Source: Acidaminococcus hominis (GTDB lineage Bacteria > Bacillota > Negativicutes > Acidaminococcales > Acidaminococcaceae). From it: a DNA stretch of 56,330 nt. Each line of letters begins with the position of its first letter. The first letter of the stretch is position 1. Below, piece after piece: positions 1-56,330 of this stretch. The notes under the pieces are model-generated. The model made no database searches. It had not been told where the DNA came from and saw only the letters and a list, made by a program, of their open reading frames with translations. The stretch spans positions 185,516 through 241,845 of the forward strand of contig NZ_OLMM01000002.1 of NCBI RefSeq assembly GCF_900291475.1. Reading direction: 5' to 3'. A program made the position numbers and the translations under genes.

Positions 1-179
1 CCGTAGAGCGGTTCTCTGATGAGGATATCCTGAACATGGCAGATACGCTGAACCAGCGCCCACGTCGTGTTTTGGGCTACCATACGCCGTCAGAGCTATT
101 TGATGCATTCCTCGATGAAGTTTATGCTATTGAGTGTGTTTCTTGATTATAGTTGTTCAAATTCAACTTGCAATTTACC
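1..179 (+). mobile_element. IS30-family element, 3' end (cut by window edge)
   Basis: This is the 3' terminal part of an insertion sequence: the last codons of an IS30-type transposase followed by about 33 bases of untranslated end finishing at CAATTTACC (171-179). Bases 4-179 are identical to the reverse complement of 55696-55871, which fixes the outer boundary at 179, because the two copies diverge immediately beyond it. The upstream part lies outside the window. Confidence 0.85.
3..146 (+). CDS. IS30-family transposase, C-terminal fragment (partial at window edge)
   Basis: The last 47 codons of a transposase are visible and end at TGA 144-146. The peptide contains NQRPRRVLGYHTPSELF, the characteristic C-terminal stretch of IS30 transposases (N-x-RPR-x-LG(W/Y)-x-TP-x-E). 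The DDE catalytic core would lie upstream of the window, so whether the gene is intact cannot be judged. The same C-terminus is found in opposite orientation at the right end of the window. Family assignment is secure; activity is unknown. Confidence 0.8.
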   Translation, partial: VERFSDEDILNMADTLNQRPRRVLGYHTPSELFDAFLDEVYAIECVS

Positions 180-385
180 AAGTTTATTTGAAAGCTGTTT
201 TTCATTCAGCAACAGTGCCAATTCACCGTGAATAGTTTGTAACATATTCTTGTTCTTGTAGTATTTTAAATACGTTTATGTTATGTTTTTTACGATTCTT
301 ATCAATAATTATCCCAAGTTTGGTTCCACTTTTAGCAGTAAATAATTATGTTTATTTTTGCAATTCAAAATAATCTATTTTTTAG

Positions 386-415
386 TTGCATTATTTACCG
401 TTGATATGCTATACT
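386..415 (+). promoter_or_regulatory. Promoter of the LytTR gene with a LytTR-type box in its spacer
   Basis: TTGCAT (386-391) and TATACT (410-415) are separated by 18 bp and lie about 68 bases before the chosen start codon. The spacer contains ACCGTTGAT (397-405), which fits the published LytTR half-site pattern [TA][AC][CA]GTTN[AG][TG]. Such boxes normally come in pairs; a second good one is not seen at the usual spacing, so autoregulation is only a suggestion. Bases 180-385 are AT-rich and otherwise empty. Confidence 0.5.
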
Positions 416-482
416 ATCGATGTTCATCAACCGTATACATTGTATTTTGTATACGAAATTATCCAGATTGGAGGCACATCCT

Positions 483-1193
483 ATGTTTCGCATAGCTATT
501 TGCGACGAAGATTCTCTCAGTACTGAAAACATTATCGCCTGTATCCAGGCCATGCCCAGCCCTTTCGACATTCCAGAAATTTCTGTGTTTGCCGATTTGC
601 GGTCTCTCCTAGTCAAGTGTACAAGCAATACACGTTACGAACTGATCATCCTGGATCCGGCAAATGTCTTTCGCGATAACCTGGAAGCCGGCCGCGTTTT
701 ACGTGAGCTGGACAAAACTGTCCCCATTATGTTTACATCCAAAGACAAAAATTGTTTCTCTGGCAAGAAAACCCTGCCCAATCAGCAATATTTTCTGCCC
801 AAACCCGTTATTCCAGAGGTTCTGTATAAGCTGATGGACAACCTGATGCGAAATACTCTGTATGACCAGCACTACCGGTTTCCCATGGTCTGTGAAGAAA
901 GCCGCTTTGATTTGGGCATTGATAAAATTTTATATGTAGAGGCTAAGGGCCCCCAGGTTCTGGTGCATACCAGAAAAAAGTCCTACCCTAAAAGCGCAAC
1001 CATGAAATCCATGGAGCGCTGGCTGTGCCGGCACCAGTTTGTCAGAATCCATAAGAGCTTCCTGGTCAACGTGCATCAGATTGAAACTTTTAAGCGGTAT
1101 AAGGCCGTTTTGAAAAACAAGGTGGAATTGGATATCTCCAAAAACCGTTATAAAGAAATCGCTGACAAAATTGAAGCCCTGCTCCGCCCCTAA
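483..1193 (+). CDS. LytTR-family response regulator (orphan)
   Basis: A 236-aa two-domain regulator. The N-terminal half begins MFRIAICDED, a receiver-type start with an acidic pocket; the candidate phospho-acceptor is the Asp in LIILDP and a conserved-type Lys follows in FLPKPVIP. The C-terminal half (from about residue 135) has the LytTR DNA-binding pattern: ILYVEAKGPQVLVHT, then a single-helix segment with FVRIHKSFLVNVHQI. I start at ATG 483, preceded by GGAGG at 470-474, rather than at an upstream in-frame ATG (420) that lies at the predicted transcription start. No sensor histidine kinase is adjacent, so its signal is unknown. Relatives such as AgrA, LytR and VirR control surface, toxin or competence genes. 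The gene is followed directly by the fold-back repeat. Confidence 0.85.
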   Translation: MFRIAICDEDSLSTENIIACIQAMPSPFDIPEISVFADLRSLLVKCTSNTRYELIILDPANVFRDNLEAGRVLRELDKTVPIMFTSKDKNCFSGKKTLPNQQYFLPKPVIPEVLYKLMDNLMRNTLYDQHYRFPMVCEESRFDLGIDKILYVEAKGPQVLVHTRKKSYPKSATMKSMERWLCRHQFVRIHKSFLVNVHQIETFKRYKAVLKNKVELDISKNRYKEIADKIEALLRP

Positions 1194-1229
1194 TGAGAAT
1201 AGGGACCAGCTTGTGCTGTCCCTGCAATG

Positions 1230-1807
1230 AAAAGGTGGTGTGAAATAATACTTATCCCCGAAAAAAACGGCTTGCGAACTCAAAAAAGTTCGCAAGCCGT
1301 TTTCTGTTTTTTATAACAGTATCTAATAAACTTCCTCAGTCAGTCCTACGGACTGCCAGCCCCTACAACGCTTTGCGGCCGCATCCAAACATCCACAAGT
1401 TTTCCTATGGATGTTTGGTCAATAAGGCCCATGCGATAGCTGCCTGCAAAGCAAGTCCGGAGGACGCAGCTGCGCAGCTAGCAGCGAACCGCTCAGGGGC
1501 TGGTCTTAGGCCTATGCGAGTCATGTGCAAAACGGGTATAGGAAAGGAATCTATGGCATGTAGATAAATTTCTACTTCTATTACCCTCTAGAACTTGACC
1601 AGTATCGGCATAGAATGCTTCCTGAGTGGTTCGCCGTGTTCCGTTCCCCTTCACCCTGCGGGTTCGGCTCACGGACGGCTATCACATAGGTCGCATAATA
1701 CCAAATGTCCTCGGGGAACTGCATTGACATTTGGATGCGACCGTAAAGCGTGTAGGAAGTGTCGCCGAAGGCGACGATAGAAGTTTCATTATTTCACACC
1801 CCCTTTT
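1230..1807. repeat. Fold-back (MITE-like) element, copy A
   Basis: A 578-bp non-coding unit bounded by 20-bp inverted repeats: 1230-1249 and the complement of 1788-1807 match at 19 of 20 bases (consensus AAAAGGGGGTGTGAAATAAT). Inside, the two arms remain homologous in inverted orientation for about 200 bases: AAACTTC, a short hairpin, CGCTTT(A/G)CGG, CGCATCCAAA, ATG(C/T)GATAGC and GCGAACC(A/G)CTCAGG occur in the same order from both ends. A terminator-like hairpin sits only in the left arm. Each arm also forms local stems, for example at 1382-1419 and 1689-1745. No convincing reading frame is present. A related copy occupies 46008-48034. Confidence 0.8.
1267..1300. terminator. Bidirectional terminator-like hairpin inside element copy A
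   Basis: A perfect 14-bp stem (arms 1267-1280 and 1287-1300) with a 6-base loop is flanked by an A-run on the left and a T-rich run on the right, giving intrinsic-terminator geometry in both directions. It lies 74 bases behind the LytTR gene and probably ends its transcript. The same stem (GGCTTGCGAACT) occurs at 46026-46059 in copy B. Confidence 0.7.
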
Positions 1808-1893
1808 TGCTGCGCCAATATTCCTCCAAAATACATTGAACAGCAGCGCCCAGTGCAAGACGCTGTGCAGCCACTTCAGGTCTGTTTCCCTGC

Positions 1894-2703
1894 CTATTTC
1901 GTCAGTTCTTCCAAACGCTGAAAAAGCAGGAGAAAACACTGTTGACTGTTTTCTGACCAAGAAACGCTGCCATCAAAGGACTCCCAATGGGTTTTATACC
2001 GCCACAGGGAATAGATGGCGGACCCCAGGAGTTCGATATCAATGACCGTGGGAAGCACTTTCGCAAAAGCCTCACTTCTCATGGCTGCACATTCTGGATA
2101 GCGTTTGACAAATCCAGTCCCCGAGTCCATACGGAAGCCAAGCTTCGAGCAGGCATCGCCCAGTTTGTCAAACTGAAGCCAAAATTTTTCCGGGTCCTTT
2201 TCCCTCTGAAGGAGCAACTTGACCCACTTTGCCGCAAATTGGTGCATCCGTTTCTTCCCGTTCCGCTTAGGAAGCTGTTGGCACCTGCCAAAAGCCCAGA
2301 TATCGTCAAAGGGAAGAACCCGCTGGTACATTTCCGTCAAATCCACTTTCCCAGTGCCGGGGAAATCCACATAAACGCCCGTCTGCTGCCCAACAACAAC
2401 CGCAGCTCCCGCGGCCTCCTCATACCGTATCAGCCTATAGGAACCAGTTCCCGCAATCCTTTCTTTTTTCTGTTTTACCCGGTCTGTGAGAGAAAGAAGC
2501 AGCTCTGCCTTCTCTTCCCCAATGTTCGCCAGCTTTGCTTCATGATAACTTCTTCCTGTTTTTCTCTGCCGGGCCGTGCGGGTGACAAGACTGGCAAGGC
2601 CGCTAGCCGCCAGCTTTAAGGTCTGTTCCACAATAGCTCCGGGTTTCCCGTGCACGGAAGGCTTCTCCGAAACCAGGACGAAATACGCTTTCTCTTTATC
2701 CAT
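1894..2703 (-). CDS. Hypothetical protein, unrecognised
   Basis: A 269-aa basic, apparently soluble protein with no signal peptide or membrane segment. I do not recognise a family. The N-terminal ~100 residues are rich in Lys, Arg and Gln (TARQRKTGRSYHE, RVKQKKERI); the middle holds a Lys-rich stretch (QLPKRNGKKRMHQFAAKW) and the C-terminus is rich in aromatic residues. The reading frame is real in appearance: ATG follows AGGAG at close spacing, a well-formed promoter lies upstream (2745-2773), and an inverted repeat overlaps that promoter. It lies between the fold-back element (end 1807) and the rpsO terminator, is transcribed toward the element, and sits in a region with IS traces, so it may be an acquired accessory gene. 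A nucleic-acid-binding role is possible from charge alone, but nothing supports a specific function. Confidence 0.6.
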   Translation of the reverse strand: MDKEKAYFVLVSEKPSVHGKPGAIVEQTLKLAASGLASLVTRTARQRKTGRSYHEAKLANIGEEKAELLLSLTDRVKQKKERIAGTGSYRLIRYEEAAGAAVVVGQQTGVYVDFPGTGKVDLTEMYQRVLPFDDIWAFGRCQQLPKRNGKKRMHQFAAKWVKLLLQREKDPEKFWLQFDKLGDACSKLGFRMDSGTGFVKRYPECAAMRSEAFAKVLPTVIDIELLGSAIYSLWRYKTHWESFDGSVSWSENSQQCFLLLFQRLEELTK

Positions 2704-2721
2704 TCTCCTACCTCCGCTGGA

Positions 2722-2747
2722 AATTCAGACTTGTTCATATCTGAATT
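2722..2747. promoter_or_regulatory. Inverted repeat overlapping the hypothetical-gene promoter
   Basis: AATTCAGA (2722-2729) and TCTGAATT (2740-2747) are perfect 8-bp inverted arms separated by 10 bp. The right arm overlaps the -10 element and the left arm lies just after the expected start point on the minus strand, the usual position for a repressor site. It could alternatively act as a 5' leader hairpin. Confidence 0.5.
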
Positions 2748-2773
2748 CTAATAAAAAATAAAGCAAAGGACAA
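2745..2773 (-). promoter_or_regulatory. Promoter of the hypothetical gene
   Basis: On the minus strand, TTGTCC (2773-2768) and TAGAAT (2750-2745) are separated by 17 bp, about 40 bases before the start codon. Bases 2774-2880 hold no other feature I can support. Confidence 0.55.
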
Positions 2774-2880
2774 TTAAAGCATGGGAAAACAGAAAAGTCC
2801 TGCAAGCCGCTGAAGCTGAAGAAACTCTTGCGGTCTTGCGGGCCCGGCAGCCCCCAAACGCATTCTTGCCCATAATCGAA

Positions 2881-2915
2881 AAAGGGATTTCCCGCCAAAA
2901 GCGGAAAATCCCTTT
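2881..2915 (-). terminator. rpsO intrinsic terminator
   Basis: AAAGGGATTT, a GCGG/CCGC inner stem and a CAAAA loop form a strong hairpin about 30 bases after the rpsO stop, followed on the minus strand by a short U-run. Confidence 0.85.
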
Positions 2916-2946
2916 GCCTAAGCGTATTGCCAGTCCAGAGCTGCGA

Positions 2947-3213
2947 TTATTTACGCAGGCCCAGTCTTTCAACGATGCTTCTGTATCTTTCGATGTTTTT
3001 CTTCATCAGGTAGTTCAGCAGGCCACGACGTTGACCAACCATTTTCAGCAGACCACGGCGAGAATGATGGTCCTTCTTGTTGGCCTTCAGATGTTCAGTC
3101 AAATAGGTGATCCGTTCAGTCAGGATGGCAATCTGAACTTCCGGAGATCCGGTATCAGCTTCGTTGATGCGGTAGGTTTCGATCAGTTCTTTCTTTCTTG
3201 CAGGTGTTAACAT
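2947..3213 (-). CDS. rpsO: 30S ribosomal protein S15
   Basis: An 88-aa protein, the usual S15 length, beginning [15 protein letters not shown] and containing the family signature TGSPEVQIA and [15 protein letters not shown], the 16S rRNA-binding region. S15 binds the central domain of 16S rRNA early in 30S assembly and in several bacteria represses its own mRNA. I chose ATG 3213, preceded by AGGAGGA, over an in-frame start 20 codons upstream with no ribosome-binding site. It is a single-gene unit with its own promoter and terminator, behind the ribF terminator. The roughly 100-base leader can fold (GC-rich segments near 3240-3275) and could be an autoregulatory site; that part is inference. 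Confidence 0.95.
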
Positions 3214-3317
3214 AGTTTTTTCCTCCTTAGTCATGGAAAAGCCATAGCTGTAGCCGGCGTCGGAGTGTCGCACAGCAACGCTAAGGTTTAGTTTCTTGGC
3301 CCTTTAGGCACTGAGAA

Positions 3318-3346
3318 AGTATATCATAGATTGGTCCAAATGACCA
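3318..3346 (-). promoter_or_regulatory. Probable rpsO promoter
   Basis: On the minus strand TGGTCA (3346-3341) and TATACT (3323-3318) are 17 bp apart, after the ribF terminator and about 105 bases before the rpsO start. The -35 is imperfect (4 of 6). Confidence 0.5.
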
Positions 3347-3386
3347 GGCAAATCCGGTCATTTGCCAAGATTTTTCTTGTAAAAAC

Positions 3387-3426
3387 AAAACAGCCCGGTT
3401 CCTTAGAGGAAGTTCCGGACTGTTTT
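3387..3426 (-). terminator. Terminator spanning the ribF stop codon
   Basis: AACAGTCCGGAACTTCC and its near-complement GGAACCGGGCTGTTTT form a hairpin on the minus strand, followed by a T-rich run. The TAA of ribF sits in the loop region, so translation termination and transcription termination occur at the same place. It closes the rimP-to-ribF operon. Confidence 0.8.
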
Positions 3427-4323
3427 TTCATCTTCCTGGATTTGCTTGAGCAGCGCTTCCAAGGAGTCAAATTTAAGTTCTTCCCGAATCCGATGCAGCA
3501 GCCGTACCCGGATTTCCTGCCCATACAAATCGCCGGAAAAGGCAAACAGGTAGGCTTCCAGCCGGAAATCTGCATCGGTAAAGGTGGGATTATCCCCCAC
3601 ATTGATCATGGAGCCGTAGAGGTTCTTTTCCACCACTACCTGCCCGGCGTACACGCCGCTCTTAGGCATGGCGATGTTCCGGCCCAGGAGCTGGACGTTG
3701 GCCGTAGGATAGCCCAGCAGCCGCCCCCTGCCCTCACCGTGGATAACCTTGCCCCGGATTTCGTAGGGCCGTCCCAGCATCTTATTGGCCAGGTCCAGGT
3801 CGCCCCGGTTAATGGCCCGGCGGATATTGGTGCTGCTGACAATCTGCCCGTCCAGGGTCAGGAGCGGCCGGGCAAGCACGGTAAGCCCATACTTTTCGTG
3901 CTGAGCCCGCAGGTATTGGGCATTACCCTTGCCGCCGGCCCCAAAGCTGAAATTGTCCCCAATGCCCACGGCCTTGACCCCGGCGGCCGTCAGCAGCTGC
4001 AAAAAGTCTTCTGCGCTGATTTGGGCCAGCTCAGGGGTAAAAGGCAGGTTTACCAGGATATCCACACCCAGGCTCTGCATAATCTGGATTTTCGAACGGT
4101 TGTCCAAAAGCCGCTGGGGTTCCAATTCCGGCATCAGGCTGGCCATGGGATGGGTACTGAAGGTAAAAACCATCAGCTTTAGCCCATAGGCCTTGGCATA
4201 ACGGCCGGTGGCCGCTATGACTTCCTGGTGGCCCAAATGGACCCCGTCAAAGGTGCCCAGGGCCGCTGCCGAAGGAACCGGCGTCATTTTTTTCAGTTCG
4301 CTAAGATTCTCAATCAGCTTCAT
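3403..4323 (-). CDS. ribF: Bifunctional riboflavin kinase / FAD synthetase
   Basis: A 306-aa protein of typical length. The N-terminal half is the FMN adenylyltransferase domain (ALGTFDGVHLGHQEVI, nucleotidyltransferase HxGH-type signature, residues ~22-37); the C-terminal half from ~180 is the riboflavin kinase domain (GRGRLLGYPTANV and a GVYAG segment). It phosphorylates riboflavin to FMN and adenylates FMN to FAD in the cytosol. It follows truB by 2 bases and is the last gene of the rimP-nusA operon, the common Firmicute arrangement truB-ribF-rpsO. Confidence 0.95.
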   Translation of the reverse strand: MKLIENLSELKKMTPVPSAAALGTFDGVHLGHQEVIAATGRYAKAYGLKLMVFTFSTHPMASLMPELEPQRLLDNRSKIQIMQSLGVDILVNLPFTPELAQISAEDFLQLLTAAGVKAVGIGDNFSFGAGGKGNAQYLRAQHEKYGLTVLARPLLTLDGQIVSSTNIRRAINRGDLDLANKMLGRPYEIRGKVIHGEGRGRLLGYPTANVQLLGRNIAMPKSGVYAGQVVVEKNLYGSMINVGDNPTFTDADFRLEAYLFAFSGDLYGQEIRVRLLHRIREELKFDSLEALLKQIQEDEKTVRNFL

Positions 4324-4325
4324 AA

Positions 4326-5213
4326 CTATTCCCTGTCCTGTACTTCCGGAATGCGGATAATTTTATGGGCGTACAGCCTTTGGTCCTTGACCTTGGCCAG
4401 GCCCACCAAAAGGCCCTCCCCGGTAAACACCTGTACCAGCTGCCCTTCGTAGGGTTTTGCATGGGGCACCGTAGTAGCCACTCCCTGGGCAATCCGCCGC
4501 CCTTGCAGGGCGTTGACCTCTACCCGGGGAAACTGAGCCAGCACGCAGTCCACATCCAGGCAGTACCGAGCCGGAGCTTCTGCAATTTCTTCCAGGGTAT
4601 GGGCGTCTTCCAGGGTAAATACCCCGGCCTGCCGGCGGAGGAGGAAACTCATGGTTCCCTTCATCCCCAGCTTATCCGCCAGGTCTTCCGTCAAGGTCCG
4701 GATAAAGGTTCCCTTGGAGCAAGTCACGTCAAACACCAGGGTCCGGCCGGTGTAGGCCACCCGACGCAGCTGCCGGATGGTAATGGGCCGGGGCTCCCGT
4801 TTGATTTCGATGCCCTGCCGGGCCAGCTTGTACAGCTTGGTCCCTTTTACACTAATGGCCGAATACATGGGCGGAATCTGAAAGCCGTCCCCCAAAAAGG
4901 ATTCCAGGGCCCGGTCGATTTCTTCTTCCGTTAGGCGCAGTACAGGACTTTCGGCAATGATTTTGCCTTCCGTATCCCCCGTATCCGTCTGAAACCCGAA
5001 GGTCATTTCGGCCCGATAGGTCTTTTCCTCATGGCTGGCGTATTCCAAAAACCGGGTAGCCTGGCCAGTAAATACCGGCAGCACCCCAGCCGCCGAGGGA
5101 TCCAGGGTTCCCCCATGGCCAATTTTCTTCATGTTGAGGATTTTCCGCATCGCGCCCACCACATCGTGGCTGGTCATCCCCGGGGGTTTGAGTACGTTGA
5201 AAATCCCATCCAT
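4326..5213 (-). CDS. truB: tRNA pseudouridine(55) synthase
   Basis: A 295-aa TruB protein. The catalytic motif GGTLDPSAAGVLPV is present with the nucleophilic Asp at residue 38, and the N-terminal NVLKPPGMTSHDVV stretch is typical. It isomerises U55 in the T-loop of all elongator tRNAs and also acts as a tRNA folding chaperone. The C-terminal ~60 residues form a short PUA-like domain. Its ATG overlaps the nrnA stop codon (TAATG), indicating translational coupling. Confidence 0.95.
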   Translation of the reverse strand: MDGIFNVLKPPGMTSHDVVGAMRKILNMKKIGHGGTLDPSAAGVLPVFTGQATRFLEYASHEEKTYRAEMTFGFQTDTGDTEGKIIAESPVLRLTEEEIDRALESFLGDGFQIPPMYSAISVKGTKLYKLARQGIEIKREPRPITIRQLRRVAYTGRTLVFDVTCSKGTFIRTLTEDLADKLGMKGTMSFLLRRQAGVFTLEDAHTLEEIAEAPARYCLDVDCVLAQFPRVEVNALQGRRIAQGVATTVPHAKPYEGQLVQVFTGEGLLVGLAKVKDQRLYAHKIIRIPEVQDRE

Positions 5214-6169
5214 TACAATTCCTCCAGCGCCTTTTCCAGCGCTTCCACCACCTGCTTTTTGGCGTCTTCCAGGCTGGCACCCACGGTGCAGCCTGCGGCT
5301 TTAGCATGGCCGCCGCCGTTAAACAGCAGGGCTACCTTGCTGACGTCCACATGCTTGGAGCGCATGCTGACCCGTACCTGATTCTTTTCCACAGCCTTAA
5401 ACATCACGGCCACCTCTACCCCATCAATGTAACGGGGATAGTAGATGAAGCTTTCCGTGGAAACGTTCTTGTTGTACAGCTCGTGGGGCACTTCCAGGGT
5501 GGCAATCCGGTTATCGGCGTAGAAGGTCATGCCGGGCAGTACCTTGCCCAACAGTTCCACGGACTCCCGGGATTTCATTTCCAAAAGGTCAGAAATCTCG
5601 TTGGGGTCCACGCCGATTTCCACCAGGTCCGCTGCTGCACGCATACAGCTGGGAGTGGTATTGGCATATTTGAAATACCCGCAGTCGGTAACAATGGCCG
5701 TATACAGGCACACTGCCGTCTTTTCCGAAATGGGTACCTGATTGGCCTGGAGCATCCGGTACATGATTTCCCCGGTGGCTGCGGCCTGGGTATCCAGGAG
5801 CAGGGTATCTGCATAATGGGTATTGGAAATATGATGGTCAATATTCAAGATAGGTGCGGAAAGGCACTGCTCTGCAGCACCCATTCTGTCCTTGGAGCTG
5901 GCATCCACCACTACCGTCAGGTCACAGGCAAGCTTTTCCTCCGCCTTCGGGTGCTGATAGTCCGTTAGGCCCGGCAGGAAATGGTACAGCCGGGGCAGCT
6001 GGTCGTCCACCAGAAGAATCACCTTTTTGCCGGCTTCCCGGAGAGCGTGACAGAGCCCCAGTGCCGACCCCAGCGTATCACCGTCAGGGCCCACATGACT
6101 GACCAATGCCAGGGTATTCGCCCCCATCATCAGCTGCCAGGCACCGCGATAATCCACTTCTTTACTCAT
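5213..6169 (-). CDS. nrnA: DHH-family oligoribonuclease / pAp phosphatase (NrnA)
   Basis: A 318-aa DHH/DHHA1 phosphoesterase. Metal-binding motifs are SHVGPDGDTLGS (residues ~24-35), an Asp in TVVVDASS, and the signature DHH in NIDHHISNTHYAD; the C-terminal DHHA1 half ends with GGGHAKAAG. NrnA degrades 2-5-mer RNAs and dephosphorylates 3'-phosphoadenosine 5'-phosphate, doing the work of Orn in organisms lacking it. It lies between rbfA and truB as in Bacillus (ytqI-like context differs, but the rbfA-nrnA-truB order is common in Clostridia and Negativicutes). It overlaps rbfA by 8 bases. Confidence 0.88.
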   Translation of the reverse strand: MSKEVDYRGAWQLMMGANTLALVSHVGPDGDTLGSALGLCHALREAGKKVILLVDDQLPRLYHFLPGLTDYQHPKAEEKLACDLTVVVDASSKDRMGAAEQCLSAPILNIDHHISNTHYADTLLLDTQAAATGEIMYRMLQANQVPISEKTAVCLYTAIVTDCGYFKYANTTPSCMRAAADLVEIGVDPNEISDLLEMKSRESVELLGKVLPGMTFYADNRIATLEVPHELYNKNVSTESFIYYPRYIDGVEVAVMFKAVEKNQVRVSMRSKHVDVSKVALLFNGGGHAKAAGCTVGASLEDAKKQVVEALEKALEEL

Positions 6170-6521
6170 GCTTGCCTTCTTCCTTTTTCAGGTCCCGAAT
6201 CAGGGATTCAATATGGGCACTGTATTCCATGGACGTGTCCTTATGGAAGCTGATCTGGGGTGCCACCCTAAGGTCAATGCGTTTGGCAATTTCACTGCGG
6301 AAAAAGCCCACAGCACGCTGCAGGCCCGTCCAGGCCTGCTCCTGCTGTTCCTGGCTGCCGTACAGGCTCACATACACCTTGGCATAGCTTAAATCGTTGC
6401 TTACTTCCACCCCGGTGATGGTCACAAACTTCACTCGGGGATCTTTTACATCATGAATCAGCATATTGCTTAGTTCATGCTGAATCAAAGCCTGCAATTT
6501 TTCTGCACGCAGTTTGGTCAT
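6162..6521 (-). CDS. rbfA: 30S ribosome-binding factor A
   Basis: A 119-aa RbfA of ordinary length with the KH-type fold signature: an N-terminal helix (KLQALIQHELSNML), then VTITGVEVSNDLSYAKVYVS and a C-terminal PQISFHKDTSMEYSAHIESLI. RbfA helps mature the 5' end of 16S rRNA and binds late 30S intermediates. It follows infB by 9 bases and overlaps nrnA, so it is co-translated with neighbours in the rimP-nusA-infB operon. Confidence 0.95.
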   Translation of the reverse strand: MTKLRAEKLQALIQHELSNMLIHDVKDPRVKFVTITGVEVSNDLSYAKVYVSLYGSQEQQEQAWTGLQRAVGFFRSEIAKRIDLRVAPQISFHKDTSMEYSAHIESLIRDLKKEEGKHE

Positions 6522-6530
6522 AGTTTCTCC

Positions 6531-9140
6531 TTATTCAGGGGCAACTTCTTCCATTACGTAAACTTCCAGCTGATCGCCTACTTTGATATCCCGGTAGTCG
6601 GCCAGAGTCAGCCCGCATTCGAAGTTGGCTGCCACTTCTTTCACATCATCTTTGAACCGGCGCAGGGAGTCCAGTTCCCCTTCGTGGATGACAATGCCAT
6701 CCCGAACCAGGCGAACCTTGGAACTGCGGGTAATCTTGCCGTCCTTTACATAGGCACCGGCAATCAGAACCTTGTTGATGGGGATTACCTGACGGATTTC
6801 CACATGGCCGATAATCTTTTCTTTGAATTTCGGTGCCAGCATACCCTTGATGGCAGCTTCCACATCGTTGACGGCATCGTAGATGACGCGGTAGGTGCGG
6901 ATATCCACCTTTTCGGTATCGGCGGCCTTCCGGGCGTTGGCATCCGGACGGACGTTGAAGCCGATAATCAGGGCGTTGGCAGCAGAAGCCAGCATAACGT
7001 CGGATTCGTTGATGGCACCCACGCCGGAGTGCACCACAACCACCTTCACTTCGCTGTTCTTGATGTTGCCCAGGGCGTGTTCCAAAGCCTGGATGGTGCC
7101 CTGTACGTCTGCCTTGACTACAATGTTCAGTTCCTTCAGTTCCCCTTCCTGAATCCGGTTGAAGATATCGTCCAGGGATACTTTGGCCTGCTTTTGTTCT
7201 TCCATCTTCATTTTGGCCAGACGTTTTTCTGCAACGCTTCTGGCAGTATGCTCATCAGTGGCATCCATGATATCACCGGCGGCAGGCACATCATTAAGGC
7301 CCAGTACTTCTACAGGGGTGGAAGGCAGTGCTTTCTTTACCTTTTCGCCCCGGTCGTTGACCATGGCCCGGACCTTGCCGTAGGTAGTGCCGGCCAGGAT
7401 GCAGTCCCCAATATGCAGGGTGCCCCGGTCAATCAGCACAGTGGCTACAGGGCCTCTGCCCTTATCCAGTTTGGCTTCGATCACAGTACCGTGAGCCGGC
7501 AGTTTGGGGTTGGCCTTCAGTTCCAGCATATCAGCTACCAGCAGAATCATTTCCAGAATATCGGAAATACCGGTCTTCTGACGGGCAGAAACGGGAACCA
7601 TAATGGTGTCGCCGCCCCAGGCTTCAGGAATCAGCCCGTGCTCGGACAGCTGCTGCATAACGAATTCCGGGTTAGCCCCTTCTTTATCGATTTTGTTGAT
7701 GGCCACAATAATGGGCACCTTGGCAGCTTTGGCGTGGTTGATGGCTTCCAGGGTCTGGGGCATCACACCATCGTCGGCAGCCACTACCAGAACGGCAATA
7801 TCCGTTACCTGGGCGCCTCTGGCACGCATAGCTGTAAAGGCTTCGTGGCCCGGCGTATCCAGGAAGACAATAGGACGGCCCTGGCAGATTACCCGGTAAG
7901 CACCGATGTGCTGGGTAATACCGCCGGCTTCCCGTGCCGTTACGTTGGTTTTCCGGATGGCATCCAAAAGGGAAGTCTTGCCGTGGTCAACGTGGCCCAT
8001 AACCGTTACAACAGGCGGTCTGGGTACCCGCAGAGCCGGATCGTCCTCCACTTCGGGCACTTCCGTAGGATCGGCCTCAGGCGGCGGTTCCTTTACTTCG
8101 CAATTGTAGTCCAGGGCAACCAGTTCAGCCGTTTCATGGTCGATTTCCTGGTTGATGGTTACCATCTTGCCCAGCATAAACAGCTTCTTGATAATTTCGC
8201 TGGCTTCGCGGCCCAATTGGGCGGCAAATTCTTTCACGCTGATGCTTTCCCCTACTTCAATACTGGTAGGTCTTACCACTTCAGCGGCTTTCTTCGGCGC
8301 ATTATTATTGTTGTTGTTTTTATGTTTATGGTTATGCATCATATGATCGGCGCTGCGCGTAGGCCGGTTTTCCCGGGTCGCGTACGAACCCTTAATCTTA
8401 TCCTTTTTCTCGTGTTGATGGAAGTTGGAATTCCGTTTGCCCATTTCCTTGCCGGCATGGGCACTGTTCATTCCCACCGGAGCTGCCGGTTTAGCTGCAT
8501 GATCCTTGGGACCATTGCCCGGTTTCCGGTGCTGGTTATTGCCGTTCTTGTTGTAACCGCCCTCCCGGTCGTTCTTTTGGAAGCCCCGGTTATTGCCGCC
8601 AGTATGGCCATTGCTGCCCTGACGGTCGTTAAAACGGGAACCATTGCTGGGACGGGAGCCATTATTTTGGCCCGGACGGTTATCCCGATTGCCCCCAGCC
8701 GTATGCTGGCGGGGTGCACCCGTACGATCGCTGTGGGAGCGGTCGTTATTCCGGTCATTGTTGCGGAAACCGCCCCGGTTTCCGTCACTGCGGTTTTGGG
8801 AGCCGGCAGGACGGTTGTTGTTATGGTGGTCCTGACGGTTTCCCCGGTCCACGGTGGACGCATCCCGCTTGACTTCAGCGGCGGGAGCGGCCGGTCTCGG
8901 GTTCTGGGCGGGTCTTACAGCAGCCGGTTTTACCGGAGCTGCACTCTTTTCTGCGGGTTTCGGGGCTGCCGTTTTGGCAGCGTGGTCTTTCAAATTATTA
9001 ATGATCAATGAATGTACATCCTCTTCTACGGAGCTCAATTGACTTTTCACGGTAATCTTATGCTCCGATAAGAAGTTCATGACTTTTTTACTATCCGTGT
9101 TCAGTTCTTTAGCAATCTCGTATATTCTATATTTTGCCAT
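6531..9140 (-). CDS. infB: Translation initiation factor IF-2
   Basis: An 869-aa IF2. Residues 1-50 are an IF2N module ([13 protein letters not shown]). Residues ~55-280 are a low-complexity linker very rich in Asn, Gly, Arg, His and Asp. A second IF2N module follows ([22 protein letters not shown]), then the GTPase domain with G1 [10 protein letters not shown]3 DTPGHEAF and G4 NKID, and the C-terminal domains that bind fMet-tRNA. It positions initiator tRNA on the 30S subunit. I prefer ATG 9140, six bases from GGAGGT, over GTG 9146, which almost abuts that site. The linker is unusual in composition; see findings. Confidence 0.95.
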
Positions 9141-9158
9141 CCGCACACCTCCATGCTG

Positions 9159-9452
9159 CTATAACATCAGTTTCAAAAAGTGGCTGTCCAGAATGGCCAC
9201 AGCGGCCCGGGGAGACTTACCAATTGCAGCCCCCAAGGTGGCCATATCCGGCCCATTTCCATAGGGGACGTGGCTGCTTTGGCATCCAAATTCCAGTTTT
9301 TCCCTGGAACGGGGGGAGGTATCAGCGGCAATCAGCACATAACGGACCTTCCCCTTTTTCAGGCCGTCCGAGATGCCCTGATCGCCGGATACCAGTTTCC
9401 CAGCCTTCTGTGCCAATCCCAAGGCGAAGCAAATCTGCTCAGTGCTTTTCAT
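9159..9452 (-). CDS. L7Ae/YlxQ-family RNA-binding protein
   Basis: A 97-aa protein matching the L7Ae/L30e/Gadd45 fold as seen in YlxQ: ALGLAQKAGKLVSGDQGISDGLKKGKVRYVLI-type pattern with the AGK(L/V)..G core and a C-terminal GPDMATLGAAIGKSPRAAVAILD. YlxQ-like proteins bind kink-turn RNAs; their role in Bacillus is still poorly defined. It sits between rnpM/ylxR and infB as in most Firmicutes and overlaps ylxR by 14 bases. Confidence 0.85.
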   Translation of the reverse strand: MKSTEQICFALGLAQKAGKLVSGDQGISDGLKKGKVRYVLIAADTSPRSREKLEFGCQSSHVPYGNGPDMATLGAAIGKSPRAAVAILDSHFLKLML

Positions 9453-9717
9453 GTGACAGCTCCACCAACAAGGTATCTTTCATTTCCGGGCTGATTTTCA
9501 CCTGCAAAGCCTTTTCCAGACTTTTGCTCTGGATGGCCTTGGTAATGCAGGCAGCCTCAGGGCACACATAGGCGCCCCTGCCCGGCTTTTTCCCAGAACG
9601 GTCCAGGCTCACCGCTCCCTCCGGGGAGCGGACGATCCGGATCAGTTCTTTTTTATCTTTCACCTGTCCGCAGCCGATACAGGTCCGCTGCGGAATCTTC
9701 TTCATTTTCATGCTCAT
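9439..9717 (-). CDS. rnpM: YlxR-family protein (RNase P modulator RnpM)
   Basis: A 92-aa basic protein with the YlxR signature RTCIGCGQVKDKKELIRIVR and GRGAYVCPEAAC, which carries paired Cys residues. In Bacillus the family member has been shown to bind RNase P RNA and to lower its activity. It starts 4 bases inside the nusA stop (overlap), so it is translationally coupled to NusA. The Cys pattern could bind a metal, but that is inference. Confidence 0.88.
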   Translation of the reverse strand: MSMKMKKIPQRTCIGCGQVKDKKELIRIVRSPEGAVSLDRSGKKPGRGAYVCPEAACITKAIQSKSLEKALQVKISPEMKDTLLVELSHEKH

Positions 9718-10790
9718 TCTCCTGCTTCTTCAGCAGCTTTCTTTTCTGCCCGCAGTTGGGCAGCTTGGGTTTCACTCTTGATATCGATTTTCCAGCCGGT
9801 CAGCTTGGCAGCCAGACGGGCGTTCTGTCCTTCCTTGCCAATGGCCAGGCTCAGCTTGTCATCCGGTACGATAACCCGGCAGATTTTTTCTGCGGGATCG
9901 GCAATGGCTTCCACCACCTTGGAAGGAGACAGGGCATTGGCCACGTATTCTTCCGGATTTTCGCTGTATTTTACAATATCAATCTTTTCGCCCCGGAGCT
10001 CGTCCACAATATTGCGTACCCGCAGGCCCTTGGGACCTACGCAGGCACCCACCGGATCCACGCTGGGATTGGTGCTGTGCACGGCAATTTTGGAACGCAT
10101 CCCCGGTTCCCGGGCAACACTGTCGATGATGACAGTACCATCCTGGATTTCAGAAACCTCCAGTTCGAACAGTCTCTTCAACAGGCCGGGATGGGTCCGG
10201 GACAGAATAATCTGAGGGCCTTTGGTGGTTTTCTTGACTTCCACCACATAGCATTTCAGACGATCATGATAATCATAGGTTTCCCCAGGAATCTGTTCGT
10301 TGGGCAGCAGCAGACCTTCTGCCGTTCCCAGGTTTACGAACACGTTGTGGCCTTCAATCCGCTGGATGGTACCGGTTACAATGTCGTTTTCCCGGTCGGA
10401 ATACCGTTCATAGACCATGCCCCGTTCTGCTTCCCGAATCCGCTGCACAATCACCTGCTTGGCATTTTGGGCAGCAATCCGGCCAAAATTCTTGGGAGTC
10501 ACTTCTTCTTCCATAATATCGCCGGCCTGGTACTTGTGGTCAATTTTCTGAGCCGTTTCCAGGTCCAGCTCCGTTGCCGGATCCGTAACCTCATCTACGA
10601 TATTTTTCCGGGCATACACATGAATCTCACCCGTTTCCTTGTTCAGGGAAACCCGTACATTTTGCGCAGAACCAAAATTTTTCTTATAGGCGCTGATCAT
10701 GGCTTCCTCCACTGCACTGTAAAGGATATCGGGAGCAATCCCCTTCTCCTTTGCCAGTTCTGCAATGGCTTTTACGAAATCCGCATTCAC
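9714..10790 (-). CDS. nusA: Transcription termination/antitermination protein NusA
   Basis: A 358-aa NusA of the short Gram-positive type: an N-terminal RNA-polymerase-binding domain (residues 1-~125), an S1 domain (~135-200, VTGTIQRIEGHNVFVNLG), then KH1 and KH2 domains (VGACVGPKGLRVRNIVDEL; LAIGKEGQNARLAAKLTGW). It lacks the acidic C-terminal repeats of proteobacterial NusA. It stimulates pausing and intrinsic termination. The start is GTG 10790, nine bases after AAGGAGG. It is co-transcribed with rimP and infB. Confidence 0.95.
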   Translation of the reverse strand: MNADFVKAIAELAKEKGIAPDILYSAVEEAMISAYKKNFGSAQNVRVSLNKETGEIHVYARKNIVDEVTDPATELDLETAQKIDHKYQAGDIMEEEVTPKNFGRIAAQNAKQVIVQRIREAERGMVYERYSDRENDIVTGTIQRIEGHNVFVNLGTAEGLLLPNEQIPGETYDYHDRLKCYVVEVKKTTKGPQIILSRTHPGLLKRLFELEVSEIQDGTVIIDSVAREPGMRSKIAVHSTNPSVDPVGACVGPKGLRVRNIVDELRGEKIDIVKYSENPEEYVANALSPSKVVEAIADPAEKICRVIVPDDKLSLAIGKEGQNARLAAKLTGWKIDIKSETQAAQLRAEKKAAEEAGE

Positions 10791-10813
10791 TTCTTGACTC
10801 CTCCTTAAACTCG

Positions 10814-11275
10814 TTAAAAATCAATATGGGGCCGAACCGAAGCCACAAGCTTCCGTTCGATGGTCATAGGTTTGTTTTTGGCATCCGTCACCTGCAAATT
10901 GTCTGCATCGTGACCCGTCAGGACAACGGTCAGCTGCTTGGACCCGTTAAAGGGTACGTAGAAGGCCAGGTCCACCTTGGTGCCATAGTGGGCTTCCAGT
11001 TCCTTATCCTTTTTCAGGGGCCGGTCAATGCCGGGGGAAGAAACCTCCAGATAGTACTGATCCTTGATGAAGTCCTTTTCATCAAGAAGTTTGGCCAGGG
11101 CATTGCTGACCGCCGAGCAGTCATCAATGTCGATGCCGCCCTCCTTGTCGATGAAGACCCGCAGGAACCAATCCCGTTCCCGCACGTATTCTACATCCAC
11201 CAGTTCCAGACCGGCTGCTTCCACAATGGGCAGCACCAGTTCGGTAACCTGCTCTGTGATCTTTTTCTTGTCCAT
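10814..11275 (-). CDS. rimP: Ribosome maturation factor RimP
   Basis: A 153-aa RimP. The N-terminal domain carries the family pattern LELVDVEYVRERDWFLRVFID followed by GGIDIDDCSAVS, and SSPGIDRPL ends this domain. The C-terminal part is SH3-like. RimP binds the 30S body early and helps S12 and S19 incorporation. It is the first gene of the rimP-nusA-rnpM-ylxQ-infB-rbfA-nrnA-truB-ribF operon and follows a strong promoter. Confidence 0.95.
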   Translation of the reverse strand: MDKKKITEQVTELVLPIVEAAGLELVDVEYVRERDWFLRVFIDKEGGIDIDDCSAVSNALAKLLDEKDFIKDQYYLEVSSPGIDRPLKKDKELEAHYGTKVDLAFYVPFNGSKQLTVVLTGHDADNLQVTDAKNKPMTIERKLVASVRPHIDF

Positions 11276-11308
11276 TCGTAAGACACCTGCTTCTTTCCTA
11301 GTAAACGA

Positions 11309-11335
11309 AAGAGCGGGTATAAATACCCACTCTCT
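11309..11335 (-). promoter_or_regulatory. Hairpin in the rimP-nusA operon leader
   Basis: AGAGNGGGTAT and ATACCCNCTCT form a stem of about 10 bp (one mismatch) with a minimal loop. It lies between the promoter at 11362-11390 and rimP, so it is transcribed at the 5' end of the operon. On the minus strand it is followed by CTTTCGTTT, a weak U-tract, so it could stop polC readthrough or act as an attenuator. nusA operons are often autoregulated by termination. Confidence 0.45.
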
Positions 11336-11361
11336 AAAGTCTGCCTCAGTTTTCTTAAACC

Positions 11362-11390
11362 ATTATAACACTGGAACACGGTTTTATCAA
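11362..11390 (-). promoter_or_regulatory. Promoter of the rimP-nusA-infB operon
   Basis: On the minus strand TTGATA (11390-11385) and TATAAT (11367-11362) are exactly 17 bp apart, between the polC stop (11450) and the rimP start. This is one of the best promoters in the window. Confidence 0.8.
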
Positions 11391-11449
11391 CACAAGGCGA
11401 TAAGTATTTTACACTTTGGCCTAAATCGGATGGAAACTTCCGGCCCGGA

Positions 11450-14400
11450 TCAGAACAGTTCAATCTGGTCCGTAGCCGGCATTCCTTCCAAAATCCCCAG
11501 GTCCGCCAGCACTTCCACATTGGATTTGCTGATTTTGGCCCGGTTCTTCAGGTCTTCCTGGGAGATGAACTCGCCCTTCTTGCGGGCCTCCACAATGTCT
11601 TCGGCCGCTACCCCGCCGATGCCCCCAATGGAGCCCAGGGGCGGCAAAAGGCCCTTTTCCGTAACAATAAATTTATGGGCGTCGGACCGGTACAGGTCCA
11701 CATCCTCAAACACAAAGCCCCGTTCCAGCATCTCTACGCACATTTCCATATACGTGGCCGTATCCTTGTCGTTGACCTTGGCCTTGTTGCCCTGGGCGTA
11801 CACGTCCTTGATGAATTTCTTCATGTATTCTTCGCCTTTATGGACCTGGGCATAGTCAAACTTGGGCGCCCGGATGGAAAAATAAGCGGCGTAGAATTCC
11901 TTGGGATGGTGCACCTTGCAGTAGGCAATCCGGTAGGCCGACAATACGTAGGCCACGGCATGGGCCTTAGGGAACAGGTACTGCACCGTCCGGCAGGACC
12001 GGATGTAGAAGTCCGGAATATTGGCCTTCTGCAAAGCTTCCGCCTGCTTGTCGGAAAAGCCGTTCTTGTGGGCCTTCCCTTTCCGGCAGGTTTCCATAAT
12101 GCTGAAGGCAATGCTGGGCTCCACCCCTTTGTTGATCAGGTAGGTCATGATATCGTCACGGGTGGAAATGGTTTCGTCCGTGGGGTGACCTTCCTTAATC
12201 AGGTCCTGGGCATTTTCCAGCCACACGCCGGTACCATGGGAATACCCGGAAATACGCAATAGGTCGGAGAAGTTCTTGGGCTTTACGTCCGCAATCATCT
12301 GCCGCACAAAATGGGTGCCGCATTCCGGAACCCCCAGGGTCCCTACTTCACTGCCAATGGCCTCCGGAGTTACCCCCAGGGACTTGGTGCTCAGGTACAG
12401 TTCCATGGTCTCCGGATCGCCAATGGGAATGGACTTGCAGTAGCCGTCCTGCCCCATCAGGGTATCCAGCATCTTGATCATGGTGGGATCATCGTGACCC
12501 AGAATATCCAGCTTCACCAACCGGTCGTTGATGGAGTGGTAATCGTAGTGGGTGGTAATGGTGCCGCAGTTTTCGTCATCTGCCGGGTACTGGACGGGCG
12601 TAATATAGTGCACATCCAGGTCCCGGGGGATAACCATGATGCCGCCCGGATGCTGGCCGGTGGTCCGCTTGACCCCAGCCAGTTTGGGAATCAGCCCTTC
12701 CACAAAGGCGTTCCGTTTGGGCTCTCCCCGGCTTTCGTAATACTTTTTGATGTAGCCGTAGGCCGTCTTGTCCGCAATGGTACCCAAGGTACCAGCCCGG
12801 AATACGTTATCCCGGCCAAACAGTTCTTCCGTATATTTATGGGCCCGGGGCTGGTATTCCCCGGAGAAGTTCAGATCGATATCGGGCACCTTGTCCCCGT
12901 GGAAACCCAAGAATACGGCAAAAGGAATATTGTGTCCGTCCCGGATCATCATGGTGCCGCATTCCGGGCAGGCCTTTTCCGGCAGGTCAAAGCCGGAACC
13001 CACGGAACCGTCCTCAAAGAACTCCGTATGGAAGCAGTGGGGACAGCGGTAATGGGGCACCAGGGGATTTACTTCCGTAATGTCCAGCATGGTGGCCACA
13101 AAGGAGGAACCAACACTGCCCCGGGAGCCTACCATGTACCCATCGTCGTTGGATTTCTTTACCAGCAGATGGGCAATGTAGTACAGCACGGAGAAGCCGT
13201 TGCCGATAATGGAAGACAATTCCAGATTCAGCCGGTCCTCTACAATCTTGGGCAGGTTGGGGCCGTACAGCTCGTGGGCCTTGGCGTAGGACATGGATTC
13301 CACTTTTTCCTTGGCCCCAGGAATGGTGGGAGAATACAGTTGGTCCCGGTCGGGAACCGGCTTAAAGGTTTCCACCTGTTCACTGATCTTGTTGGAGTTG
13401 GTCACCACCACCTCGTAGGCCCGTTCCTTGCCCAGGTAGGAGAATTCTTCCAGCATTTCATCGGTGGTCCGCAGGTATAGCGGCGGCTGCTCCTCATCGG
13501 GATACCCTATGCCGGCCTGGAGGATTCTCCGGGCCAGGGCATCTTCCGGATTCAGGAAGTGGACGTCGCAGGTAGCCACCGTCAGTTTCCCCAGTTCGTC
13601 AGCCAGGGCCAGAATCTTCTTGTTGATGGCCTGCAAATCTTCCACCGTGGTAATTTCCGGGAACCGTTCGTCCCGGATCAGGTAATTATTGTTGCCCGTG
13701 GGCTGAATTTCCAGGTAATCATAGTAGGACGCAATGTCTAACAGTTCCTGATGGTCCGCCCCGGCCAGCACCGCCCGGTACACTTCCCCGGCAGCGCAGG
13801 CGGAGCCAATAATCAGCCCTTCCCGGTATTGGTCCAAAAGGCCCTTGGTCATCCGGGGCCGTTTGGGCCGGCCGCCAAAGTACTGCAAATGGGACAGGGA
13901 AACCAGCCGGTACAGGTTCCGCAGCCCCTCTGCATTTTTGGCCAGCAGGATAATATGGTAATTCTTCTTATCTTTCAGGTGATGGCACAGATAGCCTTCC
14001 AGCCCGAAAATCAGCTTCAGGTCCGACCCTGCGGCCGCATCGTAGGCAAAGGGAAAGGCCTGGACCACCCCGTGGTCCGTAATGGCCAGGGCCTTGTGCC
14101 CCCAGCGGATGGCAGTCTTTACCAGTTCTTCAATGGGGGTCAGGCCGTCCATCTTGCTCATTTTCGTATGGCAGTGGAGTTCCACCCGCTTGACTTCCGC
14201 CTTGTCTTCCCGCTTTTGCGCAGGCTCCATCATGATGTTCTTGACCCGGAGCATAACGATTTCGAAGTTCTCGTATTTGTCCGGTGCCACATCTCCCTGG
14301 ATTTTCACCCGGCAGCCCACCGGCAGTTTGGCCTTCAGGTCTGCACATTCCTTCTGGTTCTTTTTCAGGTCATTTTTGCCGCCAGGATCCGCAAAGCGCA

Positions 14401-15070
14401 TTTTGCAGGTCAGACCATCGGTCTCATCGGCCACCAAAATGCTCAGTATGATGGCATCGGTTTTCAGCTCCCGTTCATTAAAGCCCATGAGCTGGCCTTC
14501 CACCACCACGTTGTTTTCTTCCTCCAGCACCTCCGCCATGGGGCGGGCCGCCTTTTTGATTTTGCGGCCCAGCACCACCCCATCTTCCCGGCTGGAAGAG
14601 CCGCCCCCCTGGATTGCCCGGAGAGCGGCTTGGTAATCTTCACTAGCAAAAATTTCCTGGTTGGGGTCAAAAGCATTTACCTCAGGTTCAGGTTCGCAGG
14701 GAGCCTCTTCCGGCCAGCCTGCGTCCGGTTCTTCCGGCCACCAGGTGGGCGGTTCCTGGTCCTGGGCCAGATCCCGGTCCTCCTGACAGGGAGGCAGCAC
14801 CGGGTTCTGGTCGCATTTCACAAAGACCACCTGGCCCACGGAACAGGCGTCCGCCACCTTATGGCCAACTTCCGCCAGTTCCTGTTCTTCCAGAGGGGTG
14901 CATTTTCCTTCGTAAGCAATCTCCCACAGGTTCCGCTGCTCGTATACTTCCACCGTGGCAGCGGAAATTCGCTGGACACAGGCCAGCTGTTCCGGAGATA
15001 GCTCCAGGGAAGAAAGGAAGCTCAAAAAAACCTTTGGATCAGGTATGATTTTATAACATTCAGATTGCAT
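11450..15070 (-). CDS. polC: DNA polymerase III subunit alpha, PolC type, lacking the exonuclease insert
   Basis: A 1206-aa PolC. Residues 1-~85 are the N-terminal domain, ~90-185 an acidic Pro/Trp-rich linker, ~190-282 an OB domain, and ~295-500 the PHP domain (ELHCHTKMSKMDG, ITDHG). The palm carries PDIDLNF at 729-735, and a four-Cys zinc site (C676, C679, C701, C704) is present. In canonical PolC (about 1440 aa) a DEDD proofreading exonuclease is inserted in the PHP domain. Here GLEGYL (~357) runs through only a few residues into YHIILLAKN (~371), so that domain is absent. The family is the main leading-strand replicase in Firmicutes. It is the last gene of the uppS-to-polC run. Confidence 0.93.
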   Translation of the reverse strand: MQSECYKIIPDPKVFLSFLSSLELSPEQLACVQRISAATVEVYEQRNLWEIAYEGKCTPLEEQELAEVGHKVADACSVGQVVFVKCDQNPVLPPCQEDRDLAQDQEPPTWWPEEPDAGWPEEAPCEPEPEVNAFDPNQEIFASEDYQAALRAIQGGGSSSREDGVVLGRKIKKAARPMAEVLEEENNVVVEGQLMGFNERELKTDAIILSILVADETDGLTCKMRFADPGGKNDLKKNQKECADLKAKLPVGCRVKIQGDVAPDKYENFEIVMLRVKNIMMEPAQKREDKAEVKRVELHCHTKMSKMDGLTPIEELVKTAIRWGHKALAITDHGVVQAFPFAYDAAAGSDLKLIFGLEGYLCHHLKDKKNYHIILLAKNAEGLRNLYRLVSLSHLQYFGGRPKRPRMTKGLLDQYREGLIIGSACAAGEVYRAVLAGADHQELLDIASYYDYLEIQPTGNNNYLIRDERFPEITTVEDLQAINKKILALADELGKLTVATCDVHFLNPEDALARRILQAGIGYPDEEQPPLYLRTTDEMLEEFSYLGKERAYEVVVTNSNKISEQVETFKPVPDRDQLYSPTIPGAKEKVESMSYAKAHELYGPNLPKIVEDRLNLELSSIIGNGFSVLYYIAHLLVKKSNDDGYMVGSRGSVGSSFVATMLDITEVNPLVPHYRCPHCFHTEFFEDGSVGSGFDLPEKACPECGTMMIRDGHNIPFAVFLGFHGDKVPDIDLNFSGEYQPRAHKYTEELFGRDNVFRAGTLGTIADKTAYGYIKKYYESRGEPKRNAFVEGLIPKLAGVKRTTGQHPGGIMVIPRDLDVHYITPVQYPADDENCGTITTHYDYHSINDRLVKLDILGHDDPTMIKMLDTLMGQDGYCKSIPIGDPETMELYLSTKSLGVTPEAIGSEVGTLGVPECGTHFVRQMIADVKPKNFSDLLRISGYSHGTGVWLENAQDLIKEGHPTDETISTRDDIMTYLINKGVEPSIAFSIMETCRKGKAHKNGFSDKQAEALQKANIPDFYIRSCRTVQYLFPKAHAVAYVLSAYRIAYCKVHHPKEFYAAYFSIRAPKFDYAQVHKGEEYMKKFIKDVYAQGNKAKVNDKDTATYMEMCVEMLERGFVFEDVDLYRSDAHKFIVTEKGLLPPLGSIGGIGGVAAEDIVEARKKGEFISQEDLKNRAKISKSNVEVLADLGILEGMPATDQIELF

Positions 15071-15079
15071 GCCAACCTC

Positions 15080-15760
15080 TTACTTTTCTACCATCGTGAC
15101 ACTCTCCACTTCAGGACGCTTTTTCAGTCCTTCCAGGAGGGCTCCGGCGTCCAGATGCTTGCCGATTTTCACCGACAGGTTCACCTGAATCACGCTTTTG
15201 GCCGGATCGTTTTTGATGCCCAAAATCCGGGTCTTCACATTCCGCTGCTGCAGGTAGTCCATGACCTCCATCATGCTTTCCGGATGCTTGTCCAGGGTTA
15301 CCTGGAGTCGGCATTTCAGGGACTTCCCGGCAGGAATTACCTTTTTCTCCAGGCCCCGGATCATAATCAGGGTGACCAGGGTCAAAAGGGTCACCAGAAT
15401 GCTGAGATACAGCATCCCGCAGCCCACCGCCAGACCAATGGCTGAAACAATCCACAGGCTGGCTGCCGTGGTGAGCCCCTTCACCGTCAGGCCCTCATGG
15501 AGAATAGTGCCGGCACCCAGAAACCCGATGCCGCTGACCACCTGGGAGGCAATCCGGGAAGGATCCCGGTACTGGGTATAGCCATCGGCGCCGTAAATGG
15601 AGACAATCATCAGAAGGGCCGAACCGGTAGCCACCAGAATGTGGGTACGCAGCCCTGCCGGCCGGTCCCCTGCACTCCGCTCCAGACCGATGAGCCCGCC
15701 CAAAATGGCGGCCACCAGAATCCGCAGCATCAGTCTCAGCACTTGTTCATCCCACAACAT
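15080..15760 (-). CDS. MgtC/SapB-family membrane protein
   Basis: A 226-aa protein with an MgtC-type membrane half: LRILVAAILGGLIGLERSAGDRPAGLRTHILV followed by GIGFLGAGTILHEG and further hydrophobic segments (four or five helices within residues 1-~135). The C-terminal half is a soluble ACT-like domain. MgtC relatives affect Mg2+ limitation growth and inhibit the F-ATPase in some pathogens, but the function of most family members is unknown. It lies between proS and polC, 9 bases before polC's start, with no functional link apparent. Confidence 0.88.
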   Translation of the reverse strand: MLWDEQVLRLMLRILVAAILGGLIGLERSAGDRPAGLRTHILVATGSALLMIVSIYGADGYTQYRDPSRIASQVVSGIGFLGAGTILHEGLTVKGLTTAASLWIVSAIGLAVGCGMLYLSILVTLLTLVTLIMIRGLEKKVIPAGKSLKCRLQVTLDKHPESMMEVMDYLQQRNVKTRILGIKNDPAKSVIQVNLSVKIGKHLDAGALLEGLKKRPEVESVTMVEK

Positions 15761-15800
15761 GACAATCCCTCCTAACGCCGTTTTACTGCCTAACTGCTTC

Positions 15801-17516
15801 TTATAAAGCCTTTGCCAAGAGAGCCTTGATGGCCTCTACGTAATTTCCTTCCAGGGAGATATCCGTCATTTCGCCCGTAGCACGCAGCTTGGCTTCCAGT
15901 GCATTTCTCTTTAAGGTCTTGGGACCTACTACAATACGCAGGGGAATCCCAATCAGGTCGGCATCCTTGAATTTTACCCCAGCCCGTTCGTCCCGGTCAT
16001 CAATCAGGGTTTCAATGCCGGCAGCATTCAGGGCAGCATACACTTCTTCGGCCTTGCCGTTGGATTCCGCATCTTGGGTATTCACCGGCAGCACAATTAC
16101 CTGATAAGGAGCAATGGCTTTGGGCATAATGATGCCGTCCTTGTCGTGGTGCTGTTCGATAACAGCAGCCAGGGTCCGGCCTACGCCGATACCGTAGCAA
16201 CCCATGTACATGGGTTGTTCCTTGCCGTCCGCATCCAGATAGGTGGCGTGCAGGGCGGCGCTGTATTTGGTGTTCAGCTTGAAGACCTGGCCCACTTCAA
16301 TGCCCCGGGCTTCCAGCAAGTGGCCGCCGCAGTGGGGGCATTTATCCCCTGCTACCGCGGTGCTGATATCCGTTACCAGGGTATACACAAAATCCCGGCT
16401 GGGTTCTGCGTTTACATAGTGGAGGTCCTTCTGGTTGGCGCCGCAGCAGATGTTGTGCATATTCATCACCGTTTGGTCGATGATGATGGTGCATTTATTG
16501 GTATCCAGGCCAATGGGGCCCATATAGCCAGGCACAGTGCCGGCTGCCCGAATCATATCATCGGGAGCCATTTCCACTTCCGGTACGCCGACCGCATTGG
16601 CCACCTTGGTTTCGTTGACAGTTTTGTCACCCCGGACAAAGCACAGGATCAGCTTGCCCTGTTCAGAGGTAAAGGCCACTGCCTTGACGCTTTTAAGAAT
16701 GGGCGCCTTTAAGAATTCGCACACAGCTTCAATGGTGTTGCAGCCAGGGGTTTCCCGGGTTTCCAGGGGCAGCGCTTCTTCTGCAGGAGCTTCCAGGGCA
16801 GCACATTCTGCCTTTTCCACGTCCGCAGCATAATCGCAGGTATCGCAGTACACAATGCCGGCTTCACCACTTTCTGCCAGGCCCATAAATTCGTGGGTGG
16901 CATTGCCGCCGATGGCACCGCTGTCTGCTTCCACCGGCCGGTATTCCAGCCCGCAGCGGGTAAAGATGGCGCTGTAGGCATCGTACATTTTCTGATAAGC
17001 CACATCCAGCCCAGCCGGATCGGCATCAAAGGAATAGGCATCTTTCATGATAAATTCCCGGCTGCGCATCAGGCCAAAACGGGGTCTCTTTTCATCCCGG
17101 AATTTGCTTTGGATCTGGTACAGGTTCACCGGCAGCTGGCGGTAGGAACGCAGGTCGTCCCGCACCAGCGTAGTAATCAGTTCTTCGTGGGTAGGTCCCA
17201 GGCAGAATTGACGGCCATGACGGTCTTTGATCCGGAACATTTCTTCGCCGTAGACGGACCAGCGGCCGCTTTCTTCCCAGATTTCAGCAGGCTGCAGAAT
17301 GGGCATCATAATTTCCTGGGCACCCTTTCCGTCCATTTCCTCCCGGATAATGGTTTCAATCTTTTTGATGCTTCTCCAGGCCAGGGGCAGGTAGGTATAC
17401 AAACCGCCGGCAGCCTTGCGCAGATAACCGGCCCGGAGCATCAATTTGTGGCTCTCGATAACCGCCTCCGCAGGAACCTCTCTTAAAGTGGGTGCATACA
17501 ATTGGGAAACGCGCAT
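15801..17516 (-). CDS. proS: Prolyl-tRNA synthetase
   Basis: A 571-aa bacterial-type ProRS. The class II motif 2 region (FRDEKRPRFGLMRSREFIMKD-type stretch) and motif 3 (GCYGIGVGRTLAAVIEQ) are present; the inserted YbaK-like editing domain lies between them (~235-385) and removes mischarged Ala. The C-terminal anticodon-binding domain begins near 470. It charges tRNA-Pro; a tRNA-Pro(CGG) gene lies about 26 kb away at 43366. It is 6 bases after ispG. No T-box leader is seen because it is internal to the operon. Confidence 0.95.
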   Translation of the reverse strand: MRVSQLYAPTLREVPAEAVIESHKLMLRAGYLRKAAGGLYTYLPLAWRSIKKIETIIREEMDGKGAQEIMMPILQPAEIWEESGRWSVYGEEMFRIKDRHGRQFCLGPTHEELITTLVRDDLRSYRQLPVNLYQIQSKFRDEKRPRFGLMRSREFIMKDAYSFDADPAGLDVAYQKMYDAYSAIFTRCGLEYRPVEADSGAIGGNATHEFMGLAESGEAGIVYCDTCDYAADVEKAECAALEAPAEEALPLETRETPGCNTIEAVCEFLKAPILKSVKAVAFTSEQGKLILCFVRGDKTVNETKVANAVGVPEVEMAPDDMIRAAGTVPGYMGPIGLDTNKCTIIIDQTVMNMHNICCGANQKDLHYVNAEPSRDFVYTLVTDISTAVAGDKCPHCGGHLLEARGIEVGQVFKLNTKYSAALHATYLDADGKEQPMYMGCYGIGVGRTLAAVIEQHHDKDGIIMPKAIAPYQVIVLPVNTQDAESNGKAEEVYAALNAAGIETLIDDRDERAGVKFKDADLIGIPLRIVVGPKTLKRNALEAKLRATGEMTDISLEGNYVEAIKALLAKAL

Positions 17517-17521
17517 TCTAT

Positions 17522-18589
17522 TTACTTCCTTTCTGCCAATATTTTTTGGATTTCCAGCATTAATTGGTCGACCAGTTGGTCTTCCGGAACTTTACGAATA
17601 ATTTCTCCCTTGCGGAAGATCAGTCCCTCATTCTTGCCTCCGGCAATGCCCACGTCAGCTTCCCGGGCTTCTCCCGGGCCGTTGACCACGCAGCCCATAA
17701 CGGCTACGGAAATGGGTTCCTTGATGTCCCGGAGTTTTGCTTCCACCTGGGAGGCCATGTTGTCCAGGCACACACTGGTCCGCCCGCAGGTGGGACAGGA
17801 AATCAGGGTGGGACCGTACTCCCGAAGGCCCAGGGACTTTAGGATTTCAAAACCGGCGTCAATTTCCGGCAGCGGGTCCCCGGTAAGGGATACCCTGATG
17901 GTATCCCCAATGCCTTCGGCCAAGAGGGTGCCAATCCCCACTGCGGACTTGATGAGCCCGGTGTGGAGGGTGCCTGCCTCAGTAATTCCCACATGCAGGG
18001 GATAATCGCACTCCTGCGCCATCAGCCGATAGGCTTCCAGGGTCAGGGGCACATCGTGGGCTTTCAGGGAAATCACAATATCCCGGAAGTCCATTTCCTC
18101 CAAAATCCGGATATGCCGCCAGGCCGCTTCCACCAACCCTTGGGCAGTAGGATGACCGTATTTGGCCAGCAGGTCCTTGGGCAGGGAGCCTGCATTCACC
18201 CCAATCCGAATGGGTACCCGGTGCTCCTTGGCGGCCTTCACCACCGCTTCTACCCGGTCCCGGCCCCCAATATTTCCCGGGTTGAGCCGCAGGGCGTCCA
18301 CCCCGGAATTGATGGCCTCCAGGGCCAGTCTGTAATCAAAATGGATATCTGCCACCAGGGGAATATGGATTTTTGCCTTGATGGTCTTTAATGCCTTGGC
18401 CGCTTCCAGAGTGGGAACGGCACAGCGGATAATTTCACAGCCTGCCGCCGTCAGCTGGTAAATCTGCTTTACAGTGGCTTCTATATCTTCGGTTTTCGTG
18501 TTGGTCATGGACTGGACAGCCACCGGGTAACTGCCGCCGATAGAAACGCTGCCAATCTGCACCACACGGGCATTTCTGCGTTTTAGCAC
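17522..18589 (-). CDS. ispG: (E)-4-hydroxy-3-methylbut-2-enyl-diphosphate synthase
   Basis: A 355-aa IspG of the short bacterial type. The N-terminal TIM-barrel starts RRNARVVQIGSVSIGG and includes QSMTNTKTEDI; the C-terminal half holds the Fe-S ligands in SCPTCGRTS and MGCVVNGPGEA. It converts methylerythritol cyclodiphosphate to HMBPP, the penultimate step of the MEP isoprenoid pathway. The neighbouring dxr (same pathway) and uppS (consumer of isoprenoids) show that this run makes undecaprenyl phosphate precursors. Confidence 0.95.
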   Translation of the reverse strand: MLKRRNARVVQIGSVSIGGSYPVAVQSMTNTKTEDIEATVKQIYQLTAAGCEIIRCAVPTLEAAKALKTIKAKIHIPLVADIHFDYRLALEAINSGVDALRLNPGNIGGRDRVEAVVKAAKEHRVPIRIGVNAGSLPKDLLAKYGHPTAQGLVEAAWRHIRILEEMDFRDIVISLKAHDVPLTLEAYRLMAQECDYPLHVGITEAGTLHTGLIKSAVGIGTLLAEGIGDTIRVSLTGDPLPEIDAGFEILKSLGLREYGPTLISCPTCGRTSVCLDNMASQVEAKLRDIKEPISVAVMGCVVNGPGEAREADVGIAGGKNEGLIFRKGEIIRKVPEDQLVDQLMLEIQKILAERK

Positions 18590-18602
18590 AGTACGACCTC
18601 CT

Positions 18603-19619
18603 TTAGTGAATCAAATCGTGGAGCGTTGCGTAAATGGTCAAAAACAGGATGCAGCCTACACCAATCATCTGAATAATACCCTTGGCCCGGGGTGCCAGCG
18701 GCTTGCCCCGCAGGCCTTCCACCACAAGGACCAGGAATTGTCCTCCGTCCAGGGCAGGAATGGGCAGCAGGTTTAAAACCGCCAGATTGATGCTGAGAAA
18801 CGCCATAAAGCCCAAATAAGGAATGGCGCCCTGGGCAGCTACGTCCCCAGCCATTTGGGCTACCCCAATAGGTCCGGAAAGCTCTGCCGATACCTTGCGG
18901 GTGACCATCAGCTTGATGCCCTGCAGCATTCCCACGGTAATCCGGCTCACTGCCTTCACCGCCGTAGAAGCACTTTGTACAAGGCCCAGGTCCTTATGGT
19001 TCAGTTTGGGGGTAATACCAATCAGATACCGGTTGGTTTCGCTTTCGTATTGGGGCTTCAGGGTCAGGTTCTGTACCTTGCCGCCCCGTTCCACCACCAG
19101 CTTGCTGGGCACCGGCCCGCTGGCCTGCACCTGCTCACTGATTTCCTTCCACTGGGTAAGCTTGACGCCATTAATGGACACAATGCGGTCCCCAGGCACG
19201 ACGCCGGCCTGCTCAGCAGGATACCCGGCCATGGTGGAGCCCACAATGGGCTGGTCCACGGGAATATCAATGCCGGAGAGGGCATACATGCCAAAGAAAA
19301 TCACCACTGGCAGCAGAAAATTCATAAAGGGTCCTGCCAAGATGGTAATCATCCGGGCCCACAGGGGACGGCTGCCAAAGCCCCGGGGCAAGTCTTCCTC
19401 CCCAGGCTCCATACCGGCAATCCGGTTATAGCCCCCGAAAGGAATGATCCGCAGAGAATACAGGGTCTCCCCCACCTGACGCTGGTAAAGCAGCGGGCCA
19501 AAGCCCACGGAAAACTCCGTCACCAGCATGCCCGTGGCCTTGGCTGCCAAAAAGTGGCCCAGTTCATGCACGGTAATTAGTACACCAAACAGCACAATGG
19601 CTGCCAAAACTGTCAGCAA
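18603..19619 (-). CDS. rseP: RIP metalloprotease RseP (site-2 protease)
   Basis: A 338-aa membrane protease. The zinc motif HELGH is at residues 18-22 in the first transmembrane helix, a PDZ domain spans about 110-180 (GSTMAGYPAEQAGVVPGDRIVSINGV), and the LPIPALDGG motif with the third metal ligand lies near residue 285 before the last helices. It cleaves anti-sigma factors and signal-peptide remnants in the membrane. The dxr-rseP pair is conserved; here they overlap by 7 bases. Confidence 0.93.
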   Translation of the reverse strand: MLTVLAAIVLFGVLITVHELGHFLAAKATGMLVTEFSVGFGPLLYQRQVGETLYSLRIIPFGGYNRIAGMEPGEEDLPRGFGSRPLWARMITILAGPFMNFLLPVVIFFGMYALSGIDIPVDQPIVGSTMAGYPAEQAGVVPGDRIVSINGVKLTQWKEISEQVQASGPVPSKLVVERGGKVQNLTLKPQYESETNRYLIGITPKLNHKDLGLVQSASTAVKAVSRITVGMLQGIKLMVTRKVSAELSGPIGVAQMAGDVAAQGAIPYLGFMAFLSINLAVLNLLPIPALDGGQFLVLVVEGLRGKPLAPRAKGIIQMIGVGCILFLTIYATLHDLIH

Positions 19620-20785
19620 GGGATTCCCTCCCGGCCTTTCCGGGCCACCCAGGCTTCGGCGGTTTCCCGGGCTTTCCGGTCCGCTTCCACAATGGTTTCA
19701 TAGGACTGAACCGACTGCTGGGGAGTCTTTTCCAGCACCTGTTCAATCAGGTCGGCGATTTCCAGGAAGGAAATCTGCCCCTTCAGGAAAGCAGCTACTG
19801 CCACCTCGTTGGCAGCGTTAAAGGCGCAGGGCAGGATGCCCCCGGCCTTCCCTGCCGAAATGGCAAGAGGCAGAGCCCGAAACACCGTCGTATCCGGCGC
19901 TTCAAAGGTCAGGTTCCCGGCCTTCACCAGGTCAAGCTGGTCAAAGGCCACGGGCCACCGGTCCGGATAACTCAGAGCATATTGGATGGGCAGCTTCATG
20001 TCCGCTGCTCCCAGTTGGGCAATCACAGCCCCGTCGCAGTATTCCACCAGAGAATGGACAATGCTTTGGGGATGGATGACCGGCACAATTTTGTCGTAAG
20101 CCGTATCAAACAGCCAATGGGCTTCAATCACTTCCAGGCCCTTGTTGGCCAGGGTGGAGGAATCAATGGTCACCTTGGTGCCCATACTCCAGGTAGGATG
20201 GTTCAGACACTGGCTGACCGTGACCTGTTCCAGTTCTTTCCGGCTTTTCCCCCGGAAGGGTCCGCCGGAAGCCGTCAGGAGAATCCGTTTGATATCCTTA
20301 TGCTGGTTCCCCTGAAGGGATTGGAAAATGGCGCTGTGCTCACTGTCCACCGGGGTAAGCCCTACCCCCTGCTGCTTTACCGCAGCCATTACCAGGCTGC
20401 CAGCCGCCACCAGGGTTTCCTTGTTGGCCAGGGCAATGTTCTTGCCGGCAGCGATGGCGGCAAGGGTCGGTTTCAGCCCTGCGTAGCCCACCATGGCCCC
20501 CAGCACCGTATCGGCACCGCTGTAGGTAGCCACGGCCATGAGCCCCTCCTGACCTGAGAGGATTTCCGTTTTGCCCACGTCCAGCTTGGCCAGCTGAGCC
20601 GCCGCTTCCGGATCCGTCAGGCAGGCCAGGGCCGGCTGGAACAGGCGAATCTGTTCGGCCGTTAAAATCACGTTACTATGGGCAGCCAGAGCCACTACTT
20701 TCAGGCGCTCAGGATTGGCTGCCACTACCTCCAGGGTCTGGGTTCCAATAGAACCCGTGGACCCTAAAATTGCAATATTCTTCAT
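19613..20785 (-). CDS. dxr: 1-deoxy-D-xylulose 5-phosphate reductoisomerase
   Basis: A 390-aa DXR. The N-terminal NADPH-binding motif is ILGSTGSIGTQTL; ALANKETLVAAG and the metal/substrate site PVDSEHSAIFQ are intact, followed by SGGPFRGK. It makes MEP from DXP, the first committed step of the non-mevalonate isoprenoid pathway, and is the fosmidomycin target. It follows cdsA by 12 bases and overlaps rseP. Confidence 0.95.
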   Translation of the reverse strand: MKNIAILGSTGSIGTQTLEVVAANPERLKVVALAAHSNVILTAEQIRLFQPALACLTDPEAAAQLAKLDVGKTEILSGQEGLMAVATYSGADTVLGAMVGYAGLKPTLAAIAAGKNIALANKETLVAAGSLVMAAVKQQGVGLTPVDSEHSAIFQSLQGNQHKDIKRILLTASGGPFRGKSRKELEQVTVSQCLNHPTWSMGTKVTIDSSTLANKGLEVIEAHWLFDTAYDKIVPVIHPQSIVHSLVEYCDGAVIAQLGAADMKLPIQYALSYPDRWPVAFDQLDLVKAGNLTFEAPDTTVFRALPLAISAGKAGGILPCAFNAANEVAVAAFLKGQISFLEIADLIEQVLEKTPQQSVQSYETIVEADRKARETAEAWVARKGREGIPC

Positions 20786-20797
20786 AGGCGACTCCTT

Positions 20798-21628
20798 TTA
20801 CCCTAGCAGCAGCTGGGTAATAAAATAGTAGGCCAAGGGAACGGAGAAAATCAGGCTGTCGCACCGGTCCAGCACGCCCCCGTGTCCGGGAAAGAAGTTC
20901 CCAGAATCCTTGATGCCGCAGGAGCGTTTCAAGATGGATTCCACCAGGTCTCCCAAAGGAGCGAAAATCCCGATGCCGACGCCCAGTACCAGCATGGGCA
21001 GCAGCCCATACCCCAGCCACAGGCAGCCCATGAGCAGCACCGTAGCCACGCAGCCGATAAAGCCGCACAGGGCCCCTTCCCGGGTCTTCTTGGGACTGAT
21101 TTTGGGAGCCAATTTTGTCTTGCCCCAAAGCCGTCCTCCAAAATAGGCAAAGGTATCGCTGGCCCAGGTGGCAAACATCACCACCCACAAAAGGGCTTCT
21201 CCCAGGCTCATGGCGCCCCACACAGGAATGGTATGCACCGGTCCTGTAATTTCCCTCAGCAGGATAAAATGGGCAAAAGGAAGGCCCAAATAGACCAGGG
21301 ACATGCAGGTAAGTCCTACCTTCTCCGGCCAATGGCCTTCCTCATAGAAATAAAGACCTTCCAGCATTACCAAAAGGGAAAACAGGGTCACCAGGGGCAG
21401 CAGCAATGCTTTAATTCCCAGGCCGGCCGCCAGTATCAGGAGAGCCGTACCCAGGCAGCCCGTCAGGGCATAGACCTTAAAGCCAGCCGCCTGGAGCATC
21501 CGGGCAAATTCCCGCCAGCCCACCAGGCCCAGCAGCAGCACCCCGGCCGCAAAAAACAAACCACCCATTTTAATCAAAAACAAAGCAATGGGAATGGCCA
21601 CAATCGCAGTTCGTATTCTTTGTCCCAT
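20798..21628 (-). CDS. cdsA: Phosphatidate cytidylyltransferase
   Basis: A 276-aa polytopic membrane protein with the CdsA C-terminal signature: SDTFAYFGGRLWGKTKLAPKISPKKT-type stretch, GDLVESILKRSCGIKDSGNFFPGHGGVLDRCDS. The Asp and His residues of that signature bind metal and CTP. It makes CDP-diacylglycerol, the precursor of all phospholipids. About seven hydrophobic segments occupy the N-terminal 200 residues. It is 9 bases after uppS. Confidence 0.95.
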   Translation of the reverse strand: MGQRIRTAIVAIPIALFLIKMGGLFFAAGVLLLGLVGWREFARMLQAAGFKVYALTGCLGTALLILAAGLGIKALLLPLVTLFSLLVMLEGLYFYEEGHWPEKVGLTCMSLVYLGLPFAHFILLREITGPVHTIPVWGAMSLGEALLWVVMFATWASDTFAYFGGRLWGKTKLAPKISPKKTREGALCGFIGCVATVLLMGCLWLGYGLLPMLVLGVGIGIFAPLGDLVESILKRSCGIKDSGNFFPGHGGVLDRCDSLIFSVPLAYYFITQLLLG

Positions 21629-21637
21629 GTTCGCCTC

Positions 21638-22429
21638 TTATGCCTTGGTTAAGCCGCCAAATCGGCGGTCCCTTTTTTGAAAGCTGCCCACTGCCTCTAC
21701 CAGCATCTCCTCGGAAAAATCCGGCCAATAGGCAGGAGTCGTCCAAAGTTCAGCATAGGCAATCTGCCACAGCATAAAATTGCTGACCCGCAGATCTCCC
21801 CCCGTCCGGATTAAAAGGTCCGGAGCAGGCAGGCCATGGGTGTTCAAATAGTCTTCAACCGTTTTTTCATTTATATCATCCGGCTGGAGGGTACCGTCTT
21901 TTACCAGTGCGGCAATTTCCCGCACAGCGCTGACGATTTCCCGCTGCCCGCCGTAATTGATTGCAATATTCAAGATGATGCCCGTATTGTTCTTGGTCAC
22001 TTCCAGGGCATGATCCATTTTTTCCAGCACCACCGGCGGCAAGCCTTCACGGCTTCCCATAAAACGAATCCGCACGTTGTAGCGATGGAACTCCTCCAGT
22101 TCAATGGTCAGATACCGGCTGAGCAGCTCCATAATGAAGCGAACCTCCGTAACCGGCCGTTTCCAATTTTCCGTGGAAAAGGCATACACACTTAAAATCT
22201 CAATGCCCAGCTTATCGGCAAATTTTACAATTTTGCGCAGGGTCTTGGCCCCTGCCGCATGGCCGAAGGTACGGGGCTGGCCTTGGGCTTTGGCCCATCT
22301 GCCATTGCCATCCATGATGATGGCTACATGCCGGGGGATTCTTTTTCCGTCCAGCTTGGACAGGTCTACAGACCCGTAGTCGGGCAGTTCCGGCAGAGTA
22401 TTCGTTTTTCCGAAGAATTTTTTCAGCAT
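21638..22429 (-). CDS. uppS: Undecaprenyl diphosphate synthase
   Basis: A 263-aa cis-prenyltransferase with the catalytic MDGNGRWAK motif and the GHAAGAKTLRK stretch, then RTGGDLRVSNFMLWQ-type C-terminal signature. It condenses isopentenyl diphosphate onto farnesyl diphosphate to build the C55 carrier lipid for cell-wall synthesis. I chose ATG 22429, preceded by AGGGGG, because a longer in-frame start lies within the ferredoxin terminator hairpin. It begins the uppS-cdsA-dxr-rseP-ispG-proS-mgtC-polC run. Confidence 0.93.
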   Translation of the reverse strand: MLKKFFGKTNTLPELPDYGSVDLSKLDGKRIPRHVAIIMDGNGRWAKAQGQPRTFGHAAGAKTLRKIVKFADKLGIEILSVYAFSTENWKRPVTEVRFIMELLSRYLTIELEEFHRYNVRIRFMGSREGLPPVVLEKMDHALEVTKNNTGIILNIAINYGGQREIVSAVREIAALVKDGTLQPDDINEKTVEDYLNTHGLPAPDLLIRTGGDLRVSNFMLWQIAYAELWTTPAYWPDFSEEMLVEAVGSFQKRDRRFGGLTKA

Positions 22430-22452
22430 ACCGTTTCCCCCTATAAAAAAAT

Positions 22453-22483
22453 TTGCGCAGCCTGCATAACGCGGGCTGCGCAA
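22453..22483 (-). terminator. Terminator between ferredoxin and uppS
   Basis: TTGCGCAGCC and GGCTGCGCAA form a 10-bp stem, followed on the minus strand by A and a run of U. It sits 12 bases after the ferredoxin stop and 24 before the uppS start, so uppS either depends on readthrough or on a promoter I could not identify. Confidence 0.85.
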
Positions 22484-22495
22484 TCCGCTATCAGC

Positions 22496-22669
22496 TTATT
22501 CAGCAGAAATAGCGCCTACCGGGCAAGCGCCGGTGCAAGCATCGCAGTCGATGCAGCTAGCTTCATCAACTTTATACTTGCCGTTGTCTTCAGAAATTGC
22601 ACCAACGGGGCAAGTTCCTGCGCAGGAACCGCAACCGATGCAATCGTCTTGGTTAATCTTGTGTGCCAT
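22496..22669 (-). CDS. Ferredoxin, 2[4Fe-4S]
   Basis: A 57-aa clostridial-type ferredoxin. Two ligand sets are visible, CIGCGSCAGTCP and CIDCDACTGACP, each binding one [4Fe-4S] cluster. It carries low-potential electrons for anaerobic metabolism. The start is ATG 22669, preceded by AGGGAGG; twelve extra upstream codons lack a ribosome site. Its start overlaps the end of the small ORF behind frr by 17 bases, so it is probably co-transcribed with pyrH-frr, and it is closed by its own terminator. A cluster donor role for nearby IspG is possible but not shown. Confidence 0.93.
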   Translation of the reverse strand: MAHKINQDDCIGCGSCAGTCPVGAISEDNGKYKVDEASCIDCDACTGACPVGAISAE

Positions 22670-22901
22670 CTTGAGTACACCTCCCTTCAAATTTGCAACC
22701 AACAATTAATTGTAATGTATGGTCAGACAGTATGCACTGCTTCAACACATAAGCGTGATCATCCTGCCAGACTTGCGAAGCACGGTGAAAATAGGGCTCT
22801 GCCCGCACCACCTGTACCTGCCAGCCCTGCTGCTCCAAAACCTCCAGAGCATACGGGAGAGGACGGGCCAGAAGATCCGGGACTTCCTTGGAGAGTTCCA
22901 T
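22653..22901 (-). CDS. Small protein, possible PASTA-like domain
   Basis: An 82-aa protein not recognised with certainty. Its start codon overlaps the frr stop (TGATG), the kind of coupling seen for real genes, and it runs 17 bases into ferredoxin. The N-terminal segment RPLPYALEVLEQQGWQVQVV resembles the P-x-x-(A)-x-x-x-L-x-x-x-G-(W/F)-x-V pattern of PASTA domains; the second half, YVLKQCILSDHTLQLIVG, would supply the closing strands. No signal peptide or membrane helix is visible, which would be odd for a cell-wall-sensing PASTA. Function unknown. Confidence 0.6.
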   Translation of the reverse strand: MELSKEVPDLLARPLPYALEVLEQQGWQVQVVRAEPYFHRASQVWQDDHAYVLKQCILSDHTLQLIVGCKFEGRCTQDGTQD

Positions 22902-23464
22902 CACACCGACATAACTTCTTTCTCTTTTTTGGCCAAAATATCATCAATTTTCTTGATGTACTTGTCCGTAAGTTTTTGGGAAGTTTCCGTTGCGTCCTTG
23001 GCGTCATCTTCGGTAATGGTTTTGGCCTTTACCTGTTTCTTGATGGCGTCATTGAAGTCGCGGCGGATGTTGCGGATTTCAACCCGGCTGGCTTCCCCTT
23101 TTTTATTGACTACCTTCACCAGATCCTTCCGGCGTTCTTCCGTCAGAATGGGCAGGTTCAGGCGAATTACAGTACCATCGTTGCTGGGGTTCAGACCCAA
23201 ATCAGAGGTCATAATGGCCTTTTCAATATCTTTCAGCAGGCCTCTGTCCCAGGGTTTGATTTCAATCATTCTGGGTTCGGGCACGGAAACGTTGGCTACC
23301 TGGTTCACAGGGGTTGCCGTTCCATAATAATCCACCCTTACCTGATCCAGCAAAGAAGGAGTAGCACGGCCAGTACGAATAGCGGCCAGCTCAGTCAGCA
23401 GAGCTTGAATGGCTCTGTCCATTTTTCCTTCGGTCTCTTTTTGCAGTTCCTCAATCGTTGCCAT
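22901..23464 (-). CDS. frr: Ribosome recycling factor
   Basis: A 187-aa RRF of standard length: ELQKETEGKMDRAIQALLTELAAIRTGRA at the N-terminus, VSVPEPRMIEIKPWDRGLLKDIEKAI and the LPILTEERRKDLVKVV signature, ending in a long helix. It splits post-termination ribosomes together with EF-G. The start is ATG 23464, which overlaps the pyrH TGA stop (TGATG). The pyrH-frr pair behind rpsB-tsf is widely conserved. Confidence 0.96.
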   Translation of the reverse strand: MATIEELQKETEGKMDRAIQALLTELAAIRTGRATPSLLDQVRVDYYGTATPVNQVANVSVPEPRMIEIKPWDRGLLKDIEKAIMTSDLGLNPSNDGTVIRLNLPILTEERRKDLVKVVNKKGEASRVEIRNIRRDFNDAIKKQVKAKTITEDDAKDATETSQKLTDKYIKKIDDILAKKEKEVMSV

Positions 23465-24189
23465 CAAAATCCTCCTACCAGGGTTCCGATTTCTTCGCCG
23501 GCAGCTGCTTTCAGGATATTGCCTTCCTTGTCGATGTTGAACACAACGATGGGAATGTGGTTATCCATGCACAGGCTGATAGCGGTAGAATCCATGACAC
23601 CCAAATTTTTCTGAATCACTTCAATGTATTCCAGATGGTCAAATTTTTTGGCATTGGGATTTTTGGCAGGATCGCTGTCATAGACACCATCCACACCCTT
23701 CTTGGCCATCAAAATGGCGTCTGCTTCGATTTCAGCAGCCCGCAGGGCAGCTGTAGTATCGGTGGAGAAATAAGGGTTCCCGGTGCCTGCCGCAAAAATG
23801 ACGACCCGGTTCTTTTCCAAATGACGAACGGCTTTGCGCCGGATGTACGGTTCTGCAATGGCTCTCATTTCAATGGCCGTCTGCACCCGGGTAGCAACCC
23901 CGCGGTTTTCCAGAGCATCCTGGAGTGCCAGGGAATTGATGACCGTAGCCAGCATGCCCATATAGTCGGCCGTTGCCCGATCCATGCCTTCAGAAGCGCC
24001 GGAGAGACCTCTCCAGATGTTGCCGCCGCCGTTAACGACTGCCACATCCAATCCGCTTTCCCGTACAGCCTGAATCTGTGCTGCAATGTTGTCAACCGTA
24101 ACAGGATCAATCCCGTAGCCTTTAGGGCCTGCCAGGGCTTCACCACTGAGTTTCAAAATTACGCGCTTGAACTTTCTATTTGCCGACAC
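23464..24189 (-). CDS. pyrH: Uridylate kinase
   Basis: A 241-aa hexameric bacterial UMP kinase of the amino-acid-kinase fold: [13 protein letters not shown] at the N-terminus, [11 protein letters not shown], and [20 protein letters not shown]-type nucleotide site. It phosphorylates UMP to UDP and is regulated by GTP and UTP in many bacteria. The start is GTG 24189, eight bases after AGGAGGT. It has its own promoter behind the tsf terminator. Confidence 0.95.
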
Positions 24190-24228
24190 TGAACGTTACC
24201 TCCTACAGAACTCCGTTGTCTATTTGCT

Positions 24229-24257
24229 ATTATATTTGAATTTGCCGCTTCATGCAA
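24229..24257 (-). promoter_or_regulatory. pyrH-frr promoter
   Basis: On the minus strand TTGCAT (24257-24252) and TATAAT (24234-24229) are 17 bp apart, between the tsf terminator and pyrH. Confidence 0.8.
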
Positions 24258-24268
24258 GCTTAATAAAT

Positions 24269-24294
24269 AAGAGAACACCATTAAGTGTTCTCTT
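24269..24294 (-). terminator. rpsB-tsf terminator
   Basis: AAGAGAACAC and GTGTTCTCTT form a perfect 10-bp stem with a 6-base loop, followed on the minus strand by ATTTATT. It lies 9 bases after tsf and 12 bases ahead of the pyrH -35. Confidence 0.9.
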
Positions 24295-24302
24295 ATAGGT
24301 CG

Positions 24303-25184
24303 TTATTTTACGAAGCTCATTACTTCAGAAGCGAAATCTTCCTGTTTCTTTTCAATGCCTTCGCCCAATTGATAACGAACGAATCTCTTGGCTTTGGCAT
24401 TGTGTTCCTTCAGCAGGCCGGCAATGGATTTATCCGGATCCTTGATGAATTCCTGGTCAACCAGGCAAACTTCCTTGTAGTACTTCTGAATGCGGCCCAG
24501 AACCATTTTTTCAATGATTTTTTCAGGCTTGCCTTCGTTTTTAGCTTGTTCGGACAGAACTTCCTTTTCGTGATCCAGTTCAGCTTCAGGAACTTGGGTA
24601 CGATCCAGGTAAGCAGGGTTGGCTGCAGCAATGTGCATAGCCACGTCCTTGGCAACTTCAGCGTCGCCGCCTTCCAGTTCAACCAGAACGCCGATTTTGC
24701 CGCCGCCATGGATGTAATGGCCAACGGTGTCATTGCCATATTCGTAAACGGTGAAACGACGGATGTCGATTTTTTCGCCGATTTTGGCAATGGCTTCGGT
24801 GATTACGTCGCTGACTTTCTTGTCAGTGCCCAGGAAGGTTTGGTTTGCCAGTTCAGCCACATCAGCCGGTTTGTTGGCAGCGATGTGTTTGGCCACGGAC
24901 AGAACCAGGTTTTTATAGTCATCGGTGTTGGCCACGAAGTCAGTTTCGCAGTTGACTTCCAGCAGGACAGCGATTTTGTTAGCTTCGTCAACGTAAGCGT
25001 CAACAATGCCTTCAGCAGCTACGCGGCTGGCTTTCTTGGCAGCCTTGGACAGACCTTTTTCTCTCAGGTAGTCGATTGCCTTGTCCATATCACCATCGGT
25101 AGCGGTCAGGGCTTTTTTGCAGTCCATCATGCCGGCACCGGTACGTTCACGCAGTTCTTTTACTAAGCTTGCGGTAATTGCCAT
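24303..25184 (-). CDS. tsf: Elongation factor Ts
   Basis: A 293-aa EF-Ts. The UBA-like N-terminal module (residues 1-~50, [20 protein letters not shown], family signature) is followed by the dimerisation and core domains with [12 protein letters not shown]. It recycles EF-Tu by nucleotide exchange. It is the second gene of the conserved rpsB-tsf operon, 33 bases after rpsB, with a strong terminator behind it. Confidence 0.96.
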
Positions 25185-25217
25185 CAGTATTCCTCCTGTA
25201 TAATGGATGTATTTATC

Positions 25218-25967
25218 TTAGTTTTCTTGAGCAGCTTCTTCAGCAGCGTTTTCTTCTTCAGCAGCAACGGCTTCTTCATCCACAGCGCTGGCTTTGCCTT
25301 CCAGAACGGCATCAGCCATTTTGCTGGTCAGCAGGCGTACGGCACGGATAGCGTCGTCGTTGGCAGGCATCAGGTAGTCAACTTCATCCGGATCGCAGTT
25401 GGTGTCAACGGTAGCTACGATAGGAATGTGCAGTTTACGGGCTTCCAGAATAGCGTTATGTTCTTTGCGGGGATCGATAACGAACAGAGCGCTGGGGAGC
25501 TTCTTCATGTTCTTGATACCGCCCAGGTATTTTTCCAATTTTTCCATTTCATGGCGCAGAACGATAACTTCTTTCTTCGGCAGAACGTCGAAGGTGCCTT
25601 CTTCTTCCATTTTTTCCAGATCATGCAGCCGTTTGATACGGGTTTGGATGGTCTTGAAGTTGGTCAGCATGCCGCCCAGCCATCTTTCGTTTACATAGAA
25701 TTGGCCAGCACGTTCAGCTTCTTCTTTGATAGCGCCTTGGGCTTGTTTCTTGGTACCTACGAACAGAACGGTACCGCCATTGGCAGCCAGTTCACGCAGG
25801 AAGTTGTAGCATTCTTCTACCTTCTTAACGGTCTTTTGCAGGTCGATGATGTAGATGCCGTTTCTTTCGGTGAAGATGTAGGGAGCCATCTTAGGGTTCC
25901 AACGTCTGGTCTGATGACCAAAATGCACACCTGCTTCTAAAAGTTGTTTCATGGATACAATTGCCAT
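25218..25967 (-). CDS. rpsB: 30S ribosomal protein S2
   Basis: A 249-aa S2: [27 protein letters not shown] at the N-terminus, [13 protein letters not shown] in the middle and the [12 protein letters not shown] signature. It binds the 30S head-body junction late in assembly. The C-terminal ~25 residues are an acidic Ala/Glu tail ([13 protein letters not shown]). The start is preceded by AGGAGG. Its own promoter gives a leader of roughly 110 bases. Confidence 0.96.
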
Positions 25968-26063
25968 TTTTCTTTCCTCCTGTTTTTCCTCCGCAGCTCA
26001 TTTTTCGCTTAACCCCTTCCGAGGACAGCCGCGTTCTGACGCTGCGTGTGTGTTTAATGGGGC

Positions 26064-26075
26064 TGTGAATTCACA
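26064..26075. promoter_or_regulatory. 12-bp perfect palindrome in the rpsB leader
   Basis: TGTGAATTCACA lies about 11-22 bases downstream of the rpsB -10 element. A protein-binding site or a small RNA stem are both possible; nothing further supports either. Confidence 0.3.
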
Positions 26076-26085
26076 ACCGCTCTAG

Positions 26086-26115
26086 ATTATACCATAAGTG
26101 TTCCAAAAGTTGCAA
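26086..26115 (-). promoter_or_regulatory. rpsB-tsf promoter
   Basis: On the minus strand TTGCAA (26115-26110) and TATAAT (26091-26086) are 18 bp apart, 119 bases before the rpsB start. It lies right after the AlaX-like gene. Confidence 0.75.
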
Positions 26116-26133
26116 GAGTGTTTTCGGCCTTCA

Positions 26134-27339
26134 TTAGGCCTGCACTGCCTGCAAAATTTCCTGCTTCAGGGTTTCCGCCTTGTCCAGCCAGTCCTCGCCG
26201 GCTTCGCCCCCGCCCTGGGCAGATTGGGCCTTGCCCCCGCCCCGGCCTCCAAACAGCTGGTTGGCCATTTGGCAATAAGCCTTGCAGTCCCCGGAGCCAC
26301 CCGGGCTCACGGCAAACTGGTACATCACCCGGGCGCCGTCCTTTACCAAAATGCAGCACAGGACATTTTCCAGGGAGGACAACTTCTTCAGGGCATTCTT
26401 CCCGTCGGCACTGGAGCCTTCCAGGGTCATAAACAGCAGCCTGGTGCCAGCCCCAAATACCGGTGCCTTTGCAAGCAGGGCCGGCAGCTGCAGCTCCAGC
26501 AGCTCCTGGTTTTTGCTGCGCAGGGCCCCCTTCAGGTCAACAATTTCCTGATGCAGCTTTTGCACCGCCGGCAGCACTTCCTCCGTCTTCACCGACAGAA
26601 AATTGCTGGTTTCTTCCAGAATGCAATTTCTCTGGTGCATAGCCGCAAGTGCCCGCTTGCCGCAGAGGAATTCGATCCGGGAGCCCCCCTTATGCTTGGC
26701 AAAGCGGATAATCTTGATAACGCCTACCATTCCCGTATAGGGCGGATGGGTGCCGCAGCAGGTGCAGATATCCCCGTTTTTGATGTCCACCAGCCGGATG
26801 GTGCCCCGGAGCTTTTCGTTCTTTTTCCGCAGGGGGTATTGATCCAGTTCCGTATGCTGCAAATAATGGACCGTTATAGGATCATTTTCCCAAATGCCCT
26901 GGTTGGCAAAAAGTTCCGCCTTGGCGGCCTTTTCCTCGTCAATTTCCTGGTCCAGGTCGATGAAAACACTTTCTTCGTTCATATGGAAGCCCACATTGTT
27001 GGCCCCGCAGGTTTTCCAAAAAGCATAGGACAGCATATGCTCGCCGCAATGCTGCTGCATCCGGTCAAGCCGCAGGTCCCAGTTGAGAACCACATGGACC
27101 TTCTGTCCAGCTTCCAGCGGGCTGTGGGTATAATGCCGCACTTCCCCAGCTGCATCAGAGGCGTAGTAAACCGGAACACCCTTAATCGTGCCCTGATCGG
27201 ACAGCTGACCGCCGCCTTCGGGGAAAATCACCGTTTTGTCCAGGACCACTTCGTAATGGTCGTCCTTGGGTTCACAGGAGATGACCACCGCATCACATGC
27301 TTTTAACAGGGAATCCGTTTCATACAGTTTCTCGGTCAT
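26134..27339 (-). CDS. AlaX-type alanyl-tRNA editing protein with C-terminal DHHA1-like region
   Basis: A 401-aa stand-alone relative of the AlaRS editing domain (long AlaX form). FPEGGGQLSDQG (~39-50) is the usual start of the editing fold; the zinc ligands are H and H in QQHCGEHML and C and H in CTCCGTHPPYTG. The C-terminal ~130 residues, ending in a GGGRGGGKAQSAQGG-type Gly-rich stretch, match the DHHA1/C-Ala region of AlaRS. Such proteins hydrolyse Ser-tRNA-Ala or Gly-tRNA-Ala. It overlaps the radical SAM gene upstream by 20 bases, so the two are co-translated. Confidence 0.85.
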   Translation of the reverse strand: MTEKLYETDSLLKACDAVVISCEPKDDHYEVVLDKTVIFPEGGGQLSDQGTIKGVPVYYASDAAGEVRHYTHSPLEAGQKVHVVLNWDLRLDRMQQHCGEHMLSYAFWKTCGANNVGFHMNEESVFIDLDQEIDEEKAAKAELFANQGIWENDPITVHYLQHTELDQYPLRKKNEKLRGTIRLVDIKNGDICTCCGTHPPYTGMVGVIKIIRFAKHKGGSRIEFLCGKRALAAMHQRNCILEETSNFLSVKTEEVLPAVQKLHQEIVDLKGALRSKNQELLELQLPALLAKAPVFGAGTRLLFMTLEGSSADGKNALKKLSSLENVLCCILVKDGARVMYQFAVSPGGSGDCKAYCQMANQLFGGRGGGKAQSAQGGGEAGEDWLDKAETLKQEILQAVQA

Positions 27340-28318
27340 AGAACCTCACCTCTAATTTTTCTCCTGTCTCCAGAGTTACTGGCAGGCCCAGCTCCTCCTG
27401 AAAATACCGGAGATTGGACCGGTGCTGGCCCCTGACCATGGATTCCAGCCCTTTGGGACAGGTAATAACCATATTATAGTTTCCTGGGGGCAGAGATGCA
27501 ATCTGCCGGAGAATTTTCAGACGAATGGAGTAGGACTTCACCAGTTCCCCAAAGGCCGGGTGGAAGGGCCCTGCCAGAATATGCCCGGGAGCGCACAGTT
27601 CCCTGTCCGGCTGAAGGCCCAAGCGGATTACCTGAATGCCGGCCCCAGTAAAGGCGTCGTAAAGCAGGGTGCTCTCCTCCACTGCGTCCTCCAGACTCTG
27701 GGGCTGATAGCTGCCCTGCCGGTACGCCGCAGCCAGAGGCGTGCCCTGGATTACCAGCACCGGATAAATCCGTACCAGTTCCGGGTGAATCGCCAGCACC
27801 TGGTCCCGGGTCTGGAGCAGACTTTCCCGGTCCTGCCCCGGCAGCCCCGTCATCAGCTGAAGCCCCAGGGTAAAGCCCGCTGCCTGGATAAGCCGGGAGG
27901 CTTCCCATACGTCCCTGGCGCTGTGCCCCCGTTCCGTTAGGGCCAGCACCCGGTCGTCCAGGGACTGGGCCCCCAATTCCACCACTGTGACCCCATGGGT
28001 TTTTAGCAAAGCCAGTTCCTGGTTATCAATAGCGTCCGGCCGGGTGGAAAGCCTGAGGCTGCCAAAAAGACCCTGGGCCCGATATGTTTCGGCCAGCTCC
28101 AAAAGGGCCTGCTGCAGCTTCAGGTCAAGGGCCGTAAAGGAACCCCCGTAAAAGGCCAGCTGGTTTTCCAGGCTGGGCCGCACCCAGGTACTGAGCTCCG
28201 CCAGCTGCCGTTGGGCCCCCCCCAGGCCGCTTTCCGTTTCCCCGCTGATGGTCCTCTGGTTGCAAAACACACATTGGTGGGGACAGCCCAGGTGGGGAAT
28301 GAATACGGGCAGTATCAT
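27320..28318 (-). CDS. Radical SAM protein, Elp3-like without acetyltransferase domain
   Basis: A 332-aa radical SAM enzyme. The cluster motif is CPHQCVFC (C-x3-C-x2-C, residues 12-19), followed by LAFYGGSFTAL and a GLQLMTGLPGQD stretch, the pattern of the Elp3/MiaB-like TIM barrel. It has no C-terminal GNAT domain, so it is not a complete Elp3. Homologues are found next to rnc or smc in Clostridia, with unknown substrate; a role in tRNA or rRNA modification would fit its neighbours but is inference. A terminator separates it from rnc. Confidence 0.8.
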   Translation of the reverse strand: MILPVFIPHLGCPHQCVFCNQRTISGETESGLGGAQRQLAELSTWVRPSLENQLAFYGGSFTALDLKLQQALLELAETYRAQGLFGSLRLSTRPDAIDNQELALLKTHGVTVVELGAQSLDDRVLALTERGHSARDVWEASRLIQAAGFTLGLQLMTGLPGQDRESLLQTRDQVLAIHPELVRIYPVLVIQGTPLAAAYRQGSYQPQSLEDAVEESTLLYDAFTGAGIQVIRLGLQPDRELCAPGHILAGPFHPAFGELVKSYSIRLKILRQIASLPPGNYNMVITCPKGLESMVRGQHRSNLRYFQEELGLPVTLETGEKLEVRFYDRETV

Positions 28319-28342
28319 GTTAACGCCTTCTTCCTAAAAGAA

Positions 28343-28372
28343 AAGGTGCTCCAACCGAAATTGGAACACCTT
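28343..28372 (-). terminator. rnc terminator
   Basis: AAGGTGCTCCAA and TTGGAACACCTT form a 12-bp stem with one mismatch, followed on the minus strand by TTCTTTT. It sits between rnc and the radical SAM gene, closing the fapR-to-rnc operon. Only 24 bases separate it from the radical SAM start, so that gene must rely on readthrough or on a promoter inside the terminator region. Confidence 0.8.
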
Positions 28373-28376
28373 CAGC

Positions 28377-29078
28377 CTATTTTTTTAATGCTTCGTGGGC
28401 AGCCCGCTGCTCGGCTTCCTTTTTGGTCCGGCCGCGGCCCCGTCCCCGCTCTACCTGGTTCACCAGCACCCGCATGACAAACGTGCGGTTATGGCTGGGA
28501 CCATCGGCGGAAACCTGTTCGTACACAATATCCACCGGTCCATGTTCCTGAACCACTTCCTGGAACCGGGTCTTGTAGTCCCGGTCAATTCCGTTGGCCG
28601 TCAGTTCGGGAATCCGCTGGATCAGCAGACGGTTTAACAGCTCTGTGGCCTGGGCAAAACCCTGGTCCAGATAATAGGCACCCAGTACTGATTCAAAGGC
28701 GTCTGCCAGAATGGAAGGATTTTCCTCCCCATCCAGGTTCAGTTCCCCTTTGCCCAGCAGCAGGTGCTTACCCAGCTGCATTTCCGTAGCCAGCTGTGCC
28801 AGAGTTTCCTCACAGACCAGAAAGGCCCGGAATTTGGAAAGCTCCCCTTCATCCAGCTGGGGATAGTGGCGGTACAGATGGGTGCTGACCACCAGACTGA
28901 GAACGGAATCCCCCAGGAATTCCAGACGCTGGTTATGCTCTGGCCGGGGTTTTACCTTGGCCTCATACGCATAGGAGGTATGGGTCAAAGCCGTATTGAG
29001 TAAGCCCAGGTCCTGCATGGTCATACCCAAACCCTGACAGAACTCCTCAAGCTCCTTACGCCGTTTTTCTTCCATCAC
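28377..29078 (-). CDS. rnc: Ribonuclease III
   Basis: A 233-aa RNase III. The catalytic signature is RLEFLGDSVLSLVV (residues ~50-60) with the second metal-binding Asp/Glu in ADAFESVLGAYYLDQG; the C-terminal dsRNA-binding domain (residues ~160-232) ends KKEAEQRAAHEALKK. It processes rRNA precursors and structured mRNAs. It follows fabF by 8 bases, a linkage seen in Bacillus (fab-acpP-rnc-smc). Confidence 0.95.
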   Translation of the reverse strand: MMEEKRRKELEEFCQGLGMTMQDLGLLNTALTHTSYAYEAKVKPRPEHNQRLEFLGDSVLSLVVSTHLYRHYPQLDEGELSKFRAFLVCEETLAQLATEMQLGKHLLLGKGELNLDGEENPSILADAFESVLGAYYLDQGFAQATELLNRLLIQRIPELTANGIDRDYKTRFQEVVQEHGPVDIVYEQVSADGPSHNRTFVMRVLVNQVERGRGRGRTKKEAEQRAAHEALKK

Positions 29079-29086
29079 AGGAACCC

Positions 29087-30334
29087 TTAGTCCTGGTATT
29101 TGCGGAAGCAGATGCAGGCATTGTGACCGCCAAAACCAAAGTTGTTGGACAGTACCACATTGACTTCTGCTTTACGGGCCGTATTGGGCACGTAGTCCAG
29201 ATCCAGGCCTTCTTCCGTATCCACATCTTCATAGTTGATGGTGGGAGGAAGAATGCCGTTTTCAATGGTCAGTACAGAAGCCACAGCTTCCACACCGCCG
29301 GCAGCACCCAGCAGGTGACCGGTCATGGATTTGTTGGAGCTCATGGGAACGTCTTTGGCCCGGTCGCCGAAGATTTTCTTGCAGCACAGGGTTTCGTTCA
29401 GGTCGTTCCGATGGGTGGAAGTACCGTGGGCGTTGACGTAGTCCACATCATCCGGAGTGAGGCCCGCATCTTTGATGGCAGCCAGCATGCATTCAGCAGG
29501 CATTTCGCCGCTGGGATCCGGAGCGGTAATATGGTAAGCATCGCAGTTGTAGCCATAGCCCACCAGTTCGGCGTAGATATGGGCACCGCGCTTCTTGGCA
29601 TGTTCCAGTTCTTCCAGAACAATAATGCCGGCGCCTTCACCCATAACGAAACCGTCTCTCTTCTTGTCGAAGGGGCAGGAGGCTTTTTCCGGATGTTCAT
29701 TGTTCCGGGACAGCGCTTTCATATTGTCGAAACCAGCCACGGCAATGGGAGAAATAGCAGCTTCCGTACCGCCGGCCAGCATAATGTCGGCATCGCCGTA
29801 TTGGATAATGCGCAGGGCATCACCAATGCAGTTGGAACCCGTAGCACAGGCCGTTACAATGGCCGTGTTGGGGCCCTTGACACCCAGGTCAATGGCAATC
29901 TGGGCAGCCGGCATATTGGGGATTTCCATAGGAATAAAGAACGGGCTGATCTTGCTGGGGCCCTTGGTTACATATTTGTTGGCTGCATCCAGGAAAGTAT
30001 GGATACCGCCAATACCCGTGCCAACGCAGACACCTACCCGGACAGCGTCTTCCTTGCTCAGGTCCAGGTCAGCATCCTTTACAGCCATTTTGCCGCAGGC
30101 AACAGCGAACTGGGTAACCCGGTCCATTCTCTTGCCTTCCTTGCGGTCGCCGTATTCGGAGAAATCAAAGCCCTTAACTTCCCCGGCAATTTTGCAGGAA
30201 AAGTCAGTGGTATCAAATTGCGTGATCAGGCCGATCCCGGATTTGCCTGCAATCAGGTTATTCCAGAATTCATCCTTACCAATACCAATGGGAGTAATGG
30301 CGCTAACACCGGTCACAACCACTCTACGTTTCAA
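29087..30334 (-). CDS. fabF: 3-oxoacyl-ACP synthase II
   Basis: A 415-aa beta-ketoacyl-ACP synthase II. The nucleophile lies in [14 protein letters not shown], with two His residues in NAHGTST and [11 protein letters not shown]. It elongates acyl-ACP by condensation with malonyl-ACP. I place the start at TTG 30334 (then [16 protein letters not shown], the usual FabF start), preceded by GAGGTGAT; an in-frame GTG three codons earlier lies inside that ribosome site. It follows the FabK-like gene by 12 bases. Confidence 0.93.
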
Positions 30335-30346
30335 AAGGATCACCTC

Positions 30347-31306
30347 TTATTTAGAATTGTTCAGTTCTTCCCGTAATCTTCTGAAGATCTCGTGGACGGG
30401 AAGAATTTCCTTAATTTTCCACATATTTGCACCGGTAAACACCAGGCCTGTTTCCAGATCTCCCTGCTGCGCCCGGGTCAGAGCCTTAATAATGCAGAAA
30501 CTCCGGGAGCAATGTTTCAGACAGCTGTCACAGCTAAATGGCTTGGTTGGATGACCTTCCAATACCGCCTTGGAGAACGGATTCAATAAGGCTCTGCCTT
30601 TAAATCCCACCGGGCTATCTATCTGAACCACATCATCTTTGGTCATTTTCAAATAAAATTGTTTCAGCATGGGCGCACTATTGGATTCTTCACTGGCAGC
30701 AAACCGGCTGCCCATCTGAACCCCGCTGGCTCCCATTTGCAGCAATTCTGCCACATCATAGCCATCCACAGCACCACCGGCTGCAATGACGGGAATCTTC
30801 ACTACCGAAAGGATTTCCGGCAAAATATCTTTAATCGAACGCTGAGTTCCCAGATGGCCACCGGCCTCCGTTCCTTCCACCACTACAGCGGAAGCGCCCA
30901 GACGCTCTGCTATTTTCGCTAATTTGGCATAAGAAACTATCGGCACAATAGGAACATCATATTCCTTGCCGACAGAAAACATATCTCTGGAAAAACCAGC
31001 CCCAGCCACAATCAAGTCGACTTTTTCCTGGGCTGCAGTCGTTATCAGCCCTTTAAATTCACGGGCGGCAACCATTGCATTGATACCAATCATTCCCTTG
31101 CCATTGGATAACTTTCTGGCAAGACGGATTTCTTTACGCAGCTCATCAAAGGGCAGACCAGAAGCAGCGATCAGTCCCACACCGCCCTCATTGGCCACCG
31201 AAGCCGCCAACCGCGCCGTGGACAAGCGGATAGCCATACCGCCTTGAACGATAGGCATAGTTGCTACTTTTTCACCAATCTTCAGCACTGGCACTTTCAA
31301 CAACAA
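30347..31306 (-). CDS. NPD-family flavoprotein, FabK-like (putative enoyl-ACP reductase II)
   Basis: A 319-aa FMN-binding TIM-barrel protein of the nitronate-monooxygenase/FabK family: PIVQGGMAIRLS near the N-terminus, VVVEGTEAGGHLG in the middle and PVIAAGGAVDGYDVAELLQMGASGVQMG-type phosphate site. Because it sits between acpP and fabF and no fabI is visible, a role as enoyl-ACP reductase is the most economical idea. It differs from classical FabK by a C-terminal Cys cluster (CDSCLKHCSRSFC, ~255-270). The gene looks more AT-rich than its neighbours, so transfer into the operon is possible. A nitronate monooxygenase is the alternative. Confidence 0.75.
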   Translation of the reverse strand: MLLKVPVLKIGEKVATMPIVQGGMAIRLSTARLAASVANEGGVGLIAASGLPFDELRKEIRLARKLSNGKGMIGINAMVAAREFKGLITTAAQEKVDLIVAGAGFSRDMFSVGKEYDVPIVPIVSYAKLAKIAERLGASAVVVEGTEAGGHLGTQRSIKDILPEILSVVKIPVIAAGGAVDGYDVAELLQMGASGVQMGSRFAASEESNSAPMLKQFYLKMTKDDVVQIDSPVGFKGRALLNPFSKAVLEGHPTKPFSCDSCLKHCSRSFCIIKALTRAQQGDLETGLVFTGANMWKIKEILPVHEIFRRLREELNNSK

Positions 31307-31343
31307 TCCCCCATTTCAGATCAAAAAGATCATGGATAAAGCT

Positions 31344-31369
31344 CGGAAAGTCCCGTAAGGGACCTTCCG
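31344..31369 (-). terminator. Hairpin between acpP and the FabK-like gene
   Basis: CGGAAAGTCCC and GGGACCTTCCG form an 11-bp stem (one mismatch) with a 4-base loop, but only a poor U-run follows on the minus strand. It probably acts as a partial terminator or mRNA stabiliser raising acpP expression over the downstream genes. Confidence 0.6.
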
Positions 31370-31383
31370 AAAATAATGGGATA

Positions 31384-31629
31384 TTATTTTTTGTCTTCTT
31401 TATCCAACAGTTCTACTGCGTCTCTTACAGTGCGGATTTTTTCAGCAACTTCATCAGGGATTTCAGTGTTGAATTCTTCCTCAAAAGCCATGATCAATTC
31501 CACAATGTCCAGAGAATCAGCTCCCAAGTCATCAATAAAAGTAGAATCCATCTTTACGTCTTCAGGAGCTACGCTCAGCTGATCAACCGTAATAGCCTTT
31601 ACTTTTTCAAAAGTACTTTGTTCGCTCAT
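31384..31629 (-). CDS. acpP: Acyl carrier protein
   Basis: An 81-aa acidic ACP. Phosphopantetheine is attached at Ser39 in [18 protein letters not shown], the canonical motif. It carries growing acyl chains for all Fab enzymes and PlsX. It lies 40 bases after fabG with a good ribosome site (AGGAGGT), and a hairpin follows. Confidence 0.96.
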
Positions 31630-31669
31630 TCCTATTCACCTCCTTCCAGCTCTCTAACACATAATCATA

Positions 31670-32413
31670 CTACATTACCATGCCACCGTCCACGTTTAAA
31701 ACCTGGCCGGTTATATAAGCAGCTTCATCAGATACTAGAAATAAAACTGCGTTGGCAACATCTTGAGGCTCTCCTGCCCGTCCCAGAGGGATGGTGCAAG
31801 CCATTTCAGCTTTTTGCTCATCAGTGAGCACGCTGGTCATATCGGTTGCGATAAAGCCGGGAGCCACCGCATTCACGGTGATATTCCGGGAGGCCACTTC
31901 CTTGGCCAGGGACTTGGTAAAACCGATAACACCGGCTTTGGCAGAAGCATAGTTTGCCTGCCCTGCATTGCCCATTTCCCCAACTACAGAAGCCATATTT
32001 ACAATACGGCCGCCTTTTTGCTTCATCATGGTTCTCAGTACTGCTTTGGAACAGTTGAACACACCCTTCAGGTTGGTGTTCATCACATCGTCCCAGTCGG
32101 CTTCCTTCATTCTCATGAGAAGGCCGTCCCGGGTAATCCCTGCGTTGTTCACCAGGATGTCCAGTCTGCCCAGTTCCTTTACCACACGGCCAACGATATC
32201 CGCAACCCCGTTGGTATCGGCAACACTGCCTTGTACCAGCAGCGCCTTGCGGCCCAGCTTTTCAATGGCAGCGGCTACTTCTTCAGCAGCAGCGGTGTTC
32301 CCAGCATAGTTGATGGCCACATCTGCGCCATGTTCTGCCAGGGTCAGGGCGATGGCACGGCCAATGCCCCGGGAGCCGCCTGTTACCAAAGCTACTTTGC
32401 CAGCTAAATTCAT
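31670..32413 (-). CDS. fabG: 3-oxoacyl-ACP reductase
   Basis: A 247-aa short-chain dehydrogenase. TGGSRGIGRAIAL is the NADP(H) motif, NNAGITRDGLLMRM is typical of FabG, and the catalytic set Ser142, Tyr155 and Lys159 is present (YASAK). It reduces 3-oxoacyl-ACP. It follows fabD by a single base. Confidence 0.95.
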   Translation of the reverse strand: MNLAGKVALVTGGSRGIGRAIALTLAEHGADVAINYAGNTAAAEEVAAAIEKLGRKALLVQGSVADTNGVADIVGRVVKELGRLDILVNNAGITRDGLLMRMKEADWDDVMNTNLKGVFNCSKAVLRTMMKQKGGRIVNMASVVGEMGNAGQANYASAKAGVIGFTKSLAKEVASRNITVNAVAPGFIATDMTSVLTDEQKAEMACTIPLGRAGEPQDVANAVLFLVSDEAAYITGQVLNVDGGMVM

Positions 32414-32414
32414 T

Positions 32415-33362
32415 TTATCTGACCTCCTTTAAATAAGCAAGAGTTTTTTCCAAACTAGCCAGGTCTTCTACGTTCTGGCCGCTAAAGGAGCGATCAATTT
32501 TCTTCACAAAGCCCGTCAGGACTTTGCCCGGGCCCACTTCGATAAAGGTGGTAACCCCAGCCTGGATCATGTAGCGTACGCTGTCTTCCCACAGTACCGG
32601 GCTGGCAGCCTGCTTAACCAGGATTTTGCGGATTTCGTCGCCTTTTTGTTCCGGCTGGGCCGTTACGTTGGCAATCACCGGAATCTTGGCGTCGGCAATT
32701 TTCACCTGGTCCAGCACTTCTGCCAAACGGTCGGCAGCAGGCTGCATCAGGGTGCTGTGGAAAGGTGCGCTGACCGGCAGGACAATGGCGCGCTTGGCAC
32801 CAGCTGCCTTCAGGGCTTCCGAGGCTTCCCGCACTGCATCCGTGGCACCGGCGATAACTACCTGGCCCGGGCAGTTGAAGTTTACAGGCTGTACAGCAAG
32901 ACCCGTACGGTCCTGTACTTCCTTGCAGATTTCCTTAATCTTTTCCGTATCCAGGGCAATAATGGCAGCCATGGCGCCTTGGCCCACAGGAACAGCTTCC
33001 TGCATGAATTGGCCTCTCTTGCGTACAACCCGTACGGCATCGGCAAATTTCAGGGAACCAGCAGCCACCAGAGCGGAATATTCACCCAAGCTGTGGCCGG
33101 CAGCCACGTCCGGGAATACTTCGTGTTCTTCCAGCACCTTCAGGGCAGCCACACTGCAAGTCAGAATGGCCGGCTGGGTGTTGTAGGTCAGCCGCAGCTG
33201 TTCTTCCGGGCCCTTAAAGCACAGGTCCGTCATGGAAAAGCCCAGGGCTTCGTCCGCTTCCTTGAAAACGTCCTTGACGCAGGCGTAATTGTCGTACAGT
33301 TCCTTCATCATGCCCACGGTCTGGGAACCCTGACCCGGGAATACAAAAGCAATCTTACTCAT
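32415..33362 (-). CDS. fabD: Malonyl-CoA:ACP transacylase
   Basis: A 315-aa FabD: FVFPGQGSQTVGM at the N-terminus and the nucleophile Ser91 in GHSLGEYSAL, with a His in the PVSAPFHSTLM segment. It loads malonate onto ACP. Its start overlaps the fabH stop (ATGA). Confidence 0.95.
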   Translation of the reverse strand: MSKIAFVFPGQGSQTVGMMKELYDNYACVKDVFKEADEALGFSMTDLCFKGPEEQLRLTYNTQPAILTCSVAALKVLEEHEVFPDVAAGHSLGEYSALVAAGSLKFADAVRVVRKRGQFMQEAVPVGQGAMAAIIALDTEKIKEICKEVQDRTGLAVQPVNFNCPGQVVIAGATDAVREASEALKAAGAKRAIVLPVSAPFHSTLMQPAADRLAEVLDQVKIADAKIPVIANVTAQPEQKGDEIRKILVKQAASPVLWEDSVRYMIQAGVTTFIEVGPGKVLTGFVKKIDRSFSGQNVEDLASLEKTLAYLKEVR

Positions 33363-34372
33363 CCTTTAGCCTCCTCGTCCTTTTGCCATTTTACCACCAG
33401 CGAACCGTAGGTCAAGCCGGCCCCAAAGCCCACCATCACTACATTGTCGCCCTTATGGATGCGTCCCTGATCCCGTGCTTCACACAGTGCAATGGGAATG
33501 GAGGCACCGGAGGTGTTGGCGTATTTATCCAAATCAACCATAATTTTTTCTTCAGGCAGGTGCAGCCGTTTGGCAGCGGAAGCAATGATCCGCACATTGG
33601 CCTGATGGGGTACCAGCAAATCGATATCCCCCTTGGTCATGCCGGCCTTTTCCAGGGCCTTCAGGGTACTGTGCCCCATGACCTTTACGGCAAACTTAAA
33701 GACCTCGGACCCCACCATATGGATGGAGTGTTCCTTGTTGGCCACCGTTTCGTAGCTGGCAGGTTTCCGGGAACCGCCAGCAGGCATGTTCAGAAAATCT
33801 CCCCCAGCCCCGTTGGCGCCCAGGTCCACGGACAAAATCCCGTAGCCGTCTTCCACCTGGCCCAGTACTGCCGCACCGGCCCCATCACCAAAGATGATGC
33901 AGGTGTTGCGGTCTTCCCAGTTGAGAATCCGAGACAGGGTTTCTGCCCCTACCACCAGGACCTTCTTGTACAGCCCGGAGGCGATGGTCTGGCTGGCGAT
34001 GCCGCAGGCATACACAAAACCGGAGCAGCCGGCCGCCAGGTCAAAGGCAGCCGCATGGGTGGCGTGAAGCTTGTCCTGCAAAATGCAGGCCACTGAAGGG
34101 AATTTCATATCCGGAGATTCGGTGCCTACCACAATCAGGTCCAGCTCCTCTGCCGCAACGCCGGCATCTTCCAGCGCCCGCTGGGCAGCAATCAGGGCCA
34201 AATCAGAGGTCGCCTGTTCCGGTGCTGCAATATGCCGCTCCCGGATACCCGTTCTCTCCACAATCCAGTCGTTGCTGGTGTCCACCATTTTTTCCAAATC
34301 AAAGTTGGTCAGTACTTTTTCAGGCACATAATAGCCCATGCCTAAAAAGCCAACACTGGGTTTATTGCTCAT
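33359..34372 (-). CDS. fabH: 3-oxoacyl-ACP synthase III
   Basis: A 337-aa KAS III. The catalytic Cys116 lies in DLAAGCSGFVYA, with His in VPHQANVRII and Asn in YANTSGASIP. It performs the first condensation, acetyl-CoA (or a short branched acyl-CoA) with malonyl-ACP, and so sets chain type. It is 2 bases after plsX in the FapR operon. Confidence 0.95.
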   Translation of the reverse strand: MSNKPSVGFLGMGYYVPEKVLTNFDLEKMVDTSNDWIVERTGIRERHIAAPEQATSDLALIAAQRALEDAGVAAEELDLIVVGTESPDMKFPSVACILQDKLHATHAAAFDLAAGCSGFVYACGIASQTIASGLYKKVLVVGAETLSRILNWEDRNTCIIFGDGAGAAVLGQVEDGYGILSVDLGANGAGGDFLNMPAGGSRKPASYETVANKEHSIHMVGSEVFKFAVKVMGHSTLKALEKAGMTKGDIDLLVPHQANVRIIASAAKRLHLPEEKIMVDLDKYANTSGASIPIALCEARDQGRIHKGDNVVMVGFGAGLTYGSLVVKWQKDEEAKG

Positions 34373-34374
34373 AT

Positions 34375-35391
34375 TTACAGTTCACCACTTTCTTCGTCCT
34401 GCATAATGGTCTGACGAATATGCCCTACCACATCTTTCTCCGTCAGTTCCATGGCCACCCGCACTGCATTTTTGATGGCCTTGGCCTTGGAGCTGCCGTG
34501 GCAGATGATAAAGGGGGCACGGACACCCAGGAGCAGAGCACCGCCGTATTCCGAAGCATCCATCTGCTTCATCATGCTGTAAAGCGCCGGTTTCATCATC
34601 AGGGCTCCCAGCTTGGCCAGCACGCTGCTGCGCTTCAGGGTATTCTTGAAAATATCCACAATGGCAGAGCCCAGGCCTTCCATGGTCTTTAATACCACGT
34701 TGCCCACAAACCCGTCACAAACCACTACGTCTACGGAACCCTTGTTGATGTCCCGTCCTTCTACATTGCCAATAAAATTGATATGCGGGTCCGCTTTCAT
34801 CAAAGGGTAGGTGGCCAGGCACTGCTCGTTGCCCTTGGTCTCCTCTTCCCCAATGTTTAGCAGCCCTACCCGGGGATTGGGAAGGCCCAGCTGCAGTTCT
34901 GCGTACACAGAACCCATTACAGCACTTTTCACCAGGTTTTCCGGCTTGGCGTCCACCATGGCGCCGGAGTCAACCAGAACCGTAGCCCCGGTAATGCTGG
35001 GAATCACCGTAGCAATGGCCGGACGGTCAATGCCTTTGATCCGGCCCAGGCCAAACAGGGCAGAAGCCACTGCAGCCCCGGTACTGCCGGAGGAAACCAG
35101 TGCGTCACATTCCCCTTCCTTCAGGAGGCGGGTTGCCACCACAATGGAAGCGTCCTTCTTTTTCTTCACGCTGATGCCGGGATGATCTTTCATCTCGATA
35201 ACTTGGCTGGCGTGATGAATGGTAATCTTAGGATTCTTTTCCTGATGCTCCTGCATCAGTGCCTGGCGGATGGTTTCTTCATCTCCTACCAGTACTACCT
35301 CGCAGCCATATTCGTTGACAGCCTGAAGTACACCCTTGATAATTTCCTGAGGGCCATAGTCAGTACCCATTACATCAACTGCGATTTTCAT
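34375..35391 (-). CDS. plsX: Phosphate acyltransferase PlsX
   Basis: A 338-aa PlsX beginning MKIAVDVMGTDYGPQEIIKG; SSGSTGAAVASALFGLGRIKGIDRPAI is the central signature. It converts acyl-ACP to acyl-phosphate for the PlsY/PlsC route to phosphatidic acid. I start at ATG 35391, 17 bases inside the fapR end, rather than eleven codons upstream, because PlsX family members start at this position. fapR-plsX is a classic regulatory pair. Confidence 0.93.
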   Translation of the reverse strand: MKIAVDVMGTDYGPQEIIKGVLQAVNEYGCEVVLVGDEETIRQALMQEHQEKNPKITIHHASQVIEMKDHPGISVKKKKDASIVVATRLLKEGECDALVSSGSTGAAVASALFGLGRIKGIDRPAIATVIPSITGATVLVDSGAMVDAKPENLVKSAVMGSVYAELQLGLPNPRVGLLNIGEEETKGNEQCLATYPLMKADPHINFIGNVEGRDINKGSVDVVVCDGFVGNVVLKTMEGLGSAIVDIFKNTLKRSSVLAKLGALMMKPALYSMMKQMDASEYGGALLLGVRAPFIICHGSSKAKAIKNAVRVAMELTEKDVVGHIRQTIMQDEESGEL

Positions 35392-35965
35392 CTTCTTGGT
35401 TCCTCTTTTCCGGAATGGCAACAATCAGAAATTTAGCCCGGAACACTTCCTTATGGTTGTTTCTGATTTTCACCCAAATCGTATATTTATCTTCCTGCTT
35501 CCGAACCACTTCGGCCCGGGCCACCAGAATGGCACCCGTATACACAGGAATCTTGTATTTCACATTTGCCACACCGGTCAACGCTGCCGGTGCGTCAATT
35601 ACTGCCAAGGCCAGGGAATTGGCCTGGGCAAACATGTATTGCCCTCTTGCTACGCCTGTTTTCTCCAGAACCATCTCTTTGTCCACGGTCATCATGGAAA
35701 TACCGCTGTGACCGATGTCCAGGTCAATCAGTTCGCCTACAATATCGGCACTGGTGATGGCCTGCAATTTTTCCTGGGCGTTTTCCGCCATGTGACGGGT
35801 CCGTTCCCGAAGTTCGGGAATCCCCAGGGCCAACCGATCCAGTCGGATGGTTTGGATACTGACTTGAAAGGTTTCGGCCAGATGCTCGTCGGTCAAGAAA
35901 GGATTCTTGTCCAAAAGCTGCTGAAGCCTCTGTTGGCGTGCCTTCTTCTGTGCTGCAGAACCCAT
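35375..35965 (-). CDS. fapR: Fatty acid and phospholipid biosynthesis repressor FapR
   Basis: A 196-aa repressor: an N-terminal DeoR-like HTH (residues ~8-45, FLTDEHLAETFQVSIQTIRLDRLALG), a linker helix and a C-terminal hot-dog domain (~80-180) that binds malonyl-CoA. In Bacillus, malonyl-CoA releases FapR from promoters of fab and pls genes. Here it heads the operon fapR-plsX-fabH-fabD-fabG-acpP-fabK-like-fabF-rnc and has a matching operator in front of it. Confidence 0.93.
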   Translation of the reverse strand: MGSAAQKKARQQRLQQLLDKNPFLTDEHLAETFQVSIQTIRLDRLALGIPELRERTRHMAENAQEKLQAITSADIVGELIDLDIGHSGISMMTVDKEMVLEKTGVARGQYMFAQANSLALAVIDAPAALTGVANVKYKIPVYTGAILVARAEVVRKQEDKYTIWVKIRNNHKEVFRAKFLIVAIPEKRNQEDENRS

Positions 35966-35979
35966 TCTATCACCTACTT

Positions 35980-35996
35980 TTAGTACCTAGTCATAA
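35980..35996. promoter_or_regulatory. Probable FapR operator
   Basis: TTAGTACCTAGTCATAA lies just downstream of the fapR -10. One half (TTAGTACC) is identical to the known FapR palindrome, TTAGTACCTG-N-type with inverted half; the other half (TTATGACT) is degenerate. Position at the transcription start suits autorepression. Confidence 0.75.
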
Positions 35997-36007
35997 CACT
36001 AGAGCCT

Positions 36008-36035
36008 ATTATACCAAAGAACGGGCAAAATACAA
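36008..36035 (-). promoter_or_regulatory. fapR operon promoter
   Basis: On the minus strand TATAAT (36013-36008) has an imperfect -35, TTGTAT (36035-36030), 16 bp upstream, with the FapR box just after the start point. Bases 36040-36259 up to the rpmF terminator hold no gene I can support. Confidence 0.6.
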
Positions 36036-36259
36036 TAGCTCGCACAAAAAACCTACAATAATTTACAGCTTCTTCATAGATTTTGCAGCATCCCTCCCCA
36101 CTTGTCAGAAAGGTTAGGCCCGCCAGAAGAAATTCCGGCAGACAGCCAGGGATATTTTGCCTAAGCCAAATATCTCCAGCATCTATTATAATGCAAAACT
36201 TCGAAAGAAGAAACCTTATCCCTTTAGAAAGCACGCAGCGGCATTCACTGCAAAAAAAA

Positions 36260-36285
36260 GAACGCCGCCCCATAGAGCGACGTTC
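36260..36285 (-). terminator. yceD-rpmF terminator
   Basis: GAACGTCGC and GCGGCGTTC form a 9-bp stem (one wobble) with an 8-base loop and are followed on the minus strand by eight U residues. It ends the rpmF transcript 28 bases after its stop. Confidence 0.9.
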
Positions 36286-36312
36286 ATTTTTTCAGGTCTC
36301 CCGCAGGATTCC

Positions 36313-36492
36313 TTATTCAGCTTCTTTCACTACTTCCTTACCATCGTAATAGCCACATTCAGGGCAAACATGGTGAGGGCGCTTCAGCTCATGGCATTGA
36401 GGGCATTCAACCAAGCCAGGAGCAGCCAGTTTCCAATTAGCGCGACGGGAATCGCGGCGAGCTTTCGACATTTTTCTCTTTGGTACTGCCAT
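36313..36492 (-). CDS. rpmF: 50S ribosomal protein L32
   Basis: A 59-aa protein: [20 protein letters not shown] at the N-terminus is the L32 signature, followed by the zinc-type pair CPQCH and CPECG. It is the zinc-containing form with four Cys ligands. L32 sits near the peptidyl-transferase region of the 50S. It follows yceD by 24 bases with AGGAGGT, the widespread yceD-rpmF pair that in most bacteria precedes plsX-fabH, as here. Confidence 0.96.
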
Positions 36493-36516
36493 TATCGTAC
36501 ACCTCCTAAACTCAAC

Positions 36517-37020
36517 CTATTTCTCTAACAATGCCTCAAGAGCCTGCAGCCTGGGATCGATGGACCGAGTATCACAATGACATTCCGTCACGTTGCGATC
36601 CGCTCCACAGACAGGGCAAATCCCTTTGCAGTCCGGTTTGCACAGCATTCTGGCAGGTATGGCCAGCAGCAGGGACTCCCTTAAAGCATCTGTAACATCA
36701 ACCACATCAAACTTATAGGTAAAGGCATCCTCTTCCAGCCCCGGGGTTCCTTCCGGATAGTACCGTTCGTCCACCTTGGCGGTGAGGTCCAGTACCACAT
36801 CCTTCAGGCAGCGGGCACAGGTTCCCCGCACCGTGAAGTTCTCCGTGGCCGTCAGCAGCAGCACATCGCCGCCGTTGGCCAGGGTACCTTCTATGGTAAT
36901 GGGACCTTGCAGTTCCGCATCTTCCGGCAGGATATTTAACTCTTTGCCGGTCAGGGTATACTGAAAAGATTCAGACCCTACGAGTTTCTTTTTGATTTCT
37001 GCTACATTGATTTTGATCAT
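36517..37020 (-). CDS. yceD: YceD/DUF177-family 23S rRNA accumulation protein
   Basis: A 167-aa DUF177 protein: GTCARCLKDVVLDL in the middle, LCKPDCKGICPVCGADRN at the C-terminus, and an acidic centre (YYPEGTPGLEEDAF). The four Cys of the C-terminal segment may bind zinc. The E. coli and plant homologues are needed for 23S rRNA accumulation. It precedes rpmF. Unusually, its ATG lies only 15 bases behind a perfect -10, so the mRNA would have a leader of about 8-9 bases and no ribosome site. Confidence 0.88.
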   Translation of the reverse strand: MIKINVAEIKKKLVGSESFQYTLTGKELNILPEDAELQGPITIEGTLANGGDVLLLTATENFTVRGTCARCLKDVVLDLTAKVDERYYPEGTPGLEEDAFTYKFDVVDVTDALRESLLLAIPARMLCKPDCKGICPVCGADRNVTECHCDTRSIDPRLQALEALLEK

Positions 37021-37035
37021 ATTATCAACCGTTAC

Positions 37036-37064
37036 ATTATATCTAGGCTTTCACCCTTTGTCAA
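37036..37064 (-). promoter_or_regulatory. Consensus promoter of yceD-rpmF
   Basis: On the minus strand TTGACA (37064-37059) and TATAAT (37041-37036), both perfect, are 17 bp apart. It lies between ackA and yceD. Confidence 0.9.
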
Positions 37065-37086
37065 GCAAAAGCCCGAAAACATTTTC

Positions 37087-38280
37087 TTATTTGCAGAGTC
37101 TATTGGTATCCCGAGCGATAACCAATTCTTCGTTGGTGGGGATCAGAAATACCTTTACCTTGGAATCAGCAGCGCTGATTTCGGTGTCTTTGCCGCGTAC
37201 ATTGTTGCGGTCAGCATCAATCTTCACGCCCAGGAATTCCAGGCCAGCGCATACTTTGGCACGGGTGGTGATGTCGTTTTCGCCTACACCAGCAGTGAAG
37301 ACGATGGCATCAACGCCGCCCATAGCAGCAGCATAAGCGCCGATGTAGCGTTTTACCTGATAGCAGAACATATCCAGGGCCAGTTGGGCCTTATCGTTGC
37401 CTTTGGCAGCAGCATCTTCAAGGTCACGGAAGTCGCTGGAAACGCCGGATACACCCAAAACGCCGCATTCCTTGTTCATGTATTTGTCCATGGCAGCAGC
37501 ATCCAGGCCTTTTTTGCTCATCAGAATGGGCACTACAGCAGGATCGATGGAACCAGTACGGGTACCCATCAGAACGCCGTCCAGCGGAGTGAAGCCCATG
37601 GAAGTATCCACGGATTTGCCGCCGTCTACAGCGGTGATGCTGGAGCCGTTGCCCAGATGGCAGGTGATGATTTTGGTATCGGCAATGTCCTTGCCCAGCA
37701 TTTCAGCAGCCCGAGCAGCTACGAATCTGTGGGAAGTACCATGGAAACCGTATTTACGGATGCCGTACTTTTCGTATTCTTCGTATTTAACGCCGAACAT
37801 ATAAGCCACAGGAGGCATGGTTTGATGGAAAGCCGTATCAAATACAGCCACTTGCGGGGTGTTGGGCATCAGTTTTTGGCAGGCACGGATACCAGCTACG
37901 TTAGGCGGCTGATGCAGAGGTGCCATATCGCTCAGGCCTTCAATCTTGGCCAGTACTTCGTCGTTAATGACAACGGATTCGCTGAAGATTTCGCCGCCAT
38001 GTACCACTCTGTGGCCCACAGCATCGATTTCGTCCATGGATTTGATAACGCCATGGTTGGGATCAACCAGAGCAGCCAGTACTTTTTTGATACCGTCTAC
38101 ATGATCGGGGATCTCGCTTTCCAGTCTTACTTTGTCCTTACCGGCAGGCGTATGCGTCAAAACAGAGCCTTCAATACCGATACGTTCAACCAAACCTTTA
38201 GCAATGACAGATTCATCATTCATATCAATCAGCTGATATTTGATGGAAGAGCTGCCGCAGTTAACAACAAAAATCTTCAT
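37087..38280 (-). CDS. ackA: Acetate kinase
   Basis: A 397-aa AckA of ordinary length: [15 protein letters not shown] at the N-terminus, [22 protein letters not shown] and [22 protein letters not shown], all conserved ASKHA signatures. It interconverts acetyl-phosphate plus ADP and acetate plus ATP, the energy-yielding end of acetogenic fermentation. pta is not adjacent. It stands alone between yceD and the divergent tmcAL. An AT-rich segment at 38320-38345 (an inverted CTAACT/AGTTAG pair at 38341-38362 included) probably holds its promoter, but no good hexamers are seen. Confidence 0.95.
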
Positions 38281-38426
38281 TCCCTTGCCTCCTGATCAAC
38301 TACTGAGTTTTCAAGCAGTATTACGCATTTTCTATAATACCTAACTATTTTAGCAAAGTTAGCCCAGAATGTCTAGAAAAGAATTGTTTCCGGGCTGAAT
38401 TCAGTCTCTTTTCCCCGGCCTCCGCC

Positions 38427-38455
38427 CTTGCGTGCCGCCCCTCCTGCCGCTACAA
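38427..38455 (+). promoter_or_regulatory. tmcAL promoter
   Basis: TTGCGT (38427-38432) and TACAAT (38450-38455) are 17 bp apart, about 73 bases before the start. The leader contains a GGGGC/GCCCC stem near 38475-38500 followed by AAGGAGG. Confidence 0.65.
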
Positions 38456-38528
38456 TAGAAAGGAATACAAGGCAGGGGCAAAAAGTGATTTTCGCCCCGG
38501 GCCCAAACTTTTCTTTAAGGAGGCCCCT

Positions 38529-39743
38529 ATGAACCCAGCTGCCGTCATCGGCATTATCGCAGAATATAACCCCTTCCACAAGGGGCATCAATACCAGCTT
38601 TCCCAGGTCCGGCAAAAATTTCCTGACGCACCTGTCATCGCCGTTAGCAGCGGCAGCCTGACCCAGCGGGGTGAGGCTCCTATTTGGGACAAATGGAAAC
38701 GGACCCGGCTGGCCCTTTTGGGCGGCGTGGACCTGGTGCTGGAGCTGCCAGTGGTCTACAGCCTCCAAAGCGCCCGGGAATTTGCCCGGGGTGCCGTTGC
38801 CTGCCTTCAGGCTACAGGCGTAGTCACCCACCTGTCCTTTGGCTGTGAGACTCCGAATTTGGCCCTCTTGGAGCGCCTGGCCAAGGAACAGCCGGCCAAG
38901 GTACAGTGGGAAGCTGCCCTTTCCCAGGGACTATCCTATGCCAAGGCGGCGGAGCAGGTCTACGGTAGGCTGAATCCCCGCTACCCCGCCCTGCTCCAGG
39001 GCTCCAACAACCTTTTGGCCCTGGAATACCTGCGGGCAATTGGCAGCCTGGCACCCCAGCTTCAGCCCCTGCCCGTCCTGCGCCAGGGCAGCGCCTACGG
39101 CAGCACCACCCTGGAGGATACCCTGGCCAGCGCCTCCGCCCTGCGCAAAGCGCTGAAACGTGACGGGTTAACCCCAAGGGCCGCCCAGCAATTTCCCGAG
39201 GCCGAACTGCCCTGGATCAGGACCTGGTTAGCCCAGGGGCTTTGCGGTCTGCCGGAAGACCGCCTGTCCCTGCTGCTCTCCTACACCCTGGAATGCTCCT
39301 CCCCAGCGGCCATCCGCACGGCCTGCCTTACCAGCGAGGGCCTGGAAGACCTGGTGTACAAGCACCGCCGGGCCGGCTCCTTTACTGCCCTGGTAGAAGC
39401 GTGCGCCACCCGGCGCTACTCCCCTTCCCGGATTCGCCGGCTGCTGTGGCAGCTGCTGCTCTCCCAGCCAGACTGTACTTTTAGCCAGGGCGCCAACGCT
39501 GCTCCCACCTACCTGCGGGTATTGGGCTTTAGCCCCAGGGGCCAGGAGCTGCTTCGCCAGCTCAAGCAGAAGGCCCAGCTGCCCCTGGTGCTCCAGGTAA
39601 ACAAAAACACCCTGGCAAAGGCCCCTTCCGCCGCCTTTGCCGCCCAGCTTGCCCTGGACCTTAGGGCCGCCAACCTGTACCAGCTGCTGCAAACAGGCAC
39701 GATCACGGACCTGGACTACCGCCTGCCGCCAGTGCGCCTGTAG
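38529..39743 (+). CDS. tmcAL: tRNA(Met) cytidine acetate ligase
   Basis: A 404-aa nucleotidyltransferase-fold protein with GIIAEYNPFHKGHQYQL (HxGH-type ATP site), followed by SSGSLTQRGEAPIWDKWKR and the C-terminal RRYSPSRIRRLLWQLLL stretch. In Bacillus TmcAL (YlbM) activates acetate with ATP and attaches it to C34 of elongator tRNA-Met. It is divergent from ackA, whose product acetate is its substrate. GC content is very high in this gene (many CTG/GCC codons). A terminator shared with the convergent gene follows. Confidence 0.9.
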   Translation: MNPAAVIGIIAEYNPFHKGHQYQLSQVRQKFPDAPVIAVSSGSLTQRGEAPIWDKWKRTRLALLGGVDLVLELPVVYSLQSAREFARGAVACLQATGVVTHLSFGCETPNLALLERLAKEQPAKVQWEAALSQGLSYAKAAEQVYGRLNPRYPALLQGSNNLLALEYLRAIGSLAPQLQPLPVLRQGSAYGSTTLEDTLASASALRKALKRDGLTPRAAQQFPEAELPWIRTWLAQGLCGLPEDRLSLLLSYTLECSSPAAIRTACLTSEGLEDLVYKHRRAGSFTALVEACATRRYSPSRIRRLLWQLLLSQPDCTFSQGANAAPTYLRVLGFSPRGQELLRQLKQKAQLPLVLQVNKNTLAKAPSAAFAAQLALDLRAANLYQLLQTGTITDLDYRLPPVRL

Positions 39744-39766
39744 CTGCCAATTTTACCCATAAAAAT

Positions 39767-39793
39767 AAGGACTGGGGATTTTCCTCAGTCCTT
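39767..39793. terminator. Bidirectional terminator between tmcAL and the coiled-coil gene
   Basis: AAGGACTGGGG and CCTCAGTCCTT form a stem of about 10 bp, A-rich before and T-rich after, serving both convergent units. Confidence 0.85.
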
Positions 39794-39804
39794 TGTTTTA
39801 CCTA

Positions 39805-40362
39805 TTATTTTCTGTCAGTACCGGATTCAATCCGATGATCTTCCGGATAGGAGGCCTTCAGGGCATCTCCATTTTCCTGAACAGCTTTCAGGGTCTTGTT
39901 CAGGTTTTCTTCCAGGTAGCTGAAGACATCTACCGCATACTGCATGGATTCACTATGCAGCTTATTGGCATAAGCTTCCGCAGCAGCCCGCATATCGTGG
40001 TCATACTGCTGGCCTTCAGCCAGAATCTGGTTGGCCTTGTTTTCCGCAGCTTTTACCACTTCTTCCTGGCGTACCAGGCGGTCAGCTTCAGCCTTGGCCA
40101 AATCCACAATCCGGTTGCCTTCGGCATGAGCCTGTTCCACAATGTGGTCCGCTTCCGTACGGGATTTTTCGATAATGCTCTTTTGTTCTTCCAGCAGGTC
40201 GTGGGCTCTCTTGATTTCCTGAGGTACAGCAGCCCGCAGCTTATCCATTACCATGGTAAGTTCATTTTCGTTGACAATCAATCTGCTGGTTAAGGGAATC
40301 CGAAATCCCTCTTGCAGAATACTTTCCATTTCGTCCAAGATTTTGTCTAATTCCATGACCAT
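39805..40362 (-). CDS. Coiled-coil protein next to coaD, ATP-synthase-b/DivIVA-like
   Basis: A 185-aa hydrophilic protein that is nearly all helix: heptad-like charge patterns run from residue ~40 to ~170 (EQKSIIEKSRTEADHIVEQAHAEG-type repeats, with Ala/Glu/Lys at regular spacing). It resembles the soluble part of F-type ATP synthase b subunits, but there is no membrane anchor. Homologues are commonly annotated as ATPase-like or DivIVA-like proteins beside coaD and rsmD in Negativicutes and Clostridia. Function unknown; a scaffold role in division or envelope growth is a guess. Confidence 0.7.
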   Translation of the reverse strand: MVMELDKILDEMESILQEGFRIPLTSRLIVNENELTMVMDKLRAAVPQEIKRAHDLLEEQKSIIEKSRTEADHIVEQAHAEGNRIVDLAKAEADRLVRQEEVVKAAENKANQILAEGQQYDHDMRAAAEAYANKLHSESMQYAVDVFSYLEENLNKTLKAVQENGDALKASYPEDHRIESGTDRK

Positions 40363-40395
40363 CTATCCCTTCCCTTAATGTAATAGAGAAAATCA

Positions 40396-40881
40396 TTAGC
40401 GAGCTTTTCCGCGCTGCATGACTTCATTTTGAATACATTCCGGTACAAAACCGGTGATGTTGCCGCCGAAATACACCATTTCCCGCACCCCTGAAGAACT
40501 GAGATACGAATATTTCGCGTTGGTCATAATAAAGACCGTTTCCAAATTCTTATCGATTTCCTTCATCAGCAGGGCGCGCTGGAATTCGTACTCAAAATCA
40601 GTGAATGCCCGCAAGCCACGTACAATAAACTTGGCCCCTTCCTGTTCGCAGAACTCGTTCAAAAGCCCTGAAAAACTGGTAACCCGGATATTCGGGATGT
40701 GGGCGGTCGCTTTCTCGATCATGGCTACCCGCTCTTCCATGGAAAACATGGCTTTGTCCTTGGCGGGGTTGACGAATACGCTGACAATCAGCTCGTCAAA
40801 CATTTTGCTGGCTCGTTCAAAAATATCCAAATGGCCCATGGTAACCGGGTCAAAACTACCCGGACAAACGGCTTTCCGCAC
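40396..40881 (-). CDS. coaD: Phosphopantetheine adenylyltransferase
   Basis: A 161-aa CoaD: AVCPGSFDPVTMGHLDIFERA carries the TxGH nucleotidyltransferase motif; VRGLRAFTDFEYEFQ and SSSGVREMVYFGGNI are the other family signatures. It makes dephospho-CoA from 4'-phosphopantetheine. I chose GTG 40881, six bases from GGAGG, and not the longer frame starting at 40920. It lies 54 bases behind rsmD, a conserved pairing. Confidence 0.95.
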   Translation of the reverse strand: MRKAVCPGSFDPVTMGHLDIFERASKMFDELIVSVFVNPAKDKAMFSMEERVAMIEKATAHIPNIRVTSFSGLLNEFCEQEGAKFIVRGLRAFTDFEYEFQRALLMKEIDKNLETVFIMTNAKYSYLSSSGVREMVYFGGNITGFVPECIQNEVMQRGKAR

Positions 40882-40935
40882 GTTAAACCTCCAATAGCAG
40901 CAAGATTTGCTAAATCTCATTATAACAAAAACAGC

Positions 40936-41490
40936 TTACGATTTCCACCTAATTAAAGATATTTTCGTGTCTCCGTACTTTTCTGTTCGGATTTCTGTCC
41001 CTTCCTCCACATATTGGGCTGGATCCTCTTCCAGGGAATGTTCCAACACCAAAAGGCCGCCGGGTTTCAGCACCGGACGCTTTAGCAGTGCCTTGTACAC
41101 CAGCTCGTTAAGGCCCTTGTTGTAGGGCGGGTCCGAAAAAATCAGGTCAAACTGCTGGTGTTCCTGCTCCAATATAGCCAGGCCATTGACGGCGTCCGTA
41201 TGAATCAGCCGCACCGCCTCCTGGGCCCGGGCCTTTTCCACATTGGCCTTCACCAGTTTCAGGCTCTCCCGGCTCTTGTCAAAATACACCACACTGGCTG
41301 CACCCCGGCTCCAGGCTTCCAGGCCCAGATTGCCGGTTCCCGCAAAGGCATCCAGCACCACTGCTCCAGGAAGCCGGGACTGGATAATGCTAAACAGGGC
41401 TTCCTTTACCCTATCGGAAGTGGGGCGTACCAGATAATTTTTGGGAGTAACCAGTTTCAGGCCCCTGGCCTTGCCGGTAATAATGCGCAT
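40936..41490 (-). CDS. rsmD: 16S rRNA (guanine(966)-N(2))-methyltransferase
   Basis: A 184-aa class I methyltransferase: RIITGKARGLKL at the N-terminus, LDAFAGTGNLGLEAWSRGA (SAM site) and the catalytic SDPPYNKGL. It methylates G966 of 16S rRNA in assembled 30S. ATG 41490 has GGAAG eight bases upstream; a GTG three codons earlier overlaps that site. It heads the rsmD-coaD-coiled-coil unit. Confidence 0.93.
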   Translation of the reverse strand: MRIITGKARGLKLVTPKNYLVRPTSDRVKEALFSIIQSRLPGAVVLDAFAGTGNLGLEAWSRGAASVVYFDKSRESLKLVKANVEKARAQEAVRLIHTDAVNGLAILEQEHQQFDLIFSDPPYNKGLNELVYKALLKRPVLKPGGLLVLEHSLEEDPAQYVEEGTEIRTEKYGDTKISLIRWKS

Positions 41491-41523
41491 CTGCGCCACT
41501 TCCTTTCGTGAGATATCAAATCA

Positions 41524-41552
41524 ATTATAAACTGTACCCGTTCCTGGTGCAA
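41524..41552 (-). promoter_or_regulatory. rsmD-coaD promoter
   Basis: On the minus strand TTGCAC (41552-41547) and TATAAT (41529-41524) are 17 bp apart, 34 bases before the rsmD start. Confidence 0.75.
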
Positions 41553-41622
41553 GAAAAAACCTGGGTGTACACAAATTGTGCGGAATTTTTTGCACCCCTC
41601 CCCCCGTTTTCCCGGGGAAGTG

Positions 41623-41651
41623 TAGTCATTTTCTGGCACTTACGATATAAT
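41623..41651 (+). promoter_or_regulatory. Probable promoter of the DUF4127 gene
   Basis: TATAAT (41646-41651) has a partial -35, TAGTCA (41623-41628), 17 bp upstream. The start codon is 33 bases downstream. Confidence 0.55.
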
Positions 41652-41683
41652 GATACCATTCTATAAGAAAAGGAGCCTTCCCC

Positions 41684-43333
41684 GTGAAACGAAAACCCCT
41701 GCTTGCCCTGGCAGTGCTTTGCACCGCAGCCGGCCTTCTGCTCCACGGCCGCCTTGCGCCCCGGGGGGAGAACTATACACCGCCGCCCGTACCAGCTACA
41801 GCCCATTGGGCCCTGCTGCCCATTGACAACCGGCCGCCCTGCCGGGACTTTACCGTGGAACTGGGTGCCCTGGCAGGGATTTCCGTTACCGCACCTCCGG
41901 ACAATATCATGGACTGGTACGAAAAGCCGGCCAATATTCCTGCCCTGAAAACCTGGCTGGAAGCCCAGCTGCCCCAGCAGCAGGGAGCTATCATTTCCAC
42001 GGACCTGATCCTGTTCGGCGGTCTTCTCCACTCCCGGATTCACCAGGTAGATGAAGAAAAGGCCGGGGAACTGTTCACCTACCTGTCCGATTTAAAAGAA
42101 ACCTATCCGGACAAGCAGTACTACCTGTACAGCATCATCCCCCGGCTGCTGATCAGCGACCATGTGCTCCCTGACCGGTGGTACCAGTGGCATCTCATGA
42201 CCTGGACCATCAACATGGACAAAAAGCTCCAGGGCCTGCCCTATGACCATGCCCTGTACGAAGAAGTCAAGGCCCTGATTCCCATGGATTTGAAGTGGAA
42301 ATACATTACCCTGTACCAGAACAACGACCGGCTGAACCAGGAACTGATCCAGTTCGTTACAGAAGAAAACCTCACGGACCTGGTCATCGGTCAGGACGAC
42401 GCCCAGCCCTACGGCCTGCCCAACCATAACCGGCACAACGCTACAGCCTACCTCAAGGAATACGACGAACATCCCCCCATCTATACCTCCCAGGGAGCCG
42501 ATGAGCTGGGGGCCCTGGCCATTTCTCGGATCTACACCCGCAGCAATCACTGGCAGCCCAAAATCAAGGTAATGTACGGCACCCCCGAAATGCGGGACTA
42601 CACCCTCCACTTTGTGCCCCAGACCCTGGGCCAGATTGCTTCGGACAAGATTCAGCTGGCAGGCGGCGTGGAAACGGATTCCCTGGACCAGGCGGATTTT
42701 GTGCTGTTCATCCACTGCGGCAGCGAAAAGAAGGAAAACTACACCCAAATTGCTGAGAATATCAAACTGCTCATGACCCAAAAACCCGTAGCCCTGGTGG
42801 ACCTGTCCACCCGCTTTGCAGCCGGGGACTGCATCCTGCCCCACCTGGCGGCCAATGGCACGCCCCTGCCCCAGCTGCTGTCCTATTCCGGCTGGAATAC
42901 GGCTTCCAATTCCATTGGCACCGCCGCAGCCCAGGGCACCATTGTCACCGGCCAGGCAAAGCGCCTGCCCAAGGACCAGCTGCCCGGCCTGTACAGCGCC
43001 AACTTCCGCTTCAACTACGCCCGGTTCCTGGACGACTGGGCCTACCAGAAGCTGATTCGCCCCCACATGGCCGAGCTCCAGGACCTTAACGGAGTAAATC
43101 CCCAGGACGCCGACCCCTACGCCCGGCAGACCCTGTTCTACATTGCCCGGGAACTGGGCATCTACAACAAGCTGCTGCTGTGGTACTGCCGGAAATATCC
43201 CTACTACCAGGACGGAACCGACGCCTACTACCTGCAAAACGCGGACTTTACCGTAGGCCTCCCCTGGGAGAGGCCCTTTGAAATCCGCTTAAAAATTTAT
43301 CAAGATTTTGGCAAATACCAATTGACAAATTAA
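41684..43333 (+). CDS. DUF4127 family protein, exported
   Basis: A 549-aa protein. Residues 1-~22 (MKRKPLLALAVLCTAAGLLLHG) are a signal peptide or N-terminal anchor, and the rest is soluble. It matches the DUF4127 family as I remember it: LPIDNRPPCRDF near residue 46, GAIISTDLILFGGLLHSRIH, QDDAQPYGLPN, then TGVETDS- and SYSGWNTASNSIGTA-type stretches. The asparagine- and aspartate-rich pockets suggest carbohydrate or metal binding, but no activity is known to me. The start is GTG 41684 after AAAGGAG. A tRNA promoter begins inside its last codons. Confidence 0.75.
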   Translation: MKRKPLLALAVLCTAAGLLLHGRLAPRGENYTPPPVPATAHWALLPIDNRPPCRDFTVELGALAGISVTAPPDNIMDWYEKPANIPALKTWLEAQLPQQQGAIISTDLILFGGLLHSRIHQVDEEKAGELFTYLSDLKETYPDKQYYLYSIIPRLLISDHVLPDRWYQWHLMTWTINMDKKLQGLPYDHALYEEVKALIPMDLKWKYITLYQNNDRLNQELIQFVTEENLTDLVIGQDDAQPYGLPNHNRHNATAYLKEYDEHPPIYTSQGADELGALAISRIYTRSNHWQPKIKVMYGTPEMRDYTLHFVPQTLGQIASDKIQLAGGVETDSLDQADFVLFIHCGSEKKENYTQIAENIKLLMTQKPVALVDLSTRFAAGDCILPHLAANGTPLPQLLSYSGWNTASNSIGTAAAQGTIVTGQAKRLPKDQLPGLYSANFRFNYARFLDDWAYQKLIRPHMAELQDLNGVNPQDADPYARQTLFYIARELGIYNKLLLWYCRKYPYYQDGTDAYYLQNADFTVGLPWERPFEIRLKIYQDFGKYQLTN

Positions 43334-43350
43334 GGAATAGCCTTTATAAT
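43322..43350 (+). promoter_or_regulatory. Consensus tRNA-Pro promoter
   Basis: TTGACA (43322-43327) and TATAAT (43345-43350), both perfect with a 17-bp spacer, stand 15 bases before the tRNA. The -35 overlaps the end of the DUF4127 gene. Confidence 0.9.
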
Positions 43351-43365
43351 CTATTAATGTGTTGT

Positions 43366-43442
43366 CGGGGCGTAGCGCAGTTTGGTAGCGCGCCTGGTTC
43401 GGGACTAGGAGGCCGCAGGTTCGAATCCTGTCGCCCCGACCA
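43366..43442 (+). tRNA. tRNA-Pro (anticodon CGG)
   Basis: A complete 77-base cloverleaf including encoded CCA. The acceptor stem is CGGGGCG/CGCCCCG, the D arm contains AGTTTGGTAG, the anticodon stem CCTGG/CTAGG encloses loop TTCGGGA with anticodon CGG (reads CCG), and the T arm contains GGTTCGAATCC. It has its own promoter and terminator. Confidence 0.97.
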
Positions 43443-43453
43443 TCTTAAAAAAT

Positions 43454-43479
43454 AAGACAGTAACTTCGGTTGCTGTCTT
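43454..43479 (+). terminator. tRNA-Pro terminator
   Basis: AAGACAG-T-AAC and GTT-G-CTGTCTT with a UUCG tetraloop form an 11-bp stem followed by six T residues. Confidence 0.93.
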
Positions 43480-43516
43480 TTTTGTTTGCCCTGAATCTCC
43501 TATAAAGCAACGAAAA

Positions 43517-43548
43517 AAATCCGGCTCTCCCAAAGGAAAGCCGGATTT
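43517..43548 (-). terminator. ddh terminator
   Basis: AAAATCCGGCT and AGCCGGATTTT form an 11-bp stem, extended outward by a GCAACG/CGTTGC pair at 43507 and 43556. The minus strand carries the T-run. Confidence 0.9.
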
Positions 43549-43562
43549 TCTTTTTCGTTGCT

Positions 43563-44549
43563 TTACAGCATCTTGGCCCGCAGTTCTTCGCCGCTGAGAG
43601 GGCTCAAATAAGCAGGAGCAATATCGAATACAGTCTTGCAGCCCGTTGCCCCTTCCTTGGCCAGCCGTGCCAGGGCTCTTACATAGGCAATCACTGCATG
43701 AGCGGTGAATTCCGGGTTGGAATCCAAGGTCAGCCGGTATTCGATCACGTGGTTGTTTTCCTTGTTCACGCCAGTTTTGCCGGAACGGAATACGAAACCG
43801 CCATGGGCAAAGCCCTGGTGATTTTTGTTGAATTCTTCTTCCGAGATGAAGTGTACCGTAGTATCGTAATCGGAGAAGTAGTTGGGCATGGTTTTGATTT
43901 CCTCTTCCACCTTGGCAGCATCAGCGCCTTCTTCCAGCACCACGAAGCATTCCCGGGTATGTTTCTGCCGGGTGGTCAGTTCCGGATTCTTGCCGGCTCT
44001 TACCGCTTCCAGGGCTGCCTCCACAGGAATGGTGTATTGTTTGCCGTTCTTTACCCCTTTAATCCGGCGAATGGCATCAGAGTGGCCTTGGGATACGCCC
44101 TTGCCCCAGAAGGTATAATCCTTGCCGTCCGGCAGCAGTACGTTGCCATACAACCGTGCCAGGGAAAACAGGCCCGGATCCCAGCCTACAGAAATCATAG
44201 CCACCTTGCCGGCAGCCTTGGCAGCTGCATCTACTGCAGCAAAATGCTGAGGAATATGGGCATGGGTGTCAAAGGTATCGATGACATTAAACAAGGAAGC
44301 GTATTTAGGAGTTTGTACAGGCAGATCGGTAGCAGAACCACCGGCCAGGACCAGCACGTCGATTTTGTCCGTCCATTGGGCAATGTCGTTAACAGAAACT
44401 ACAGGCACCCCTGCCGTAGCAATTTTCACCTGAGCCGGGTCACGCCGGGTAAATACCGCAGCCAGCTTTACATCCGGGTTATCCAAGAGAGCTGTTTCCA
44501 CCCCTCTGCCAATATTACCATAACCTAAAATACCGATTTGCACTGTCAT
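43563..44549 (-). CDS. ddh: meso-Diaminopimelate dehydrogenase
   Basis: A 328-aa protein, close to the family's usual 326: IGILGYGNIGRGVETAL is the NADPH motif, VLAGGSATDLPVQTPKYA and SVGWDPGLFSLARLYG are typical of Ddh, and the C-terminal half binds DAP. It reductively aminates tetrahydrodipicolinate to meso-DAP in one step, an alternative to the succinylase route for lysine and peptidoglycan. I start at ATG 44549 (MTVQIGILGYG) after AAGGAAGG; a longer frame runs across its promoter. Confidence 0.93.
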   Translation of the reverse strand: MTVQIGILGYGNIGRGVETALLDNPDVKLAAVFTRRDPAQVKIATAGVPVVSVNDIAQWTDKIDVLVLAGGSATDLPVQTPKYASLFNVIDTFDTHAHIPQHFAAVDAAAKAAGKVAMISVGWDPGLFSLARLYGNVLLPDGKDYTFWGKGVSQGHSDAIRRIKGVKNGKQYTIPVEAALEAVRAGKNPELTTRQKHTRECFVVLEEGADAAKVEEEIKTMPNYFSDYDTTVHFISEEEFNKNHQGFAHGGFVFRSGKTGVNKENNHVIEYRLTLDSNPEFTAHAVIAYVRALARLAKEGATGCKTVFDIAPAYLSPLSGEELRAKML

Positions 44550-44592
44550 ATGATCAACCTTCCTTTTGTATAATCTAGTGAACACGTTTTGC

Positions 44593-44621
44593 ATTATACA
44601 CGTATTGCGTTTATTTGTAAA
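44593..44621 (-). promoter_or_regulatory. ddh promoter
   Basis: On the minus strand TTTACA (44621-44616) and TATAAT (44598-44593) are 17 bp apart, 44 bases before the start. Confidence 0.8.
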
Positions 44622-44647
44622 TATTTTAAACCGATTGTAACGCAAAT

Positions 44648-44699
44648 AATACTGTATACTTTTTAAAAGATACGAAGTACTTAAAATACTGTATACAGT
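44648..44699. promoter_or_regulatory. Repeated AATACTGTATAC sites upstream of ddh
   Basis: AATACTGTATAC occurs at 44648-44659 and again at 44685-44696, 37 bp apart. The second forms part of a perfect palindrome, ACTGTATACAGT (44688-44699). They lie 27-78 bp upstream of the ddh -35 and behind the gpx terminator. The arrangement looks like paired operators; the regulator is unknown. Confidence 0.5.
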
Positions 44700-44740
44700 G
44701 TACGCTCAGGGTATCCTACCCTGCTCCCTTCCAGACAAAA

Positions 44741-44777
44741 AAGACTGCATCCCAGGCGTACCCCAGAATGCAGTCTT
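44741..44777 (-). terminator. gpx terminator
   Basis: AAGACTGCAT and ATGCAGTCTT form a 10-bp stem, followed on the minus strand by a six-base U-run. It lies 8 bases behind the gpx stop. Confidence 0.9.
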
Positions 44778-44785
44778 CGCAACGT

Positions 44786-45331
44786 TTACAGCAATTTTTC
44801 GATATCGGCAGCGATGGCAGAAGGAACCGTGGTGGGTTCATACCGTTCCACCACATTGCCGCTGCGGTCAATCAGGAACTTGGTGAAGTTCCATTTGATG
44901 CCGTCCCCTTCCAGGTAGGACGGGAAGTGGTTCTTCAGGGCATCCACCAGGCCGGCAGCCACAGGATGGCTCATATCAAAGCCCTTGAAGCCCTTTTGCT
45001 GGGTCAGGTACTTGAACAGCGGCTGGGCATTTTCGCCCCGCACATCGCCTTTGGCAAAAATCTTGAAGGTAACCCCGTAGTTTACCCGGCAGAAATGTTC
45101 AATTTCATCATTGGTGCCAGGATCCTGTTCGGCAAACTGGTTGCAGGGAAAGCCCAGGATTTCCAAGCCCTTGTCCTGATACTTCTTGTACAGTTCTTCC
45201 AGTTCCTTAAATTGGGGCGTAAAACCGCATTTGCTGGCAGTGTTCACAATCAGCAGCACCTTGCCCTGGTAATCCTTCAAAGAAACGTCTTCACCTTTTT
45301 TATTTTTAACAACAAAATCATATACGTTCAT
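44786..45331 (-). CDS. Glutathione/thioredoxin peroxidase family protein
   Basis: A 181-aa Gpx-fold peroxidase. The peroxidatic residue is Cys35 in NTASKCGFTPQ (a Cys, not selenocysteine, form); Gln in LGFPCNQFAEQ and Trp in IKWNFTKFLID complete the catalytic set. A second Cys in GFPCNQF is the usual partner region of thioredoxin-dependent enzymes. It removes hydrogen and organic peroxides. It is divergent from an OhrR-like regulator and has a consensus promoter, suggesting peroxide control. Confidence 0.93.
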   Translation of the reverse strand: MNVYDFVVKNKKGEDVSLKDYQGKVLLIVNTASKCGFTPQFKELEELYKKYQDKGLEILGFPCNQFAEQDPGTNDEIEHFCRVNYGVTFKIFAKGDVRGENAQPLFKYLTQQKGFKGFDMSHPVAAGLVDALKNHFPSYLEGDGIKWNFTKFLIDRSGNVVERYEPTTVPSAIAADIEKLL

Positions 45332-45419
45332 TACAAATCCTCCTTACAGGTTCCGGCAGCTGCGCACCGCAGCTCCGCTTTTTGTTTGGCTGACTTTCTG
45401 CTAATCACTTTCTGTCTTT

Positions 45420-45447
45420 ATTATAACGTGTTATTTAATTTTGTCAA
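45420..45447 (-). promoter_or_regulatory. gpx promoter
   Basis: On the minus strand TTGACA (45447-45442) and TATAAT (45425-45420), both perfect, are 16 bp apart. The 22 bases between this -35 and the ohrR -35 are almost pure A/T, a likely place for the regulator to bind. Confidence 0.8.
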
Positions 45448-45469
45448 ATACTATTTTTTAAAATTTAAT

Positions 45470-45498
45470 TTGACGTGATAAATTTTATCCGTTACAAT
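45470..45498 (+). promoter_or_regulatory. ohrR-like promoter
   Basis: TTGACG (45470-45475) and TACAAT (45493-45498) are 17 bp apart, 36 bases before the start codon. Confidence 0.75.
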
Positions 45499-45533
45499 AA
45501 TTCTAAACAACGAAAGGATGCAAGGTGATTGCC

Positions 45534-45992
45534 ATGACCTCAGAAAACGAATACGCCGGCCTGCTGCTGCAAAACCAGCTGTGCTTCCCCCTCTACGCCG
45601 CAGCCCGAAAAATTGTGGCGGCCTACCATCCCCTGCTCAAAGCCCTGGACCTGACCTACGCCCAGTACGTGACGCTGATGGTCCTGTGGGAAGAAAAGGA
45701 GATTTCCATGCACCAGCTGGGAAAACGCCTGTACCTGGATTCCGGTACTCTGACCCCAGTGTTAAAAAAGCTGGAGGCCGCCGGTTATATCCGCCGCTAT
45801 CGGGACCCCCAGGACGAACGGAACCTTATTGCCGCCCTTACGGACCAGGGCCTGGCGCTCCGGGACAAGGCCAAAACCATTCCCCACGCCATGACCTGCA
45901 AATTGAACCAAAAGGGAACCCTCTTTTCCCCGGAGGAAATGGCCCAACTGAAAAAAGAACTCTATGCCCTGATTGCTGCCCTGGATTCCTAA
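45534..45992 (+). CDS. MarR-family regulator, OhrR-like peroxide sensor
   Basis: A 152-aa winged-helix protein. LLLQNQLCFPLYAAARKIVAAYHPLL (residues ~10-36) is the OhrR pattern with the reactive Cys17 at the right place, and LTYAQYVTLMVLW follows as in OhrR. The recognition helix is in DSGTLTPVLKKLEAAGYI and the wing in RRYRDPQDERN. A second Cys (~124, in MTCKL) would permit a two-Cys mechanism. OhrR proteins release DNA when the Cys is oxidised by organic hydroperoxides. I chose ATG 45534 after AAGGTGAT. It is divergent from gpx. Confidence 0.88.
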   Translation: MTSENEYAGLLLQNQLCFPLYAAARKIVAAYHPLLKALDLTYAQYVTLMVLWEEKEISMHQLGKRLYLDSGTLTPVLKKLEAAGYIRRYRDPQDERNLIAALTDQGLALRDKAKTIPHAMTCKLNQKGTLFSPEEMAQLKKELYALIAALDS

Positions 45993-46025
45993 GTTGACCG
46001 GCAGCAAAAAAGGGGCTGTGAAAAA

Positions 46026-46059
46026 ATGGCTTGCGAACTAGTTTGAGTTCGCAAGCCAT
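46026..46059. terminator. Terminator-like hairpin inside element copy B
   Basis: A 14-bp perfect stem (arms 46026-46039 and 46046-46059) with a 6-base loop, A-run before and T-run after. It shares GGCTTGCGAACT and AGTTCGCAAGCC with the hairpin at 1267-1300 and probably terminates ohrR. Confidence 0.75.
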
Positions 46060-46206
46060 TTTTATTGTTCGTTTTAGCCGTATCCAAACCTCAAAACTTT
46101 CTCCGAGGCCCTGCGGTCCCCACCTCCTTCACGCTGGTATGCTATGAATAAAGTAGACTGGCATATAGTTAAACCTCCTGGATTCGTTGAAAGGAGAGTA
46201 TGTAAA

Positions 46207-46905
46207 ATGTCTATATCGAAAGTCAGTGCAGAGGATAAATTAAAGGCTGTCAAAGCTGTTCTTGCTCATGAAGAATCACCAATGGTTTCTGCAAAAAGGT
46301 TAGGGGTTCACTGGAAAGCAGTACAGTATTGGGTAGATGAATATATAGGAAATGGTCCTGAGGTATTTAACAAAAGACAGGTTAAAAGTTATTCTGCTGA
46401 TCTTAAGATCCAATGCGTAGAGGAATATCTTAAGGGCGAAACGACTATGTCCCAGCTGGTACAAAAATACGGATTAAAAAGTTCTCGTCAAATCAGAGAC
46501 TGGTTAAAGAAGTATAATAGTCATGAGGAACTAAAAAGTTCGGGTACTGGAGGTGCCAAGATCATGACTAAAGCTAGACAAACGACCTTTGACGAGCGCG
46601 TTGAAATCGTAAAATACTGCATTGAAAACGGGAATGCTTACCATGAAACCGCTGAAAAGTTTAAGGTTTCCTACCAGCAAGTCAGAAATTACGTCTTAAA
46701 ATATAATAAGTACAATACCGAAGGACTCATAGATGGGCGCGGACACAGGAAGCCAGTAGAAGTCCCTGAAGAAGCCCCTACAGAATATGAGTGTATGAAA
46801 GCTGAACTCAAACTGGCTAATGCAAAACTCAAAGCCAAGGATATGGAGATTGATTTCCTAAAAAAACTCGATATTGTGGAAAGGAGGCGGGATTCACACA
46901 AATAA
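46207..46905 (+). CDS. IS3-family transposase OrfA
   Basis: A 232-aa DNA-binding subunit. Three HTH-like segments are visible: SAKRLGVHWKAVQYWVDEY (~27-48), MSQLVQKYGLKSSRQIRDWL (~80-100) and AEKFKVSYQQVRNYVLKY (~145-163). A C-terminal leucine-zipper-like stretch (AELKLANAKLKAKDMEIDFL) ends at the frameshift site. I start at ATG 46207 after AAAGGAGAG; the frame is open further upstream but would begin in the terminal repeat. Near its end, A-AAA-AAA (46860-46866) is a slippery site for -1 frameshifting into orfB. Confidence 0.85.
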   Translation: MSISKVSAEDKLKAVKAVLAHEESPMVSAKRLGVHWKAVQYWVDEYIGNGPEVFNKRQVKSYSADLKIQCVEEYLKGETTMSQLVQKYGLKSSRQIRDWLKKYNSHEELKSSGTGGAKIMTKARQTTFDERVEIVKYCIENGNAYHETAEKFKVSYQQVRNYVLKYNKYNTEGLIDGRGHRKPVEVPEEAPTEYECMKAELKLANAKLKAKDMEIDFLKKLDIVERRRDSHK

Positions 46906-47819
46906 GATATGGAGCCATTTATGAAGCCATTAAAGAACTGCACGCTGAAAAGAATTACCCTATTCTTGGCCTGTGCAAATTGGGAAAAGTGTCCCGGGCC
47001 GGCTACTACAAATGGCTTCATAGAGAGCCTTCAGCACGCGAAATTGACGACAAGGAAATTGCTAAAAGAATAGAAGAGATATACAAGGCTGACCCAGCTA
47101 AAGGGTACAGACGAATAGCTGATGACTTACGAGCCCCAAATAAGAAGATCTATCCTGACACGAAACCAATAGCAATTGGTGACGGTCGCGTTCTTCATCT
47201 TTGTCGAGTGATAAATATAAAGTCTACGATTAAATATGCCCCTAAGGGCTGCACCCAGCGTGCAATAGATCCTGCATACATTGCAGAAAATATCTTGAAT
47301 AGGGAATTTAAAGCCGATGCCCCTAACCAGAAATGGTGTACTGACGTCTCAGAATTTCACTACTATGAGGGGGTAGTTGTGCATAAGGTATATCTGAGCG
47401 CGATTATTGACCTGTATGACAGACGAATTGTTTCCTATGTGATAAGCAACCGGAACGATAAAAATTTGGTATTCAATACCTTCAATAAGGCATTGTTGAA
47501 AAACCCTGGCGCGCATCCCCTGTTTCACTCTGACCGGGGATTCCAATACACCTGCAGGGATTTCCGCAAGATGATTCTAGATGCTGGTATGACGCAGAGT
47601 ATGTCACGGATAGGAAAATGCATTGATAATGGCCCGATGGAAGGCTTCTGGGGCATGCTGAAAAGAGAACGGTACTATACTCGTGACTTCGACAGCCGTA
47701 AAGCTTTGGTAACGATGATTAATAACTACATGGAGTATTACAACAGTAGCCGTTTGCAGCGGAATTTGGGCCGTTTGACCCCTATGCAAAAACATAATAG
47801 CTACCAAATGGCGGCGTAG
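46866..47819 (+). CDS. IS3-family transposase OrfB (rve/DDE integrase core)
   Basis: This frame is -1 relative to OrfA and open without stop from the slippery site to TAG 47819; the OrfAB fusion would be 537 aa. IRYGAIYEAIKELHAEKNYPI and SRAGYYKW are the usual IS3 OrfB start. The DDE triad is complete: D in WCTDVSEF, D in FHSDRGFQYT and E in DNGPMEGFWGMLK. No ATG precedes the conserved start; AAAGGAGG at 46880-46887 could stimulate frameshifting or internal initiation. The gene looks intact, so the element may be active. Confidence 0.88.
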   Translation, partial: TRYCGKEAGFTQIRYGAIYEAIKELHAEKNYPILGLCKLGKVSRAGYYKWLHREPSAREIDDKEIAKRIEEIYKADPAKGYRRIADDLRAPNKKIYPDTKPIAIGDGRVLHLCRVINIKSTIKYAPKGCTQRAIDPAYIAENILNREFKADAPNQKWCTDVSEFHYYEGVVVHKVYLSAIIDLYDRRIVSYVISNRNDKNLVFNTFNKALLKNPGAHPLFHSDRGFQYTCRDFRKMILDAGMTQSMSRIGKCIDNGPMEGFWGMLKRERYYTRDFDSRKALVTMINNYMEYYNSSRLQRNLGRLTPMQKHNSYQMAA

Positions 47820-48049
47820 AGGTTTATATTATTAGGAACTGTCTACTTGACGGGGAGCACACCACGCTTGAAGGAGGCATACTAGGCCACTACTGGTCAG
47901 CTTATGTCTGAACTATAGTGCAAATATTGTTAAACACTGGGAACCTGATGGGTCTGAACGGCCCCTTCAAGCGTGAAGGGGCTGTCATCCTATAGGGATG
48001 ACTGAGGAAGTTTTATTTTTTCACAGCCCCTTTTGATTTTTTCGCTTTA

Positions 48050-48964
48050 TTATTCTCTGCTGAACAGGGCATCCACAAACTGCTGGGGATCAAAGGGACG
48101 GAAGTCCATCATACCTTCCCCAATCCCAATCCATTTCACGTCCAGCCCCAGTTCTTCCTTGATGGCGATAACCACGCCGCCTTTGGCCGTGCCGTCCAGT
48201 TTGGTCAGCACCACCCCGGTCACATGGGCCGTCTCCAGGAAAATCTTGGCCTGGGAAATGGCATTCTGCCCGGTGGTGGCATCCAGCACCAGCAGGGTTT
48301 CGTGGGGACCGTCCGGGACTTCCTTCCGGATTACCCGGTAAATCTTGTCCAGTTCCTTCATCAGGTTGGTCTTGTTGTGAAGCCGGCCAGCGGTATCCAC
48401 AAACAGTACGTCGGCTTTCCGGGCAATGGCCGCCTGAAGGCCGTCGTACACCACCGCAGCCGGGTCCGCCCCGTCACCATGGGCGATTACATCCACCTGG
48501 GCCCGTTTGCCCCAGATTTGGAGCTGCTCGGTAGCCCCGGCCCGGAAAGTATCCGCTGCTGCCAGCATAACCTTATACCCCATAAGCCGGTAATAATTGC
48601 CCAGTTTGCCAATGGTGGTGGTCTTCCCCACCCCATTGACGCCAACTACCAGCACAATGGACGGATGGCCGGAAAAATGCATCCGGGGACCCGTGGTCTT
48701 TAGCATATTGGCAATATAGTTTTTCAAGAACGGCAGCGCTTCCGCCGGGGATTTGATTTCCCGGGTAGCCGCAGCCTTCCGCAAGGCAGCCATGATTTTT
48801 TCCGTAGTCTTGACCCCTACGTCCCCGGCCACCAGAATCATTTCCATTTCATCCATAAAATCGTCGTCCAGCTCCACGCTGACGCCGATTAGGTCTTCCA
48901 TCCGATCCGTAAAATTCTTACGGGTCTTGCTCAAGCCATCTTTCAGTTGTTCTACAAAACTCAT
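48050..48964 (-). CDS. ftsY: Signal recognition particle receptor FtsY
   Basis: A 304-aa SRP receptor GTPase: the N domain (1-~95), then the G domain with [38 protein letters not shown] and [11 protein letters not shown]. The long acidic A domain of enterobacterial FtsY is absent, as in other Firmicutes. It docks ribosome-SRP complexes at the membrane. It follows smc by overlapping 4 bases, a conserved pair. Its stop lies 15 bases from the fold-back element. Confidence 0.95.
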
Positions 48965-51900
48965 GCTTCCGCCACCTCCGACAACTTCACCGACAGGATC
49001 CGGGAAATACCGGACTGTTCCATGGTTACCCCATGGAGTACGTCCGCCGCCTCCATCGTCCCCTTCCGGTGGGTTATCACGATAAATTGGGTTTTCTCCC
49101 CGTACTCCCGCAGAAAACGGGCGAACCGGGAAATATTGGTTTCATCCAGGGGCGCATCAATTTCATCTAAGATGACAAAGGGCGCCGGCTGGTATTTTAA
49201 CAGGGCAAACAAGAGGGCAATAACGGTCAGGGCCCGTTCCCCGCCGGAGAAAAGGGATAAGTTCCGCATTTTCTTTCCCGGGGGCTGCACCTCAATATCA
49301 ATGCCTGATTCCAGTATATGATTTTCGTCCAAAATACGCAACCGGGCTTTTCCGCCCCCAAACAGCTGCTCATAGCATTCTGCAAAATAGCTGTTGATTT
49401 TGGCGAAGGCTTCCCTAAAACGCCGGGCCATATCGGAGTTGATGCTGGCAATAACGGTTTCCAGCTGCTCCTTGGCAGCGGTCATATCCTCGTACTGCCG
49501 GTTCAGGAAATCATACCGTTCCTTGGCCGTTTGGTACTCATCCTCCGCCGTCAGGTTCACCGCACCCATGGCCTCCAGGTCCCCGGACAGCTGGTTCTCC
49601 TGCCGGTGCAGGTCCCCGGTTTCCACGTCCTTGAGGCTCTTGTTCCGGGCCTCTTCCTCCGTCACCTGGTAGGTTTCCTGGAGCTGCTGAAGGCAATGAC
49701 TCTGCTCCGTAGCCTTCCGGACCTGCTCCATTTCCACGCTGCGGATTTTCTGCCGGACGCCTTCTTCCTGGCCGGCCAGTTTGGCCAGCTTTTCCTCAGT
49801 ACCGGTCTTTTCCTGGGCCAGGGCTTCCCGCTCCGTCAGGAACTGGGCCTTGGCGTCTTCGGTGCCCGTCAGCGTTGCCTTGAGAGCTTCTGCCTGGGCT
49901 GCCAGCTTCTGGCAGGCCGCTTCGCTGTCCTTCTGGCTCTGCACCTGTTTCGCCTGCTGGGCTTCGTTGTCCGACAGCTCCTGCTGGGTCTTTTCCTCGT
50001 AGCTGTCCATGGTCTGGATCCGCTGGTTCAGGGCTTCCAGCTGGGTCTTTAGGCCGCTGGCCTCCACCAGGGCATCCTGGTACCGGCCGCTGGCCTGCTC
50101 CAGGTCCTGCCGCTGCTTGCCCAGCTGGGCCTCCAGTTCCTGGGACTCACTCTTTTCACGGGCATCCGCCTGTTCCATAGCCGCTACCTGGGGCTCCAGC
50201 TGCTTGCGCTGCTCCACCAGCTTCAGAAACTCTGCCGTCTGGCTGCGTTTTTCTTCCCGCAGCAGTTCCAGAGCTTCCTGCTTTTCCTGCCGCTCCTTTT
50301 GCTTCTGCTCCGCCTGGGTTTCCAGGCCCGCCCGGCGCACCGCCAGTTTCTGGAGCTCCGCCAGGCAATCGTCTTGGGCTTGTCGCTGCTCCTTCCCCTT
50401 TTGGGTAATAGCGTCCAGTTCCTTTTCCTGCTGCTGCAGCAGCTTCTCCAGTCCCTGGACTTCTTCCGTCAGATGGACGATTTCCTGCCGTCTGGCCAAA
50501 AAGCTCTTTCCCTGCTGCTTCTGGCCGCCGCTCATGGACCCACCGGCGCTGATTACGTCCCCGTCCAGGGTCACAATCCGCACCCGCATATCTGCCTTCC
50601 GGGCAGCTGCCAATGCATCGTCCAGGTTTTCTGCCACCAGCACCGTTCCCAAAAGGAACTGCACCGCCGGCCGCAGCTTTTCGTCACAGGTTACCAGGTC
50701 CGCAGCGACCCCCACAATACCCTTGGCCTGCGCGGCTTCCTTTTCCTTCCCATAAAGGGACCGGGGCCGGATGGTGTCCAGCGGCAGGAACGTAGCCCGG
50801 CCGCCCTGCTGCCGTTTCAGGTAGCCAATGGCATCTCGGGCCGATTGGGCGTCCTGGGTAATGATATTCTGCAAAGCGCCTCCCAGGGCGCCTCCCAGGG
50901 CTGTTTCCAGCGCCGTTACGTACTGGTCTTCCACGTGGAACAGCTCCGCCGTTACCCCGTATACCTGGGCCCGCCAGGGAGCCTTGGCCCCCAGCACGGT
51001 CTTAACCCCTTTGCTGAACCCCTCGTGCTCCCGTTCCATATTGGACAGCACCTGAAGCCGGGCTTTTTTCTGGTTCAGGCTCCGGCGGTTGGCCTCCACC
51101 AGCTCGTGTTCCTTCCGGTAGTCCTCCGCCGCAGCCAGCAGTTCTTCTTCCAGGGTCTTTTTCTGCTTTTCCAGACTGGTGAGCCGGTCCGCCAGCCCCT
51201 GGAGTTCCTCCTGGGCTGCCTGGGCTGCCTGCTGGGCTTCGGCCACCTGGGCTTCCCCCGCCGCAAGCTTTTCCTTGCTTTGTTCCTGCTGCCGGTGGAG
51301 CCGGTCCTGCTCCTGGCAGATTCCCGTCAGCGTGTTCCGGGCCATCACCAGTTCCCGCATACTGTCAAACGCCTTGTCCTGGTACGTCTTGAGCTTATCC
51401 TGGGCGTCCTGGACCTCTTGGCTGAGCCGATTCTTTTCTTCCCCAGCAACAGCCAGCTTTTTCTGGGCCCGGGCCTCCGCCCCTTCCAGCCGGTCGTACT
51501 CCTCCGTTACCGTCAAAAGGTTCCGCTGGCTGATTTCCAGCTCGCCTTCCAGCCTGCTTTTGGCCTTGGCCAGCTGTTCCAGGCGGTTTTTCCCCTGTTC
51601 CAGCCGCTCCTGGTACACCGCCAGTTGACGGCCGTAGGAAGCAATTTCCCGCTCCTTGGCCAGGATTTCTTCCTGATACTGGGAATAGGCGTCTTCCTTT
51701 TCCTGGATCTTCTGGTTCAGTTCCTGGAGCTCCGTCTTCACCTGTTTCTGCTGGGCCTGGAGGGAGAGCAGTTCCTGCTCCCTGGCCGCACAAAGCTCCG
51801 TCAGCTGGGCCTTTTCCTGGTCAATTTTTTCCAGGGTCCGAAACAGCAAAGTCAGCCGCACCAGCTTTAACTGGGCGGCCTTTTCCTTATAGGCATGGGC

Positions 51901-52533
51901 CTTGGCTGCCGCCTCTCCTAACGGTTCCAGCTGTCCCTGGATCTCCGTCCGGATGTCCCGAATGCGCAGCAAATTGGCCCCGGTTTCTTCCAGCTTCCGC
52001 AGGGCCTCCTTCTTCCGCATCCGGTACTTGGCAATCCCGGCCGCTTCCTCAAATATGGAACGCCGGTCCTCAGGACGGCTGTTTAAGATTTCATCAATCT
52101 TGTTCTGGCCGATAATGGACATGGAACCCCGTCCCAGTCCCGTATCAGCCAAAAGGGCCAGCACGTCCTTCAGGCGGCAGTTCTTTTTGTTGATAAAATA
52201 TTCACTTTCACCGCTGCGGTACACCCGGCGGCACAAGCTCACCTGGTCAAAGTCCAAAGGCAGCTCGTGGTCCGAATTGTCAAACAGCAGGGTGACTTCT
52301 GCCATGCCCATGGCCCGGCGAACCGAGCTGCCGGCAAAAATCACGTCCTCCATTTTGGTGCCCCGCAGGTACTTGATGCTCTGTTCCCCCATGACCCAGC
52401 GGATGGCATCGGAAATATTGCTCTTGCCGCTGCCGTTGGGCCCTACAATGGCGGTAATCCCCGGCTCAAAGTCCAGGCTCACCCGATCCGCAAAGGACTT
52501 GAACCCATGGGCCTCAAATGATTTTAAACGCAC
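48961..52533 (-). CDS. smc: Chromosome segregation protein SMC
   Basis: A 1190-aa SMC of normal length. Walker A is GPNGSGKSN (31-39); long coiled coils flank a hinge at about 520-640 (TAELFHVEDQYVTALETALGG; GRATFLPLD); the C-terminal head holds the signature FSGGERALTVIALLFAL and Walker B FVILDEIDAPLDE. It forms the condensin-like complex with ScpA and ScpB that organises newly replicated DNA. It follows pyrR by 14 bases. Confidence 0.96.
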   Translation of the reverse strand: MRLKSFEAHGFKSFADRVSLDFEPGITAIVGPNGSGKSNISDAIRWVMGEQSIKYLRGTKMEDVIFAGSSVRRAMGMAEVTLLFDNSDHELPLDFDQVSLCRRVYRSGESEYFINKKNCRLKDVLALLADTGLGRGSMSIIGQNKIDEILNSRPEDRRSIFEEAAGIAKYRMRKKEALRKLEETGANLLRIRDIRTEIQGQLEPLGEAAAKAHAYKEKAAQLKLVRLTLLFRTLEKIDQEKAQLTELCAAREQELLSLQAQQKQVKTELQELNQKIQEKEDAYSQYQEEILAKEREIASYGRQLAVYQERLEQGKNRLEQLAKAKSRLEGELEISQRNLLTVTEEYDRLEGAEARAQKKLAVAGEEKNRLSQEVQDAQDKLKTYQDKAFDSMRELVMARNTLTGICQEQDRLHRQQEQSKEKLAAGEAQVAEAQQAAQAAQEELQGLADRLTSLEKQKKTLEEELLAAAEDYRKEHELVEANRRSLNQKKARLQVLSNMEREHEGFSKGVKTVLGAKAPWRAQVYGVTAELFHVEDQYVTALETALGGALGGALQNIITQDAQSARDAIGYLKRQQGGRATFLPLDTIRPRSLYGKEKEAAQAKGIVGVAADLVTCDEKLRPAVQFLLGTVLVAENLDDALAAARKADMRVRIVTLDGDVISAGGSMSGGQKQQGKSFLARRQEIVHLTEEVQGLEKLLQQQEKELDAITQKGKEQRQAQDDCLAELQKLAVRRAGLETQAEQKQKERQEKQEALELLREEKRSQTAEFLKLVEQRKQLEPQVAAMEQADAREKSESQELEAQLGKQRQDLEQASGRYQDALVEASGLKTQLEALNQRIQTMDSYEEKTQQELSDNEAQQAKQVQSQKDSEAACQKLAAQAEALKATLTGTEDAKAQFLTEREALAQEKTGTEEKLAKLAGQEEGVRQKIRSVEMEQVRKATEQSHCLQQLQETYQVTEEEARNKSLKDVETGDLHRQENQLSGDLEAMGAVNLTAEDEYQTAKERYDFLNRQYEDMTAAKEQLETVIASINSDMARRFREAFAKINSYFAECYEQLFGGGKARLRILDENHILESGIDIEVQPPGKKMRNLSLFSGGERALTVIALLFALLKYQPAPFVILDEIDAPLDETNISRFARFLREYGEKTQFIVITHRKGTMEAADVLHGVTMEQSGISRILSVKLSEVAEA

Positions 52534-52547
52534 GGTACCGTTCCTTC

Positions 52548-54078
<1,531 letters not shown>

Positions 54079-54519
54079 ACAATCATTCCCACTCCTACAC
54101 AGATAAAAATATCCGCCACGTTGAACACGGGCCAGATGAGAAAATCAAAAAAATCAATTACGTAACCGGTATGAATCCGGTCAATCATATTGCCCACAGC
54201 TCCGCCTAAAAAAAAGGCGGCACCCCAGCGGGTCAATCTTCCTTCCTGGCGGATATGGTCCCGCAGCAGAAAGGCAGCAATGGCTACCACTACAGTTATG
54301 CCGACAAAAAACAAACGCTGGTATTTTAACAAGCCAAAGGCAGCTCCAGGGTTCAGTACATACGTAAAGTGAAACACCCCGGGAATTACCGGAATGCTCA
54401 TCCCTTCCGTCATGACGGACGCCGCCAGGAGCTTGGTCAGCCGATCCAGCACGGCCACCCCAAGAATGATTTCCAGCATGGATCTCGTTCTCTCCTTTAC
54501 AGGCAAATTTTGATATAAA

Positions 54520-54713
54520 AAAAGAAAGAGCCCTACAATGCCGTACCAATTCCGAGTTTTGAACCTGCATGAGCAGGTGGGTGCCCTCCCTGCCACTTCT
54601 GATGTCCCCTCGAAAGGGCATATCATCAACGACCGGAGTACACGGGCTCCCTTATAGAGAGTGTTGGCTCAAAACATATGGAATTCGACTCGCACATCGG
54701 AGGGTTGCTCTTT
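54520..54713 (-). ncRNA. ssrS: 6S-RNA-like transcript
   Basis: About 194 bases with the rod-like fold of 6S RNA. The 5' end (AGAGC, CCCT) pairs with the 3' end (AGGG, CTCT); AATTCC pairs with GGAATT; TTTTGAGCC pairs with GGTTCAAAA over 9 bp. An unpaired bubble of about 18 bases on the 5' side faces a 3' side containing a small hairpin (CTGC-TCAT-GCAG). The apical rod follows (GCCC, CTCC, TGATG, CCCT closing a TTCG loop). The closing stem is followed by TTTCTTTTTTT, an intrinsic terminator, and a good promoter stands at the right distance. No reading frame is plausible. Confidence 0.65.
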
Positions 54714-54720
54714 TATTTGT

Positions 54721-54749
54721 ATTATAACGCAAGGACAGCCAGTTGTCCA
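54721..54749 (-). promoter_or_regulatory. Promoter of the 6S-like RNA
   Basis: On the minus strand TGGACA (54749-54744) and TATAAT (54726-54721) are 17 bp apart and place the start near 54713. lspA may also depend on this promoter by readthrough. Confidence 0.75.
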
Positions 54750-54767
54750 GTTTCTGAGAGAATTTCT

Positions 54768-55466
54768 TTACTCTGCCCGGAGCATCAGCCGAATCAGGGC
54801 CCGGATATGCAGGCGCATTACGTCCAAGGTTGGTACCGGGAGGGTCACCTGGTCAAACAGCAGGGGCAGTTCCGTACAGCCCAGCACCACCGCATCCAGC
54901 TTATGCTCCTCAATCATCCCTTCAGCCATTTCCGCCATAATCTTCCGGGTAGCCGGCACCACCCGGCCATACTCCAGTTCTGTCTTGATTTTATCGGCGA
55001 TATACAGCTTTTCATTTTCACTGGGCGTAAAAATACCGATGCCCCGTTTGGCAAAGGCTCTCTGTACAAAATTTCCTTCCATGGTGGGCAGGGTGCCCAA
55101 CAGCCCCACTTTTTTGTACCCGGATTCTTCTGCTTCCTCACAGGCCGTTTCCACCATGCTTACCAGAGGAATGGGAGACCGGGCCGCCAGGTCATCAAAT
55201 ACCACATGGGGCGTAATACCCGTTAACGCGCCGTAATCGGCCCCAGCCGCTGCCAAATGTTCAATCCCCTGCAGTAAGTATTGAATCAGGCCCTCATAAT
55301 CCCGCTTGGCACAATAATCCAACACTTGAAATACGCTTAGGCTCTCAATGACCATGGGAGGAAACACCGGTTTATTCAGCTGTTCCTGAACGCCATAGAC
55401 CAGTTCCCGATAATACATGATGGTGGATTCTGGGCCAATGCCGCCAATCAATCCTATTTTCTTCAA
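54768..55466 (-). CDS. Aspartate/glutamate racemase family protein
   Basis: A 232-aa two-domain racemase: IGLIGGIGPESTIMYYR at the N-terminus and VLGCTELPLLF with Cys197. The first catalytic position, normally Cys in a C-N-T-x-H motif, is Gly83 here (TGITPH), so two-base racemisation would need another residue. E. coli YgeA-type proteins also lack that Cys (Thr83/Cys197). The start is TTG 55466, seven bases from AAGGAGG. It is a single gene behind its own promoter, next to the IS-rich end. Possible roles are D-Asp or D-Glu supply, but the substitution makes this uncertain. Confidence 0.85.
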   Translation of the reverse strand: MKKIGLIGGIGPESTIMYYRELVYGVQEQLNKPVFPPMVIESLSVFQVLDYCAKRDYEGLIQYLLQGIEHLAAAGADYGALTGITPHVVFDDLAARSPIPLVSMVETACEEAEESGYKKVGLLGTLPTMEGNFVQRAFAKRGIGIFTPSENEKLYIADKIKTELEYGRVVPATRKIMAEMAEGMIEEHKLDAVVLGCTELPLLFDQVTLPVPTLDVMRLHIRALIRLMLRAE

Positions 55467-55490
55467 TTCGCTGCCTCCTTAGTATCACCT

Positions 55491-55507
55491 GCCCGGCGCT
55501 GCCGGGC
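55491..55507 (-). promoter_or_regulatory. GC-rich hairpin in the racemase leader
   Basis: GCCCGGC and GCCGGGC form a perfect 7-bp stem with a 3-base loop, about 10 bases before the ribosome site. It could restrict translation or protect the mRNA. Confidence 0.5.
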
Positions 55508-55559
55508 TCGCTGGTTTGGAGAATGGATAACCATACGAAAAAAGTGCAATTACCTTATC

Positions 55560-55588
55560 AGTATACCGCAAATATAAGAAATAGTAAA
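55560..55588 (-). promoter_or_regulatory. Racemase promoter
   Basis: On the minus strand TTTACT (55588-55583) and TATACT (55565-55560) are 17 bp apart, 94 bases before the start. Bases 55590-55695 hold an AT-rich stretch with no gene. Confidence 0.65.
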
Positions 55589-55695
55589 TTTCATCTTTTC
55601 GTTTTTTCTTATAGACAGTTTTTCTTTGCCGCAAAACACCATTTTGTCCGCCTGCCGAGTACCTTATTCGGCTTTGAACGCACAAAAAAAGGATA

Positions 55696-55871
55696 GGTAA
55701 ATTGCAAGTTGAATTTGAACAACTATAATCAAGAAACACACTCAATAGCATAAACTTCATCGAGGAATGCATCAAATAGCTCTGACGGCGTATGGTAGCC
55801 CAAAACACGACGTGGGCGCTGGTTCAGCGTATCTGCCATGTTCAGGATATCCTCATCAGAGAACCGCTCTA
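55696..55871 (-). mobile_element. IS30-family element, 3' end, truncated by an IS3 element
   Basis: The reverse complement of 4-179, identical over 176 bases. It ends outward at GGTAAATTG (55696) and is broken at 55871, where the terminal region of an IS3-family element begins. The transposase tail (ERFSDEDILNMADTL to stop at 55729-55731) is readable but not functional. Confidence 0.85.
55729..55871 (-). pseudogene. IS30 transposase fragment
   Basis: The last 46 codons of the transposase seen at 3-146, in opposite orientation. The upstream part is replaced by the IS3 end, so no catalytic domain remains here. Confidence 0.8.
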
Positions 55872-56330
55872 TTATAGTGGCACGTTTGTCAAGACCAAAA
55901 TCGATGAATTTCTAAATGTATCAGGCAGCAGACATTGCAGCATTGAGCAGCAGTGCCGGGAAGTAGCGCTCTGCTGGCGGGACGTTCCCGATGGCTGAGT
56001 GGCAGCGCTGGAAGTTATACACGTTGATGTAGTTGCGGATGGCCTTGCGAGCCTCCCGGATGTTGCGGTACTGCGTGAGATAGGCTTCCTCATACTTGAA
56101 TGTCCGGAACCACCGCTCAATCTTGATGTTGTCGGCCCAGCGGCTCTTGCCATCCATGCTCTGGCGGATCTTGTGTTCCTTGAGGAAAGCCTTGTACTCC
56201 TTGCTGGTGAACTGGCATCCTTGGTCGGAGTTGAGAATCTGCGGCTTTGCTATACGGAGCGCCTTCCTTACGGCGGCAATGACCATCCGGGTGTCCAGGG
56301 TATCGTCCACCTCCCAGCCAACAATGCAGC
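55872..56330 (-). mobile_element. IS3-family element, 3' end (runs off the window)
   Basis: Contains the end of a transposase gene and about 49 untranslated bases that include TTGACAAACGTGCCACTATA next to the junction with the IS30 fragment. It is a different IS3 element from that at 46151. It appears to have inserted into the IS30 copy. Its 5' part lies outside the window. Confidence 0.75.
55921..56330 (-). CDS. IS3-family transposase OrfB, C-terminal part (partial)
   Basis: At least 136 codons of the rve/DDE domain, open to the window edge and ending at TGA 55921. LNSDQGCQFTSKEYKAF holds the second catalytic Asp, and SRWADNIKIERWFRTFKYEE the catalytic Glu; YNFQRCHSAIGNVPPAERY is the usual IS3 C-terminus. 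The upstream frame continues as CIVGWEVDDTLDT, confirming that the gene begins outside the window. Confidence 0.88.
   Translation of the reverse strand, partial: CIVGWEVDDTLDTRMVIAAVRKALRIAKPQILNSDQGCQFTSKEYKAFLKEHKIRQSMDGKSRWADNIKIERWFRTFKYEEAYLTQYRNIREARKAIRNYINVYNFQRCHSAIGNVPPAERYFPALLLNAAMSAA

What the first reader, a model, noticed from the sequence alone, without database searches (positions are those of the whole stretch)
1230..1807. Long imperfect palindrome with terminal repeats: a non-autonomous element, copy A
The sequence shows 20-bp terminal inverted repeats (19/20) and further inside-facing homology: AAACTTC, a hairpin, CGCTTT(A/G)CGG, CGCATCCAAA, ATG(C/T)GATAGC and GCGAACC(A/G)CTCAGG occur in the same order from both ends. 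No gene is present. The terminal GGGGxTGTGAAA resembles the tips of some IS4/IS1182-like elements, so a MITE mobilised in trans is likely, though that link is inference. The left arm alone carries a 14-bp terminator hairpin, which breaks the symmetry and suggests function.
Basis: partly seen in the sequence, partly recalled or inferred. Interest (0 to 1): 0.75.

Follow-up and report, generated by a model that had tools for sequence, protein, structure and literature searches.

The report
Gene-less hairpin-tree insertion element
The stretch is one of many gene-free insertions built from interchangeable folding modules that sit in the loops of hairpins, gene terminators included; its main module also occurs in many other bacteria at one exact codon of an rRNA-methylating gene where known phages integrate, so it looks like a very small mobile element that we found no description of.

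Summary
A (1230-1807) is one copy of a mosaic, gene-less repeat. Its ~125-nt module M, present twice in A (once per strand), has at least 148 matches in this genome and none in 8 congeners. M has a strongly supported fold: 98% of paired cells form standard pairs, with compensatory changes at 24 of 33 pairs here and 32 and 29 of 33 in two sets from other bacteria.

The '20-bp TIRs' look like the two arms of a bidirectional terminator hairpin: in congeners the same sequence is an intact hairpin, 22-105 pattern matches per genome in 6 of 8. A is best read as an insertion in that loop. M modules and an IS3-family IS occupy hairpin tips inside the elements in the same way.

Elsewhere M often lies inside rumA at codons HV^E, the annotated attB of a rum phage, and supplies a replacement gene end. 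It also forms the left end of what looks like Mega. Rfam has no family for it.

Most likely a minimal non-autonomous integrative element, mobilised in trans by rumA-type serine integrases (inferred) and amplified here into BIME-like mosaics. The mobiliser in this genome was not found.

The parts
1264..1303 (.). internal hairpin with A tract before and T tract after, i.e. a bidirectional-terminator-like hairpin carried by the element (arms 1264-1280 and 1287-1303)
1324..1373 (+). module H: AAACTTC, hairpin around TCAGTCC/GGACTG, and the 5' strand CCCCT (1360-1364) of the left slot stem
1370..1493 (+). first M module (covariance model R1, 128.1 bits, L050:2886-3009)
1495..1621 (+). module C, itself imperfectly palindromic; begins with AGGGG (1495-1499), partner of CCCCT 1360-1364
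1625..1749 (-). second M module, opposite strand (122.8 bits, L050:3141-3265), between CTTCCT 1618-1623 and AGGAAG 1754-1759
1751..1787 (+). module F: AGGAAG, hairpin GTCGCC 1761-1766 / GGCGAC 1770-1775, and GAAGTTT

Best explanation
A is a composite, gene-less insertion in the loop of a bidirectional intrinsic terminator hairpin between two convergent ORFs. It carries its own terminator-like hairpin, so termination is probably kept. Inside it are stems whose tips are filled, in either orientation, by a ~125-nt module M. M belongs to a family of folded, gene-less insertions found in many Bacillota. [quoted passage not shown] the start of M encodes a replacement protein end, so the gene is spared. 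Shown: module structure, fold, copy number, hairpin-tip positions, rumA with and without M, coincidence with an annotated attB. Inferred: M moves as DNA by site-specific recombination at a short core around T/GA, catalysed in trans by rumA-type serine integrases; in this genome hairpin tips served as targets, each insertion making new targets, so that elements grew into trees; the fold is kept because most copies lie in transcribed but untranslated DNA and must be harmless as RNA.
For: Mosaic with shared borders. At least 148 M in the genome, 0 in 8 congeners. Compensatory pairs 24, 32 and 29 of 33 in three sets. Same end sequence intact as a hairpin in congeners and, for the gene left of L040, at the corresponding place in G005. 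Module-bearing intergenic regions convergent in 29 of 63 against 10 of 114 others. Empty and filled tips; flanks of M form perfect stems of 6 bp or more in 51 of 124, 10.5 expected by shuffling. M inside rumA with HVExVxLL before and RTA-ExVxLL after in 9 of 54 M loci examined, rumA or a rumA fragment upstream in 13. Among 25 rumA ends read, 4 have M, 1 a degenerate hairpin, 20 a plain end. Annotated attB GCATCACGTGGAGTGTGT covers these codons; serine integrases target rumA (PMC4701971 passages). M at the end of a serine-recombinase ORF in L297, and two M bracketing a recombinase-like stretch in L134.
Against: No mobiliser identified in this genome: no serine-recombinase relative in the held fifth by tblastn with three phage proteins, rest unsearched. 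No empty site of A itself: its flanks have no match in congeners. At L040 the two flanking genes lie about 4 kb apart in G005, so only one side could be compared. Arms of one element pair only slightly better with each other than with other arms (17.83 against 17.10 of 27, 59 of 2000 shuffles; one search is not it). Serine integrases are not known to need a folded site (recalled), so the fold is unexplained by that enzyme. M lies in both orientations within one element, which argues against an RNA role for every copy. G.T pairs are rare though commoner than A.C (31:11, 15:3, 36:8). The origin of C, H and F is unknown. The pattern occurs in only 1 stretch of the viral contigs.
Confidence: 0.5

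Rival explanations
1. Classic MITE: the arms are true terminal inverted repeats recognised by a DDE transposase in trans, and the short hairpins of the congeners are deletion derivatives of the same MITE.
For: 20-nt inverted ends, many copies, no gene.
Against: No IS with these tips found; no constant duplication outside the arms in the copies printed; intact hairpins have the A and T tracts of terminators and follow genes; many M modules lie in arrays without these ends.
Confidence: 0.15
2. REP/BIME-type repeat mobilised by a RAYT (Y1 transposase).
For: Hairpin modules, mosaic arrays, intergenic positions, and an IS3-family guest as in enterobacterial REPs (PMC1525189 passages).
Against: PF01797 has no match in this genome, while 17 of 25 genomes searched have one; M is far larger than a REP hairpin (recalled).
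Confidence: 0.07
3. M is primarily a regulatory or processing RNA, e.g. of rumA, that was copied around the genome; mobility is incidental.
For: Strong covariation, a conserved non-helical internal loop, excess of G.T over A.C on one strand; many copies follow genes on the same strand or lie in rRNA spacers.
Against: Present at rumA in only 4 of 25 rumA ends read; inserted after codon HV with a rebuilt gene end; both orientations within one element; 148 or more copies in one species and none in congeners.
Confidence: 0.15
4. Amplification without a dedicated enzyme: replication template switching and gene conversion at palindromes keep arms complementary and spread hairpin tips.
For: Very high Watson-Crick fidelity, scarce G.T, 791-bp tandem triplicate in L168.
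Against: Exact, repeated insertion at one rumA codon in different families of bacteria; conserved unpaired loop bases across Bacillota.
Confidence: 0.13

Closest known systems
Bacterial interspersed mosaic elements (BIME/REP) with REP-targeting IS such as IS1397 and ISKpn1
   Same: Palindromic, intergenic, mosaic, multi-copy; an IS3-family IS lodges in the hairpins (PMC1525189 passages)
   Different: Units of ~125 nt with a conserved two-domain fold; no RAYT gene in the genome; elements sit inside terminator loops and nest in each other; module also at rumA
ERIC and BOX elements
   Same: Roughly 125-bp folded units in transcribed intergenic DNA (ERIC), modular build (BOX); both recalled
   Different: No sequence comparison was made; the rumA site, terminator splitting and Bacillota-wide spread of M are not features I recall for them
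rumA-specific ICEs and prophages (single serine integrase)
   Same: Same insertion point: HVE codons of rumA, attB annotated in phiSC070807 (PMC4701971 passages); gene end rebuilt
   Different: M has no genes and is about 125 nt; it also occurs at many other places
Mega (mef(E)/mel element) of streptococci
   Same: Its left end is an M copy (L273:3131 on); class IV insertions lie in rumA (PMC4321634 passages)
   Different: Mega carries resistance genes; identification rests on the encoded proteins as I know them and on annotated relatives; its right end was not seen

Membership tests
MITE of a DDE transposon | terminal inverted repeats shared with a full-length IS in the genome | tested here: not met
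   30 tip places, no IS bounded by them; 6 places unassigned
MITE of a DDE transposon | target-site duplication outside the ends | tested here: inconclusive
   none seen in 15 printed copies; no empty site available
BIME/REP | RAYT (Y1_Tnp) gene in the genome | tested here: not met
   0 matches to PF01797 in G000
BIME/REP | mosaic of palindromic units in intergenic DNA | tested here: met
   71 clusters, modules in varied order and orientation
Bidirectional intrinsic terminator (for the arms) | GC-rich stem flanked by A and T tracts after genes, intact in relatives | tested here: met
   termination itself not measured
rumA-type integrative element (for M) | inserted at the rumA attB, gene end rebuilt, site empty in relatives | tested here: met
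rumA-type integrative element (for M) | moved by a serine integrase | not testable with these tools
   only neighbourhood evidence in L297 and L134
Known Rfam family | match to a curated covariance model | tested here: not met
   no match on the element in the window or loci searched

The most novel reading that the evidence does not exclude
M is a new class of mobile DNA: a 120-130 nt, gene-less element spread over many Bacillota and defined by a conserved two-domain fold. It integrates at the rumA attB while rebuilding the gene end, also occupies hairpin tips, and supplies an end to larger elements such as Mega. In the window's species it has built self-nesting hairpin trees inside a terminator family whose intact copies are now scarce there.
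Probability: 0.4. Interest if true: 0.92.

Novelty: new variant of a known kind. Interest (0 to 1): 0.78.

Why it matters
It offers a candidate physical end for Mega, a resistance element recalled to lack its own transposase. It ties dispersed folded repeats, attachment sites of integrative elements and terminators into one system. The covariation makes the fold directly testable, and Rfam has no entry for it. If right, it shows how insertions stay harmless: land in a terminator loop and bring a terminator, or land in a gene end and bring a gene end.

Tried and rejected
IS4/IS1182-type tips: not found. RAYT: no PF01797 in the genome. Carriage of A by phages or plasmids: no blastn match. M as a derivative of the IS3-family guest: the ends differ. 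Integron attC: the ends do not fit the consensus I recall; not tested further. A resemblance of part of C to a Cas12a repeat was noticed and taken as chance. Empty site of A: no flank match in congeners. Literature: searches listed nothing that describes this element; they cover only a held open-access library and only listings were looked at, apart from found passages of PMC6491947, PMC4321634, PMC4701971 and PMC1525189. PMC1610078 is not held. The organism's name was not obtained: the one scan of named genomes went to the M pattern and did not list it.

Corrections to my notebook: note 5 says 13 of 14 IS copies sit in slot loops. Recounted: in 11 of 14 the joined flanks form a stem-loop with the IS in its loop, two (L231, L235) keep only part of such a stem, one (L238) does not fit. 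Copy numbers of module C are not quoted because C is palindromic and was hit on both strands.

Full report
Check of the observation. The inverted ends 1230-1249/1788-1807 and the left hairpin are present. A pairs with its own reverse complement over 480 columns at 62% identity and folds 12.8 standard deviations below shuffled sequence. Blastn of A against its own genome gave 143 pieces whose borders recur at the same positions of A, so A is a mosaic. Blastn of A found nothing in 40 relatives, 8 of them congeners, nor in phages or plasmids.

Anatomy. Minimal elements (L039, L040, L045) are about 330 bp and lack M; their two stem tips read, in L039, CCCCTACACGCTTGCAGGGG and TTCCTGCAAGCGTGTAGGAA. 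In fuller copies such as A one or both tips are filled by M in either orientation, for example CTTCCTGCAAGCGT[TGCGG...CGAACCGC]TGTAGGAAG. C and the end modules recur as well, and many arrays lack the terminator arms. In L168 a 791-bp stretch with two M stands three times.

Copy number and distribution. Covariance model R1, built from 78 modules, gives 148 matches at E up to 0.01 in the genome; only 150 of 785 candidates were scored, so this is a lower bound. None of 8 congeners has one. Of 146 matches in the held own loci, 64 lie on the 302-kb contig C8 and 28 on the 264-kb C13, against 22 on the 1.08-Mb C7. In 300 genomes of the class, 52 including this one match; a good part of the weaker ones match only positions 72-116 of the model.

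The fold. In A1 98.1% of 2570 cells are standard pairs and 24 of 33 pairs have compensatory changes (572 cells against 165 shuffled); sliding the partners by 1-3 columns drops pairing to 33.5-38.3%. In 27 distinct sequences from other genomes of the class: 93.1%, 32 of 33. In 41 distinct sequences, mainly streptococci, Lachnospiraceae, Butyrivibrio and lactobacilli: 93.3%, 29 of 33. A2 and A3 were aligned to the model and lean towards it; A1 was not, though its structure was derived from it. Left and right halves of M occur in different combinations. On the M strand G.T cells outnumber A.C cells (31:11, 15:3, 36:8), which points to RNA, but both are rare and related sequences are not independent.

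The ends as a split terminator. Fragments of 23-38 bp matching the left arm occur in four congeners (G002, G003, G005, G008). There the sequence is mostly an intact hairpin with A and T tracts, e.g. AAAAAGGGGCTGTGAAATAAT-GCGCAAGT-ATTATTTCACAGCCCCTTTTTT in L194. The pattern TGTGAAA-N2-32-TTTCACA has 77, 105, 69, 37, 24 and 22 matches in six congeners and 0 in two, reversed control 0 to 2; in this genome it has 4, with 9 for the control. Not every match was inspected, and some in G003 have long unpaired loops. Downstream of the gene left of element L040, congener G005 has an intact hairpin at the corresponding place. In 24 rows (23 elements, one read on both strands) arms of one element match slightly better than shuffled ones: 17.83 against 17.10 of 27, 59 of 2000 shuffles as high. 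Module-bearing intergenic regions are convergent in 29 of 63, against 10 of 114 others of 60 bp or more in the same loci, by a simple gene caller of my own; this is expected if bidirectional terminators are the targets, but also if insertions near promoters are lost.

Hairpin tips as targets. An IS3-family IS (orfB NF033516, 6.8e-73) has 14 full copies. In 11 the joined flanks form a stem-loop with the IS in the loop, in two only part of such a stem is left, one does not fit; 8 show a 3-bp duplication, one 4 bp, one 2 bp, four none. M sits in the same kind of tip: 51 of 124 distinct flank pairs form a perfect stem of 6 bp or more, against 10.5 after shuffling.

M outside this genome. In 38 loci, mostly streptococci, the module is the same; in 28 of the 37 others the near-identical DNA begins within 4 bases of L273:3131, i.e. 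at M, and in L273 runs on to a MefE-like and a Mel-like gene, which I take to be Mega. Elsewhere M often begins inside rumA: its first arm reads HVExVxLL...stop, and after M comes RTA-ExVxLL, the displaced native end. Of 54 M loci examined (only 2 of the 38 Mega-type loci among them), rumA or a C-terminal rumA fragment ends at M in 13, and both signs hold in 9. Of 30 rumA loci fetched, 25 had a readable HVE motif: 4 carry M there, 1 a degenerate hairpin, 20 a plain end. The phiSC070807 record marks attB on these codons, and single serine integrases are reported to integrate in rumA (PMC4701971 passages). In L297 M overlaps the end of an ORF with a serine-recombinase match; in L134 two M bracket such a stretch. 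Other copies lie in rRNA spacers, after groEL or after other stop codons. This genome's rumA ends 23 bp from element L042, the fullest relative of A. In viral contigs the pattern occurs once.

Mechanism. Locations and the rumA polymorphism are shown. That a rumA-type serine integrase acts in trans is inferred from the shared site and the neighbouring recombinases. That the fold keeps the insert inert in transcripts is inferred from its positions. In this genome the mobiliser is unknown: no RAYT gene, and no relative of three phage recombinases in the held fifth.

Placement and novelty. It works like BIMEs (mosaic, palindromic, IS guest) and, at rumA, like an integrative element, but it lacks a RAYT and has no genes. 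Rfam has no family for it. The literature searches listed no description in the held library. I rate it a new variant of a known kind, with a real chance that M is a class of its own.

Noticed in passing
own contigs C8 and C13: M density is 212 and 106 per Mb there against 20-34 per Mb on C4, C7 and C9; the reason (terminus, acquired region?) is open.
   Followed up: no
L124, L128, L129, L133, L137 (other genomes of the class): M copies in or beside rRNA operons, e.g. between 5S and 23S rRNA in L124 and just after 23S rRNA in L128.
   Followed up: partly
L127:5858-6452: Five tandem M units of 118 bp, starting at a stop codon.
   Followed up: no
L135 (G105:C1:132078-132775): A second, C-terminal rumA fragment followed by M about 1 kb after the intact rumA.
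   Followed up: no
L193, L201, L215 (congeners): Terminator hairpins joined by spacers of repeated GTCACTAGT-like words and a GCCAGC/GCTGGC hairpin: perhaps another composite repeat of the genus.
   Followed up: no
window 54526-54708 (-) and 43366-43439 (+): 6S RNA and a tRNA gene by Rfam.
   Followed up: no
window 1564-1589 (module C): GTAGATAAATTTCTACT looks like parts of a Cas12a repeat (recalled); taken as chance.
   Followed up: no
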